In this document: positions 1 through 64,000 of the stretch, in pieces
Numbering within the stretch: the stretch's first letter is position 1
Layout of the letters: the number at the start of each line of letters is the position of its first letter
Origin: Amia ocellicauda
Lineage: Eukaryota > Chordata > Actinopteri > Amiiformes > Amiidae
Direction: 5' to 3'
DNA: 64,000 nucleotides
NCBI RefSeq assembly: GCF_036373705.1
Contig: NC_089869.1
Location: 9,485,176-9,549,175, forward strand
The notes under the pieces: model-generated
What the model saw: the letters and a program-made list of their open reading frames with translations, nothing else
Told to the model about the DNA's origin: nothing
The model's database searches: none
Position numbers and translations under genes: made by a program

Positions 1-1879
1 CACGGGCAGAGCGAGAGGCCGGTGAGCAGGACAGGGGGCAGTACCACTTTTTCTATTTCAATTCCCTTATTCAGACCCATTCTAAATCCCAGTTCCAATT
101 ATTTTTGCAATTGATGTAAATGGCAGTACTGGAAGTGGAATTAAATTGAAAAAGGAATTACAAACGCAATTGGGACAGAAAAACTGGAAGTGAGCGCAAC
201 CTGACAGGTGAGCAACCCTCTCACAACACTCTGGGATACATCTGTACTGCAACAGGTCATTAGAAAGAAAAGGAAAATCAGAAAACAGAAACACAAACTA
301 GGAAAAAGGAAAAACAGGAAACAGGAAGCAGAAATAAAAAACATTTGACCAAAAACAAAAGCATTTTCCAATCCTCCTTTTTAGTTAATAACTACATACA
401 AATCCAGCTAAAAACAAATCCCTTGGTCAGAACTGACATCTTTTTAGTCTGTATCTGGTGATTAAAAAATCATCCAGAAGCATCCTTCAGCTCAGGAGGT
501 CAGTAGTGTTTGGTGGAAATGTGTCTGCTTGTTTCTAGTTTTGTTTCTTTAACCACAAAGTCAAAGCAGGTTTCAGTCTGTGGACTGTGTATAAAATATT
601 GTCCATCCATCCATCCATTTCACTGGGATGCCGGAGCCGATCCCAGCAGGCATAGGCGCAAGGCTATAAAATATTGTTAATAATTAAAATGAAATAATGT
701 AGCCTTTGTTGTTAAATGTTATTCATGTTTTCATTTAAGAAGTGTTCATCTGAGACCTGTTGAGTTATTGATTTCAGCTGTTGTCACTGTTCTGTTTAGG
801 GTTATATGACCTTTAACCCTGTGGCTACTTGAAACTGAATGCAGTATGCAGGAAAATACCCTACTTCTCAATATCCGTATATCACGGCGATGGCTCCGGG
901 AGAGGCCAAAAGCATATTAGAGAAAGAGAGCAGGGATAATCTAGGGAAAGAAAGTGGATTTGCTACCCCTCACAGGGCTACAGTTTGAATTTAGGAAGCT
1001 GGCATTAATAATCAGTCACGCCTGTGGATTTACAGTGTGTTATGCTGAGCAAAATGAATCATTAGGCTCACACTCTCTATTAGTGCCTACATCGGAAGGA
1101 TTTGGCAGAGAACATCCCAATAAAAGGGAGCTGAGAACAGAGATAATGAAGCATCCTGGGGGCATGAAGACTTTCTGGCAGTTTACCCTCCTCCTGTCTG
1201 GCCTATAAATCACACCATAAACGAGCTACAGGAGTCCCACTTTCTTTGTAGTGCAATGTGGGGCGTCTTCAGAAGTTACCACAAGGTTTTGGTTATAAAG
1301 GGGTGGACAAAAAAATAGAGGAGAAACACACAGCTCACTCACATGGCGAGACGGACAGACGGATGACTTTGACCTAAGTGGCTAAACTAGAGGTGCCAAC
1401 TATATTGGTAAGGATTGGTATTTTTTTAGCGTATGTTCTGGCATAATAATTGTATTTCCATTTGCATTGATGTCAATTACAATTTTAAGGGGGTCTCTGT
1501 TTAAATCAATGGCTTGAGGAGAAGTTCCCCAAGTAGAAGAGTTTGGAAGTCTCTCTATTAGATATCCAAGCAGATATTTAATCACAAAGCTAGGGATGAT
1601 GTTCTCTGTGGAAGATAATAATACATTCACAACCAGGAATGTACTAACGCACTGAAAACTGTTAATTGCCCGACTAGAGCTTATGTAAATATAATTACAA
1701 AGAAAGAAAACAAAGACCAGCCTTTTCTTGCGGCACTAGTAACTGCACTGTGGGAAGAATTCCCTGGTATTCCCTGGTTTGGCCATCCATCTAAAGCACT
1801 GGAGCAAACATGGGCAGAATCCAAGTCAACAAAGGCCTCCATCTCTAAGGCCGATGACCTACTGCCAGGTGTGCCTTAC
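1..1879. other. No exon recognised; presumed intron or downstream part of the threonine ammonia-lyase-like gene
   Basis: This stretch lies 3' of the last recognisable exon of the minus-strand PLP-enzyme gene, so it is probably its intron 3. I looked for the continuation of the fold-type II core (the next conserved segment should carry a Ser-x-Gly-Asn type substrate loop) and did not find it. The rest of the gene therefore lies beyond the left edge. A 76-codon minus-strand open frame at 1400-1630 has no family I recognise and I do not call it. The only other item is the short fish-type repeat at 602-665. Confidence 0.5.
602..665. repeat. Interspersed repeat fragment with (TCCA)n head
   Basis: A short TCCATCCATCCATCC run is followed by a segment reading GGAGCCGATCCCAGCAGGCA and then AGGCGCAAGGC. 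This phrase resembles the tails of interspersed repeats that are very common in fish genomes (typically ending in a TCCA simple repeat). Only the tail is present, and the exact family cannot be fixed from so short a piece. Confidence 0.5.
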
Positions 1880-1998
1880 CTGGCGCAGTGAAGTGAGGAG
1901 ATAGAGCACGCCGCGCTCCTTCACTGTGCCCGTGTAGTGGAGGTGCTCCTTTTTCAGGAAGATCTCCATGCCATACTGCTTGGACAAGCGGGAATACT

Positions 1999-2030
<32 letters not shown>

Positions 2031-5000
2031 GAGAGAGAATTGTTGCAACTGTGCCGCACTCACACACTGCCGCACTGTAGTGTTGGCTGTGAAAAGCCTT
2101 TTTGGGCAAGATTACAATTGGTGACATTCACATATAATAGCTCAAGGAAACAACATTTAGCTTTCATTGGGGTGAGGAGACTTGCATTGAGGGAAGTAGG
2201 GTAGGGAGTGTGATTGGGAGGGGGCTGGAGATGGGCAGTACCGTGCAGGGCGTCTTCTGCACTCCGGACTGGATCTTGAAGGCAGCGGCGCTTATGTCCT
2301 CAAAGCGGATGAACTCGGCGGGGGGCTTCACGCTGGGCCGGCGCACGGCCTTGGGCTGCTTCTCCACTGGGTTTCCCAGCAGAGGCTCTGGGCGCCCTAC
2401 GATCTTCATCTCCCAGGTCTTGACATCCCCGTTCAAGTACTCTTCCTCCCCAAAGTCCTTCAGCCGTTCGGGGTTGATGGGGGTTGGCCGGGAAGGCCCA
2501 CAGCCGTTCCTGATTGGCCCATTCTTTTTGCACTGCCCCTCATGGAGTGATGGGTCATTCTGGCAAGCACTGCTTGGCTGCTCCTCACTGCAGAGGACAC
2601 ACAGACAGAGACACACAGACCATGAAACGAGATGGAGACACAGACATACCCTGCTAATTCCAGAGGTCTTTTCCTGGGTGGGATCAGCACCTTCATGTTA
2701 AAAGATGAGTGATGGGAGATTATATGGATGTGGTATAATATCAGCCATGATGGGCAGCATGGAGTCATGGTCAGAGTGAAGGACCCACAACCAAGTCATG
2801 GATTCAAGCCCTCCAAGAAATTAACTACCCTGCTTTCCCTAGTCCTCCTTGGCCCTGTTCATCAGTAGGACTGGACACAGATGATCAAGCAGAAAGGGGA
2901 TATTTAAATCATGGTTGTGGAAGTGTGGCAGAGGAAGCTGAACGACACCACTTGTTTGTGGAGATTCTCCCTTTAATATGGGGAGGCAGACATACAATTA
3001 GAGACACACACACTGACAAACTGGAACTTACAAACACACCACAATATGGCTCCAGAATGACTCATCCCCTGTAGGCCTTTGCTAAAAGTGCAGGTTGGGC
3101 TGTTACAGGCAGACCCTATCTGAGCTCTCTTATCATGGAGGGCTTCTTGAGTCTCCTATACAGCTCCTGAGCACTGTTGTTTGCTGACAGTGTGATAATC
3201 TCTGGGGGACATTTGAAAAGGGAGACGTTTTAATAGTTTTATAGAGTTCAAAATACATCTGAGGACTGGGTGGGGGGGGCAAATTACACAGTATCTATAC
3301 ATAAATGGGAAGGAGGTCAGCCATAAGACATTTCAACAGGGTTAGTCTCAGTCATAAAGAAGTGAGTGGGCGTGACCTTGCCCATTTGTAGCACAGGGAT
3401 AATCTGTCCACCTGACTGTATGGAAGGTATAGCCCTCCATGTGGTTGTAAAAATAGCTACAGGAGGTTACAGCCTCCTAATGCCTCATTGACAGTCTCCC
3501 TCTCTCTCTCAATTCCTATATATTTTTTTTTTAATTTAAAATACAAAATCAAACAAGTGTTTCAAGATACAAATAAAAGGAATCTGAAACTAGCGCCTCA
3601 GAAAGATGTGTGTTTATAGCTGCACGGTTGTTCTTTTGTTATGGGGATGAATTGGGTGGAAAACCAGCATGGCATTATGTTTTTACAAGTCAGGAAACTG
3701 GCACCCTCTGACCTCCCACTGCTCTGGGGCAGCAACCAACTGAGATCTGTTGCTGCTTCTGTGCTATGGTTCTGCTGTGCACCGGTGTTGGCGTTTTTAC
3801 AATGAGACAACTCACAGCTGTGTCTGTTAACTCTTAGATGATCAAAACAAAAGCCGGGGACACATGCAGGTAGAAACACTAGAGGGTACATCCGAACCCT
3901 CTGTCATCCTGCACAGCTTACTGAAGAGAACATTCTGACATACTACAGTCTAAACGCTGTCTGTCAGGACAGCAGCCCACGACTCCATGTCCTCTTTTCA
4001 TTTGCTTGTGTCCACAGAATGTCTTCAGCTCACCAGGCAGGAGATGCAAGGAAGAGCAGACCACAACCACATATTTTAGAATATTCTCTTGTCAGTCAAT
4101 GCAGTTGTCAGCCAGTTTTTTGGCCTCCTCAATCCGTAATATCTATCCATGCAAAGGGAATTCCCTTTACTTTCACTGTTAAACACATTGAGATCACCAA
4201 AAAGCAGGATGTATGGCAACCCTTAGAAAGAAGCACAGATATGTACACTATAGGTACACTGTATGTACATTTTAGATATGATAAAGTATACTTGAAGTGT
4301 ATCTAACTTTATATTGCATCCTAAGGGAAGGCATTATAGCCACTATGGAGAAACCAGAGCAAGAACAAGGCACATGCAGAGTGAAAGCTTGGGAATTAAA
4401 AGGGACAACAACACTGATTGTAAGTGGTCAACTTTCAAAAGAGTCTGCCACCAAGACTAGCAAAATAACTCAAATAAACTCAGGAATCGATCCATCAATC
4501 AAATATAACTTATAAAGCACCTCTAACCACTCTGCAAGGAGAAAACAAAAATCTGTCAGTCTGTCAGGGTGAGGTATCTTAAAACATACAAATCTAATTC
4601 ACAACTCCTTCCAGCTTCATGTCTGTCAGTTCATGCATGTAGCAAAGTTGATTCTGAAGCACTGCAGTGAAGGATTGTGAATGCGGTAAAATGGTCTATG
4701 AATACTATAATACCAGGAGGGAAGGGGGCTTTGGAAGGCTTACTACACAAGTGAAAGCATTTAACAACAAAATCTCTTCATCACAGTCTTTGGATGCCCA
4801 TGGTCAACATATCAGAGCCTAACAAACAACCAAATCTTTTAAACAGTACATTCACACTTTGAGCCAAAGTCTGTAGGCCCTTTTACTGTGAGGCAGAAAA
4901 GAAATATATGATATGCAGGAAGTTGGCTTAATCAATGCTGTGCAGCATCCACTTGGTTTATGCTACAAACAAACAAGCATGACAATATGTATAAAAGTCA

Positions 5001-5554
5001 AAAGAAGAAGCTTGATTAAGATGACGAGCTAGGCCTTCAATGTCTAGGTCTAGGGTGGCGTCCAGGGAAATCCATGGCCTACTGGAATCAAGTTTACTAG
5101 GCTTTCTCCCTTACTCACTCTAACACTCTCTGCAGTCAAGTCAAGGCACAGGGGAGAAGCAGCGAGAGATAAGTTACCTGGAGAAGAGCAGGAAGATGAG
5201 GGACAGAGCCAGACGGAGGAGGAGGCCCACGAGAGCTTGGAAGGGAAGCAGTAGAGGCTGCAGGGTGAGGGATGGGGCCTCCAGTCGGGTGGGAGTAGGT
5301 GCTGAAACCTCAGGGGGCTGGAGAGGAGGAGGAGGTGGAGGAGGAGGAGGAGGAGGTAGTGGAAGAAGAGGGGTAGCTATGAGGGCTTGGGTAAGCGGCT
5401 GCCTCTCTCTAGGGGTGTCATCGGATTGGGGAGGGGGTGCAGTGGCCGACCTTTGCCAGAAGGGGTCATATTCCTCGCTGTCTGAGCCTCCGGCCTCGCG
5501 AGGGTTGCCATTATTCTTGTAGTGCGAATAGAGGAACTGGGCTGCAAAGTTCAT
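1880..5554 (-). CDS. Threonine ammonia-lyase-like PLP enzyme (fold type II), N-terminal three coding exons, partial
   Basis: Three exons join in phase on the minus strand: 5554-5178 (ATG at 5554; the TTG two codons earlier is not a start), 2587-2242 and 1996-1880. All have AG/GT borders, giving 280 residues before the gene leaves the window. Residues 1-125 are a fish-type leader (MNFAAQFLYSHYK) with a GGA-repeat-encoded polyproline run and a hydrophobic stretch at the end of exon 1. Exon 2 ends in the typical opening helix of threonine dehydratase/serine racemase enzymes (FEDISAAAFKIQSGVQKTPCT). Exon 3 continues with the substrate-gating segment and TGTVKERG, where Lys267 aligns with the PLP Schiff-base lysine of the family's TGSFKIRG motif. 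In the family, PLP-dependent deamination of Thr/Ser gives 2-oxo acid plus ammonia. The exact substrate is inferred; serine racemase-like activity is an alternative. Confidence 0.75.
1999..2038. repeat. (GA)n microsatellite forming the exon 3 polypyrimidine tract
   Basis: A nearly pure GA run, interrupted by GATA, lies directly against the AG acceptor at 1997-1998 of the minus-strand PLP-enzyme gene. Read on the coding strand it is a (CT)n tract, so it serves as the polypyrimidine tract of that intron. Confidence 0.85.
2588..5177 (-). other. Intron 1 of the threonine ammonia-lyase-like gene; no other gene seen
   Basis: The intron has a good donor (CCAG|GTAACT at 5178/5177) and acceptor (CTCTGCAG at 2588-2589). 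I see no second gene in it. The open frames at 3598-3891, 4019-4306 and 4297-4515 show no recognisable domain, lack matching splice signals and sit in AT-rich sequence. Confidence 0.6.
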
Positions 5555-5560
5555 CCTCAA

Positions 5561-8500
5561 AGAGTGGCGGGTGGGTTAACAGTTTAGTCCCAGGCTATGG
5601 TGTGCTGTGCCGTCCTGTGCCGAGCTCAGAGCTCTCTGTGTGTCTCCCTGTGGGTCAGTGCCGTGTCTGTTTGTGTCCCTGCCTTTGCACTGCACAAGCT
5701 CTTCCTGCTGCTATTTAAAGAGGGATTACTGAAGGCACATGCGAGCCAGCCTTCCTGCCTCCCCCCGCCCCCCAGAGCTATTTCGGAACCCAGACCTGGA
5801 TTAAACTGCCACTGACGTGTTCTAATCAGACGGGTTAAGGGGATAGGGAATTAACTTTTATCTAAGGAACATGAGTCTTGAGTCTTGAGGAGCAGGGAGA
5901 CAGTGGAAGATCACGTCGCTCTCCGCCTCACCTCCTGCCTGCATTTGGGCAAACAATCTCAACAATCTCCCAGAATGCTTTAAAGAAGTTCCCAGTAATT
6001 CTGATTAGGCATCCGCATTCTGCAAAATGTCCTACCTTTTAACCCAGCTCTGACAATGGACTCTCTAGCTACGTGGCCTTTTCACCTTTTAAGACAGATT
6101 CAATGAGATTCCTGGAATATTCACAGACAGAACTGCTCTAAAACTCTGAAACATGTATCATATTGGATTTCCTGACATGTCCTTTCCAAGTTGTAATACC
6201 AACCAAGAAAATGACTGCCTTCATTTACGTTGACCAGAACATTCAGAACACGTGTTCTTGATCCCATCAGTCTGTGGGAAAAGAAACAAAACAAAAAGAA
6301 AACCTTGGAAGTTGTCAGCGTATTGGTTTCCGAAAATTGTTGCGGTGTGTAATTTATTACAATATGACAAATGAAAAACACATTTTCTCTGTCTTCTGCA
6401 TAACACTGTATGGGTAGTCTACATATTCAATAGAGCAGTTCCAAGCATGCTTGTAGCAGCTGATTAGCAGCTTCCCAGATCGTCCAGTTGTTTTTGTGGT
6501 ATGTGCTGGTCAATAGTGCAGGCCATAGGGTTTTGATCCATGGCCAAGGCTGCCTTTCCCATTTCCCAGGAATTAGGATTAAGATACATCTAAAGAACCA
6601 AATAAGATTTAAAAAAAAAGAATGAACACAGAACATGTTAACCCCAACACTCCCAGGAATATCAAAGTATTACAGCGTCCACACTGGGCATGAGACAAAA
6701 GTGCTGACTTTGATGTGTGCAGTCCAATGATCAGAGCCAAAATAAAAACTCTCTCTTCGCCCTGTAAGTGTGAATGGCTATCATTGCTAGGTAGGAAGTT
6801 CCCACACTTACAAGGCCATTTAAAGCACCTCCATAGCAGTCTTTATTAAAGAAACCTGCTGCATTCAAATCAGTTCAGTGGAAGCTCAGTGAAAAGGTCA
6901 GAGCTAGTGTGAACTACTCAGGCCAGAGCCAGCCTGATGGGAAGGGCAGGATTAATAGCCCAGATGTTGGAGCCTCTTTAGCTTTACCCGAGAGCTGGGC
7001 CTGTCTATGAGGTCTACGTGATAAATAATTAGACTAATCAGCTTCAGGCCTCTCCAATTAGAGTGACCGGGGAGCCCAGTGTGGCTCGAGAGGCTAATTA
7101 GACATTAGACATTATCATTCCAAGCTGCTCTTAGTAAGGGAAAACGTGATTTGATTTCTTAGAGGTATATTCCATTAAAGGACAGTGTGCCGACTACATG
7201 TAAAGTACATAACGAACCCTGCGTCTGAGGTCTCTCTTGCCTCTCCTAGTCCTCACAGGGCCATTCCCCTCTTGGTGGCCAATGTTTGGCTGCCTCACAG
7301 AGGAAGCCATTTCAACACACTGTTCGAATCCCTGTATTTTATGTTATTGTATTCATAACATAATCAGAGCTGATCTTGAATGATGTCAGCTAGGGAGTCA
7401 ACTCCATCTCATTTCTGTGATGTCAGTTGTCTGTGCGGTGCAGTCTGACAACAAGACCAAGTATCATTCAGCAAATAATGTCTTTACTTGGCTCATGTAA
7501 CTCTGGCCGGGCTATCAGGCTGAACCCATTGAAATTCTCATCCTCAATGGGGTTTAACCGAGATGGACTTCTATTGCACCCAGCAAAAACTACATGGGAA
7601 GTCAATACACATCCAAATAACTCAAGAGTGTTGTATGTTTGGGTAGAGGCTTGGGACTGCCTGGGGAGGAAAGATGATGACTGATTGTACTGAAATGATG
7701 CCACGCTGTGTTAAAAAATCCATACTTTTGTCACCCAAATGGATTTCAATAAGTATGTTTTATTCTGGGAGCTTGGCGAGGAGCATGTCTGGGTCAGAGG
7801 GGGTCCAAGGATTCAGAGAAGTCAAGTGGATGCCAAGTCTTCATACCACAGTCATGACTCCTGCTGGCGAGCAAGGGCACATACTGTGGGGAGAGCTTGG
7901 CATCCGTACTACAGTTTCTCACGTACAGGAGGGAGGTGGAGTGTATTTGGAGTTTACGATGGCTGTACTAATTTCTAGGACGGACATGAACCTGTATCTT
8001 GAGAGCTTCAGTGCACACACACACACTTGCTGTAGCACCTGCCTCACAGCCTCACTAAACAGTCCTGGTTTGATGCAGATTTGATGCCGCCAGGTATATA
8101 CTAATTATCATTGAGAAGCTCCTTTACTCCTGGTTAAGCTTTGTATCTCTCTGGACACTTTCCTGGCAGGAGGCCCCCGCAGTCGCTGGAAAGGTCAGTG
8201 AGGGACAGTGCCTCTGCCAATGCACTCCTGTCCTCTGAGAGATAGAGAGAGGAGCTGTAATGCTTCTCTTCTCCCACTCCCCTCCCTTCCTCTCCAGAGG
8301 CACAAAGCTGCCTGTCACACAGGGATCGAGCGTGACAGCAAATGTGAAAGGGCTAGGAAATGGACTCTCTCACCTACGTGTGTGTGTGTGTGTGTGTGTG
8401 TGTGTAGTCACAGTCTCAGCCTTGCTACACTAAAAATGCATTTTATTGATTTTAACTTGGATGTTGAATTGGAGCAGGCATGTAAAGTCAGCAAGTATAA

Positions 8501-8800
8501 ATATCTAAATCCTTTTGGATAGATCTTTGGTGAGCGTACCAGGTACATAAGATGTATCTTGTCTTTGCTCCCAAGATAAAATGTAAGCAAATTAGGCAAT
8601 ACGTATCTCTAAGCTCTTAAAATACAACTGAAAGTAGTTTTTGGGAGCTTATCTCTTCCCCAAGGAGTGAGAAAGGCTTCTGTGTCAAGCAATGAGATTA
8701 ACTAAAGTACAATCCTACATCTAAGGCTAGTACAGTTTCAGGGGGGGAAATCATGTTACATAAACAGTCGAAGCAACACAGAGTGGTGTATAACTGTGAT
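5561..8800. other. Intergenic, nothing supported
   Basis: This is the upstream flank of the minus-strand PLP-enzyme gene. Its promoter should lie in the first few hundred bases (5561-5900), which are moderately GC-rich and include a CCCCCCGCCCCCC run near 5761, but I see no clear TATA box. Beyond that I find only unrecognised AT-rich sequence and a pure (TG)n run at 8379-8405. Confidence 0.5.
8379..8405. repeat. (TG)n microsatellite
   Basis: About 13 uninterrupted TG units, visible directly in the sequence. Confidence 0.95.
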
Positions 8801-9484
8801 CAGGGTTCCCACTCAATTCAGGGTTACATTTTCCATGACTTTTCCATGACTTTCCAGGATAATTTCCATTATTTTCCAGAAAAAAAGTAAAGTTCATACT
8901 AAACATTTTCTATATCGCAAGATCCTGTTTGACATTCAGTCAATGCTCAAAAATAACATGAATAATTTGCATAATAACAGTCAGTGTGCATTATCATCAT
9001 ATGTGTACGCAGATTAACCGCTGCCATTACTAAAGGTCTATGTAAATAGTTAAATGTCAGTGCATGTTACCGAACTGATGCCAATACTAAATCGTTCCAC
9101 CCTACCAAACTGCTTCAAAAGTACAGTAAGTGGGTCATTCCATGTCAAATGAACACAGAAAAGTGGATTTCAACCCTCATCATCTCAGAGATATGAAACT
9201 GAATTTATAGTTCGAAACAAATATGGTAAGCACGCCTGCAATATTATTTTGTAGAAAAAATGCATCTCCCATAAATTAAACTAATTGATGACATGCATAT
9301 TTAATGCTTTCATTTCCTAGAATTCATGTTTTGATTTTTGTTTTTGGAAATATGAATAATGTTTTTCACTGACTTTTCCAGGTTCAAAACATTTTTGACC
9401 ATTTTCCTTGACTTTTCCATGACTTTCCAGGTCAATGTTTTTTTCCCTGACTTTCCAGGTTTTTCCATGACTGTGGGAACCCTG
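8801..9484. mobile_element. hAT-like non-autonomous element (about 680 bp)
   Basis: The ends are perfect 12-bp inverted repeats: CAGGGTTCCCAC at 8801 and its complement GTGGGAACCCTG ending at 9484. CAGGG-type ends are typical of hAT elements. Inside each end the phrase TTCCATGACTTTCCAGG recurs in several slightly different copies, as subterminal transposase-binding repeats often do. No transposase frame is present, so the element is non-autonomous. The flanks give only an imperfect duplication (TGTGAT left, TGCGAT right), not a clean 8-bp one, so the copy is old or the true ends differ slightly. Confidence 0.75.
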
Positions 9485-10035
9485 TGCGATGTTCTTCTGA
9501 ATACATTATATCATAATGATGACGCAGTGGTCCTCACAAGACTTCAGATGAATCATTTGAAAAGACTGGTTTTGATCTCCGCAGTCCCAAACATTCCGGT
9601 AAAGGGCTTGTTGACACCGGAATAAATATGACTGCAGAACAATGCACAACTGACTGAATGCAATTTTGTATTCGGCCAAACAAAATTGTCATTAAAAAGC
9701 ATCAGAATACCTCCATATCATTTTCTATGGCAGCATTTAAGGATGGATGAATCCAAAATGAACCGAGTACTGCTCCTTCTTAAGAAGGGTTTTGTGTTCC
9801 CTCTTGACTTGGCGGGGTATGGCCTCTCATCTTGGGAGGCCAGTGTTTTGCTTGCTTTCTAGTTCAGGATGCCAATCCTCCACACACACGGTTTTAGTTA
9901 TGAATTATGAGCCAATCGCCGTTGTACAGAGGGCTCAGAAACACACAGACTCTGGTATCCACGCCCCCCCGCCCCTCTCTCTCTCTCTTTCTCTCAAAGC
10001 CCAGTCTTTAAACAGCACTCCTGTCTCCAGAGGTC

Positions 10036-10130
10036 TAGTGAGGCAGCCAGGCTGGCGGAGAGCCACACACTATGTCAGAGAATATTCATTAGAAACGATA
10101 GTGTTTACACACGCACAGAACCTCTAGGGT
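10036..10130 (+). promoter_or_regulatory. Copy 1 of a duplicated non-coding element, 1.4 kb upstream of PLAC9
   Basis: This segment closely matches 12996-13090 in PLAC9 intron 1. Both share GAGCCAC, then AATATTCATTAGAAAC (10081-10096, 16 of 16), four variable bases, and GTGTTTACACA (10101-10111, 11 of 11). The core contains a homeodomain-type ATTA and a forkhead-type TGTTTAC. It could be a duplicated enhancer or an old repeat family; the sequence alone does not decide. Confidence 0.5.
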
Positions 10131-11250
10131 GGATTGTGCCTGTCTTTCTCACTCTGCTTTTTGCCAGGGGATCACAAAGGCTGATTAATTCCAGCACATA
10201 ATACTCTGATAGTTTATTCTACTTCGTCGTGAAGAATAACAAAAGAGGTGAAAGTGTATGAAAGATAGCAGTCGCACATGAGCAATTGAACTCTGTCATG
10301 TACTCCACAGCACAGACATACCGCAGTGTGCGAGCTGCGTTGCCGCACACAAAAGTCTCATTCACTCCCAGGGTGTTTCAGACATGGAGATCCGACTTTC
10401 GACTACTTTTGAAACGACGGCACGTCTTCTCAAAAGCTGAAACCTACTCCTGATTCCCCTAGCAGGAAGTGGATGAAGCAGCTGTTTCCACAGGGACTAT
10501 CTAGTCAAATTTTCAGTAGAGTTCCTACCAAAGTCTTGACAAAGGTCTCCTGTTTCTACCTCACGGGCTGAGTCCATGGGAAACTGACAGCAGACATGAG
10601 ACAGCAATGTGTCTCACCATCATCCCCATTCACCCACATGCTCCAATATCAGTTAGCCTTCTGTGACCTTGTTAACTGCATGCTATAAAAGCTGGGAAAA
10701 ATGTCAGATAATATTGCATATAGAGAATTGGGTCATACAATGTTATTATCCCATATATTTTGTGGAAGCTCTGTATGTGACATACATAGCCTGTCATTTA
10801 GTTAACATTGTGGCATCTTATTTCACGATATTCATCTCAGTGTGTGGATTGCCTCTGTGGTGTGTTGACACCTTCCTTAAATGTGGGTTGGCATTCCTGC
10901 CCCTTATGTGAGCGTATTTATGTAAAAAACTAATTACACTAAAATAGCTATAGCAACACATGGGGAGGCATCACACTGTAATTCCACAATCCAATTTAAT
11001 TGACCAGTCTGAAGCTGCTGTTCGTTTTGATTTCGAGTAAGCCCCTCTGGCAGAATGCTTAATAATATAAATTAATATTCCAGGTCATTTTAAAACTATA
11101 CATCATCCCTGCCATTCAACTGTAGCTGTCGCAGGAAATGGAGAAATGTGCCTTCAGACCCCCCCCCATTCCCCCATCTTCCACTACCCTCCCTCCCATT
11201 CTGTGATAGGAGTCTTTTGTTCTTGGTTAAATGTTTTCATTAGGAAACTA

Positions 11251-11253
<3 letters not shown>

Positions 11254-11302
<49 letters not shown>

Positions 11303-11314
11303 GGAGAGAGAGAG
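11254..11314. repeat. (GA)n microsatellite upstream of PLAC9
   Basis: This is a long, almost pure GA run ending in a short G run, about 210 bp upstream of the PLAC9 start codon. A complementary CT-rich tract follows 65 bp later. Confidence 0.9.
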
Positions 11315-11378
11315 GGGGGGAAAGGCTGTTGACAGCTTGGCTCAGCTCTTAAGAATTTCCTCTCCTACTCCGGCTGTC

Positions 11379-11417
11379 CTCCCCTCTCGCTCCCTCTCCC
11401 TCTCTCGCTCTCTCTCA
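11379..11417. repeat. CT-rich tract in the PLAC9 5' region
   Basis: A run of CTCTC and CCCTC units lies just upstream of the PLAC9 start. It is complementary in composition to the GA run at 11254-11314. It may lie in the 5' UTR or core promoter. Confidence 0.7.
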
Positions 11418-11522
11418 CACACTCCCTTCCTCCTTCTCCATTAGTTTGCTTCTTAATTTCTAGGAGACGGGGATAAGCTCTCACACGCTCCAGAACCGGG
11501 CCAGACGTTCCCGCTCTCAGAC

Positions 11523-14500
11523 ATGGCCCACCCCTCCTCGCCCTCCCTTGGGCTCCTGATCCTCTTCATTGGCCAGGCTGTAGCAGGTAAGAGATTGACA
11601 GACAGCTGTGAGGCATGGCGCAGGGCAAGGTGTACACTTTGTGGGCACACCTGCCTGTATCTGAAGTTAACTGCTAACCGCCTTCTTACTGAAAGAACGG
11701 CTGTGTTTGAAAATGTTTAAAGGTGAGATTCTAGCACAAAGTGGACTTTCAACAGAGTGATTAGTTTTCTCTCCAAAATTTGGCAAACTAGCTTGAGTTT
11801 ATTTGGAGAGGACACAATTATGGGAGTGAGCAATTTTGACTGCTGCCTGGTGTGTGAATACATTCCTAAGTGAGCAAAAGCTGAATGTAAAGGCAAGATG
11901 AAGCTATAAATGGCCGATACCTGCCAGTCCCCTTAAATGTGGTTAAATTAAACCTTTGTCAGTTTAAAATATATAAACATTGCTGCAGCAGTGACCTAAT
12001 GCTGGACTTTAAGAGTTTGCCATGTTCATTGTTGTTGTTTGTAAGACTGGACCTTTGTCATACCTTTGAAAGCATCTGTACTTCTGGAATTCCTCATTCC
12101 AAAAAATCTTGTTGGACTCATTCAGGTGTGTGTCAACAAATGAAAGTTAGTCTGCCATGGTATTCCAGTAAAGGTCTGAATATGCTGATCTTTTTTTTCT
12201 TCTTCAATGTATCTATCTTTCCACTTATGTATACAAGCCAACTGTATTTTATGGTATTGTTTAATCTCAGACCCTTCTGAAAAGTGCAGGAGCAATTTCG
12301 AAATGTATCTACCAACAGTATCTTGGTACTCAGTAAAGGAGGTATACTGGCTCAGAAGATACGTGAGCAGTGGGGGCTCTGCTAGAATTGCAGCAGACCA
12401 CTGAATGTCAAGATTGCAGTATCAGTTTGTTTTCAAAAGTGATGTCAGGAAATACAAAGGGGCAGGATCTCGGACCCTTTCCTGCGTGATAACACAGAAC
12501 TGTGGCTTGGGAAGGACAACTAAATCTATGTGTGGTTGAAGATTAACTTAATATCCAAACCACCCCCACAAAAGAGGAATTTCAATTTGGTCTGGTTAGG
12601 GAACAGAGATCTGAGCTGCCTGTATGGATCTCCTTGTCAGAGAATTAATGCCATCCAGACCCTTCTGTTCATTCGGTTGCCAGGATCTTATCCATCCCAG
12701 AACCCCCTCCAGCCACGTCTTGAAAGGACACAAGCAGACAAATTACATTCACTACAATGCTTTTTTGTCCTCTGCACTGAACCCACTTCTCTATCTCCAT
12801 TCCCTGCTTGAGATTTTGTTGTTTGAAACCTGGAAAACACCTCCGGAACCTCTTTGACGATTGACTGAAGTCTTTGAATGCGCATACATACATTATCCTA
12901 CATAAATGAATGCCGACATCCATTCCTGAACCTTCATCCTTGAACCCTGCTGTCTTGATTGCCCAATTGGCACTCTCTCGTGAGTCCTGTGCTGACAGTG
13001 AGGCTGGCAGGGAGCCACGCACCACTCACCCCCTGTGACAGAAAATATTCATTAGAAACAACGGTGTTTACACAAGAGCTGAGGAGCTCCAGCTGGGACT
13101 GTGAGTGTGGGAGCCTGCGAGAGCATGACTGTATCTGTCTGTGTATATACTCCGTTATATATATGTGCGAGTTTGTGCACTTACAAATGTGAATGTGTGT
13201 CCTAGCCAGTAAGTGTCTATAAGTATGCGTTTGAATGGCGATTAGAGTTGCGATTTCCCTTCCCAGTGGATTGTGATTTACAAGCGGCGGAAACCAATTT
13301 TGCATAGGCAGAACTTCCAAGCATTTTTCACACAGCAGAGCTTTCTTATATTTAGTGCTGCCGTCTGCCGTCTGGCTGCTTTATATTCTGCACACTTTTT
13401 GACACACCTATATGAGTCTCAGCCTGTTTTACTAGTCCTTTATATACTAAACGACAGACAGAGAGGATATTTTCCCCGGCTATTAAGTAGACAGCACTAT
13501 TTACAAAGGTATTCACACTGGCTGCACTTGGGGATAGTCAGCTAGGATAGTGGAAAGACCATTAAGGTTTCTAGTTGCAATGGAAGACGCCGTATAATGT
13601 TTTGTCTGGCGAGAAATCCCTGGACACAGTGTGCTTGCTTAAATACAGGGTCCAGAGATGCACACCATCGAGGGGCTGCATTCCAGCACTGCTTTTACAC
13701 TTGAAAGCCGACCACAGCCTGTCTGCCATGTTGAAAGCAATGCAGTCGAGGGGTGGAACGGTGAACCGCAAAGCAGCGCTGTGGGGAGACACCCAGAGGG
13801 GCTGCAAATCTGCTTTAGCTCTTTAGAGCAGTCTGGACTAGAGAAAGGGAGGACATCCCCCAGTCGGCTAATATGCTTTGATCAGTGTTCTTCTGCTTCC
13901 CTTTACAGATGACAGATGGGAGCTGGATGTTGCATATATGGATGATATTCCTCGCTGGTTAAATAGACAAACCCTTTATTATGCCTCACCGCGTGTCCGA
14001 TTTCACTTATTGAGTTGGTTTTGATTATGATGAGGTATGGGATTACACTGCTCACACGAGAGGTCAAATGGTTTATATGCTGCACTGTCAAGGCAAAAGA
14101 GGAGGAATCAAGCAGCTCCAACGTAGGCCTGGCCACTCCTGTTACTACAACAACACAGCCGTCAGCAGCACAGGTCAAGAGTCCTCAGGTTTTAATCTTG
14201 TTACTATGCCAGGTGCCATCTCCCCTTGGCCAAGGGTGATCCCCCCATCTCACGACACTGTGCTACACTGTAGTAATGAGGGCCCCTGCTAATCAGACTG
14301 TGCCTGTAACATGCTGGGTAAATACTGAGCCCTGCTCTACAGAAATGAGCAGCCTTGACTTGAGATAATCCAGCTGCTGCAAAAGCACAAAGCACAGAAG
14401 AACTTATACTTTGCTTACACTAACGTATTTGATAACTTGACAACGTGCTTCATGCAAGGTTTGAAACATAAGGCTGAAATCCATTGAAATAAACAGGTAG

Positions 14501-17201
14501 CTGCTCTCACTGAATAAATCTACAATATAGGACAGAGGATTATGGTGATTATACTTCTTAGCAGACAAATACAATTGTTACAGCGCAACTGGGACTGAAC
14601 CCACGACGCTCCGCTTCAGAGTCCAGAGCCCTGACCACACAGTGCTGCATCGATCAAGGATAACAAAATAACTTCACTGACATCACAAAGGAAAACATTA
14701 CAACAGGAAAGGAATTAATGCTGTAATGGAAAGAAAACTGTGGAAAACAGCACATGCAGCTGAGGTCCCCCCTTGGTAGTACTTTAGGAACAGAAAACAC
14801 TCTGGCAATCAAAACAAAACAATGAAAAGAAAAAAGGTTAGGTCTTTTCCAGCACTGATTCAAACATTCTGGAATGGTTTGTTGGACAAATCCAGAACCC
14901 CACCCAATTCTCAGACCCAGTTTTTCCAGTAAAAGTGAGATGTCAGGGGAATGGCATCGGGCCAAGTCCATGGTGAATGGTGCCGGGTGCCAGACTCCAA
15001 AGCTCGGCTCTAATAGGAAACATGTGGTGCAGCCTGTGATTGTGTCGGAGTAGGGGGCTTGGCACAAACTGTACCTCCGTGTCACCTTGTCAGACAGCCC
15101 AGTGCACGGACTCCAGTGAGGGGAGACAGCGCAGGTCCTAAAGAGTGCCCACGTGTTGGGGAGTATCAATCGATCAATTGTTATTTGCTAGTACGCCCTT
15201 TGGGAAGGTGCCACCGAGTATCAAGTACACTAATATAGATAATGTGCTCCTTCCATTTGTTTCCCAAACCTCAATCATCAAATCAACACAAAACCTGGCA
15301 AATGAAATTTCTCCACAGGGCTTTTATACATCTGTGTTTAATTACAAGGCTTTTGTTTTTAGTGCCTCCAAAGAGACATTTTGTTATTCTTGAAAAAATG
15401 CTTTGTAAGGTGCACTCAAGGACGTCAGTTTTGTTGTGCTAACATTTTTCAGTTAAGTCGTAAAAAAGACCTAAATATTCCCCTAAGTAGATTTTTCAGT
15501 AGAAGTTCCTTCTACATTGATAACAGAATTACTGTATGTTTCTGAATGTGATTTCTCATGTTATTAGTGAGGTATCACAAATGGATTATAAATTACGATA
15601 AATGTGAACTCTTAGTCAGATCAAAACGTCAACACTGCTTGAAGTTGAACTGGTTCTCTGATGACAAAGGAAATAATTGTGTCTAAATCTATATGGATTT
15701 TTCTTGGTCAGTGAATGGGGAGGGTTCTTCATTCATCTGAAAAAATACCAACTTCCCCAAAGCACACCAGAAATGGTCGATATATAGATATATAACTCAG
15801 CTGTCCACACATTATCAAAGATCATGGAGTTTGTAACGGAGGAGCCTCAAACTTTTAAGGCTTGTGCTGCATGGTTTTATCCTCTGGTTTCTGGAATTCT
15901 CTACGTCTGCTAGCCAAACTCTTACACTATAGTTTTTTAAAGGAGGAGACAGGATGCAAGATGTCATTTGGCAGGCTGGGTTAGAAATGAATGGTGGCAT
16001 TTTGTCATTGTGTTTTTCTCCGTGTGATGTACTTGACTTGGAGCTGTATGGCTGCTTCATCTTTGCACACTGATGTATGGTGACGGCCCCCCTCTGTTCT
16101 GTCAACAGGACCCGGGCCTGGCCCACTGCCCAGAGCCGATCGTGCCAGTGCCTGTCAGGAACACGGGGCCCTCCACCACAGACTGGACGCAGTGGAGCAG
16201 GTAACATGCCCCACAAGGACCGTCACCAGCTCCTGTACTCTGTGACCAGCTCTGGCACACTGTCCTCCAATGAGGTGTGACATGACAGCTGCCCAAAGAC
16301 AAACATTCCCTTTACAATTTGCTCAGTAGATTTTTAATGAGCGGAGAGAAGGATTTCAAAAGAACTTGAATATCCAAACAATTTCTTTTCATTACATGAA
16401 GTTAAATTAGACTCGTCACATACTTCAGTTTCAGCATTTAAAAAAAAAAAAGGTCTTACAATCTTAGGATTTAGTGAAGGAAAATACTCCTGTTAAGAGT
16501 AATGAGTCTGGTGTGTGTGACTTTTGTCTCTGGCAGCGAGTTGTGGACACAGTAGGCAAGCTGGAGGCTGAAGTGTCCCTTCTCCTTGATACCATCGAGG
16601 CCCCTGAGTGGAGCCCCCTGCTGGACACTGCAGAACCAACCATTGACATTCTAGATGACAAAGGTGAGGAAATTGCAATTTGTGAAGCCCAGCAGAGCTC
16701 GAGAACCGAACCTGTGAGAGCAGCTTCTTAGAAAGAGGTTTGGACACAGAGTTGCCCAGTTTTTACTACCTATTTGACTACCTTGCTTCTGTTACAGACT
16801 AAACACTCTTCATTGACATTTAAGATTCTGAGATGTCTACAGTCCAAGATCATCACTAAAGTAATTGTCTGCTTTCGGACAGCCCTGTATTGTAAGAGAC
16901 TTAATATGAGGAATTTAAACTCTCATTTACTGTACACCTGTAGCATGATTTTAACAACAGATGCACATGAGGATTTGGTAGTTTTCATTATGTCAGCAAA
17001 CTAATTGGTCCATATGTTCCAGTCCAGCCTCACAATCTTCTAAGAGTAGCTCCCTGTCTGGCCGTCTCTCTCTGTCACGATTTCTTTTCATAGATAAATT
17101 CAGCAGGACACTGTTCGGGTTTTCGTTTTCTGGTACAGCTCTGGCTCCCCCATCTGTTGTTACCAGACAGTTGTGTTTGTCTTTCCACAGAGCGAAGCTG
17201 A
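11523..17201 (+). CDS. PLAC9: Placenta-specific protein 9 (PLAC9), small secreted protein
   Basis: Four coding exons join in phase: 11523-11586, 16109-16200, 16537-16663 and 17191-17201, all GT/AG, encoding 97 aa, about the size of mammalian PLAC9. Residues 1-21 form a signal peptide (hydrophobic LGLLILFIGQAVA). The mature part has a single cysteine (residue 37, ASACQEHGALHHRLD), then an amphipathic coiled-coil-like stretch (RLDAVEQRVVDTVGKLEAEV) and an acidic tail ending DDKERS. The Cys-x-x-H and 'R-L-D-x-x-E' pattern is what I recall for PLAC9. The protein is presumably secreted; no biochemical activity is established. The ATG is the first in the signal-peptide exon. The only close downstream signal is AATAAA at 17500. 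Confidence rests on length, exon pattern and motif match, not on an alignment. Confidence 0.82.
12996..13090 (+). promoter_or_regulatory. Copy 2 of the duplicated non-coding element, PLAC9 intron 1
   Basis: Partner of 10036-10130, in the same orientation. The shared core words are at 13044-13059 (AATATTCATTAGAAAC) and 13064-13074 (GTGTTTACACA). It lies 1.5 kb downstream of PLAC9 exon 1, while copy 1 lies 1.4 kb upstream, so the two bracket the promoter almost symmetrically. Confidence 0.5.
14580..14650. repeat. SINE-like fragment (tRNA-related body)
   Basis: The phrase 'GGGACTGAACCCACGACGCT ... CAGAGTCCAGAGCCCTGACCAC' is the B-box-like, 'accepted title' part of tRNA-derived repeats common in fish. 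It shares its layout with the fragments at 28338-28445 and 58078-58140. It is a truncated copy. Confidence 0.5.
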
Positions 17202-17499
17202 TGACATCACGGTGTGCAGCGACACTGATTGGATGAGAGACGCTGGTGCAGAATCAAGTTTTGAACTAGCATTCCAGAAAAAAAATCAAACCTCAGATAC
17301 ACACAGACAGTCTTCTACTTGCACATACAGCTAATAATATAATTACAACTCAAATACAAATATGAACAAAGCAAGCATAATCCATTGTACCTGTAGTTTA
17401 CTGAATAGATTTATATATTTTTTACTTTTGATGTTTAGTAGATTTTGAGTTACTATACCATTGTATTAAAATTGTAATACATATGTGAATATGAAGTTT

Positions 17500-17505
17500 A
17501 ATAAA
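17500..17505 (+). terminator. PLAC9: PLAC9 polyadenylation signal AATAAA
   Basis: A canonical AATAAA lies about 300 bases after the PLAC9 stop codon, followed by T-rich sequence. Confidence 0.75.
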
Positions 17506-19092
17506 GATTTGCTTTATAAACCTGCTTATTTTTTGAAACATTATTTCAGCACTTTAGAGGGAGATGATCTGCCTGGAGATTAGAGTAATTATGCCATTGT
17601 ATTTTGTGGTTTACAATAGAAATTGGAAATCACACAAGCCCTATACTGCCACTGTGAGGCTAAAACTGGGAATATATCGTAGACTACTACAATGAAGGGT
17701 TAAAGAAAATGGTTAAAAATATCTTGAGGAGAAAATGTCACTAATATAAAATAGCACAAATATAGGATTTGTGGCAACAGTAATTCACCCATCAGATCAT
17801 GGCAGCACTCCCTCTTCCTGACATTAACCATGTTTGCACACATATACCATAGTCTGATGTTACATTACTTAAGCAATACGTTATTGGTTATGGTACAGAT
17901 GCCACCAATGTCCAGAGGAAGCACAATATTTGACACTTCTCCACTGGCAAAGTGAACCCGCCCATCCAGCCTCCGATTAAACTAGTTTTTATTTTTGTTT
18001 GTTTTTCAAAAGTTAAGTTCTTTGCCTGCTGAATTGTGTTGCATTTTGTTTCTAAAATCAAACAAGTAACATACATATTTTTGCAGGCATATGTATGAAT
18101 AATATACCACATTAGTAACAGATTGGTGTAGACGTTATTGAGCAAGGTAAATTACCACTAGTAAGAAAAATATTTTCTATGTGGGAAAATAAAATAGCAA
18201 TGTTTTATTATTAATAATAATAATCGGTGCTTGAAGAATGCTAGGGTCGTTCAGGATTCTGCGTTTAAAAACGTGCTAACTTATACAATACTATTCCAAT
18301 ATCGCTCCAGTGCTGATATGTGTAGAAAACAGTCACCTTTCCCCAGGTAAACTGCAGGCTCATCCAGCATGCTAATCCAGAAAGGAGATGATGTCGTAAT
18401 GCGCATTCGCAGAGGGCAGCATGCCGTCGAGGGCGGGGTGTCGTAGTAAAACAAATGTCGTGAAGAGTATGAGGACCACAGACATCTGTATTCAACAAGT
18501 CTGCTCTATTCCTGATGGAGCGCCTCAGAAAGCAGCCATTTTACCATAGTCTGACAGCTTAATCTATGCTAATTTGTATGAGCAGTCTAATCTAGAATAT
18601 ATGATCAGGGTGGTTACGTAAACGCTTGTCATTCTCACATTGAAAAACACAGCTAGTTGTGCTTCGTATGTTTAAGCCTCCTATTACAAAGCTTTTATTT
18701 CCAAGTCTACATGATCACCTAAGAAAGACGATTTCTTTTCAATTTCTGGATACAGGACCCTCGAGTGTACTTGAGAGATTGACAGGACCTATCTAGCGTC
18801 TACTTTCTTTCTATGGTACTGCCAAGTGACGTTGAAGCATCAGCCTGCTTTGCGGCAACGTGTGCTGGAGGTCAGAGAAGTAGGTAGAGGAAAGGAATAG
18901 ATCTGCTTTTCCATTATAAAACATCGAAGCCGACTTTTCATCAAAATCGCAAACTCAACGAACTGGAGCTCATACAGTCGTGTGATAAACGGAGCAAGGT
19001 CCCGAAGCTGACGACAGAGCAGACATTTACAGAGGAATCCGACAAGATCACGTAATTTCCCTTCGGTTTCCGCTCCCCAGAGCCACCGAGCC
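17506..19092. other. Intergenic PLAC9-TIMM23, includes the TIMM23 promoter
   Basis: From 17506 to about 18700 I see nothing but AT-rich sequence. The last 350 bases before the TIMM23 ATG become GC-rich with frequent CpG (18830-19090) and no TATA box, as expected for a housekeeping promoter. The 5' UTR should be within this part. Confidence 0.5.
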
Positions 19093-22000
19093 ATGGATAA
19101 CAGCGCCCCGGGATCCGGCGGGTCCAGAGTGGGGTTAGGAGGGATCTTCGGCGGGGGGGCTCCCGACTACTCAAACACGGAGCTGGCCGGGGTGCCTCGT
19201 AAGTATTATCACGCTGGTTAGGAGAGAGACCGCGTTCTTGTAGCGCAGATGTCCGCAGTTGTGCGCAGATCTGCAGAGTCCCAGTGATCCCATTGGCGGA
19301 GCCGCGCAGAACTGCGGACACCTGCGCTACACGAATGACTGACTGGTTCTGTGAAGCCCACTCTGCCCCCGAAGACCTGTTATCGGTCTAATGTAACGGT
19401 TTAATGTAGGTGTGCGGAGTCACATCATTTGCTCATTTTATATCAACACATTTGATCAGCATCCTGTATTGTTGGCTCATCGTCGGTAGACCACTACGGT
19501 ACTGACCCTCCTCTCCCCACAGTGACCGGAATGAGCCCCCTGTCCCCCTACCTCAACGTGGACCCCCGATACCTCGTACAGGTAAGACCCCCTCTGCTGT
19601 CCTGTCCTGGAAGGCGTGTTGAGCAGGGGGTGCTCAATAATGATGACGTCATCGCCTTCTTTAATTATGAGTTGCTTTATCAATTTGTTTATGTAGGCTG
19701 TTTTGTAAGAAGGCGCTTAAGTAACCCTCATCTCTCTTTACACAAAGTCTAAAAATCAGCAGCACAATAAAAAACATTGTGCATGGCACCAGCGTTGGGG
19801 AAAAACGTCTTACCTATAACTGTCACTGCTCTCTGCTAAAGGCTCAGCACTTGCTTCTGTGATGTTATTTTTGTTATCGACGTTGTTAGTTCTCGCCTCA
19901 CAATTAGTATTGGGTTTTCTCTTTTTAATAGAACTGTTAGATAAAAAAAAAAAAAAAAAAAGTCCTGTTTTCGCTTCTGACTATTTCCCGTTTTGCAGCC
20001 AAGCACGCCAGCAAGCACGACGCTGATTGGCTGTTGATAAACGAATGGGCTTGCGTTTTGTCTGCCCTCAACCAATCACAGTAAACGTTTATTCTGCCCG
20101 CCTTCTTCACTGCCTGTTTCAAGCCAATCACGCCAGTCTCAGGGTTAGCAATGCATTTATAAAAATCGTTTGTTGGCATCACAGCGTTAAGCAGCAGCAG
20201 CAGCAGCAGGGGGCGCTGCAGCACCCTCAACACGCCTTTCCCGCGCCTATGGGCAGGACACATTGCATGCATATTCCCTTTCAGTCCCAGATAACAATCC
20301 AATGAGAGCAAATCTATAAAATGTCTAGTTCTTCGTTAATCCAAAACGTAGCACCATTTCAGACCGACAGGCTTTGGGTAGGTAGACAAAACCCAAATCT
20401 TTAAATACATTGTTTAACACTCAGTGAAAGAAAGAAAGTGATCTGTGAAGAAATGGGCTAAAAGAACTCCTGTTAGTTGATATTTACAAGGCAGTGGCCT
20501 GTTGGGTTCAGCATGTGTGTGTGTGTCACTCAGTGCTGTTTCTCAGAGAGGCATTGCGTTTTTCAGGACAGTGAAGAGTTCATCCTGCCCACTGGAGCTA
20601 ACAAGACCCGTGGGCGCTTTGAGCTGGCCTTCTTCACCATTGGAGGGTGCTGTATGACAGGTGGGCGCCGATCTCTGCTGCATGGCTCTGTATTGCTCTC
20701 TGCATCTGTTTACTGAATCTGTAATGGCATCTTTAGTCCAACTCCGAGAACAGAAAAGAAAAGGACTTCACAAATGAAGTGTTTTATGTGACAACAAGAA
20801 GAGCATACTTTGAACAGAGCGAATATCACCTGCTTTCCCAGTTCTATGTTATCCTGTTATTGGCTTCTTTATTTATTTTCTTCTATCTCTGACATGGCAT
20901 ACTGGCAAGATAGACACATTATCTACAAATTCAATTAATGGGACTGAAATGGTTATCCTCACCTTTTATGCACTTTCTTTCTTTCCGTCTTCTGCAGGCG
21001 CTGGGTTTGGAGCTATGAACGGGCTGCGCTTGGGTCTGAAGGAGACGCGGGACATGGCCTGGTCCAAACCTCGCAATGTCCAGTGAGTGCTCACACCCAA
21101 CCTTCAACCTGGGTCGGGCCAGGATTACACTCGTATCTTTCAACAGAGCGCGCTGTATTCCCGGCCTGACCCAGTTCAGACTGTTCCACTGCTGGCACTG
21201 ACCTCTTCACACACAAACACCCAGGTCATGTGATTTCTATGGTGAGATTCGATAGGTGGGTCAGGACTGGTGAGCAGCTTTATTTTGACTTGAAGTTTTA
21301 ATTTAAATTTTCGAAAAGGGTAGCACAAATTCCCCTCCAGATGTAACCCATCTGCTACACAGGGGTCCTTACTACAGAGTTAATTCTTGTAATATAAGAC
21401 ATTAAATAGGGAAAACCAACAGTATAAACACTGTGCTGGTTTGTGTTCCCTTACATGAATGCATGGGCTTTTATATAATATACTGTATCTTTGGATCAAC
21501 ATAAATCTGTATGTATAATCATAGTTTTGGACAACTAAAAAAGAAAAGAAAATGAAAATGAATTAATGAGAAAACAAACATTCTTAAATAGTGAGAATGT
21601 AATGTGTCCAGCTCATAACGTTGGTTGAAATCAGAAATTGTTTGCCCATATCTGAATGTTGGTCATATTATATATGTTTTTGTATTAGATAATGTGGACA
21701 GGGCTTTACACAGAACTATTCAATGACGTTTTTTATTCAGCATGACTTTGAATGACTTCTAGTGAACAAAACATGTATTAACTCACCTTGAGGCTCAGCA
21801 TACTTCTCCCAGTCAATTATTAGTCTAGCCAGTAGAGGGTGTTGCCACCTTTTATTTTTTATTTTACACTTTTATGTAAACCGGTTCCCAAAATGCAACT
21901 GTTTTCCTTGTCAGTAGGTGGTGCTGCTGTTCTAATGTAGCTTTTCTTATGGATATCAACCAAGCATTAGACTGCATCTTAAAAAGGAGTAGTTGATGAA

Positions 22001-25000
22001 CTGCAGAAACTTTAAAATATGCAAATTAAACAGGGTTGTAGAAAATCAATGTCACAGACCATATGAGCAAAGAAAATATAGGATTAATATAGGACCCTAG
22101 CCCAGGTATGAGATTATAATCCTATCCCAGAGATTATAATCATATTGAGTATTTAATATTTTCCACATACTTCAGTGATGCACCTTCATATTTACTGGAG
22201 AGGTTCTGATATGAGAAAGGAAAGTTCTAAGACACTGAAAAGGGGTCATTTATGAAGTGTTGAAAGAAAATGTAGACAAATCCGCCTGAATGGGGCAGCT
22301 AGTGCTTTATTGCTCTGTAGAGTGCAAGAGCAATCTGATCTCTTTCTCTCTTACTTGTTTTCTGGCGTGATCTCTCAGTGACCTCACTGTAGCAGAGCTG
22401 TTGACTCACCTGCCTGTAGTCAAACACAGCTGTGGCTCTGGGGTCAGGGTCTCCCAGCCAGTTCCTAAACACCCGACTGTGTCGTGAACGTGTTGTTGAG
22501 ACCAAAGTCCCTCTGAGCTGAACATGGAAGGCAGGAGCTCTGTGCTCTCTTTGCCTGCCATTTCAAACACAGCTGGCCTGACCCTGGTTTCCAGCAATCG
22601 CTTCCTAAATAACTCATCCAAGGATGACGCTATACAGTTCATTGAACTTTCCTGTTGTTACTGTAGACAGACCAGTGTACAACAGACAAATATCCAGCGG
22701 CCATTTTCCATTAGACTTTTCCATATAAGTGGTGACAGAGGAGTGGGATAATTTCAGCTTCCCTTCTAAACGTCCTAATGGATCCATTTTAATGCAAATC
22801 AACGTAACTGATGTTTGAGGCATCTGTTGTAGGACTTGTGTTGCAGGTATTTTTTCAAGTTGTATAATTCTCTAACCTTTTACATGGAAGATATTACTCT
22901 TGAATCCCAAAAACTGAAAGCTGCTGAGCTTCAGCATCTTCAAAGGTGGTTATGGGTGTCATGTTGAGCTTTTCAGGAAGAGAGGAATGCTACTCTGATA
23001 TAAGAATCTGCTACAGGATGGGGTTTTCAAAGTGTCAGAGAGTGGAATGCTGGGATAGCCAATGTTGAGTGTGTGTTTTATTTTTATTTTTTAGGATTCT
23101 GAATCTGGTGACACGCCAGGGGGCGACCTGGGCGAACACGCTAGGCTCTCTGGGTGAGTAGAGACCTCTCCTACCCCTCTGCTTCCAGACACCACCTTCA
23201 TTTCCACATAGCACACTGTATCACCCACAACTTTTGGTTGTGGAGAGCCACAGTCTTCTGAATTTCATTCTAAACAAAGCACTTGGGTACATAATTGCTA
23301 TAAATAGTCAAGTGACCAAAGACACTTGATCAAAGAGGGATGATGGTCATGCTCTGATGGCTTTTGTTATGCTTCCTATTTCTAATCATTTTAGGGATTT
23401 TTGCGAAAGCTGAACTCCAGGAGAATTTAACACCAACCCACTCCGTGTCCTAATAAAATGAGCATGTCTCCAAAAATGCCCCCCCCTACTACTTCACAGC
23501 ATGTTATATAAATGGTACATATATCAGATATATCAGAGTGTCTCTATAGTAAAGGCCTTGCTGTTTCTGAATGGCACCCGACTTGGCAAAACCCGGCGTG
23601 TCCTCAGTAAACTCGGGACAGGGCAAAGCTCAGCTGGCCATTTGAAAGGTTCACACAGTGCAGCTGCAATACAGCGCTCCCCGCCCGTTCTAGACGAGAG
23701 GACTGATGTACGTGCCGCTCTCTCTCCCTCTCTCAGCCTTGCTGTACAGTGTGTTCGGGGTCATCATCGAGAAGACCAGAGGGGCAGAGGACGACCTCAA
23801 CACCGTGGCGGCCGGGACCCTGACAGGAATGATGTTCAAATCCACAGGTGAGAGAGAGGGACAGATCCCAGGAGTGGGAGGAGCTTCCTGAATGTGCTGA
23901 ACACGAGTGAGCAATGCATCACGCACCACACTAAACTGACGTGGTGTGTGTAGTCACCCCACAACACGCCATAACCCACCGAAACCTTAGCACGCTGACA
24001 GGGGGTTCCCAAGCCTAGAGGAGTGACATCACAGTATCAGGCGGATGTAAACAATGAGGCCCGTTATGCCAACCCTGGTGTATCAGCACTATCCTCCCTC
24101 AGGCTTTAACAATGTGCTTTCCCTAAATTTCCACTAGGAATTACAGTTCCTCATTTCCTCTCCCTAGTGTTATGTAAGGAGCTGAAGTTCCCTAGAGGGG
24201 AAGATTGTGTTTCAGTCAGTCCCCTCCTATGTGTAAACCACTAAAAGATGACAATCCCCACATAAATAGCATTGATGATATTATTATTATTATTATTATT
24301 ACAGTCCATAGGGGGAAGCTGACAGATCACTTTTCTAATTCAGAGCTTGTTTTGAGTGTAGAGGAGCAGTTCTGCTTTCTGATGTTTGAACCACTACATA
24401 GTTCGTATTTGATGCAACAGCAGCAGCAAAGGTCTCGCATGGTAGGACGGACAGACACCCACTCCTCACAAACACGCTGCTGCCAGGTCTTCCTGGGGAT
24501 TGAAGGTTCTTCCAAACTATACGTGCACAAACGCACACAACCTCATAGCAAAACCAGCCTGAAGACCTCTTACCACTGGGGAGTTTCATAAAAGATTGTA
24601 TTTTTTTTTTCCTGCAGCCAGTTAATGCTAAACTTTGTGATGTTGAAAGGTCGAGGGAATCAGATGTATGCTTTTGTTAATAATTACCTGGGAGGTGGGA
24701 TGATGGGGTGTTAAATGGGCACAAAGTGTTTCAGGAGGGTTGAAAAGTGAAAGGCTATAATAGTTAAATGGAGGGATAAAACAATTATGCTACCGTCAGA
24801 CGTCAGATCTGTGAAAGAGATCAAACATGGTATGGTTTTAAAAACAAACAAAAAAAGGCTTCTTGTTTGTGTGTGCAATCCAGTGCATGACCTGGGGAAT
24901 CCAGTCGACAAAAGATAAGGATGGTTCTTTGTTTTTATATATGTATGTAAGGGAAGTTGGGTTTGATAAAGTTCTTGGAATGAAGCGTTGGGAAGTTGGG

Positions 25001-27417
25001 TTTAAAGCAGATAGCTGACATTGTGTGACTGGAAACTACATCAAATAACCCCTTAGGCAAGAGAGTTCTAGCAGCCCAGCGGGGAGTTTTGACATGGGTG
25101 CTCAAGGCCAGTTCCCCTTTCTGCTGCAATTTTGCTTTTCAATAGTAGCCAATGGCTTCTAGATCATGATGGTGCTGGATATATTTATTCAGAACAACAT
25201 GTAACCAAACAACCAAACAATCACTTGTTGAACTTTGATGAAGGTTAGACCTTAAACATTGGCTTTTTTGTTTGTTTGTTTACACAAGTTCATAGTTGTG
25301 AAAGAGGAACATTTTTCTTTGTTCATCGGCTATAGTTTAAATAATTAGAAGCACATATTCTTCTACACCCCGTCGAAACTTTTCCATGAAGTAATTAATC
25401 AAGACCTAAAATAGGAGCAAAAGCTGTAAGGCTCTGTGGCCTTGGAGACCTGACATGACTGAAATGAATTCACACTTTCTGCACAGTTGGCATAGCACTT
25501 TTATTCCTGGAAGGAAAGCGCTGATCTCAGCTGATCCCGAGCCGCTTGGGGAACTGAAACACTGGTGGTAAAACACGGCTGCCCTACCAATACTCCTGCA
25601 GTCTGGCTGGCCTTCGGGCTGCCCGTTGGCCCCGTAATTCCACAATACTTTGTAATATTGCCTGTTCATTGGAAATAAACAAACGCCAGAAAATGTGCAA
25701 TGCTGCTCTCTGTTCATGTAACAACCGTATCAGTTTGGCAAGTTATGGGCCAAAGTCCTGTCTCAAAGTACGCTGCAATCACGAGGCCAGGCAGTAGCCC
25801 AGGCACGCGGAGCAGAGGACCGGGGAAAAGATCCTGCATTAGAGACCGAGTTGCAAAACTGCATCGGGAACAATGGGCCAGTGATGAAGATCGCGTGCCT
25901 TTTCACATTTCCATAGCTTTAATTGCAGCCTTGGAAGAAACCAAACAAACAAAAAAATGCAAAACTATAATTATGTACAGAAGCTCGCCTTGTTGTAGTT
26001 AAACGGTTTGAGTGCACGGTGGGGATGGTTCGTATGAAGTCAGTGCTTCGCTGCAGGTATCAATTAGGGGGCTTAGCGCACGGCAGAGGAGAGAAAAAGG
26101 GGTTTAAACAGAACTGAGCTCAGTATCTTTATCATCTCTCCTAGTGCAGTGAGATTAACTCCCATTGTGGGGTAAATCCACACACAGGAGCAACCCCAGT
26201 GTCTGGAGAACACATCTGGTCCTTGTGCAATACAAATTCATCAGTTAAGGCCTTAAAGGATATGTGGTGATTTTTCTGGTGCTTGCTTAGAAGTATTTCT
26301 TCCTGGGTGACGGCAACTTCTCCCTATGTGATCTGTGCCGGCGTGATAAGTGTCTGGGTGTCTCTGGGACCAGGAGTGGAGATCTGACACAGAGTGATGT
26401 GGGCTGTTTCACAGGATGGTCAGCTGTGTGCCTGCAGGCCAGTCCAGCTGTCAGTATCTTTGGCTCTTGAGGAAGGGTGTGACCTGTTTAATGTGCTGCC
26501 CCATGAAAAGGCAGCCGATTCCTGTCTGGGGTATCAGTGTTTGGGTGTGGACTCAAGCTGCAGGGTTATAGGGAACATTATCATTTCCCCTCAGACTCAC
26601 TGGGCCCGAGGACAAACCTACTGATAGGCACGTGTTCAAAAGATGTGTCTGTGTAGATACAAAAGTGCAGAAGAGTGTAACTTCAACTCCTACCCTAACA
26701 TGGTGTAGGTCTTAAACAAAAACTGTGTGTTTGTATCTGTGAATGTCTAGCAGGATCCGTTTAGTTAGACATGTCCCTTTTTGTTTCTCGTATGCCACCA
26801 GTGTACACTCATTAAATGTTAAATGACCCACTGTGTAAAACCCGTGCTTTAAAATCATTTTTGCAGTTTCATGTGGCACTACAGAGTTAGGAAGGATTTA
26901 GAATTAAAACGTTACACTTAAGACCTTTAAATCTATTTCCAAGGCATTCGAAATTCTGCTCGTTGGGAATGCCAGTGCTGTAAAGTATAGAGGACAACAC
27001 CAGTTCTACATGGTCACTGTCTTCATTACATTGTGCTAGCTGATGGGTCCGTGTTGCTTCCGAATTGAGCGTGAGATTCAGTAGGGCAGGATGACTTTAC
27101 ACAAAGAGTGGTGGATGTCTGACAAAGTGCCTCAGCAGACTGTGGAAAATGGAAAATTAAGTCACTTGGATCCTTTCAGTCAGTTTAATAGAGTTCTGAG
27201 ATCAGTTGCCTTGTTGAGGGGGGGTGGAAGCCTCCTCTTGGTTGTAACCTTTGTGTGGTGCTGTTTTTAACCCCTGTGTGTGTGTTTGTGTGTGTGTGCA
27301 GGAGGACTGCGGGGGGCGGCGCGAGGAGGCCTGATGGGACTGGCGCTGACAGGACTCTACTCTCTCTACAACAACTGGCAACACTTGAAGGGCAGCAGCC
27401 CACGGCACTCACTGTGA
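19093..27417 (+). CDS. TIMM23: Mitochondrial import inner membrane translocase subunit Tim23
   Basis: Seven exons join in phase: 19093-19198, 19523-19581, 20567-20660, 20998-21082, 23095-23153, 23737-23847 and 27302-27417, giving 209 aa, the vertebrate Tim23 length. Residues 1-72 are the intermembrane-space part (Gly-rich head, then LTGMSPLSPYLNVDPRYLVQ), which in the family receives presequences and contacts Tim50. Four Gly-rich membrane segments follow: about 75-93 (FFTIGGCCMTGAGFGAM), 125-145, 155-171 and 173-194. These are typical of the Tim17/22/23 family; the C-terminus is HLKGSSPRHSL. In the mitochondrial inner membrane Tim23 works with Tim17 and the PAM motor to import presequence proteins. 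ATG 19093 (GAGCCATGG) has a strong Kozak context. The gene is convergent with NCOA4. I see no defect. Confidence 0.97.
19231..19338. mobile_element. Short palindromic MITE-like element, copy 1 (TIMM23 intron 1)
   Basis: This segment of about 108 bp has near-complementary ends. The left side carries TGTAGCGCAGATGTCCGCAG and the right side CTGCGGACACCTGCGCTACA, so the arms pair over about 25 bp with few mismatches. A diverged second copy is at 38500-38614 in NCOA4 intron 1. No coding capacity is present, and the superfamily is not assignable by eye. Confidence 0.65.
19582..20566 (+). other. TIMM23: TIMM23 intron 2
   Basis: The intron holds a poly(A/T) run near 19942, a CCAAT-box cluster (20026-20128) and a short (CAG)6 run at about 20191. 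No exon was seen. Confidence 0.6.
20026..20128. promoter_or_regulatory. Cluster of three CCAAT/ATTGG boxes in TIMM23 intron 2
   Basis: ATTGG at 20026, CCAAT at 20072 and CCAAT at 20124 lie within about 100 bp, the latter two both as CCAATCA. Spaced CCAAT boxes are the usual NF-Y pattern. The position (about 0.95-1.05 kb after the start codon) makes an intronic promoter or enhancer possible, but the words are short and could be chance. Confidence 0.35.
21083..23094 (+). other. TIMM23: TIMM23 intron 4
   Basis: This 2-kb intron contains two CTCF-like words (21829-21926) and otherwise unremarkable AT-rich sequence. Open frames at 22299-22823 show no domain. Confidence 0.6.
21829..21926 (+). promoter_or_regulatory. 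Two same-direction CTCF-like motifs
   Basis: CCAGTAGAGGGTGT (21829-21842) and CAGTAGGTGGTGC (from about 21913) each fit the CTCF core consensus (CCASYAGRKGGCRS) at about 12 of 14 positions, in the same orientation. Both deviate at the C of GGC. Such words also occur inside fish repeats, so occupancy is unproven. Confidence 0.3.
23848..27301 (+). other. TIMM23: TIMM23 intron 6
   Basis: This is the longest TIMM23 intron (3.4 kb). It contains an (ATT)n microsatellite at 24279-24301. The acceptor of exon 7 is preceded by a (TG)n tract (27274-27298) rather than a normal pyrimidine tract. No coding exon was seen; open frames at 24205-24591 and 25406-25717 show no domain. Confidence 0.6.
24279..24301. 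repeat. (ATT)n microsatellite
   Basis: About seven ATT units, visible directly. Confidence 0.9.
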
Positions 27418-27750
27418 TCACCGCAGGCTGGGACAGCGGAGGACTCGTCAGCCGGACACAGACCCCAGCTCCATGAACTGAACTGTCCTCGCACCCCGCA
27501 CCTGTCCCTCCTGGTCCTTTTCTTTGGCTCAGTTGGACCTTTTCAACCCTCAGCCAGTTCTGCGCAGGCACCTGTGGAGGTCAAATAGGCAGGCTGGCGA
27601 GGAAAATGGCCCATTCCTGTAGACACGTTTTTATTTAAACATGTTTTTTGTTTTTGTTTTGTTTAATAAGTTAAAAGTGCTCTAACAAAAATATGTAAAA
27701 AAGTTTTCTAATTAGAAGGGATCGCAAATGTTTCCTTATACCGCCATGTC

Positions 27751-27756
27751 AATAAA
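27751..27756 (+). terminator. TIMM23: TIMM23 polyadenylation signal AATAAA
   Basis: AATAAA lies about 330 bases after the stop codon and ends a short T-rich 3' UTR. Confidence 0.85.
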
Positions 27757-30700
27757 GACAAAAACGATTTAAACCCGTAATTTGTTATAATTGTAGTATT
27801 TTTAGCTCAATTGGGGGGGGGCTTCCATTAGCAGGAATGTTGTGACTGTTTGAAGAGGTTTAAAGTCCAAGGCAATGCGAATCCATATGAAGTACCTATT
27901 TTAAAGTTAATGTTTCATACTGGGCTTAGGACTGGCATTTTGCTGTTCTCTGCAATTCCGATGAAAGGATTTATCAAGATTGGGCTTGACTCCCATATAA
28001 TGGCAGCGATTGTAAAGCTATCAGTGGCAATTATAGCAGTCTCGTGGATTTTACTGTTGAAATCCCCATAATCAGTTTGTGCGTTTAAAAGCAAGCAAAA
28101 AACATGCAGTTTTGACATGTTCTAACGTGTCAGTTAAGAGAAAATATTGCCTAGCAGAAATGACTGTGGCAAGACTGCTTCCTTGGCACTTATTATAAAT
28201 ATACTGTATTGCAGGGAATAGAAGTCTTGTCAACTGAGCATGCAGACTCATTGAAGGGATATCATGCATGTAGTTACATATATAAATGAGACTTCCCACA
28301 ATACGTTACCTATTACAGACCTATACTAGTTCCACATTACAACTTACATTTGTACCCATTTATACAGCTGGGTATTTTGCTGGAGAAATCTAAGTAAAGA
28401 ACCTTCCCGTTATGAGTGCAGCACCCTTACCACTGCTCCACAATGTCTACTACTATAACTTTAAAACAATGCGATGTATACTTTTATAATTGTAAAACCC
28501 ACTTTACTAGAGCACAGTGCCATATTCTGGGTATAGCCCAGTATCTACCTTTTCACGGTTTAATAAATACTCTCGGGTGCAATTAAGCTGGCTACCAGGA
28601 AATGTATTTGCCTATAATGCCCACGTGCATCATTTAGACCCAGCGTTTCTATCTAGTTTGCTCTCATGTGGTCATCTGAACTAAATAAAAAGTACTCCTG
28701 TTCACAGTTCTTCCACTCAGCTAGGCCTTCAGTCTCTTCTCCAACATTTGGTTGTACAATAGAATCATTACCCAGTAAAATGTGCTCTTTCCTTGATGAG
28801 TGGCTATCAGCCAGAGGTTGTTTACTCTGGTTGATTACTCCGCAGGAATGGTGCAATAAACACAGACATGTGGATAAACTGGGCCGTAGTCGATTGATCT
28901 CGTCTCCTTGATAACTAAAATGCTTCCTTATTGTTTTTTTTTTTTTGTTAAGCTGAGATTACAGTAAGAGTCTGGCAGAACTTTCACCTCTTCGATATCA
29001 GTCTGCCTGGACTCTTGCAACACTTCCTTAGGCTTTAAGCAAAATATGGAGACCATGACAAAATGTCCACCTGGGGTTTCTGTGGAACTAAATGCAACTA
29101 ACACTAATGTGTGGAGAGAATAACCCGAAATAGAGTAAATTTCAAGTGAGAGCCTTTGCAATGAACAGGGCTGAAAGGATATTGTTCTGTATAGAAGATA
29201 GGTACAACCTAACATATGGTAAAAGTGTAAAAACACATTTACAGAAAAATAAGTTAATGCTGGGGTGCATGCAACCGAGGTCAATATTGTCCTTTATGAA
29301 CTACATTGATTTGTTTTCCAGTATAGACTAAGTTTATCATTAACTGTGAATTATAAGTGCTCAATGGCTGACATCCATGTTTATTTGAACAGAGGGTGTG
29401 ACTACAGAGAAAGAGCTCCCAGGTGGAAGTGTGCTGTGCCCTAGAGATTACACTTATCTGTGAAGCCACACTGTTGGGCAATAAACCACCAGCATTACAG
29501 GGGAGAGAGACTACCACTGCATTTCTTAAGACTAACTGTACATGCAATATTGAACCAAAATTGCATTACGAGAAGAAGGAAAAAAAAACAGTAGAAATGT
29601 ATGACAATTTTTGAGCAGATCAAGAACCAGGCATTTCAGACAAGTTTTCTTTGTTTTTATTAAGAGATAAGTAATATATGGTCTAGATCACAGCACTTGT
29701 AATTTGTAATACTTAAAATAAATATTTCTATCTAGTATTAACATTGTGAAGCACTTGCATAAATAGCCCCAGTTTGCTGGAGAGGCTCGGCAGGCTATAC
29801 GGGTAGACGAGTTTGAAGAAGCTGAATGAAGTTGTAGCGACAAACAAGGCTGGGACTGCAGCTGACACTGTGTCCACTTAGCACCTTGACTGAACTGACC
29901 TGAATTGTTAAAAGACATTCCTCAGAGACTAACTAACATATAGCTACAAACCCCTGCAATATATGCAGTTAAAAATAAAAGTTAGTAGTTAATAACAGGC
30001 GATAACCTTCACCTCCCCCCCAAGAAGATATTTCAGAAGATATCCTGTTGGTCAGAATATAAAAGATGTAAAACTGAAGAGGAAGTCAGATCTTTATATT
30101 GAAGATCAACCATATTGCATTGTCCTACCCCTCCTATCTTATGGGAAAATTAGTCACATTTAGAACATGTTGATCTGAGCAACTTGAGAAGATTACAATT
30201 GCTGCTCTGTATGATTTTGCTCAATACTCAATTGAGATCAATCCAATACACACAATATAATAGGCAGAAACCAGCACCAAGTGTAGCTGGAGACATGGTT
30301 CTGTGGCATAGGATACACTCACAACGGAATATAGAAGAGAACAGAGGAAATCGGTTATTGTGAGCAGCGGCTGGTGTCCAGATGTTTACTCTGTAGCTGA
30401 AGAAATGGGCTACTTTGCAAGTTCTCTACTAGAAGAACAAACCCCACCCCCATCAAGAAACTGGTATTGTTGCCACTAAAATGGATGAATATCTTCTTCT
30501 GTAATAACTGCCCAGCCTGGTCTTCTATGGACTGAAGCAGTTGGCTGTGAAAGCCATTTAATTAAACCAGATCTCTGCTCACACCCTGAAAACACCAGCC
30601 CATTTAAAAACAAAGCTTACTACACACTTTAAAAGCAAACTTTAAAAACAAAATAATCTAAAAATCTTTTGATCAATTAAAATAAATCACAATTCTTATA

Positions 30701-31300
30701 TTTGTATCAAATTGACTACCAAAATGCGGCATTTAAATTTAAAGATGCTTTTCCTTTCCTTCCTGCAACTTTAACCTCACCCAAAACTGAGCCTAAAGGA
30801 GTTAATCCAGAGTGCACCACTGGTCTGTACAAGAGCTATTTCCGAGTTGGTTTTGTGTCTACTGTACAGAGCCAACACTCTCTTCCTGTAATGGACCACT
30901 TCCTTTAGATTAGCTCTGGAATAACTCCATTGGTTCACCTTTGAGGAGGTTTCTCTTGGCTCCACTACTACCCCCTGCAAGGGATTGCTTTGTGGGACCT
31001 CCCCTCTTTGATTCAAAGAGGCCAGGCAACCCCCACCGCACTGAACTCTCAGACTGGACCAATCAAACACAGAGGGGCTTGTCCATCTCCAGGCCCGCAC
31101 CATGAAGAGAAGAATCCACCACCTTTGTATACAGAATTGTAGAAACCCCCCAACTTGCCCACAGAGACAGAGAAAGCAGTCCAATCTTGACAGAGTGGCA
31201 AAGAAAGGCAAATCGAGATAGAAGTGTGCGATGATCAGCAATTGAGTGGCTCGTGTCCCAAAAAAAAAAAAAAATCATCCACAGCTAATTCCTAGGGTTG
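27757..31300. other. Convergent intergenic region TIMM23-NCOA4
   Basis: The NCOA4 3' UTR occupies the right part, reading leftwards from 31300. I could not fix its end, because several minus-strand AATAAA words occur (for example near 29382 and 29657). A SINE-like fragment is at 28338-28445. No further gene was seen. Confidence 0.5.
28338..28445. repeat. SINE-like fish repeat fragment
   Basis: The segment reads 'ACTTACATTTGTACCCATTT' then 'CAGCTGGGTATTTTGCTGGAG', a degenerate 'TTATGAGTGCAGCACCCTTA', and ends 'CCACTGCTCCACA'. This is the body of a widespread fish tRNA-type repeat. Its first phrase is identical to the end of the fragment at 58078-58140. Confidence 0.6.
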
Positions 31301-34300
31301 TCACATCTGCAGAGAAAGAGAGAAGACTTATTAGAATTTAGAGAAGTGGATTTAAATTGGACGTTTCTTCTTGGAGGTTTTCACTTTTTGAGTATAATAC
31401 ACACTAGTTAACCATCCACACACACAATGAATGTCTCACAGCAGGATCTCTGGCTGGATTTTTAGTCTCACCTGTAGAGGAGTCCTGTATAACCACTTGT
31501 CTTGGTCCCCGCTGAGTTGCATACGGGCAAAAAGCTCACGCATTGTTGGAAGACCAAACTGCTCCTGAAATGAAATATTGCACATCATTACTTTCCCACC
31601 AAACCTCTCCCCAAAAAAAGTCTCCAATCAAATGGTGATTTTAACTACCACGGCAGTCTTACCTGTGCTCTCTTGCGCACCAGCCACTTGTCCTCCTTTG
31701 TGCTGGTGTGGCCCTGCGTCTCTGCGTGGCCCTGGGTCTCTGGGTGGCCCTGGGGGGCGGGGGTGCTGGGCGTCTGTGCAGGCAGGACCCAGCTGTCAAG
31801 GCGCAGTGAGCTGTGGAAGGGGCTCTTGTACTCAGAGCTCTGCTCTTCGCGGCTGGCCTTCTCCTGGCCCTGGGAATGAGGGGACAGCCAGGCAGGGAGA
31901 GGGGATGTTGAGGGGGTGCCCTTCTTGCTGGGGTGCAGCCAGCTGTCCAGGATGGCCTCCACCATGTGATGCTGGAACGGCACGGGCAGCCTGTTCTTAT
32001 CCGCCGGTACCCCGTTCTTGTCGCGCCCCTCCTGCTTGAGCAGCCAGGAGCAGAGGGCCTCCTTGCCGCAGTTCTCCTCGCACACGCACTCCGAGAGGCT
32101 CCCGCAGGGCTCGTTGGCCTTGCACACCTGCTCCACCTGGACCGGGGGGGGTGGCAGGAGCCATGCTTCACTAGAGCCGGAGGGGGCCGGGGCAGGGGCA
32201 GGGGCAGGGGCGGGGACGGGGACGGGGGCGGGGGCGGGGGCGGGGCTCTGTTTCAGGCACTTCAGTTTGCCGAGGTTCTCGATCTCCACCGCCTGGGTGC
32301 GGGTGCCACAGCAGGAGCCGCAGTTGGCCTCAGAGCGGCGCAGCCAATCGCTGGGGGAGAAGCGCTCGGAAAAGGGCTGGAGGACTACCTTCCACTTGTC
32401 ATCCAGCGGGGAACTCTCAGGGGAATCCCACTTCTCCCCGACGGCGGGTGTCACGAGCCAATCACTGAGGTCACACTCCTGCCCCTCTTCCTCGCCCTCC
32501 TCCTCCTGTTCCTCCATGCTGAAGTTGAGCTCCGAGTCCTCGATCTTCTCGATGGATTGAGCCGAGCTGCTGGCGACACTCATGGAGCGCTCTCTAGGGG
32601 GCGCCGTCTCCTTCTGCACCCAGGCCTCTAGGTCCTTCAGCTGGCCCCAGGCCTTCTGCAAGTCAAAGGTCACAGAAGGGGTGCTCATCTGTTCAAAGGG
32701 AAAAGGAAGGAAACAAACAAAAAAGACAAAGCATGGTTAAATATACATGCATTCATAGTTTACAGATGAAACAATATGACGTCAAACAATGACAAGCCTC
32801 CGTACTGCACAGCCTCTCACCTGGACTCCCCCCTCCGATTTGAGCAGCCAGTCCTGTGGGTCGCTACTCCACTGGCATGCTACTGGACGTCTGGACGCTG
32901 GGCGGCTTCCAAGGAGCCAATCAGCAAGAGGCGATGCCAGCACAGGCTCTATCTTCTGTTGAGGACAAAAAAGCAAGTAGAGCCTGTTTAGTCCATGCTT
33001 CTCATCTACTTCTCATACAAATCAAGTCACTGAAACTAGTAACTAGCTATGCTTACCGGCTTCTTAGCAGCTATGGGGCAATTCTGGAAGAGCCAGGCAT
33101 TTTCAGAGGGGCTTGCGTTTTGTGCCGGCATGTTGGTCATGTGCTCAATCTCCTGAGAAGCAAAAACACAAAACATGCTTGTTAAAAAACTGCAAGCTCA
33201 AACGAGAAAGAAACTGCTCAATCACAGGCAGGGATGCATGATGGAAAACAATTGGGGCCCATCCCGTGCTTTAAAAGAAGTCCATAAAATGTTGAAGTTG
33301 AATTTAAATTGTGACTGCTAATGTGGTACAGACATTTTGAAATTCAATCACAGGATCTGGTTTCACATTCCATCAGTCAATCACGTTAGTTTCAGGAAAA
33401 ACAAAAGCACAGAGGGAACAGGGAACTCCCCCCCCTCCCCATCAAAACAAAGACAAACAACCTACTTCAGCACTGATCGTGCACAAAGGGAATTACCAGG
33501 GATTACAGGGACTTGGAAAGCAAAACAGAGAGATGGTTCTAATTTATCCTAGAACAACACATATCATATGACTGTGCGTTAGATTAGAAGGGAGAGGAGA
33601 TCAGGTTGTGATAATTTAAGTAGCAGTGGGTGTGTGTGTGGAATTGAAGCCCACACACTACATGAGTAAGCAGCTCCTGGAGGCTGGAGTGGACTGCTGA
33701 CGTGTCTGTACTCGAAGGACAGTGAGCTGTCCGCTGTGGAGAGTGCCACCGTACCTGTGTGGCGATTGTCCCGAAGGAAGTGATGGCCTTCCGCAGAGAT
33801 CGAACGTCGGCTTGGAAACTCATCTCCGGAGTCTCTTCCGGTGTCAGGTTCAGACTGGACAACCTGCATAGGGAAATAGAGGCGTTAGTCAGGACATTGG
33901 CCACTGCTTCAGGGGATAGTAGGATTTCATACTTTACAGCTCACAGTAAAAGTGCTTACTTCTCCAGACAGCAGGTGATCTGATTGGCCAGGTCGTTGCT
34001 GTTGGAATTCTCCAGCTGGTGAATGAGGATGTTGAACTGACCCAGGAGCTGAAATGCAGGGAAAGAGCGAGAGAAACAGGTTACACCTCAGGTAGCGTTT
34101 AAAGCGATCAACTAGAAGATTGAGCTGAAACTCTGACCAACTGACTCACCCAATGGAGTTGTTGGAGCTGCTGCTGAAGGGCCTCCTCTTTGAGATGCTG
34201 GACGATCTCAATCTGCTCAAGCAGCCAGACTTCCCGAGAGCGCAGGAACTCCAGATGCCGGCTGATACAACTGTGGAGCTGAGACTTCACCTACACAGAG

Positions 34301-35128
34301 GGAGATACACGCAACAACTTACTTTAGCTTCACCCAGCACAGACAGTCGTGGTAGCCATGTGGAACATAGCAATGGAGACCAAAGAAACTGCCTTTTTAG
34401 TCACCTGCATGATTTCAAGTAAGATGTTTATTCCCCTTCAGAAGAACCCAAGTATAAGTTAGAATAATTTGGAACGACTTCTTAAAAGGGAATAAAAAAA
34501 AACAATATATCATAAATACAATACAAAAATTTTACCTATTAATATACAGGCTGTACTGCTGATCAATCTGGACAGTTGTAGGATACAATACACCGTGCTA
34601 AGCTGCAGTGTGCGGCTGTGTCTAGCTCCTGTCTAGCTCCTTCTATATAAAGGCTGGCCCAGTATGTCTGTAAATGTCATCACAGGCTTTGTGTGGTTGC
34701 CTGGCAGGTACGCTCCTCCTCCACCGTGATCTCAGGGAGGCGGTGGTAATGAGCTCACCGAAGACACAGAGCTCCCCACAACAATGCCAAGAGACCGGAG
34801 CCCCCCTGGGTATTAGTGCCCAGGCCACAGCACAAAACCACAACAAGACGGCATTCAGAGGAACAAGCTAGAAATGATACTGCTAATCCAGTTACCATAA
34901 ACAGAAAACAGAACCGGATCTTGTGACTAGAACGGAGGAGGGGGAGGAGGGAAAAAAAAGTGAGGAAACCCGTGATTAAATACGTCCCTTCTTCCTCACC
35001 TCTCTGGAGTTCTCTCTCAGCTGCTGCTCCGCACTGGTCACTGCAGCGATGGCGGTTTCCAGCTGCCCACAGGCCTGCTGGCACTGCATGAAAGCATCGC
35101 TCTCATGATCCTCACCGGGGGGCGACAT
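31301..35128 (-). CDS. NCOA4: Nuclear receptor coactivator 4, ferritinophagy cargo receptor
   Basis: Nine coding exons join in phase on the minus strand: 35128-35000, 34290-34150, 34048-33960, 33863-33755, 33152-33057, 32955-32821, 32688-31663, 31564-31472 and 31306-31301. The last supplies only Met plus stop. The product is 607 aa, close to mammalian NCOA4. Residues about 1-160 are helical coiled coil ([19 protein letters not shown]). The long exon carries an acidic stretch, a Pro-Ala repeat, a cluster of six cysteines in about 26 residues ([20 protein letters not shown], continuing) and many tryptophan-Leu words (DWLV, SWLL, DSWL, DKWL). The end, LFARMQL...[11 protein letters not shown], is the ferritin-heavy-chain-binding C-terminus. 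In the family, NCOA4 carries ferritin to autophagosomes for iron release and is iron-regulated through HERC2; the cysteine cluster is the likely iron-sensing part. I see no defect. Confidence 0.96.
32185..32246. repeat. G-rich hexamer repeat coding a Pro-Ala tract in NCOA4
   Basis: On the plus strand the sequence is a run of GGGGCA, GGGGCG and GGGGAC units of period six. On the coding strand it gives alternating Pro-Ala/Pro-Val dipeptides ([20 protein letters not shown]). The plus strand has more than four G-tracts of four or more, so it could form a G-quadruplex. Confidence 0.9.
33153..33754 (-). other. NCOA4: NCOA4 intron between exons 4 and 5 (coding numbering)
   Basis: A 602-base intron with donor CAG|GTACGG and acceptor TTCTCAG. 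No other feature was seen. The introns at 34291-34999 (709 bases) and the shorter ones are likewise plain. Confidence 0.7.
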
Positions 35129-35890
35129 TCTGCGCTAAGGGAGAGAGAACCAGTTTGAGTAGCTGCCTAGTAACTAACTCCTGGATACCTTTGCGTCTGT
35201 AGAGAGCCCAGGAAGGGGCTCTGGGTATTCAAATTCAAACATCTGTAAAAACAAGACACACCTGCCTGCAAATACCATGCAAACAATATGTACTCAACTG
35301 CATTTACAGGCCATTTGTTTGTATTTAACCATTTTCTTTACTTCCACATGCTTATTATAGAAGTGCCCTAATTGGAACATAAAATAAAGCAATGACTACA
35401 GTGTAAAAACTTTCAGCAGGGCTCCCGATACACAAACACTTAGGTCAGTGGGTTTACCAGTCGTCCCATAAAAACTTAATGCAAGAAGTCTACTGTGCTA
35501 CATGAGCTGTACAGACACCAGATACTGTCTCCAGGCAGTCTTGGGAGAATATAACTCTTAAAGATAAACCTGGGGCCAATGCCAGGATAACAACAATCTC
35601 TTTTCCAACTAAGAAAGTTAATCTGTTTCCATGAGAGAAGGTTAAATGTATGAAAAGACTGCTTCACCTCTGTGCTCTCGCATATCTACAGTGTTCCCTT
35701 TATGGAAAAATCAAATGTTGTGGAATTGGAATCATACCATTATAACTTCTGCTTTCAGGGTGTTAAAACTATTCACAGTTGGGAAGCAGAAAACATCACA
35801 TGCTCTGGTCTGGTTTGGTTTTTAAACCAAGGAAAAAAACCAAACAAGTAGTATTATTGTACAGTCCAATGCACTGGAAATGTTCATATA

Positions 35891-36114
35891 CAGCTCTAGA
35901 AAAAAATGAAGAGACCACTACAATTTTTTCTTAAATCAGCATCTCTACATGTATGGCAGCCAATCCATTCAAATTTTTATTTGGAATTTGGGAGAAATGT
36001 TCTCAGTAGTTTATAGAATAAAACAAAATGTTAATTTTACCCAAACACATACTTATAAATAGTAAAACCAGAGAAACTGATAATTTTACAGTAGTCTGTT
36101 TTTTCCCAGAGCTG
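35891..36114. mobile_element. Tc1/mariner-type MITE, 224 bp
   Basis: The ends are inverted repeats: CAGCTCTAGAAAAAA at the left and, read inwards from the right, CAGCTCTGGGAAAAAA. The target TA is duplicated on both sides (35889-35890 and 36115-36116). The inside carries the 'AAGAGACCACT' and 'CCAGAGAAACTGATAATTTT' words of a fish Tc1 family whose internal part is missing here. No transposase is present. Confidence 0.85.
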
Positions 36115-38499
36115 TATATATAACCACATATTCCTTGATTACAGTAAAATAAAGAGGTCAGTTTTTGTGGTATGTGGTTACAGCTGTAAGAGTATTAATA
36201 CGTATAACGTGGACTTCCCTGATCATTTCATCTCAGATTCATCTTTGCATGCACTTTCAATTCCTTTGTGAAATAAGGCTGCACTCATATGAAGCAATAT
36301 CGAGACTGTCATAGGCTGTCATAGGTCTAGTATTGTGGATTCCTGTGCAACACACCTGTGATTACAGTTAGTTGGTCACTGAAGTATCCAGAAATAAGCG
36401 CACACCTCACTGACCCATAATGAGGTGAGGATTAACTAAAACTACTGGATACCTCATAATCGGAGTCCTGCTGTTTTTAAACCCATCAGTTCACCATTCA
36501 GCTCACCTCCCACTAATACCTCTACATTGATCATATAAAAAGATCTGACAAAAAAGTTGGTTTATCGTTACGCTTTAAGTGCAAAGTTAAATATAACCCT
36601 GGGACCTAAACCATAACAACATTTCCTATACAGAGGAATAATAGGAACAATGATGTACTGTGGGTGGTATCTAGGCTATGTGCTAAGTTTGATTAGAGTG
36701 GTTTTGTATTGCATCACCTGATTCTGCAATTGCCCCGTTATAAATGTTTCTTTGTTTCTCTCAGCTGTAATTAGGGGTGTTTTGAAAGCTGGACAGTTTA
36801 GCAGAGCAATATAAAATGGGAGAACTGCCAATCTGACATAACTCTAGAGAGCAGAGCATTATATGAATCTTGAGTGAGGAATTGCAGGTTTTGCTCTTCA
36901 CACAATTTGCCTAAACCTGAATATGTTCCCTGAAACTTTTACATGACAAATCCCTTTACACATCTCCATATTTGAACAACCAAAAAGGAGATCTAAAGGG
37001 ATTCTGGGAAGGCAGAAGGCATTTAGGGTGCTGAAGGTGAGTGTGGTTGAGGAGCTGACACTACCAAACGAGAATGTAACGGCCGACCATGGAGTGAAAG
37101 GCGAGCACTGAGCATGAATTGGCACTTGAATGCAGCACACTCAGAGGAGATCACAAGTGTCATCTGTTCAAAGAGGTTAAAAGTGAGTAAAGTAAGTATC
37201 ATGGCTGGCTGAGTGTCCAAAATTGTCCTGTAGCACTCTAGGCAACTGTGATGCATGCATGGGGAATTAAAAAAAAAAAACATTTCACCATATTTTAAGA
37301 TGCAAAAAGAACACCAGTGTAAAGGTTTCCCAAAATAAAATAAAAAAAATCACCCTCAGCATAAGCATAGTTCTTGCCCTTCAATTATACATAGTCTGCC
37401 TGTAAAAGTTCTCTATGCACCTCAAGCAAAATAACCTCTCAGGAGATCTGACCCGAAGCCAAAACTGTCTTATCAAATGAACACTGCTGTCTGGAGAAAA
37501 AAAAAAACAGACCCAGCAGTGCACATTCCCTAGATCTCAGAGTATGAAAGAACAATCGCACCAATATGGTACCATGATATCCATCACAACAATATCGAAT
37601 TCTGTTTCAATTACTTAGATTTTTCAAACGCCTGGTCTCATGCATTGAAGAAAGGCATGCTAACGTGCTGCAAGAAACAAAATGCATGCGTGTAAATGCA
37701 TATACTTGCATGCATTACACCCATCTTGTAACTTGACTCTCAACCCAGAGAAAATACATCTGCAAAGTCTCGGTGATAAAGCTATTATTGCCACGGCTGC
37801 ATACCACATTTGGAGCACAGGTAAACTTCAGATTGTTGTGAAAGCTTTCAGTTTCGAAGTGCAATGGTTACTTCCATCTATAGACCACGTTGGTGACGAA
37901 TGTGTAAAATGCTACATTTCCATATCAAAGAAATGAAAAATATCGTGTTTCTGGGTGTGGGAAAGAAAACCAGATCCATTGCCTGATATGCATTTGCTGT
38001 CGTGTTAATGCACCCCCTCCTTCACTGTGCTGGGGAATGCATCACGACTCCTGTGTGTGCAGAGCAGATGCCAATTGCACCACACATCACATTAATATTG
38101 CACATCATATACAACCGAACATGCTCATAGCTGCAAGCAGCCTTCTTAAGCGGATTTAAATATAATCAAACATGTAGCCATTTTCTTTGATCTTTTCCAC
38201 GGTGGCCTGTATAACAATATCTGAGTTCTGTAAAACACGCGTATGCATTCAAGAGTCGAGCCGGAAATAATGCCCTGTGATTTTGCAGCCACTATTGACC
38301 GGACTAAGGTGCTGCCAAGATGTCTCCATTTATTTTTAACTAAGCGTACAGAGCCAAATCCTCTCACCTTGACTGGTCGCGGTATCCGATACGAAAAGGG
38401 CACAGCGGATGTTTAATTATGTATCTCCAATGTCTCCCTTTAACCTGAGCTGCCGTGTCGACTATCCTCTGTAGCTGTTGCAGGACTATTAAGTAAGGT

Positions 38500-38614
38500 C
38501 GCGTTCGTGTAATGCAGATATCCGCAGTCGTGCGCGGGTCTGCGCGGCTCCACCAATGAGATCGCTCGGATTCTGCAGCCCTGCGCAAAACTGCGGAAAG
38601 CTGCGCTACAAGGC
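38500..38614. mobile_element. Short palindromic MITE-like element, copy 2 (NCOA4 intron 1)
   Basis: Diverged copy of 19231-19338. Shared words include GCGTT, TGTA.TGCAGAT.TCCGCAGT.GTGCGC on the left and CTGCGGAAAGCTGCGCTACA on the right. The extreme ends GGTCGC and GCGACC also pair. Confidence 0.6.
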
Positions 38615-38619
38615 GGCGA

Positions 38620-38770
38620 CCTATAGGCTGGGTCTACGCCACTGCTTGCGTCACTGCTTGTGTGTCATCGCCGCCACGGCCGCCTCCGCATTCCGCACGT
38701 CCGCCACCAGAGCGGAATGAGGGCCCGCTGAGGGGAGCTGCGGAGGACGGAATTGCCGAGAAAAAGGGAA
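38620..38770. promoter_or_regulatory. CpG-rich block, possible alternative NCOA4 promoter
   Basis: A GC-rich segment with many CpG (GCCGCCACGGCCGCC) lies inside otherwise AT-rich intron 1. Downstream on the minus strand, at about 38368, the sequence CAAG|GTGAGAGG looks like a splice donor. A first exon between them is therefore possible. Vertebrate NCOA4 genes do use several first exons, but nothing here proves transcription. Confidence 0.35.
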
Positions 38771-39099
38771 GGACCATAAAGACACGAAAGGAGGAAAAAA
38801 GCATTCGGTTTCTTTTTCGTATCTCACCCCACACAAAACTCCCCTCCTCCACTAGCAATCTACTGAAAAACACTGCAGATTACATTTTGCAAACAAAGTT
38901 GACAGGAAAATCCACCCAAAACGGTTTACACTTCAATACATTCGTGTCTGGTTACTGTGGCCTTGCTTTAACTGTGATCAAGATATCTTGTCGCACACAC
39001 AAGGACAAGCATGAATAACCTGCAAATGGGAAAAAGGTCAACTAAAAGATATGGAATCACAGTACAGTGTCTGGGAGAAGCATTCTACATACATAGACT

Positions 39100-39150
39100 T
39101 ATGTTGCAAGTCGTCCTGGATAAGGGCATCTGCCAACAAATAAAAAATAA
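39100..39150. repeat. SINE/L2-like repeat tail
   Basis: The phrase 'AAGTCGTCCTGGATAAGGGC' followed by 'ATCTGCCAACAAATAAA' and an (AAT)n end is the 3' tail of the common fish repeat. It is the reverse complement of part of 58078-58140. Confidence 0.6.
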
Positions 39151-41188
39151 TAATACACTATGTTTTGCACAGTAGTCATTAAAATGGACTACATATGACT
39201 TCTGCTATATGGGCTAGCTTCACAGACCCAGATTAGCACTATTATTGAACTATACAAAGGTATTTTAGGCAGACTAATCCAAAAACCATCTTAGACACTG
39301 AAACTAACAGTTTGAACGGATTAAAAGTATGTGGTCTGACTTTTCCATTAATAAACTTAATATTCCAACAACAGCAGGACAGTTTGATACATATTTAAGC
39401 ATTTTCTCTATTTCCTGTCTGTGTCCAGTGTGGGTGGGTGGTAACTTCTTCCCTTAGAAAAAATAATAATATTAATTGTAATTGTTTTAATATCAATCTT
39501 GTACCTTCTCACTTCACAGGAATGCATTTCCTTCTTGGCGAGCTGAACTGAAACTAGTAGTTGCCGGTACTGACATGTACACTTCAATGCTATAGTAAAG
39601 GGTGAAAGTGTGCAGGAAACCAAAAGGAAAGACCTTCCATATAAATATTTATATATTTTTTTTTAACAAACCAGTTCATCTTGTTATAAAATAGTGTGTA
39701 TTAAGACATCATGGGCCACTATCTCACTCACATTAATATAACAATTGTATATGAACTGTATAATTATCTATGCACTTGTACTTTTGAACCTGTAATTGTA
39801 TTATGATGTTTTGATCTGTAATTTTATACTGTATTACTGCACTTTTGTATTACTCTGATATACTCAGCTTACGCTTCTGCATGGTGGTGCACACAGCTAG
39901 TGGGTTTTTTAGGTTTCTGACCATGGGCAACAGCATCAAAATTGGCAATGGCTGTTAAAGAGATCTGATGAAGCCCCCAGTTGCCAGGGTGAGGTTTTAA
40001 ACATGCAGACATGCAAACATGCAACTTTTCTTTCGTACAGTCAACACTTGGCTGGGCGACACAACCCAGCGTTATCATCAAAACCAGGGAGGAAGTGCAG
40101 CACTGTTCTGCTGACTGCAGGGCAGGGGGAAGGGGCCAGGATTAGCATTTGAACGGGTCCACTTTCAATAACCTGCCACACAGAAAAGGGGGTAAACAAA
40201 AAGGATTCTGTGTTTTCAATGCTGCTTCATAAAAACAACAATCGAAACATGAAAAGACAGATATCCCTATTTAATTAAACCCTCAATAGTTTTGCAAGCA
40301 TAATGCAGGGCAGGAGTTTATTACTATAAGTGGTGTCCATACCGATACAGCTAAAACAAAAAAGCTGGATCATATACTTAAAAAAGTAGAGATGTTCATA
40401 TAATGAATGCATTACAATAATTACAATTGTATTATCACTATAAGGACAAGTGTATTCAATAACTAACAAGAGCTTTAAACAAAGTGCTGTGGTTTAGCAG
40501 GAAATATTGAATACTACATAAATCCATACATTTTACAGTGGAGCAAAAACCATTGCAGCAAACATGGTGAAATGTTACAGCAGGTAGTCGACCCAAAACA
40601 TAAATAAGTATATTAGCAATGCAATGTCCCAGTACACCATTGGATGCTAGGTTTTTATCCGAGACCTACATTTCGAAAGAGCTGTCGCCCCCATCCGGCC
40701 TCAGTGCAGGCGGCCCACATGGCGCAGCGAGACGGAAACTACCTGTACCGGTTATACAAGTCTGCTCAATGACGGATCACACTCCCAAGCCCTACACCAC
40801 ACTGGCCCACAATACCAGGGACACAAATTCAATATGAAATCCTACCAAATGACATGCAACAGACGACAGGCCTGGGGGTGCGTGTGGCTGTCTGAGCACA
40901 GCCGGGGTTTAGTCCTGCGTACTTTCTACCATGACGTCACAGCCCCACTCCAGCCAGGCTGAAGGCATCTAATCAGGGGCATGTCCTCAAAGACTACCAA
41001 GTGAAGAGGGCTAATGTTAAATGAAAGACACGCTTTCCAATACCTCCATTATACCTCGTCAACCCCCTTTCATTTCCTGAAATGCTCGTAATGAACATTT
41101 ATATTGTTTAATTGCAGAGGCGTTAGGTAAAATGAAGGTCCAACAATTACGTCCAAAACAACCGGAGAAATGATTAGTACCGACTTAC

Positions 41189-41389
41189 CTGGCTGGTATG
41201 CGGCGGTTCCTGTCGGGAATCAGGGGACGACGCGGTTGTCACTGGTTTATCTTCCTCAATTCGCCCCCAAAATCCGCCCGTCCGCCCTTAACCGTGTGCT
41301 CTGGGTGCGAGTGTCAAACGGCTCTTATTCAGACACTGTCCCTGCCTGCGCACCGGCTCCACTCCCGCACCGGGCCTGGCCACGCCGCC
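41189..41389 (-). other. NCOA4: NCOA4 5' untranslated exon 1 (start approximate)
   Basis: Read on the minus strand, GC-rich sequence ends at a near-perfect donor, CCAG|GTAAGTCG (41189/41188). It lies immediately downstream of the TCTCGCGAGA promoter motif. The 5' boundary is inferred, not seen. Joining to 35134 gives a standard untranslated first exon. Confidence 0.6.
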
Positions 41390-41399
41390 TCTCGCGAGA
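41390..41399 (-). promoter_or_regulatory. NCOA4: TCTCGCGAGA promoter element of NCOA4
   Basis: A perfect 10-bp palindrome, TCTCGCGAGA, sits in CpG-rich, TATA-less sequence about 200 bp from the first-exon donor. This motif is an established core element of many vertebrate housekeeping promoters (ZBTB33/Kaiso has been linked to it). Confidence 0.75.
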
Positions 41400-41501
41400 T
41401 CTCTTGCCCTAGTCCCGGAGTGGCGGTGCGTTTTGGAAAGGCTTGATCTAAAATGTGAAGCTAGCATGTACGTTTTTCTCTCATTTCCGAAAGAGGGTAG
41501 G

Positions 41502-41515
41502 CTTCCCTCTAGTGG
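41502..41515 (-). promoter_or_regulatory. CTCF-like motif next to the NCOA4 promoter
   Basis: On the minus strand the word CCACTAGAGGGAAG fits the CTCF core consensus at 13 of 14 positions. It lies about 100 bp upstream of the promoter motif and points towards NCOA4. Binding is not shown. Confidence 0.4.
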
Positions 41516-41535
41516 AATATGAGAGAAAAATATTT

Positions 41536-41671
41536 ACCAATTTATGGGGTGCAAACAGGCCATAATACATCGGTTTGTGTGTGTGCTATATTGGCATGCA
41601 GAGTTGTGAACCAATATAGTATGCACGCAATCCAATGTGTTATGGCCTGTTTGGCCCCCCATACCAATTGT
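41536..41671. mobile_element. Hairpin MITE-like inverted repeat, about 136 bp
   Basis: The whole segment folds back on itself. The left arm includes GCAAACAGGCCATAATACAT and TGTGCTATATTGG. The right arm includes the complements CCAATATAGTATGCA and TGTTATGGCCTGTTTGG. The arms are about 58 bases around a loop of about 16. No protein is encoded and the family is unknown. Confidence 0.65.
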
Positions 41672-44600
41672 TATTTTCCCAAATAAATACGTTACATTTC
41701 ATACATTGAATGCATAACCTTTGACGATTAAAAAAGTAAAAACCCAACCGTCTCGTTGCATGCCATTTTGTATTCACCCTAATAAATACTCAGCAGACCT
41801 TATTTAGTAGACCCCCCAATTATGCACAATTTTTGAAAAGGTTCTCTTTAACCACTTGCACTCCAGATGCAAAAAATGTAAACCCTTCCAAGGTACCAGC
41901 TTTTGGAAATAATGATAATGCATGACATTGCTTTAAAATGTAAATATATAATGAATGAAATACAAAGAATGAACCAAAATGTGTTATTAACCATTTACAC
42001 TGCTGTGTACTACATACCCATGATCAGTAGAGATTAACACCTTTTTTTGTTTGAATAAAGAAAACAGTGCAAATGTAATATAAACCAAAACGTTTATTGT
42101 CTACATTATACTTTATAACACAAACTTAAAAAATAAAAAAATAAAACGTGAATAAAAATAAATTCTCTAAAGTGCAACACACTTTAACACATTTGAAACA
42201 CAAATAAAAATACATAATACACTGGAACACATGAAAATAATACACAAACACTAAAATAACAAATGAACACTAATTATTATCTAAAACTAAATCACTCTCA
42301 TGACTGGGGACTGAGGTTGGGGGGCAGGGAGGATGCGGTGGCCCACGCTGACAGGGTGAACAGTGCCCGCTGTGTGACGACCCTGGGGGGTGGGGGTGAA
42401 TGGCAGTCTGCGGGCGACTGTTGTGGGGGAAGGAGTGAGTTGACTGCTATGGTGGGGGTGATCAGCCTGCTGCCTGCGGTGTCTCTGTTCCTCTGAAATG
42501 TTACAGATGGAAATGATTATTACAAACGTATTCATTAAGAAAGAAAATAAAAAGTTTGCCGTCTTCAGTTTCATCAACCTGTGATTTTTAAACCATTTTT
42601 GCTTCATTATTTGAGGCATTAGATCTGCAGTTGGAAAATAATGACTTTTTAGCAAAAGTCCATATGGGAAGAATACATTACTATTACACATTAGTTTTTA
42701 AACATGTTAAACTGCATTTTTATAAATTAATATTTAATTATTAATTCATTAATTCATTAATTAGCTTAATTGAAGACAATTAGTTAATACCCCTCCTTCC
42801 AATATGAAATGAAAACCTATTCAAATGAGTTATCAACATACTATTACAGCTTTCCAAAGAGAATGGGAGCAGATCCAATTCTGTCAGCATTTGCTAACAT
42901 TTGCAGAAAAAACGCTGATGTAAAATATTCTGGCTCTCCTTTTGACCTAGAGAGAAAATTTTAAAAATGTACTCTTTGGCCAGTAAGTGGCAGCAACACC
43001 TGCAGCATGAACTGTGCAGCTCCACTCTATTGTAAATGGGCTGTTCTGGACAGCGCTGACGGTTCAAATACGCCAGGCAGTAACTGTGCCAAGCTCTTGC
43101 TCCCCCTCTGTCTTGTCTGTCCGTCCCCAGGAACCCCTGCAGGTTGACAACCACCATTCGAGGAAATGCAGCACAGAGCTGACACAGAGCCGTGAGGAAC
43201 CGCCTCATCCCCGAGTCACAGCACTCAGATTGCGGTGTATGAGTCTCACCCTTTGCTCCTGTAAAAACATCACTGACAGGCTTGAGCAAATAACATACCC
43301 AATTCAGGACAATAACGGGGGGTTTTCCCTCCACTTCTGTTAAAGTTACTCTCCAATTTGTACACAAGAGGCTCCAATTGAGACACACACTATTGAGGAA
43401 AGTGTATTGGTATTGGTGTCTATTGATTTGTGCCTGTGATCAAACACATGGATCTATCTATCAAACTGTGTTTACAGGCGGTGTCATAGAGTGTGTTATT
43501 CAGTAGCAGTTCTGGCGCGGTGTGGAGGTGTCGGTCTTACCAGAGGAGGCGGTGTGGCCATCATGGCAGGGTACAATGACCAGGTAGTGGGGCAGTACAT
43601 TGCTCTAAGAAACAGAAAGCTGCAATCAGAGAGGGGGGGGTCCCTGCACCCTGGTCTCTATCTCTCTGTGAGACCATCTGGTCTCAGACACTGGGATTTT
43701 CCCACACACACCATAAAGCTGTCCCCTCTCACAGACCCCCAGCCACTTCTCTCTCTCTCTCTCTGCTCACCTGCTGCTCTCCTCCACTATCTGCCCTGTC
43801 TGTCTGTCCGGCTCCACCGGGGCAGACTGAGGGGTCAAACACACATTTCCTTTTTCCGATGGCTTTTTGTCTGAGCCTGGGGTTCAGACTCCCATTATTC
43901 AGAACAATCAATAATAGAAAGTGTATACTAGGTTTTTATAGAAACGAGCAGGGAAACCACGCCGTGCCATCCTGACAATTCTGTGCAACTGCAACTGATG
44001 GAAGCGACAGTGTGCTCAGTGAGTTGTTTTTACCTTGCTATAAAAGCACTTTAAAAAGAAGGCACAGGTATATACACACTACTTGCTGACTATTTATGTT
44101 TAATAAGCACGTTGAGGGGGGCAAAAACCTCCTGCTTTTGCTTTTATTAACCCTCTAGTTACTGTGACCATTTCTGCAAACCTACAGAGTGAGAAACCTC
44201 CCTGTGCTCACATCATCTGACATAATAGTTGAAACACTTTTTATATTAAAAATGTAACTACATCACAAAATATAGTATACAAATACTAATTTTAATGTAG
44301 GCCTATTTGTATAGTTACAATTATTAATATATACGGATTATTTTACAGCGGTTGTACCGACTACATAACAGGAAATGTACTTATTTAATTGCAGATTCTG
44401 AAGATGTTGGCCCCATCCAAACTAAAAAAAGAAAAACTTGGTTCAAAGAGAGGAACTTTACATTGAAGTGTTGGAACTCCAGAAGGGAAATATTTTGTTA
44501 TAAAGGGGAAAACTTCTAGAACTTTAGATCTAGGAATAAAAATGTAAAAGTTAAAAATGAATTTCTTTAAATTTGTATAGTAATAGTTCACCTAAATGTA

Positions 44601-44908
44601 AGTTTTTATTAATTAAATTAAACATTTCAGTGTCTAATTAGTTGCAACTATTATTAGTCAAACTTCCATTACTTTGTATGTAATTAAGTATTGTAACATT
44701 TTTTTTAGAGCTTTTGCATTCTCCTGTTATTTCTGAATTATTTATACGAGAAGGATTTTGCCTGTCCTTTAATATCCTCTCTCGATGAAATTACCTGCTG
44801 CCATGTTGGTTTCATGTCAGTTTCTACAGCAACACATACTTTTTCCCCATTTAAGCCTGGTGTAGGGTACGCTTAACAAATTACTTAAATTTAAGGCCAA
44901 ACTGATAC

Positions 44909-44937
<29 letters not shown>
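41672..44937. other. Intergenic, no supported gene
   Basis: Long AT-rich stretches. An exon-like piece on the minus strand at 42287-42492 (acceptor TTTCAG, then a His/Pro-rich open frame to a stop) cannot be tied to any gene. Open frames at 42894-43388 and 43491-43874 are GC-patch artefacts as far as I can see. An (AT)n(AC)n microsatellite leads into the Tc1 element at 44938. Confidence 0.5.
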
Positions 44938-44940
<3 letters not shown>

Positions 44941-45843
44941 CGATCAGCCATAACATTATGGCCAACTGCCTAATATTGTGTAGGTCCCCCTTTTGCCGCC
45001 AAAACAGCCCTGACCCGTCGTGGCATGGACTCCACTAGACCTCTGAAGGTGTGCTGTGGTATCTGGCACCAAGACGTTAGCAGCAGATCCTTTAAGTCCT
45101 GTAAGTTGCGAGGTGGGGCCTCCATGGATTGACTTGTTTGTCCAGCACATCCCACAGATGCTCGATTGGATTGAGATCTGGGAAATTTGGAGGCCAAGTC
45201 AACACCTTGAACTCGTGATTCATCAGACCAGGCCACCTTCTTCCATTGCTCCGTGGTCCAGTTCTGATGCTCACGTGCCCATTGTAGGCGCTTTCGGCAG
45301 TGGACAGGGGTCAGCATGGGCACCCTGACTGGTCTGCGGCTACGCAGCCCCATACGCAACAAACTGCGATGCACTGTGTGTTCTGACACCTTTCTATCAG
45401 AACCAGCATTAACTTTTTCAGCAATTTGAGCTACAGTAGCTCGTCTGTTGGATCGGACCACACGGGCCAGCCTTCGCTCCCCACGTGCATCAATGAGTCT
45501 TGGCCGCCCATGACCCTGTCTGTCACCGGATCACCGCTTTTCCTTCCTTGGACCACTTTTGATAGGTACTGACCACTGCAGACCGGGAACACCCCACAAG
45601 AGCTGCAGTTTTGGAGATGCTCTGACCCAGTCGAGTCGTCTAGCCATCACAATTTGGCCCTTGTCAAAGTCGCTCAGATCCTTACACTTGCCCATTTTTC
45701 CTGCTTCAAACACATCAACTTTGAGGACAAAATGTTCACTTGCTGCCTAATATATCCCACCCACTGACAGGTGCCATGATAACGAGATTATCAGTGTTAT
45801 TCACTTCACCTGTCAGTGGTCATAATGTTATGGCTGATCTGTG
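44938..45843 (-). mobile_element. Tc1/mariner transposon, internally deleted and frame-broken
   Basis: The ends are inverted repeats containing GATCAGCCATAACATTATG at both sides; the left end merges into an (AC)n run. The minus-strand transposase begins with ATG at 45695 ([10 protein letters not shown]). It keeps an HTH region (ATVAQIAEKVNAGSD) and the first catalytic block (WSDESR), then jumps directly to the last block (PNFPDLNPIEHLWD) in another frame. The segment with the second catalytic Asp is deleted and at least two frameshifts are present, so the copy cannot make transposase. Confidence 0.9.
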
Positions 45844-46067
45844 TATTCTACAGTGCACAGAAATCTGTAATTCTAGCAGAATAAATCATTTATGCTGTGT
45901 TCTAGTGTTCTAGGTTCAGGTAATTCAGGTGCATGCATGATTCATGGATACAGACCCAGGCTTCTTGAACGTGCCCCCCCATATCAAATAATAACAATAA
46001 TAATTAATATAGTTTATAAATGTAAACACATAATTAGATCAAATGGAAAAATGTTTTTACTTGCCAG
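45844..46067. other. Flank between Tc1 remnant and orphan exon
   Basis: AT-rich, with no further NHLRC2 exon visible upstream of the acceptor at 46067. Confidence 0.5.
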
Positions 46068-46299
46068 CGAGTCAAAGAAAGGGACCTGCATCCGTTTTGC
46101 TGGAAGTGGAAATGAAGAGAACAGGAACAATGCCTACCCTCACAAAGCCAGGTTTGCACAGCCTTCAGGCCTGGCCCCCGCGCCCGAGGAGCCCTGGAAC
46201 TGCGTGTTCATCGCTGACAGCGAGAGCAGCACCGTGCGCTCCGTCTCTCTGAAGGATGGGGCCGTGAAGCACCTGGTCGGAGGAGAGAGAGGCCCCCTG
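46068..46299 (+). pseudogene. NHLRC2: Orphan single exon of NHL-repeat-containing protein 2
   Basis: A 232-base segment has an acceptor (TTTACTTGCCAG), a donor (CTG|GTAAAG) and one uninterrupted frame. It reads [18 protein letters not shown], then FAQPSGLAP, then [20 protein letters not shown] and [11 protein letters not shown], which I recognise as the NHL beta-propeller part of NHLRC2 (thioredoxin-like domain followed by six NHL repeats). No other NHLRC2 exon is recognisable in the window on either side, in a mobile-element-rich setting. It is most simply a displaced or duplicated exon. It could still be spliced, since frame and splice sites are intact; a gene with very long introns running past the window is a less likely alternative. 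Confidence 0.8.
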
Positions 46300-46669
46300 G
46301 TAAAGTTCTGACCCCTAGATCTGCTCACCTGCACCTTATTCTCAATCTTTTTTTTCTGAAATGGTCAAAGTTGTTATTAAGTTATTTATTCTTGTTTTAG
46401 GTCAAACAAGTATAATTGCATTTTTTATTCAGTTGCCACGTTGCCATGAAGCATGTTTAGGGGGTAAAGACTAACATTGTCATGATGTTCTTTTTGAGGT
46501 CATTTTGTGTGTTAATTGAACCTTAATTGAAGTAACAATCTGCTTAGATTTTACTTTTTAAATTGTGTAAGAAAATAGTTGTTTCTTCAATACGTTTTTT
46601 AATATAATTCTATACGTAACTTAAAACCCCTACTGTTTAAAATGATTCAAAGTCTCTGATTTAGGAAAT
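46300..46669. other. AT-rich flank, no feature
   Basis: Nothing beyond the intron-like sequence after the orphan exon. Confidence 0.5.
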
Positions 46670-46770
46670 GATTAGTTCAATTAAGGGTTCAATTAAGTAA
46701 TTGAGAGCTCGGCTGGAACAAAAACCAGCAGGGTAGGGGGTCCCCCAGGACCGGTTTGGGAACCACTGTG
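46670..46770. mobile_element. Half of a hAT-like palindromic MITE
   Basis: The sequence 'TTCAATTAAG...GGCTGGAACAAAAACCAGCAGG...CCCCAGGACCGGTTTGGGAACCACTG' is the right half of a MITE family common in fish. A fuller copy with both halves is at 57362-57540. Confidence 0.65.
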
Positions 46771-46935
46771 CTAGAGTATCATCAGTGACTTGAACTATAA
46801 AATGGGAGAGTGAAGGATTTTCTTTCACGGCCTGCAGCTGGCAGAGGTACAGTGGCTCAAATGTGTCATGAGGCTCAATGAAATGCCGTTTGTAAATAGA
46901 TAGACGTGCAGATGGGGTGTGTAGGGCGCTATGTT
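46771..46935. repeat. Dispersed duplicate unit, copy A
   Basis: About 165 bp, starting CTAGAGTATCATCAGTGACT and ending GCGCTATG. It matches copy B at 57672-57865 in the same orientation with few substitutions. Copy A lacks about 30 internal bases that contain a possible splice donor in copy B. Confidence 0.85.
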
Positions 46936-47710
46936 TCAGGTACAGGACAGTTGGTGGGCCTCTGATGAATGCTCAAACAGCTGCTGATTTCACAGACTGT
47001 GATCTACATTTAAGTCACAGGCATACACTTGAACAGGGGGAAAGTATAGATTTTAATTGCTGCACAGTATTCAAAAGGGTTAATCTACACGTTAACATTA
47101 TACTAGAATAATCTGACATTCATTCACATCTGTTACATACAAATCAAAATGGGTTGAGCTTTGAATGTTAAAATATAGATAACAATTTTTTTTATTTTAA
47201 AATCCCATTGGCCACATGTGTTTGGACCCAGGGCCGGCCCTGACCAATTTGGGGCCCCTTGCATCGCAGCCAATTACACCACCGATCATCGTGTTCATAC
47301 ACTCACACAGAAACTGCACAGCTTTATGTCTTTGAGATTTTCTTTATTTTAGAAAAAAAAAACACAAAATAAAAACAGTATTAAAGAAACAAGTGACATA
47401 AAACGAATTATAAATACAATATAAATAAGAGTATTGCACGAAAAAAACTATATTAAACTATATTACAGAAAACTTGTTGTTGTGGGGGCTTTCGCTTCTT
47501 GGTAATATTTCAAATTAATAGTATTAAAATACTATTAGAAAAAAAAGAGTAAAAGTACACGTAAAAAAATAAAAAATCTTCACTCATGTGGGCGCCCATG
47601 GATGGACAGCGCCCCTAGCATTTGCCTATTCCGCCTGTTTGGACATCTATCTGCTCATGTTTTCAAATGCTAAAGAATGAGAGACATTTTGTGTTAGCAA
47701 GTCTCCCAAC
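46936..47710. other. Repeat-derived AT-rich DNA, no gene
   Basis: Contains a 'GGGCCGGCCCTGACCAATTT' repeat-like phrase near 47231 and A-rich stretches. Nothing coding was recognised. Confidence 0.45.
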
Positions 47711-47867
47711 CAGGGACGCTGCTAGACTTCAGGGTTTAGGGGGCGAAACGATGCCCAGGAGCTGCTGACGGTGTTTTCTCCGGTAAGACGGGGGGGGGGG
47801 GGGGGGATAACGGTCCTTAGCCTTAGGGGGTTATAGCCCCCCTAAAATAGGTCTAGCGACGTCCCTG
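47711..47867. mobile_element. hAT MITE, 157 bp, with 8-bp target duplication
   Basis: The ends are CAGGGACGCTGCTAGAC at the left and, read inwards from the right, CAGGGACGTCGCTAGAC (15 of 17). The flanks are CTCCCAAC (47703-47710) and CTCCCAAA (47868-47875), a 7-of-8 match to an 8-bp duplication as hAT transposases make. The interior carries a G18 run at about 47790. Confidence 0.85.
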
Positions 47868-47998
47868 CTCCCAAATGCTTTTTTTCTACATTACATATAT
47901 AATTGTTTATCGGATTGCAAACAAACAGCCGGTTTTAATGGAAACACATTGCGGTTCAATTCATATCGTTTAATGCGTAATTCCCCAGCAGGCAAAAT

Positions 47999-48290
47999 AC
48001 ATTAGAAACAACGTTGTTTCAACGTCATATTCCAACGTTGACTATACATTGAAAATGGATTGGATTTGCAAATGGAATCGACGTGGAATTTTCAACGGTG
48101 ATTCAACGTTGGATCAACTTCGAATAATCTACGTTGATTCCAGGTTAGATAGGCAACGTTGAAATTTCATTGAAAATTGGTTGTATTTGCAACTTGAAAA
48201 TTCAACGTCGATTCCATTTGCAAATCCAATCCATTTTCAATGTATAGTCAACGTTGGAATATGACGTTGAAACAACGTTGTTTCTAATGT
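47999..48290. repeat. 96-bp near-perfect inverted repeat (hairpin)
   Basis: The left arm 47999-48094 and right arm 48195-48290 are complementary with about one mismatch. Each contains AACAACGTTGTTTCAACGTC, itself partly self-complementary, and TGGATTTGCAAATGGAATCG. A degraded third copy of one arm follows at about 48300-48390. Confidence 0.9.
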
Positions 48291-48410
48291 AATCTAATGT
48301 ATACAACATTGAAATTTAGTTGGATGTAAATTGGATGTATTTGCAAATGGAATCGATGTCGAATTGTCAACATTCCTTCAACATCAATTTAATCAGCAAA
48401 GGCAAATAAC

Positions 48411-48414
<4 letters not shown>

Positions 48415-48464
<50 letters not shown>
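48415..48464. repeat. (GA)n microsatellite
   Basis: About 24 uninterrupted GA units inside the CAACGTT element. Confidence 0.95.
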
Positions 48465-48467
<3 letters not shown>

Positions 48468-48862
48468 GAGTTAATCTGGGGGGAGAAGATAAGAAAACAA
48501 CTAAAATACACTTTATTTGTGTTAACTATACAAAAACAGTAGAGGAAAAAAAAAAGAAAAAACTCCAAACATCGTCATAGTACTATTAACACATTATTTG
48601 AATTGTATATTAAACCTGAAAAACAGATTTTAAAAAGGCTATTAAAAAAAAAAAATACACTTTTATACACACCTACAGTTTTTCCAATGTTTTATACAGG
48701 AGTCCAGTTGAATTAAAGTTGAAGTTAAATAAAAACTATGCACCGACATTTATCAAATGTCATCAACGGTCACTGATAAAACATTTTAATTGTAGTTACT
48801 ATTTTGATAATAAATTTGATTAATGCACACATAATACAATTTTGTTATCCTGCACTGAAATA

Positions 48863-50083
48863 CACTCTCCTAAAGGATTATTAGGAACACCATACTAATA
48901 CTGTGTTTGACCCCCTTTCGCCTTCAGAACTGCCTTAATTCTACGTGGCATTGATTCAACAAGGTGCTGAAAGCATTCTTTAGAAATGTTGGCCCATATT
49001 GATAGGATAGCATCTTGCAGTTGATGGAGATTTGTGGGATGCACATCCGGGGCACGAAGCTCCCGTTCCACCACATCCCAAAGATGCTCTATTGGGTTGA
49101 GATCTGGTGATTGTGGGGGCCAGTTTAGTACAGTGAACTCATTGTCATGTTCAAGAAACCAATTTGAAATGATTCGACCTTTGTGACATGGTGAATTATC
49201 CTGCTGGAAGTAGCCATCAGAGGATGGGTACATGGTGGTCATAAAGAGATGGACATGGTCAGAAACAATGCTCAGGTAGGCCGTGGCATTTAAACGATGC
49301 CCAATTGGCACTAAGGGGCCTAAAGTGTGCCAAGAAAACATCCCCCACACCATTACACCACCACCACCAGCCTGCACAGTGGTAACAAGGCATGATGGAT
49401 CCATGTTCTCATTCTGTTTACGCCAAATTCTGACTCTACCATCTGAATGTCTCAACAGACATCGAGACTCATCAGACCAGGCAACATTTTTCCAGTCTTC
49501 AACTGTCCAATTTTGGTGAGCTTGTGCAAATTGTAGCCTCTTTTTCCTATTTGTAGTGGAGATGAGTGGTACCCGGTGGGGTCTTCTGCTGTTGTAGCCC
49601 ATCCGCCTCAAGGTTGTACGTGTTGTGGCTTCACAAATGCTTTGCTGCATACCTCGGTTGTAACGAGTGGTTATTTCAGTCAAAGTTGCTCTTCTATCGG
49701 CTTGAATCAGTCGGCCCATTCTCCTCTGACCTCTAGCATCAACAAGGCATTTTCGCCCACAGGACTGCCGCATACTGGATGTTTTTCCCTTTTCACACCA
49801 TTCTTTGTAAACCCTAGAAATGGTTGTGCGTGAAAATCCCAGTAACTGAGCAGATTGTGAAATACTCAGACCGGCCCGTCTGGCACCAACAACCATGCCA
49901 CGCTCAAAATTGCTTAAATCACCTTTCTTTCCCATTCAGACATTCAGTTTGGAGTTCAGGAGATTGTCTTGACCAGGACCACACCCCTCAATGCATTGAA
50001 GCAACTGCCATGTGATTGGTTGGTTAGATAATTGCATTAATGAGAAATTGAACAGGTGTTCCTAATAATCCTTTAGGTGAGTG
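48863..50083 (-). mobile_element. Complete Tc1/mariner transposon, 1221 bp
   Basis: The inverted ends match as CACTCTCCTAAAGGATTATT (left) and CACTCACCTAAAGGATTATT (right, read inwards), continuing AGGAACACC. TA is duplicated on both sides (48861-48862 and 50084-50085). A single uninterrupted transposase frame fills the interior. This is the structure of an autonomous element, and it sits inside the CAACGTT element. Confidence 0.93.
48895..49935 (-). CDS. Tc1-like transposase, apparently intact (346 aa)
   Basis: ATG at 49935 opens a 346-residue frame without a stop, the usual Tc1 transposase length. Residues about 1-120 hold two helix-turn-helix parts (ISQSAQLLGFSRTTISRVYK; ATLTEITTRYNR) joined by a basic linker with GRRxH-like NSRRPH. 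The catalytic triad is visible: Asp in WSDESRC, Asp in YFQQDNSPCH, and Glu in SPDLNPIEHLWD. That is the DD34E spacing of Tc1. The Gly-rich AGGGGVMVWG box and the C-terminal ESMPRR(I)KAVLKAKGG are also present. It cuts and pastes the element at TA sites in the nucleus. I see no missing key residue, so activity is possible but unproven. Confidence 0.93.
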   Translation of the reverse strand: MGKKGDLSNFERGMVVGARRAGLSISQSAQLLGFSRTTISRVYKEWCEKGKTSSMRQSCGRKCLVDARGQRRMGRLIQADRRATLTEITTRYNRGMQQSICEATTRTTLRRMGYNSRRPHRVPLISTTNRKKRLQFAQAHQNWTVEDWKNVAWSDESRCLLRHSDGRVRIWRKQNENMDPSCLVTTVQAGGGGVMVWGMFSWHTLGPLVPIGHRLNATAYLSIVSDHVHLFMTTMYPSSDGYFQQDNSPCHKGRIISNWFLEHDNEFTVLNWPPQSPDLNPIEHLWDVVERELRAPDVHPTNLHQLQDAILSIWANISKECFQHLVESMPRRIKAVLKAKGGQTQY

Positions 50084-50396
50084 TATGTATGCATATTAAC
50101 GGATATATATGTCTGCTGTATATATATGTGTTTTATTTATTAAGGGGAATTTTGCGCATTTTTTTACCGTGTCACTCAAAATACACCCATGAAAAATGTA
50201 CTGTCTGGGGAAATACATTTGTTTGAGAGGATATTGTGATTGTTATTTGGTGGTCTGTTTGATTGTTTTGACTATCAACCTGAAAGCAACGTATATTTCG
50301 ACGTGTTGAATAGCAGTTGTATTCTTGTTGATCCGCGTCGCAACTAGATTTCAACCACGAAACAACGTGGAAATGACGTCGAGTGCTGCGTAATTC

Positions 50397-50945
50397 GGAT
50401 TAGTCCCTACGCGTCGCGCTCAGTTTCACAGCGCATTGACAGCTGATGAGCGCAGCGCTGTCACTGCAGTCAGACACTGTGTTCACACTGCAGACTCGAC
50501 CAATACCGTCACTGAAGACAAGTGTGCGCTGCTTCACTAGCACTCACTCGCCTCTGCGTTTTTCTGTGCACATGTGAGCGACATCACCAGTGCATGTGCG
50601 CACATATGGCTGATAGACGTGGCAGAGAGTGAAATGAATACAGTCCAGTCGTCTGAGCTATACTGTCGGTGCCGGTATTTTATTTTGCGTGGCTTGAGAT
50701 GCGTCACTCATGACGCGTTTCTCCGCCCAGGGCCGCTGCGCTCATATTGACAGACAGGCCGCATTGAACACTTTCAAACACGGGTGCAAGTTTACACCGG
50801 CCCAGCAGCGTCACATATTAGTTGAGGCGGCCCTGGGCCAGATGCGTCCTTTCCCCGAGACAGCGGAGGAGATCCGCGAGCGAACTGTGCCCCACACGTC
50901 ACCATGGCGACGTGAACGCTATGACGTCACACTGGGTCCCGATAC
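50397..50945. other. Upstream region of the kinase gene
   Basis: CpG-containing sequence with a CCAAT box near 50498. A 79-codon ATG-started frame (50710-50949) reads HGCKFTPAQQRHILVEAA and similar. I do not recognise a family, and it overlaps the presumed promoter, so I do not call it a gene. Confidence 0.45.
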
Positions 50946-50952
50946 ATAAATA
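50922..50952 (+). promoter_or_regulatory. CRE plus TATA-like promoter of the intronless kinase
   Basis: A perfect cAMP-response element, TGACGTCA (50922-50929), lies 16 bases before a TATA-like ATAAATA (50946-50952). A start near 50975-50985 would be expected. An in-frame stop (TAG at 50951) and no other ATG before 51059 fix the start codon. Confidence 0.55.
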
Positions 50953-51058
50953 GCGCTGCTTGAGCCGAAGCATTCAGATCGTGAGCTCACCTGACAGAGT
51001 TGACGACCCACGACACGCCTTAGCGACCCGCCTGTTCTTGGACCATCTACCAGAGAAA

Positions 51059-52576
51059 ATGTTTTTTCCGGGGAGAATCCTGCCGCTAGTTTTTCCAGCA
51101 GCGCTGGTGCTTATGGGCTGGTATTGGTATAAGTCGCGCAAGAACAAGCCCGACCCCAGTACTGACACGGAGGAATGTGCTGGAAAGGAGCTGCAAAAAA
51201 CACACAGCCCAGCGGCCTCCTCCAGCGAAGGCAGCCACGCCCTTGAGAAAAGCTGCCCCCTTGTGATTGAACCTGTGAGCAGGACGGCCAAGGACAGGAC
51301 GACACAGGAGGATGCAGAGGAGCATTTGGACTCCCTGAATGACCCTGTAGATCTGGAGGAGGAGTTTGAAGATCTGGAAGAGAATGAACGTCTGGAGGTC
51401 GAGTTTGAACGTCTGCAGAAGGAGGAGAATGAACGCCTGGAGATGCAGGAGTTTGAGCAGCTGGAGAAGGAGGTGGATGAATGGCTGGAAATGCAGGAGC
51501 TTGAAGACCTGGAGGAGTTTGAAGATCTGGAGAAGCTTCTCGAAGACGGTTTAGACCCCAAACTCCCACAGCCAGATGTGACGGGGCAATTTCATTGCTG
51601 TCTGGAGGATTTCAAATGTGTCGCTGTTCTAGGGCGCGGCGCATTTGGAAAGGTGCTGCTTGCGGAGTCAAGAAGAACCACACAAAGATTTGCCCTCAAG
51701 GCCATTCAAAAAAGAGGGGTTGTTGACAGTCAAGATGTTAGAAGCCTCATGTGTGAGAGGAGTGTCTTACAGACTGTGAGCAGCGTGCACCACCCTTTCT
51801 TTGTGAACTTCTACGGCTCCTTCCAGACTGAGGAGCACTTGGTCTTCATCATGGAGTACGTCGCAGGGGGAGACCTCACGCTGGACGGAGAAGCGATCTC
51901 AGAGCCCCGGGCTGTATTCAGTGCTGCTTGTGTGGTGCTGGGGGTGGATTTCCTGCACAGGCACAACATCGCACACAGGGATCTGAAGCTGCCCAACCTG
52001 CTGATGGACAGACGAGGCTTCGTGAAGATTGCGGACTTCGGTCTGTGCAAGGAAGATATGGGTGTAGGTGACCGGACGAGTTCGTTCTGCGGGACTCCAG
52101 ACTTCCTCGCTCCAGAAGTCCTGTCGGAGGAGTCCTACACCCGTGCAGTTGATTGGTGGGCACTGGGGGTCCTGCTCTTTGAGATGATGGTGGGCGAGTG
52201 TCCTTTTGCCGGAGCCAATGAGCGGGATCTGTACGAGAGTATCGTGAATGATCCAGTGCCATTCCCCCAGCACCTGTCAAAAGAAGCAGTCTCCGTCATG
52301 ACAAGGCTGATGAGCAAGAATCCTGCTTGGCGGCTCGGGGCTGGAGAGCGAGGCGCCCAAGAAGTGATGCAGCACGCCTTCTTCAGGAGCGTGGACTGGC
52401 CTGGGCTGGAGGCACAGAGGGTAACGCCTCCATTTGTGCCCAACGTCAGAAAGCACAAGGATGTGGGTGATGAATTAACATCCGAAGCCCCAGTCCTCAG
52501 TCTTGGCTCCAGGGTCCTCAGCCCGGAGGAGCAGGACTTGTTCCAGGAGTTTGACTTTGTCGTGGACTGGTATTAA
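51059..52576 (+). CDS. Membrane-anchored PKN-like AGC serine/threonine kinase, intronless (505 aa)
   Basis: One uninterrupted frame. ATG 51059 is the first after the promoter-like elements; an earlier TTG at 50960 is not a start. Residues 6-24 are a hydrophobic anchor (ILPLVFPAALVLMGWYWY) followed by basic KSRKNK. Residues 98-162 are an acidic, heptad-like LE-rich coil (LEEEFEDLEENERLEVEFER and on). The kinase domain is about 185-443: Gly loop LGRGAFGKV (192-197), Lys214, Glu233, catalytic HRDLKLPN (Asp308), DFG (327), APE (351). The AGC tail ends FQEFDFVVDWY, the PKN-type hydrophobic motif with Asp in place of a phospho-Ser. Closest family by eye is protein kinase N. The HR1 and C2 parts of PKN are absent. 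Oddities are HRDLKLPN (PKN: YRDLKLDN), CGTPDF (PKN: CGTPEF) and Ser342 at the activation-loop Thr site. It is probably an expressed retrogene-derived kinase; substrate unknown. Confidence 0.85.
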   Translation: MFFPGRILPLVFPAALVLMGWYWYKSRKNKPDPSTDTEECAGKELQKTHSPAASSSEGSHALEKSCPLVIEPVSRTAKDRTTQEDAEEHLDSLNDPVDLEEEFEDLEENERLEVEFERLQKEENERLEMQEFEQLEKEVDEWLEMQELEDLEEFEDLEKLLEDGLDPKLPQPDVTGQFHCCLEDFKCVAVLGRGAFGKVLLAESRRTTQRFALKAIQKRGVVDSQDVRSLMCERSVLQTVSSVHHPFFVNFYGSFQTEEHLVFIMEYVAGGDLTLDGEAISEPRAVFSAACVVLGVDFLHRHNIAHRDLKLPNLLMDRRGFVKIADFGLCKEDMGVGDRTSSFCGTPDFLAPEVLSEESYTRAVDWWALGVLLFEMMVGECPFAGANERDLYESIVNDPVPFPQHLSKEAVSVMTRLMSKNPAWRLGAGERGAQEVMQHAFFRSVDWPGLEAQRVTPPFVPNVRKHKDVGDELTSEAPVLSLGSRVLSPEEQDLFQEFDFVVDWY

Positions 52577-52795
52577 CTGCCACTGGAGAGATGCCAACAC
52601 TGGAACAAAGAATGACCCCAGGCAGCCCCATCCCGATTCCAGGACACCGCCTTCTCAGAGGGACCTCATCTCCGCCAGCACTGGAAGAAGATTTTAGCTG
52701 TGGAGGAGAGCACCAATAAGAAAACACATGTGGACCATCAAACAATTAGTGATCGAAATCAAACAAGATAATTGACTGTAAAAAATTGGAAGTTG

Positions 52796-52801
52796 AATAA
52801 A
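52796..52801 (+). terminator. Kinase polyadenylation signal AATAAA (first of two)
   Basis: AATAAA lies 220 bases after the stop codon. A second AATAAA is at 53195-53200. Either could end the transcript. Confidence 0.5.
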
Positions 52802-53519
52802 CTAGCTGCACAGTAAAGTCAACGTTTGGGCACAATGTTGAACAAACTAGAATTCCCGATTTCTTTCATCTCAAGATTTCTTGCCCAGCAAAAGGTATTT
52901 CTATTGCTATGAGTAATTACATTTCTAAGTTGAATTAACATAAGATTAAACATTGCAAGGACTTAAAGGTTTATATTAGGAGGACCTGAATTCCTGAGTT
53001 GTCTCGACACAATTTTTTAAACATTGCATTGATTTTAAGTAGGCGTGAACAGAACTTGTACAAACAAGCTGAGTTTACTTAGAAAGGCTGTGCAGCTGGT
53101 TGCCTTAATATTATGAGCTGATGCCATTTTGTTCAACATACTGTATCTTCTCACTTCATTGCATTAAGGACAGAAGACTTTCTTGTTCACTTCCAATAAA
53201 ATGTTGATGTAAACAGTGTTTGAATTACAACAAACATTTCATGCACTTGAGTGTCATACAAACATTGGTGGCTTAACAGCCACAAAGTGCTATTCAAAAG
53301 ACAATACTGTAGCCTGTGCTTTAACCCTTAGATGCATGAATTACAAAACATCTGTCTCCCCCCCCTTCCTTGAAATGACTGATCTAACAGTGGACAGGTC
53401 AAAACAGCTTTACTAATGCATTCTTCTCAATCATGTTATGTTAGAGGAGTGATTACTTATAGAAGGTGAAGAAAGGAGGGGAGGGTGTTTTATAAGATCA
53501 TTAAAAACAGGACTTGAAC
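52802..53519. other. 3' flank of the kinase gene
   Basis: AT-rich, with a second AATAAA at 53195. No further gene was seen. Confidence 0.5.
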
Positions 53520-53900
53520 ACTTGTAAACATTTGGTTTGCACATCAAAGTGGCTCTAAATAACATATTTCTGAAAATAAAATATATATTTTCTAATGTAC
53601 TGAAGGATATAGGGTAGAGGCTGAACATAATTAAGTCCACTACAGTGCTCCGATAATCTTTCATACCCAGATAAAAAAAAGTGATGTTTGTCACACATAC
53701 ATTAAATTAAACACGCTGTTTGCACATCCAAGAGGTTCTGTATATCCTATTTACAACCCCAAATAAGTAGAAATGTTCTTTGGTACACATAAAACAAACC
53801 AAAAACTTGGTCAAACCCAACATGATGTTTGTCAGACTTATTTAAACTGAAATATTTGGTTTGCACATCCAAGTGATTCTGTACAGCCTATAATTTTTTT
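53520..53900. repeat. Diverged tandem repeat, about 2-3 units
   Basis: The phrase TTTGCACATCCAAGTG or near variants, followed by TTCTGTA, occurs at about 53535, 53715 and 53857. The phrase GATGTTTGTCA occurs at about 53683 and 53824. Spacing is 140-190 bases, so the units are uneven and old. Confidence 0.6.
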
Positions 53901-54203
53901 TTTTTTTGCTTGCAACAAAACCTGTACTACACTACACAAATTGTCTCTGGTTTGAAGGAAATATGCTGAGAAGGATGATTTTATCTGAGCCAGCCTGGTA
54001 CAGGTTGGCTGGTACACCCATCTGTGTGCCTTCTGTATCAGTCGGGAAAATGTGCCTACACATAATACCCTTTCCTCATTCAGTGCCCTGCATCCCTTAA
54101 ATGCTCTTAAATGCCGTCCAATATGTCCAACAAACTGTCTCTCATTAAAAATGTTTTAAAGTTGCATAGCCCACAATACAAATGTTGAGTTTTCTTGACT
54201 TAC
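53901..54203. other. No feature seen
   Basis: Plain sequence between the tandem repeats and the zinc-finger exon. Confidence 0.4.
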
Positions 54204-54353
54204 TGCCCTTGCATGTAATCGTGTAAGGTGAGATTTTAAAGTACCTGAAGTCATGAAGGAGCAGATGCAATCTGGGTAGAGGCAGGGGTCATTTATTTTC
54301 TGTTGTCCCTGACATATTCTGTAGTGTTTGAAGAGCACCTCTTGATTAGGCAT
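54204..54353 (-). pseudogene. C2H2 zinc-finger exon fragment, origin uncertain
   Basis: From ATG 54353, 50 codons read to a perfect donor, GGGCA|GTAAGT (54204/54203). The frame contains one C2H2 finger, CLYPDCICSFMTSGTLKSHLTRLH (C-x4-C-x12-H-x4-H, counting the first and third Cys variants loosely). It is preceded by KHYRICQGQQK. This looks like the N-terminal exon of a multi-copy fish gene family of unknown function. I could not find its next exon, so it may be a gene start with distant exons or a relic. Confidence 0.45.
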
Positions 54354-55508
54354 TTAAAACTTGCATAGGTTGCACTGCATTGTGGGATTGTGCTTGGAGG
54401 TCCTGCAAAAAAGGAAGTTAGATTTACACACGTAATTTCATCATAACACGTCACAAAGCGAAAAGTAAGCAATTGTGCAAATCGCAGTACATATTTTCAC
54501 ATGCAAAAGACAATTTCTATCACACAGCTTTAATATTCAAGTTATGACTATTCAGTTACTTTAACAAAAACTTTGAAGCCTTATCACTTAGGAGCCTTCT
54601 ATAAATAAGGAATAAGAGGATAGGTTCATATTTTCTTTGTTGACCCTTCATAAAGCTTAGTATTTGTGTATGAATAAACAATGGGTATATTTCAAATATG
54701 TGAACATTTCAAACAGCATCTTCAATTACATAGATTTACAATAGGTGGCCAAGTTTAATCCATCAAAGACAAATTCACTGATACATTAACTACAAAATAT
54801 CTGTAATAACAGACAACAGGTAAAATAGCCCTACATGTTAAAACTATAGCCTGGGGGAAATGTTGTAAGTTTGTAAAAATCTTGTGTGGACGTAGGCTGC
54901 AGATATACTCAGGCACATGTAGCAATCGTTGCAACAGCTGCCTCAAAATGCAAACCACTGTGCAACGCTGCTCCCTTCACTTACCTGTCTAACCAGCAAG
55001 CTATTTAGCATCAACAGTAAACTGCACAATTAAAACTGTATAAGTTTAGGGATAGAGTAGAGAAACCAGCAAGTGACACTAGCCAATACAAGATCGCTAG
55101 CTACCTAACTTAACTGTAGATCAGTTTCACAATGATTCTATTAGCTGTACTGTTATAAGCCAAAGCATCTACTTAAACTACATGCACTTTTCATGGCAGT
55201 TTCATTTGAACGTCTACATTTGAAACATTACTAGGAAACATAACTTGCATTCAAAAGTTCTGATGCAAAACACGTTTGAAACATGTTCTGCAGATGCACA
55301 TGCGATACTACATTACAAGCACATAACACATTTCATTTTTCATCTAACGTGATTAGATAGCTAGTGTAGCGGTCTCAGACCACTGCAGGTGTTGCACTGT
55401 TAATTAAATACAAACGTTTCACATTTGCATGTATTAATGGCCACATTTTTGAGAAATTTTAGGGTGGCTATATCTGCTATCAAAAAAAGCATACACTGAA
55501 GGAATTAG
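54354..55508. other. No gene seen
   Basis: AT-rich sequence. The gypsy-type fragment begins immediately to the right; no reverse transcriptase is detectable here, where one would expect it on the minus strand. Confidence 0.5.
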
Positions 55509-56753
55509 TCATACAGAATGCATTACAGGGGTGATAGTGTTTGTGGCATTTTCAATGCATCCTTTATTTAGAAAATTTGGTTTTGATAACATTGCATCAT
55601 AGCGGTCATCCACTCGCTCAAACTCACTCCTACAAATCATTGTGACCTGGGAACCTGTATCAAGGAGACAGGACACACCCACCCCATCCATAGACACCTC
55701 AATCATGGGGCACTGTCCTACTAAATTAGCTGGAAAATAGTCTTTAGAGGGATCTAATGCAGCACTTCCCACCGTCTGATCCACAACAGCAGGACGCACT
55801 AGTTTAAAGCTGGCTGGGGTGATTGCTGTTGGCAATAGTGAGCAATATGACCCGCCTTCTTAAATACATGACAAATGGGGCGTCCAGTCCCATCATAACC
55901 TGCATGTCTAGGGGTTGGAGAGGTGTAAGCAGGAGGTAAAGAGGAACTCCCAGAGCACCTGCCAACTCCTAATTGTTGAATGTCAGCTCTAATCCCCTGT
56001 AGTATAGTTTGGGACAGACCACCGACCGTGTCCTCCAATTCCTTCACTAACTCAGTCCTCAGCTCTCGCGTAAGAGTTTGCAGATCCTCGTCCCACGGTC
56101 TGCTTCTAGTTGCCACATCAGTAGAGGCACAGCTAAATTCAGATCCCTCCTCCAGTTCAGCCCTCATCACAGCCTCCTTCTTTACTTCAGTAAGTCATCG
56201 TTCTGGGCAACACCAGCCAACAGCTCTCGCCGCAAGCTCACCTCTCGCACTCCTGCAAAAAACTGATCCCGCAGGATCCGATCCTCATTGCGCATAGTCT
56301 TTGCATCTCGGGCATCATCTGCTCACAACACTCTTGCAGATGCAGGGCGAACCTTCAGACACTCTCTTCAGCCTTCTGTGTGCAGTTGAAAAACGGAGAG
56401 CGAACAACAGAGGCAGGGGCACGATTTCCATAAAGCTCTTTTAAATGTACAGAAACTTCTTAGGCACTACTGCGGTCCCTCTCTGGGAGAATAACAATCT
56501 CCCTCTTAGCCTCCCCTTCTAGAAAGCCCAACCCCCAATCAAGCTGTGCACTTTCAGACACTTGATACATAGGAAACATACATTTTAACTTCTCTTCCCA
56601 CTCTTGTACTGTTATTTCACCATTACCAGTACACTTTACCCACAGGGGTCCCATCCAGGGAGGAAACATTAATGTCCTTCAGAACCTTCCACGGGCTTAA
56701 TGTCAAAGAAAATGCAACACCAAACCCAATTCTAGCCGACTACGCCAAGTTGT
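55509..56753 (-). mobile_element. Ty3/gypsy-type LTR retrotransposon, gag-protease fragment, degenerate
   Basis: On the minus strand a gag-like frame (56669-56460) is followed by the gag C-terminus (56170-55799) and the start of an aspartic protease (55835-55509), with the active-site word DTGSQVT. The zinc knuckle CHVFKKAGHIAHYC has Phe where the second Cys should be, so it is damaged. Frames shift between the parts. No reverse transcriptase, RNase H or integrase follows. At the 5' side the sequence after GGTGTTACA (56753) reads ACTTGGCGTAGTCGG, like a gypsy primer-binding region. Confidence 0.8.
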
Positions 56754-57330
56754 AACACCTCAACCCGAAGGTCAGGGCTATAGAAATTCAGTAATCTATG
56801 TATGTTCCACACACACAATCTTTTGATCAGGTTGGTTTCACAATTTCCTCACAATAAAACCCAAGCCAGACAATTACAGAAATCTTCTTTAATTGTTAAA
56901 AATCACAACTTTGCGAAAAGTGGGGGGCTGGGGGTGTAGCTGTGCTCTCCCAAACACATAACACGAAATAAACTCATATAACACTCCAATATCACAGATA
57001 AACCAAACCAACTAGAACTATTAACTTAGAATAACCAAGTAAAACCATATGAACAATAGTCTATAATAAATACACCTAAATAATACTAATACTAATAATA
57101 ATATGAATAATATGAATATGAATAAATAGGAAGCTGCAATACCAGCCCCCACCACTAAACAGGATGATCTTTAGAGATAAAATATTAGGTTTAAAATAGT
57201 CTGTTGTGCTAAAAGTATCTATTCAAATATAAAATAAGTTTATTAAAAGAAACAAGTTAAAAACAATTCTCCTTAATATTGCACTATAAATTGCAATTTA
57301 TTGCAGGGACACCGAGGGACAAACTACAAG
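56753..57330 (-). mobile_element. Probable 5' LTR of the gypsy-type fragment (outer end uncertain)
   Basis: On the minus strand this ends in TGTTACA just before the primer-binding-like sequence, as an LTR should. Its outer end is not fixed; I place it near 57330, before the MITE at 57362, only approximately. No second LTR was found. Confidence 0.4.
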
Positions 57331-57361
57331 GACAGCACAAGTCCCATATAGATATATAGAC

Positions 57362-57540
57362 CAGGGGTTGTCAAACCGGTCCTGTAGTACCCCCTGCCCT
57401 GCTGGTTTATGTTCCAACCTAGGTCTTAATTAATTAATTGAATGGTATATTGCTTTGATGGGAAAAATAAGGATTCAATTAAGCAATTAAGACCTCAGTT
57501 GGAACAAAAAACAGCAGGGCAGGGGGTACTCCAGGCAGTG
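57362..57540. mobile_element. hAT-like palindromic MITE
   Basis: The left half (GTACCCCCTGCCCTGCTGG) and right half (CAGCAGGGCAGGGGGTAC) are complementary over about 30 bases including GTTCCAAC/TTGGAAC. Between them is a TTAATTAATTAATTG core. It belongs to the same family as the half copy at 46670-46770. Confidence 0.75.
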
Positions 57541-57671
57541 CTGTGTTTGTCAATTTTTGGACCCCAATCAAAGCTCAGTTTAGGGGCCCCTCCATCTGTA
57601 CCTGTCGTGACAATTTTACCATCCCCACACACACCAGTGTCTGCCACAGTCCTGTGTCATTATAAGGGGGC

Positions 57672-57865
57672 CTAGAGTATCATCAGTGACTCGAACTATA
57701 AAATAGGAGAGTGAAGGGTTTTCTTACCATGGAAAACTCCTTCACTGTGCGCTCTTTCACTGCCTGCAGCTGGCAGAGGTACGGTGGCTCAAATGTGTCA
57801 TGAGGCTCAATGAAATGCCGTTTGCAAATAGATAGATGTGCAGATGGGGTGTTTAGGGTGCTATG
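57672..57865. repeat. Dispersed duplicate unit, copy B (exon-like)
   Basis: Full form (194 bp) of the unit whose shorter copy A is at 46771-46935. On the minus strand 57860-57728 is exon-like: acceptor TTTCATAG, an open frame reading HFIEPHDTFEPPYLCQLQ and VKERTVKEFSM, and donor ATG|GTAAGA. I do not recognise the protein. The deletion in copy A removes the donor. Confidence 0.7.
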
Positions 57866-58077
57866 AAATCTGGGTTGCGGAGACACTGACAGAATCACGG
57901 AATTCAGGGCCTTTGTTCCGCTATTCTGTTGTATTGTTCAACCAGACTGTAGAACTAGATACTACACAAATACAAAATAAAGGTAGTATTAATAAATACA
58001 CAACACAAACTGAATAAAATCAATATTTAAAAGACGGATGTGCAATTTACATTGCAAATGGTTTCATTGTTATTACA
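57866..58077. other. No feature seen
   Basis: AT-rich spacer before the SINE-like fragment. Confidence 0.4.
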
Positions 58078-58140
58078 TTACATTATCGTCACTTAGCTGA
58101 CGCCCTTATCCAGGGCGACTTACATTTGTACCCATTTATA
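58078..58140. repeat. SINE/L2-like repeat fragment abutting a LINE
   Basis: The phrase 'ACTTAGCTGACGCCCTTATCC AGGGCGACTTACATTTGTAC' (split here) is the common fish repeat tail. It ends exactly where LINE reverse-transcriptase homology begins. Confidence 0.6.
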
Positions 58141-61100
58141 CTGTCCACATTGAATTTCATCTTCCAGGTGTCGGCCCACAACTGAATGTTATCTAAGCCC
58201 CTTTGAATAGCCTGTGCTGCCGAGATTGTATCTGCTGTGCCACCTATTTTAGTATCATCAGCAAACTTGTCAACTTTGCCAACTATCCCAGAGTCCAGAT
58301 CATTAATATAGATTAGAAAAAGCAAAGGCCCTAGTACTGATCCCTGTGGAACTCCAATAACAACCTCACTCCAGTTAGAAGCGACTCCTCTAATCGACAC
58401 CCTCTGTTTCCTATACATCAGCCAGTTCATAATGAATCTACTTACATTACCCTGAATGCCTACAGCTTCCAATTTGAGGAGCAGTCTTTGGTGTGGAACC
58501 TTATCAAAAGTATATCATATCATATGCTTTTACATGATCTACAGCTGCAGTTGCGTGTTCAAAAAATTCTAATAAATTAGTAAGACATGATCTGCCTCAT
58601 CTAAACCCATGTTGACTATCTCCAAGAATATGGTTTTCATTAAGATCTCTATTTTCTGTCTAATCATTTTTTACAACATTTTACAGGTGATGCAGGTGAG
58701 ACTGATTGGTCTGTAATTTCCTGGCTCAGTTTTGTCCTCTTTCTTGTGGATTGGAATGAAATTTGCTGTCTTCCATTCTGTTGGTACATCCCCTGTTCTA
58801 AGTGCCATTTGGAATATTTGACTTAGTGGCCTATAAATAATTTCCTTCATTTCTTTAATTACTGTTGGAAATATACCATCTGGCCCAGGTGATTTGTTTG
58901 TTTTTAATTCTGCTAGTCCCTTTACTATCTCCTCCTCATTTATCCTGATCTCTCTTAGGGTTTGACTGGACTGATTGTTAACCTGTGGCATGTTATCGGT
59001 CTTTTCTTTTGTAAAAACCTCTATGAAATACTCATTTAGAACATTTGCTACATCTTGTTCGTTTTCCAAGATACTTCCATTTTTGCCCTTTATCTGTTTC
59101 ACTTCCTCCCTTGTCCTCTTGCTGTTGTAGTATTGAAAAAAGCTTTTTGCATTAGTTTTAGCTCCAAGAGCTGTTTCTTTCTGTTTCCCTCTTTGCTTTC
59201 CTTATCCCTTTCTTAAGATCTCTTTGCAGCTCATCATATTCTATGTATTTTGTTTCGTCTCTGTCCCTTTTGTATGCGCTATACAACATTTTCTTCCTCT
59301 TGATTTTTTTTTGCATTTTGGCCAATGTTTTTTGGTCCTCAATTTGCTAAGTTTTGGTACAAATTTCTCCTGAGCCTCAAGTAGTATATTCTTAAAATAT
59401 ACCCATCCATTTTCAACTGAATCTGTATCCAGTGTGCTCCAGTCTACCTCTTCTAAGTGCCGCCTCATACCTTCAAGGTTTGCTTTTCTGAAATTGTAGA
59501 CCATCGTTTTAGACTTGGGCCTTGTTTTTTGAAAGAATGCCTCAAAGCTAACCATGTTGTGATCACAATTTGCCATTGGTTCTCTAACTAGTGTCCCTCT
59601 GACTCTATCTTGGTCATTTGAAAAAATAAAGTCAATGCATGCACTCTTCCTGGTTGGTTCCCTGACAAATTGAGTTAGAAAGCAGTCTCAACCATCTCAA
59701 CCATTTCTATTTCTGCTTCTGTAGTCCCAACCGGGCTTTCCCAGTCTATGTTTGGGAAATTGAAATCCCCTATTATAACAGCCACATCCTTGCTACATGC
59801 AGTCCTGATTACACTGTACAATGCAACATCTTGCTGAATAACCGAGTTGGGTGGTCTGTAACACACTCCTACCACTAATCATCTGGATCTCTTGTCCAAA
59901 AGTTTCACCCACAAAGATTCTGTTCCATTACTGGGATCTAATTTTAGTTCTTCTGCCTCAATGTCATTATTCATATATAATGCTACTGCACCCCCTCTTC
60001 GATTTTGCCTGTCTCTCCTAAACTGTGTGTATCCTTCTAACTTGTATTCATCCCCATCGTTTTCTGTAAGCCATGTTTCCGTCACTCCTACAACATCATA
60101 GTCACATGCCAGCACTGTGGCTTCTAAGTCCAACATCTTGTTCCTTATACTCCTGGCATTGAGGTACAAACATTTCAGGACTTTCCTACTAGCAGGTTCC
60201 CTTTGTTTCTCCCATTGTCAGAGCTCCCTGCCCCCCTGGTCCCTAGTTTAAATGATTCTCAATTTCTCTGGACATATGCTCTCCCAATGCATTAGACCCC
60301 CTTCGGTTTAGATGTAGACCGTCCGGTTTGTACAGGTCCCATCTATCCCAGAAGAAAGACCAATGCTCCATAAACCTAAACCCCTCTTCCCTACACCAAG
60401 ATTTCAACCACGTGTTAAACTTTCTAATCTCTACCGGTCTCCCTGGCCTGGCACGTGGTACCGTAAGTATTTAGGAGAAAACTACCTTGGAGGTTCTGCT
60501 TTTTAGTTTTGTTCCTAACTCTTTAAATTTGTCTTGCAGAACCTCTGTCCTACCTTTCCTATGTCATTGGTTCCAATGTGAACCATGACCAGTGGATTCC
60601 CCCCGGCTTTGGCCAGTAGCCCGTCTACTAGTTTAGGGAGATCTGCAACCTGAGCACCAGGCAGGCAAGATACCATGCAGGTCTCCTTATCACTTGAACA
60701 CCTCTGAGAATTGAGTCCCCTACTATAACTATCTCCCTGTTCTGGGGGGGAGTCAGCACCATGGTTCTCTGGTGCTCAACTGCCCCCCATCACCCTCTGA
60801 GCTGTCATTTTCCAACTCGGTGTCCAGCAGTCGGAACCTGTTGGGCAATTCTAGCTCTTGGGGTGTCTCTAGGGGTTGTGCACGGCCTTTTCTGCGGTTA
60901 CGACCCAGCAGTTTTCTACGCTGTCCTGCTCTGAGGGCTCAACTCTCCTGGGTTTTGGCATGCACACCATCTCTCTCATGGGCTGATTGACCAATTCTTC
61001 TATATCCCTAATACAGCACAGATCAACAAGCTGAGCCTCAAGATCATGAACCTTGATCTCTAGGAGTTCATCCAGGAAGGCAATCATTCTGCAAACCTGA

Positions 61101-61330
61101 CACTGTAGTGGCCACATGCTTCTAGATGTTAGGTTTTATTTTTGTTTGTTTGTTTTTTAAAGTCCCTTGGTTCCTGTTGCCTAGTCAGCTGCTTAACTTT
61201 TTGTGACTGAGAAACAGCGCAGCTCTTTCTCAACAGCTGCTTTAAGTAGCTTTTGTCTACCTGCCCCCAATTCACACCTAACTGGCCACACCGGGCTCCT
61301 CCTGCAACAGAATTCCTGCTAGTCGTAGAC
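58141..61330 (-). mobile_element. Non-LTR retrotransposon (CR1/L2-type LINE), degenerate, 3'-truncated
   Basis: Read on the minus strand from the right: an ORF1 part with a leading coil (61117-60869), and an SGNH-esterase-type segment including MVHIGTNDIG (about 60600). Then comes the ORF2 endonuclease, with LNARSIRNK, DVVGVTETWL (60169-59879) and IGDFNFPNIDW (59875-59675). Then comes the reverse transcriptase, with NKSPGPDGI, NYRPISLT (59102-58671), VPQGSVLGPLLFLIYINDL and FADD (58472-58141). Several frameshifts break ORF2. Homology stops at WKMKFNVD, before the thumb region and 3' tail. An esterase-bearing ORF1 is typical of CR1/L2-group elements. Confidence 0.85.
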
Positions 61331-62417
61331 AAAATCTCCCTTCTACAACCTGTTTACTTTCACCAACTCAACAGCTGAACTGAATTGACTTCAATTTAGG
61401 CAAACTACAGACAATGCTAACTTCAATTTAGGCAAACTTAAAACAAAATGAGCAATGCTAAGACTGGTCTGAAACTAGTGAAACAACAAGATGGCTGCCT
61501 CTCACCAGTACTTTCCTCTGTCTCTTTGTGGCAACTTGTAAATACTTTTGTTTGCAGTGCCAGATAAGAGCCGATTGTGAGGTGAGGCCCTCTCAGTGGC
61601 GAAGTTGGCTACACAACATGTACAAACCCATTTTCATTTTCATAAGCATTAAGTCTATACGTATTTAAGAGTTTACAATTGAGAAACAGAAAACAACTGT
61701 GCTGCACAGAACTGCGGGAGTCTGCTCTACAGTTCGCCACACCGTGAATAGACTACCAGCAGCCAATCCGTGGAAAGGAGTGGGGTCTTTGCAAGGAAGG
61801 AAGTAAATTGAAATGGAGAATTTAGTTGCCCTTGTTTCTGAGTTTATGAAAATGTGCTGTACATCTACCCCCCCCCACCCCCCAAAGTTTGATATGATGG
61901 GATGGCAGTAGTTAAAATTAAATTGAACACAAACAAAATTAATAATTAACCTATTAAAACAGTACTTTTTCCTAGGCTTAGATATAGCCCTTCCTCTCGG
62001 GACCATCTGTTCAACAATCTAATAAAAGTTAAAACTACACAACAGGAATTATCTGCTCACACCTTCCATAAATCAGCTTGCAGACTGACGTGCACTTGCT
62101 ACCTAGCCAAGCAGCCTTAATAAAAGACACCATAACTGACATGCACATATATATACTCACCTTGACTGAAACCTGGTTGAAACCAATGGGCATTTGTCCA
62201 TTAGTAAAAGCCTATTCACCATCTACCACACAGTCTTTATACCAGAGGTGTAGACTTGAATCAAGTTAGTCAGAATTCATGAGACTTGGGACTTGACTTG
62301 AAAAAAGCTGAAATGACTTAGACTTGACTTGACTTGCCATCCCATTATTTTTTCTCTTAGAGATAAAAAAAATATATATATATCAAATAAGATCTACATT
62401 CAGTCTTAGGCCATCTT
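61331..62417. other. LINE flank and unremarkable AT-rich DNA
   Basis: The LINE 5' end may extend to about 61530. A degenerate (ACTTG)n stretch at about 62270-62335 (GACTTGGGACTTGACTTG) is a known fish repeat motif. No gene was seen. Confidence 0.45.
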
Positions 62418-62418
62418 A

Positions 62419-62473
<55 letters not shown>
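62418..62473. repeat. (ATT)n microsatellite
   Basis: About 18 uninterrupted ATT units. Confidence 0.95.
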
Positions 62474-64000
62474 GTGGAAGTTACCCTCTTTCAATACATT
62501 TTGCCATTATAGGTCCTGAAGCACAAACTTACTGATAGCAAGGAAAAGCTAACAAAATGCGAACTTTGAGAAAAATGGGACGACAGCACAGGTATATGCC
62601 TGTGTCGTCTCCTCCACTAGCTAACGCGTCCTCGCCGTCCCAAGTATGATCACCTAGCTAGCTAAGCGGCAACTTTCTACATTCTAGAACAATCGGGTAA
62701 TGTTTATTTTAGTAGTTAGCTAGCCAGTTAACTCTAAACAGAGTCATAAAATGCTAAAGTTGCTTAAAATATATATAAAAATGTATCCCCTGCCTCTCAG
62801 CTCAGCCAGTACCTCACAATGTGTGAAGGACAAAACACCCTCCTGTTCTGGGCTATGAATAGGAAAACTCTGCCATCACTCTTTAGAGAGTTTATCTCTG
62901 AAAGTAACTAAAGATCAGTAGAAAATGAATAATAGATTTAAGATTTCATTTAAATTTCTTCAAGTTTAGCTTTTAAATTGAGAAAGCAGATGCACTGGTA
63001 CTTCAATGGTACTCTCCCCTTATTGTGTGATTACAAATGTGCACTTAGTCCATGTAAAACCCATTGTAAAATTAAGATTGTGAAATGTTATTGTTTATAT
63101 CCTACCCTTTTTATGTGGAGGACATTTGAATCATTGAGATATAGAACCACATATTTGCATTTAAGCTTAATTTGTATGATGGAACAAACCACAGTGGTAG
63201 AATAAAAATGCATGGTGTTGTCAAGACTACTGCAAATTCACACATGGGTGACTGAATTCTGATTGAAATTATATTTTCACTGGCATTTTGTACCTTGTTT
63301 ACATGTCATGTTGTTAAGATTGATAATGACTAAAGTTTGACAAAAAGAAAGTGTGTGTGTGTGGGGGGGGGGGGGGGGTGAAGCATTTGCAAGGTGTTTT
63401 GCATATTAAAACAGTTTTCAAAGATCCACAAATAACTGGCATTGAGTGCATTTTTTTATTGGAATCTCATTTGTAAGAAAATATTCAGACAGTCAGAAAT
63501 GGAGATTTCAAGAAATCAATTTGTTTATTAACAGGGAGCTTCTCATGAAGCACAATTCAACTCTTAGGTATATACTTTCTTGGGTAAGGGTGTCACCAGC
63601 AGCAAAAACTTAGAAAGGTAAGGTTTTAAATAAAACTGTAATTATATGGGAATGTATGGTTACTAAGGTTATTCATGACCTTACCTTGGCATCTGACCAC
63701 TACTCATTTTGGGTGTTCAACTAAATAATATCTAAAACAGTTGATATTTAGTATAATATCAACTAGCATAAATGTATATCCCATTTAACTTGTGTAATAC
63801 CACTGAAATGGTATTGTATCCGCTTTTGTTGTGGCAGAGACAAGACAGCTCAAATGTTTGCTTGTACAAGGCCTATAAGCTTAGAACCCTGACAAAATAA
63901 ATTGAAATAATACAAATGTTAGTAAAGGGTGGTAATAACAATGACCTCATTCAAATATTTTCTCAAACGGTTGCTTTAGACAGTTCTTCATCAATAATAA
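62474..64000. other. No gene seen; (GT)n and G-run at 63347-63378
   Basis: AT-rich to the right edge, apart from a (GT)n stretch running into about 16 consecutive G at 63362-63378. Open frames here show no domain. Confidence 0.5.

Follow-up and report, generated by a model that had tools for sequence, protein, structure and literature searches.

How did a protein kinase without introns come to carry a membrane anchor and an acidic extension where its closest relatives have a regulatory half, and is the product maintained as a gene? The locus that raises this question lies in a stretch of 64,000 nucleotides of Amia ocellicauda DNA, hereafter the window (contig C26, positions 9485176–9549175, within a genome of 988 Mb in 385 contigs). 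An uninterrupted reading frame occupies 51059–52576 and encodes 505 aa counted from its ATG, the frame being open already from 50960. The gene and its surroundings are made up of the following parts:

47984–50386, no strand assigned: 2.4-kb insertion with a Tc1-like element, upstream of the promoter block.
50387–51058, plus strand: promoter/5' UTR block common to multi-exon relatives.
51059–52576, plus strand: complete intronless coding sequence, 505 aa, comprising AKAP1-type anchor, acidic helix, PKN-type kinase and AGC tail (from the ORF, Pfam and 19 open C26 copies).
51059–51148, plus strand: N-terminal anchor, aa 1–30 (MFFPGRILPLVFPAALVLMGWYWYKSRKNK), homologous to the D-AKAP1 outer-mitochondrial-membrane anchor.
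51059–51310, plus strand: putatively AKAP1-derived exon 1, aa 1–84, ending at the exact site of CACAGGAG/GTAAGG in a C24 multi-exon relative.
51311–51582, plus strand: acidic LE-rich segment, an exon of its own in the C24 relative L009 (TTTGCAG/GATGCAG... to GAC/GTATGA), predicted to form a long helix.
51620–52384, plus strand: PKN-type kinase domain, aa 188–442, with K214, E233, D308, N313 and D326, and activation-loop S342.
52385–52573, plus strand: AGC C-tail with hydrophobic motif FQEFDF (from alignment to solved relatives).
52577–52801, plus strand: 3' UTR up to AATAAA at 52796–52801, lacking three introns of the relative L010 (from L010 and partly L009).

Because the whole frame is open in 19 of the 19 near-full copies found on C26, a chance ORF is excluded. 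Elsewhere in the window, the minus strand holds a 347-aa frame at 31645–32688 with an ARA70 domain (2.4e-13), which we take to be an NCOA4-like gene, and a 143-aa frame at 58671–59102 that looks by eye like a reverse-transcriptase fragment and has no Pfam match at 0.001.

The initial annotation had described a complete frame for a PKN-like AGC kinase, and domain and structure searches agree: a Pkinase match at aa 188–442 (5e-62) is the sole Pfam domain of the protein, and its best solved relatives are PKN2 (4crs, 7.6e-132, 444 bits) and PKN1 (4otd, 1.7e-121, 410 bits), with PKC isoforms well behind (1.1e-86 at best, at most 295 bits). K214, E233 and D308 had been assigned correctly as catalytic residues, but the DFG aspartate is D326, not D327. 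The substitutions HRDLKLPN, CGTPDF and Ser342 are all present as reported; set against PKN, the kinase has S342 for the activation-loop Thr, HRD for YRD and a 2-residue deletion after GGDLTL. Serine instead of threonine in the activation loop could reduce activation. The hydrophobic motif FQEFDF has an acidic residue at the phospho-position, as in PKN. In Pfam searches the window protein gave no match to HR1, KH or Tudor, and none to a C2-like domain, kinase-related families alone appearing up to E = 1. HR1 has 12 matches genome-wide (24 of 24 candidates scored), none of them at loci of the gene family described below: 11 lie at PKN loci on C7, C9:5.5 Mb and C25:13.2 Mb, and one on C2:1.19 Mb.

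The anchor and acidic segment had initially been read as an N-terminus new to a retrocopy. The multi-exon relatives contradict this. L009 on C24, a pseudogene interrupted by stops, has the anchor in an exon 1 that ends ACACAGGAG/GTAAGG, and the window copy is continuous over this junction (ACACAGGAG GATGCAG). Exact splice junctions flank the acidic exon on either side and recur at three places in the 3' UTR, where the window lacks introns of L010 that are partly visible in L009 too (between 52577 and 52578, 52621 and 52622, and about 52687 and 52688); the kinase exons of L009 are also interrupted by introns, none of which the window copy has. Because the exons are separate in L009 and the introns have been lost exactly, the intronless form is mRNA-derived, as first proposed, and the anchor and acidic segment were carried along with it; at the level of sequence this mRNA origin is demonstrated. 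Further multi-exon relatives on C11, C25, C2:44 Mb and C10 have an anchor exon upstream, followed by the same kinase exons in order. The initial annotation had reckoned that a closest match to a full multi-exon PKN gene with the same N-terminus would tell against its reading; outside the intronless copies the closest match is indeed a multi-exon gene with that N-terminus, but not a canonical PKN.

The kinase exons of these relatives keep the intron pattern of PKN. When eight loci were compared with the same script, the PKN loci L022 and L023 and the multi-exon relative L037 agreed at 8 of 8 kinase intron positions. Seven of the eight are kept in each of L024 (one not placed), L026 (one shifted) and L028 (one on an unlikely site), six in L025 (one not placed, one on an unlikely site) and five in the pseudogene L009 (three missing or shifted).

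The source of the anchor is indicated by a different gene. Searching with the relatives' anchor exons led to C28:3648234, where a frame of 623 aa (619 counted from its ATG) starts with this anchor segment and exons downstream of this long frame match KH (4.1e-7) and Tudor (3.6e-20). By eye, this C28 gene has a helix that we take to resemble the PKA RII-binding helix. A PDB search with its Tudor piece returned 17 sequences (TDRD1, TDRKH, SND1 and fly types), none of them named AKAP1, so that the name AKAP1 for this gene rests on the anchor, one KH, the Tudor match and the long exon. Window exon 1 matches the AKAP1-like gene both as protein (41% over 94 aa) and as DNA (E = 2.7e-14), and a search of the 988 Mb with the first 107 aa of the C28 gene retrieves the window copy at 2.2e-12 and its twin at 9.69 Mb at 5.8e-13. 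At some loci the DNA homology to the C28 gene reaches beyond the ATG on its 5' side: in L026 (5e-55, with a second match of 4e-37 farther out) and L044 (1.8e-35), both with kinase exons, and in L045 (1.8e-73), where the cargo is unread. An acceptor-like CAACAG/GTGTAGC is recognisable at several family loci.

The outer-mitochondrial-membrane signal sequence of D-AKAP1 is printed in PMC4526808, PMC9256702 and PMC7967052, and with this peptide the C28 gene shares 18 identities and the window copy 13. Scored against the human peptide, the anchors of L037 and L026 are equalled by 17 and 4 of 2,000 shuffles, respectively, and a TOM20 anchor also scored above all 2,000; the 30-aa peptide alone is therefore not decisive for AKAP1. 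The donor is nevertheless most simply AKAP1, because the anchor is known from published AKAP1 constructs and the anchored kinases are seen here only. By homology, then, the anchor of the window copy is inherited and is a homologue of the mitochondrial-outer-membrane anchor of AKAP1, and the homology of the parts is likewise demonstrated by these alignments. The hydrophobic anchor followed by KSRKNK is present as initially described, and its AKAP1 homology makes the membrane tethering proposed at the time probable.

The window copy belongs to a large set. The 107-aa query from the C28 gene matches at least 135 places genome-wide, with 50 on C11, 27 on C25, 21 on C10 and 18 on C26 among the matches listed; 150 of 161 anchor candidates were scored, and all genome-search counts are minima. 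Kinase exons are known from some of the 135 places, the cargo of most being unread. Starting from the kinase instead, an AKAP1-type anchor lies within 3 kb of at least 55 of 75 sites with a kinase DNA motif, about 0.08 being expected within 4 kb; the reversed motif, used as a control, gave 0 matches against the 75. The other 20 sites have no anchor within 6 kb among the matches listed; 12 of them form the group at C2:52–60 Mb, and two (C1 and C26:11.83 Mb) do carry an anchor by other searches. By sequence, the window gene belongs, intact and without introns, to a large family of AKAP1–PKN fusion genes.

Some anchor loci show arrangements of their own. At C10:28672518–28931983, at least 21 anchor exons of equal score are spaced about 9–25 kb apart, and the one examined (L042/L047) has downstream kinase exons. 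At C25:12.06–12.73 Mb, two anchor types alternate tens of kb apart with 10 copies each, one 99–100% identical to L037 and the other 47%, as in L043. In L041 (C4:44464600–44466400), the AKAP1-type anchor opens a kinase-free frame of 264 aa at 520–1311, which continues into a coiled coil (LRRFIP match of 0.0014, below threshold), and a 289-aa frame at C4:43449215 may resemble it. From L041, the anchor may also have been shuffled onto non-kinase cargo.

The DNA upstream of the window gene also has counterparts in multi-exon relatives. The block at 50387–51058 contains, by eye, a CRE-like element, TGACGTCA, at 50922–50929 and a TATA-like element, CATAAATA, at 50945–50952. It is homologous to L009 from about 50580 (through L016), with 78% identity over 50687–51311, and the matching stretch of L009 has both TGACGTCA and TATAAAA; homology to L010 covers 50387–50472 and resumes further upstream, to 46933. 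The copy had been thought to have gained its own promoter; judged by homology to the multi-exon C24 relatives, the promoter region is kept from them, not gained. A CRE beside a TATA-like element would fit expression in germ cells, as in mammalian spermatid genes. A plain PKN retrogene that acquired both its N-terminus and its promoter at the landing site would account for an intact, intronless frame with a PKN kinase, but not for the anchor and acidic exon of the multi-exon relative or for an upstream region homologous to that of such relatives, and this origin is scarcely credible.

Two other features of the upstream DNA concern its later history. The homology edge at 50387 was considered as an mRNA 5' end common to all copies and rejected, as homology resumes at 47983, beyond the 2.4-kb insertion. 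This insertion (47984–50386) has the 10-bp direct repeat TGCGTAATTC at both flanks, is missing in 10 of the 10 other C26 copies whose upstream DNA was compared, and includes at 48860–50086 a Tc1-like element with an open 346-aa transposase frame (Pfam), 98.8% identical to a copy in L013. Downstream of it, the stretch 50543–51141 differs by only 0–1% among the C26 clusters, as against 4–10% 3' of the stop codon (window versus clusters) and 5–7% at synonymous sites. Promoter constraint was rejected as the reason, the same block being only 78% identical to C24; the stretch is likelier a recently homogenised promoter/start block.

Under the AKAP1–PKN reading, the introns could have been lost in either of two ways: a retrocopy inserted elsewhere, or a genomic copy recombined with a cDNA template. 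We lean slightly towards recombination: the upstream block and the flank to 46933 are common to the C24 and C4 relatives, and in the C9 copy, which also has the block, some 1.3 kb still separates the block from the ATG (the distance is longer in C6 and C11:7.6 Mb). On the 3' side, homology to the multi-exon relative ends near AATAAA, as a retrocopy's would, but this stop is uninformative because the two C24 relatives share no 3' flank with each other either. No poly(A) was seen after AATAAA at 52796–52801, and the insertion ends are not definable.

The segment between anchor and kinase had been described as acidic LE-rich heptads. Its acidity is confirmed (the window copy has a net charge of -26 across 67 residues); the heptads are not. 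Hydrophobic periodicity, measured on the window copy, the 7.9-Mb copy L003 and the C9 copy, peaked at 3.2 residues in the first of these (matched by 49 of 500 shuffles, P = 0.098) and at 3.25 in both L003 (P = 0.004) and C9 (P = 0.65). A heptad coiled coil was rejected, as none of the three copies has a 3.5-residue peak. AlphaFold predicts one long helix at aa 97–162 (pLDDT 72–86 over aa 101–140) in a model that is poor as a whole (mean 39.4), and the predicted acidic helix is a plausible spacer.

Whether the gene is maintained can be judged from its copies. A six-frame genome search found the 19 near-full C26 copies, all open, in three clusters:

C26:7.92–8.11 Mb: 10 copies of 485 aa.
C26:9.54 and 9.69 Mb: 2 copies of 505 aa, the one at 9.54 Mb being the window copy.
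C26:11.65–11.83 Mb: 7 copies of 450 aa.

A copy on C8 is 5'-truncated with one stop, and farther intronless relatives lie on C9 (open, 497 aa), C6 (internal deletion), C11:7.6 Mb and C22 (both broken). By NG86, dN/dS of the kinase is 0.22–0.26 between the window and the 7.9-Mb cluster (Fisher P = 4e-4), 0.31–0.33 between the window and the 11.7-Mb cluster (P = 2e-3), 0.24–0.32 between the 7.9-Mb and 11.7-Mb clusters (P = 1.4e-2), 0.20–0.22 between C26 and C9 (dS about 1.1, P = 9e-27) and 0.20 between the window and its 9.69-Mb twin, the last from 5 changes only. Ratios of about 0.20–0.33 thus answer the check for values near 1 that had been suggested. For the N-terminal part, dN/dS is 0.57–1.56 between C26 clusters (two pairs were tested, with Fisher P = 0.51 and 1.0) and 0.19–0.34 between C26 and C9, where dS of 1.6–3.2 is saturated. 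Because dN/dS is low in the kinase and high in the N-terminal part between clusters, the kinase is constrained and the linker loose. For the anchor, just 42 of 55 pairs show a pN lower than pS.

Changes within clusters are few and near neutral, averaging 2.2 nonsynonymous versus 0.89 synonymous in cluster A and 8.8 versus 4.0 in cluster C. Such ratios, together with stops or truncations in the C8, C11:7.6 Mb, C22 and C24 relatives, are what would be seen if the copies were decaying arrays, by-products of segmental duplication with no kinase function; this is quite improbable, however, given 19 of 19 open C26 copies and the low kinase dN/dS between clusters and to C9.

A tree was built from 357 columns of aligned kinase sequence, covering 23 of 36 sequences. 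It separates the C26 copies plus the C24 multi-exon genes from all others with support 100, and the intronless C9, C6, C11 and C22 genes form a clade of their own, also with support 100. Because these intronless genes form a separate clade, introns were lost at least twice. The C24 genes are nested inside the C26 copies on very short branches with supports of 50, 62 and 97, and we draw no conclusion from this nesting about the order within C26/C24.

An AKAP1-type origin does not by itself fix the present destination of the protein: a diverged anchor might now direct the kinase of the chimera to the ER or another membrane. In the C9 copy the net charge following the hydrophobic stretch is -2, and between C26 clusters the N-terminal part changes quickly. 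The window copy, by contrast, keeps G-W-x-W and SRKNK, a net charge of +3 after the hydrophobic stretch and the 13 identities with the D-AKAP1 anchor. Redirection of this kind is unlikely.

The origin that we favour, and consider probable, is therefore an amplified, exon-shuffled AKAP1–PKN chimera, of which the window holds an intronless, tandem-amplified member encoding an anchored kinase. AKAP1 DNA from upstream of the large exon, with the 5' UTR and the first 60–100 codons including the anchor, would have been joined to PKN catalytic exons, with loss of the HR1 half and retention of the kinase introns. The chimera would then have multiplied, leaving anchors beside at least 55 kinase-motif sites and at least 135 anchor matches. 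Comparison by eye suggests that the acidic helical spacer of the C24/C26 branch grew from a short linker exon, and a spliced mRNA of this branch would have removed the introns with the family's upstream region retained, the simplest routes being recombination of a genomic copy with a cDNA template or a transcript started upstream. Amplification into three C26 clusters would have followed, the copies being held by purifying selection on the kinase. In the resulting protein, the AKAP1-type anchor would insert in the outer mitochondrial membrane and place the kinase on the cytosolic side, with the acidic helix as spacer; lacking HR1, it would escape Rho gating and, if active, may act as a constitutively docked AGC kinase primed at S342.

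A broader proposal is tentative, and we hold it with less than even confidence: exon shuffling may have made a built-in AKAP kinase whose descendants, probably over 100 in number, form a family of outer-mitochondrial-membrane kinases restricted to this lineage and include two or more intronless branches that arose independently. In it, the window copy would belong to an ampliconic C26 set, its CRE/TATA promoter suggesting germ-cell expression, under copy-number-driven and perhaps conflict-driven selection on mitochondrial signalling.

AKAP1 normally keeps protein kinase A at mitochondria through protein binding. Here its anchor has apparently been fused directly to another AGC kinase and the product multiplied, a natural test of whether a kinase can acquire a new role through its location alone. 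In this one genome the exon shuffling, the loss of introns through mRNA without loss of the upstream region, and the recent amplification would all still be readable. A literature search of open-licence PMC papers found no description of an AKAP1–PKN fusion family.

Comparison with known systems places the family between two of them. With PKN (PKN1/2/3, or PRK) the window protein shares the kinase domain, the C-tail and the acidic hydrophobic-motif residue, and the multi-exon relatives share the kinase introns; PKN, however, has a regulatory half with HR1, where the family has an AKAP1-type anchor. With AKAP1 (D-AKAP1, AKAP121/149) it shares the N-terminal anchor and about the first 84–107 codons, and some relatives share upstream DNA too, but AKAP1 has KH and Tudor domains and recruits PKA, whereas the window protein has no KH or Tudor match and a kinase of its own. 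Among lineage-expanded fish kinases, the zebrafish PIM kinases also come in many near-identical tandem copies; the AKAP1–PKN genes differ in stemming from another kinase family and in carrying a mitochondrial-type anchor. In DNAJ-PKAc of fibrolamellar carcinoma (PMC6533061), a foreign N-terminal segment likewise gives an AGC kinase a new property; compared with that fusion, the AKAP1–PKN fusion is germline, multi-copy and under purifying selection.
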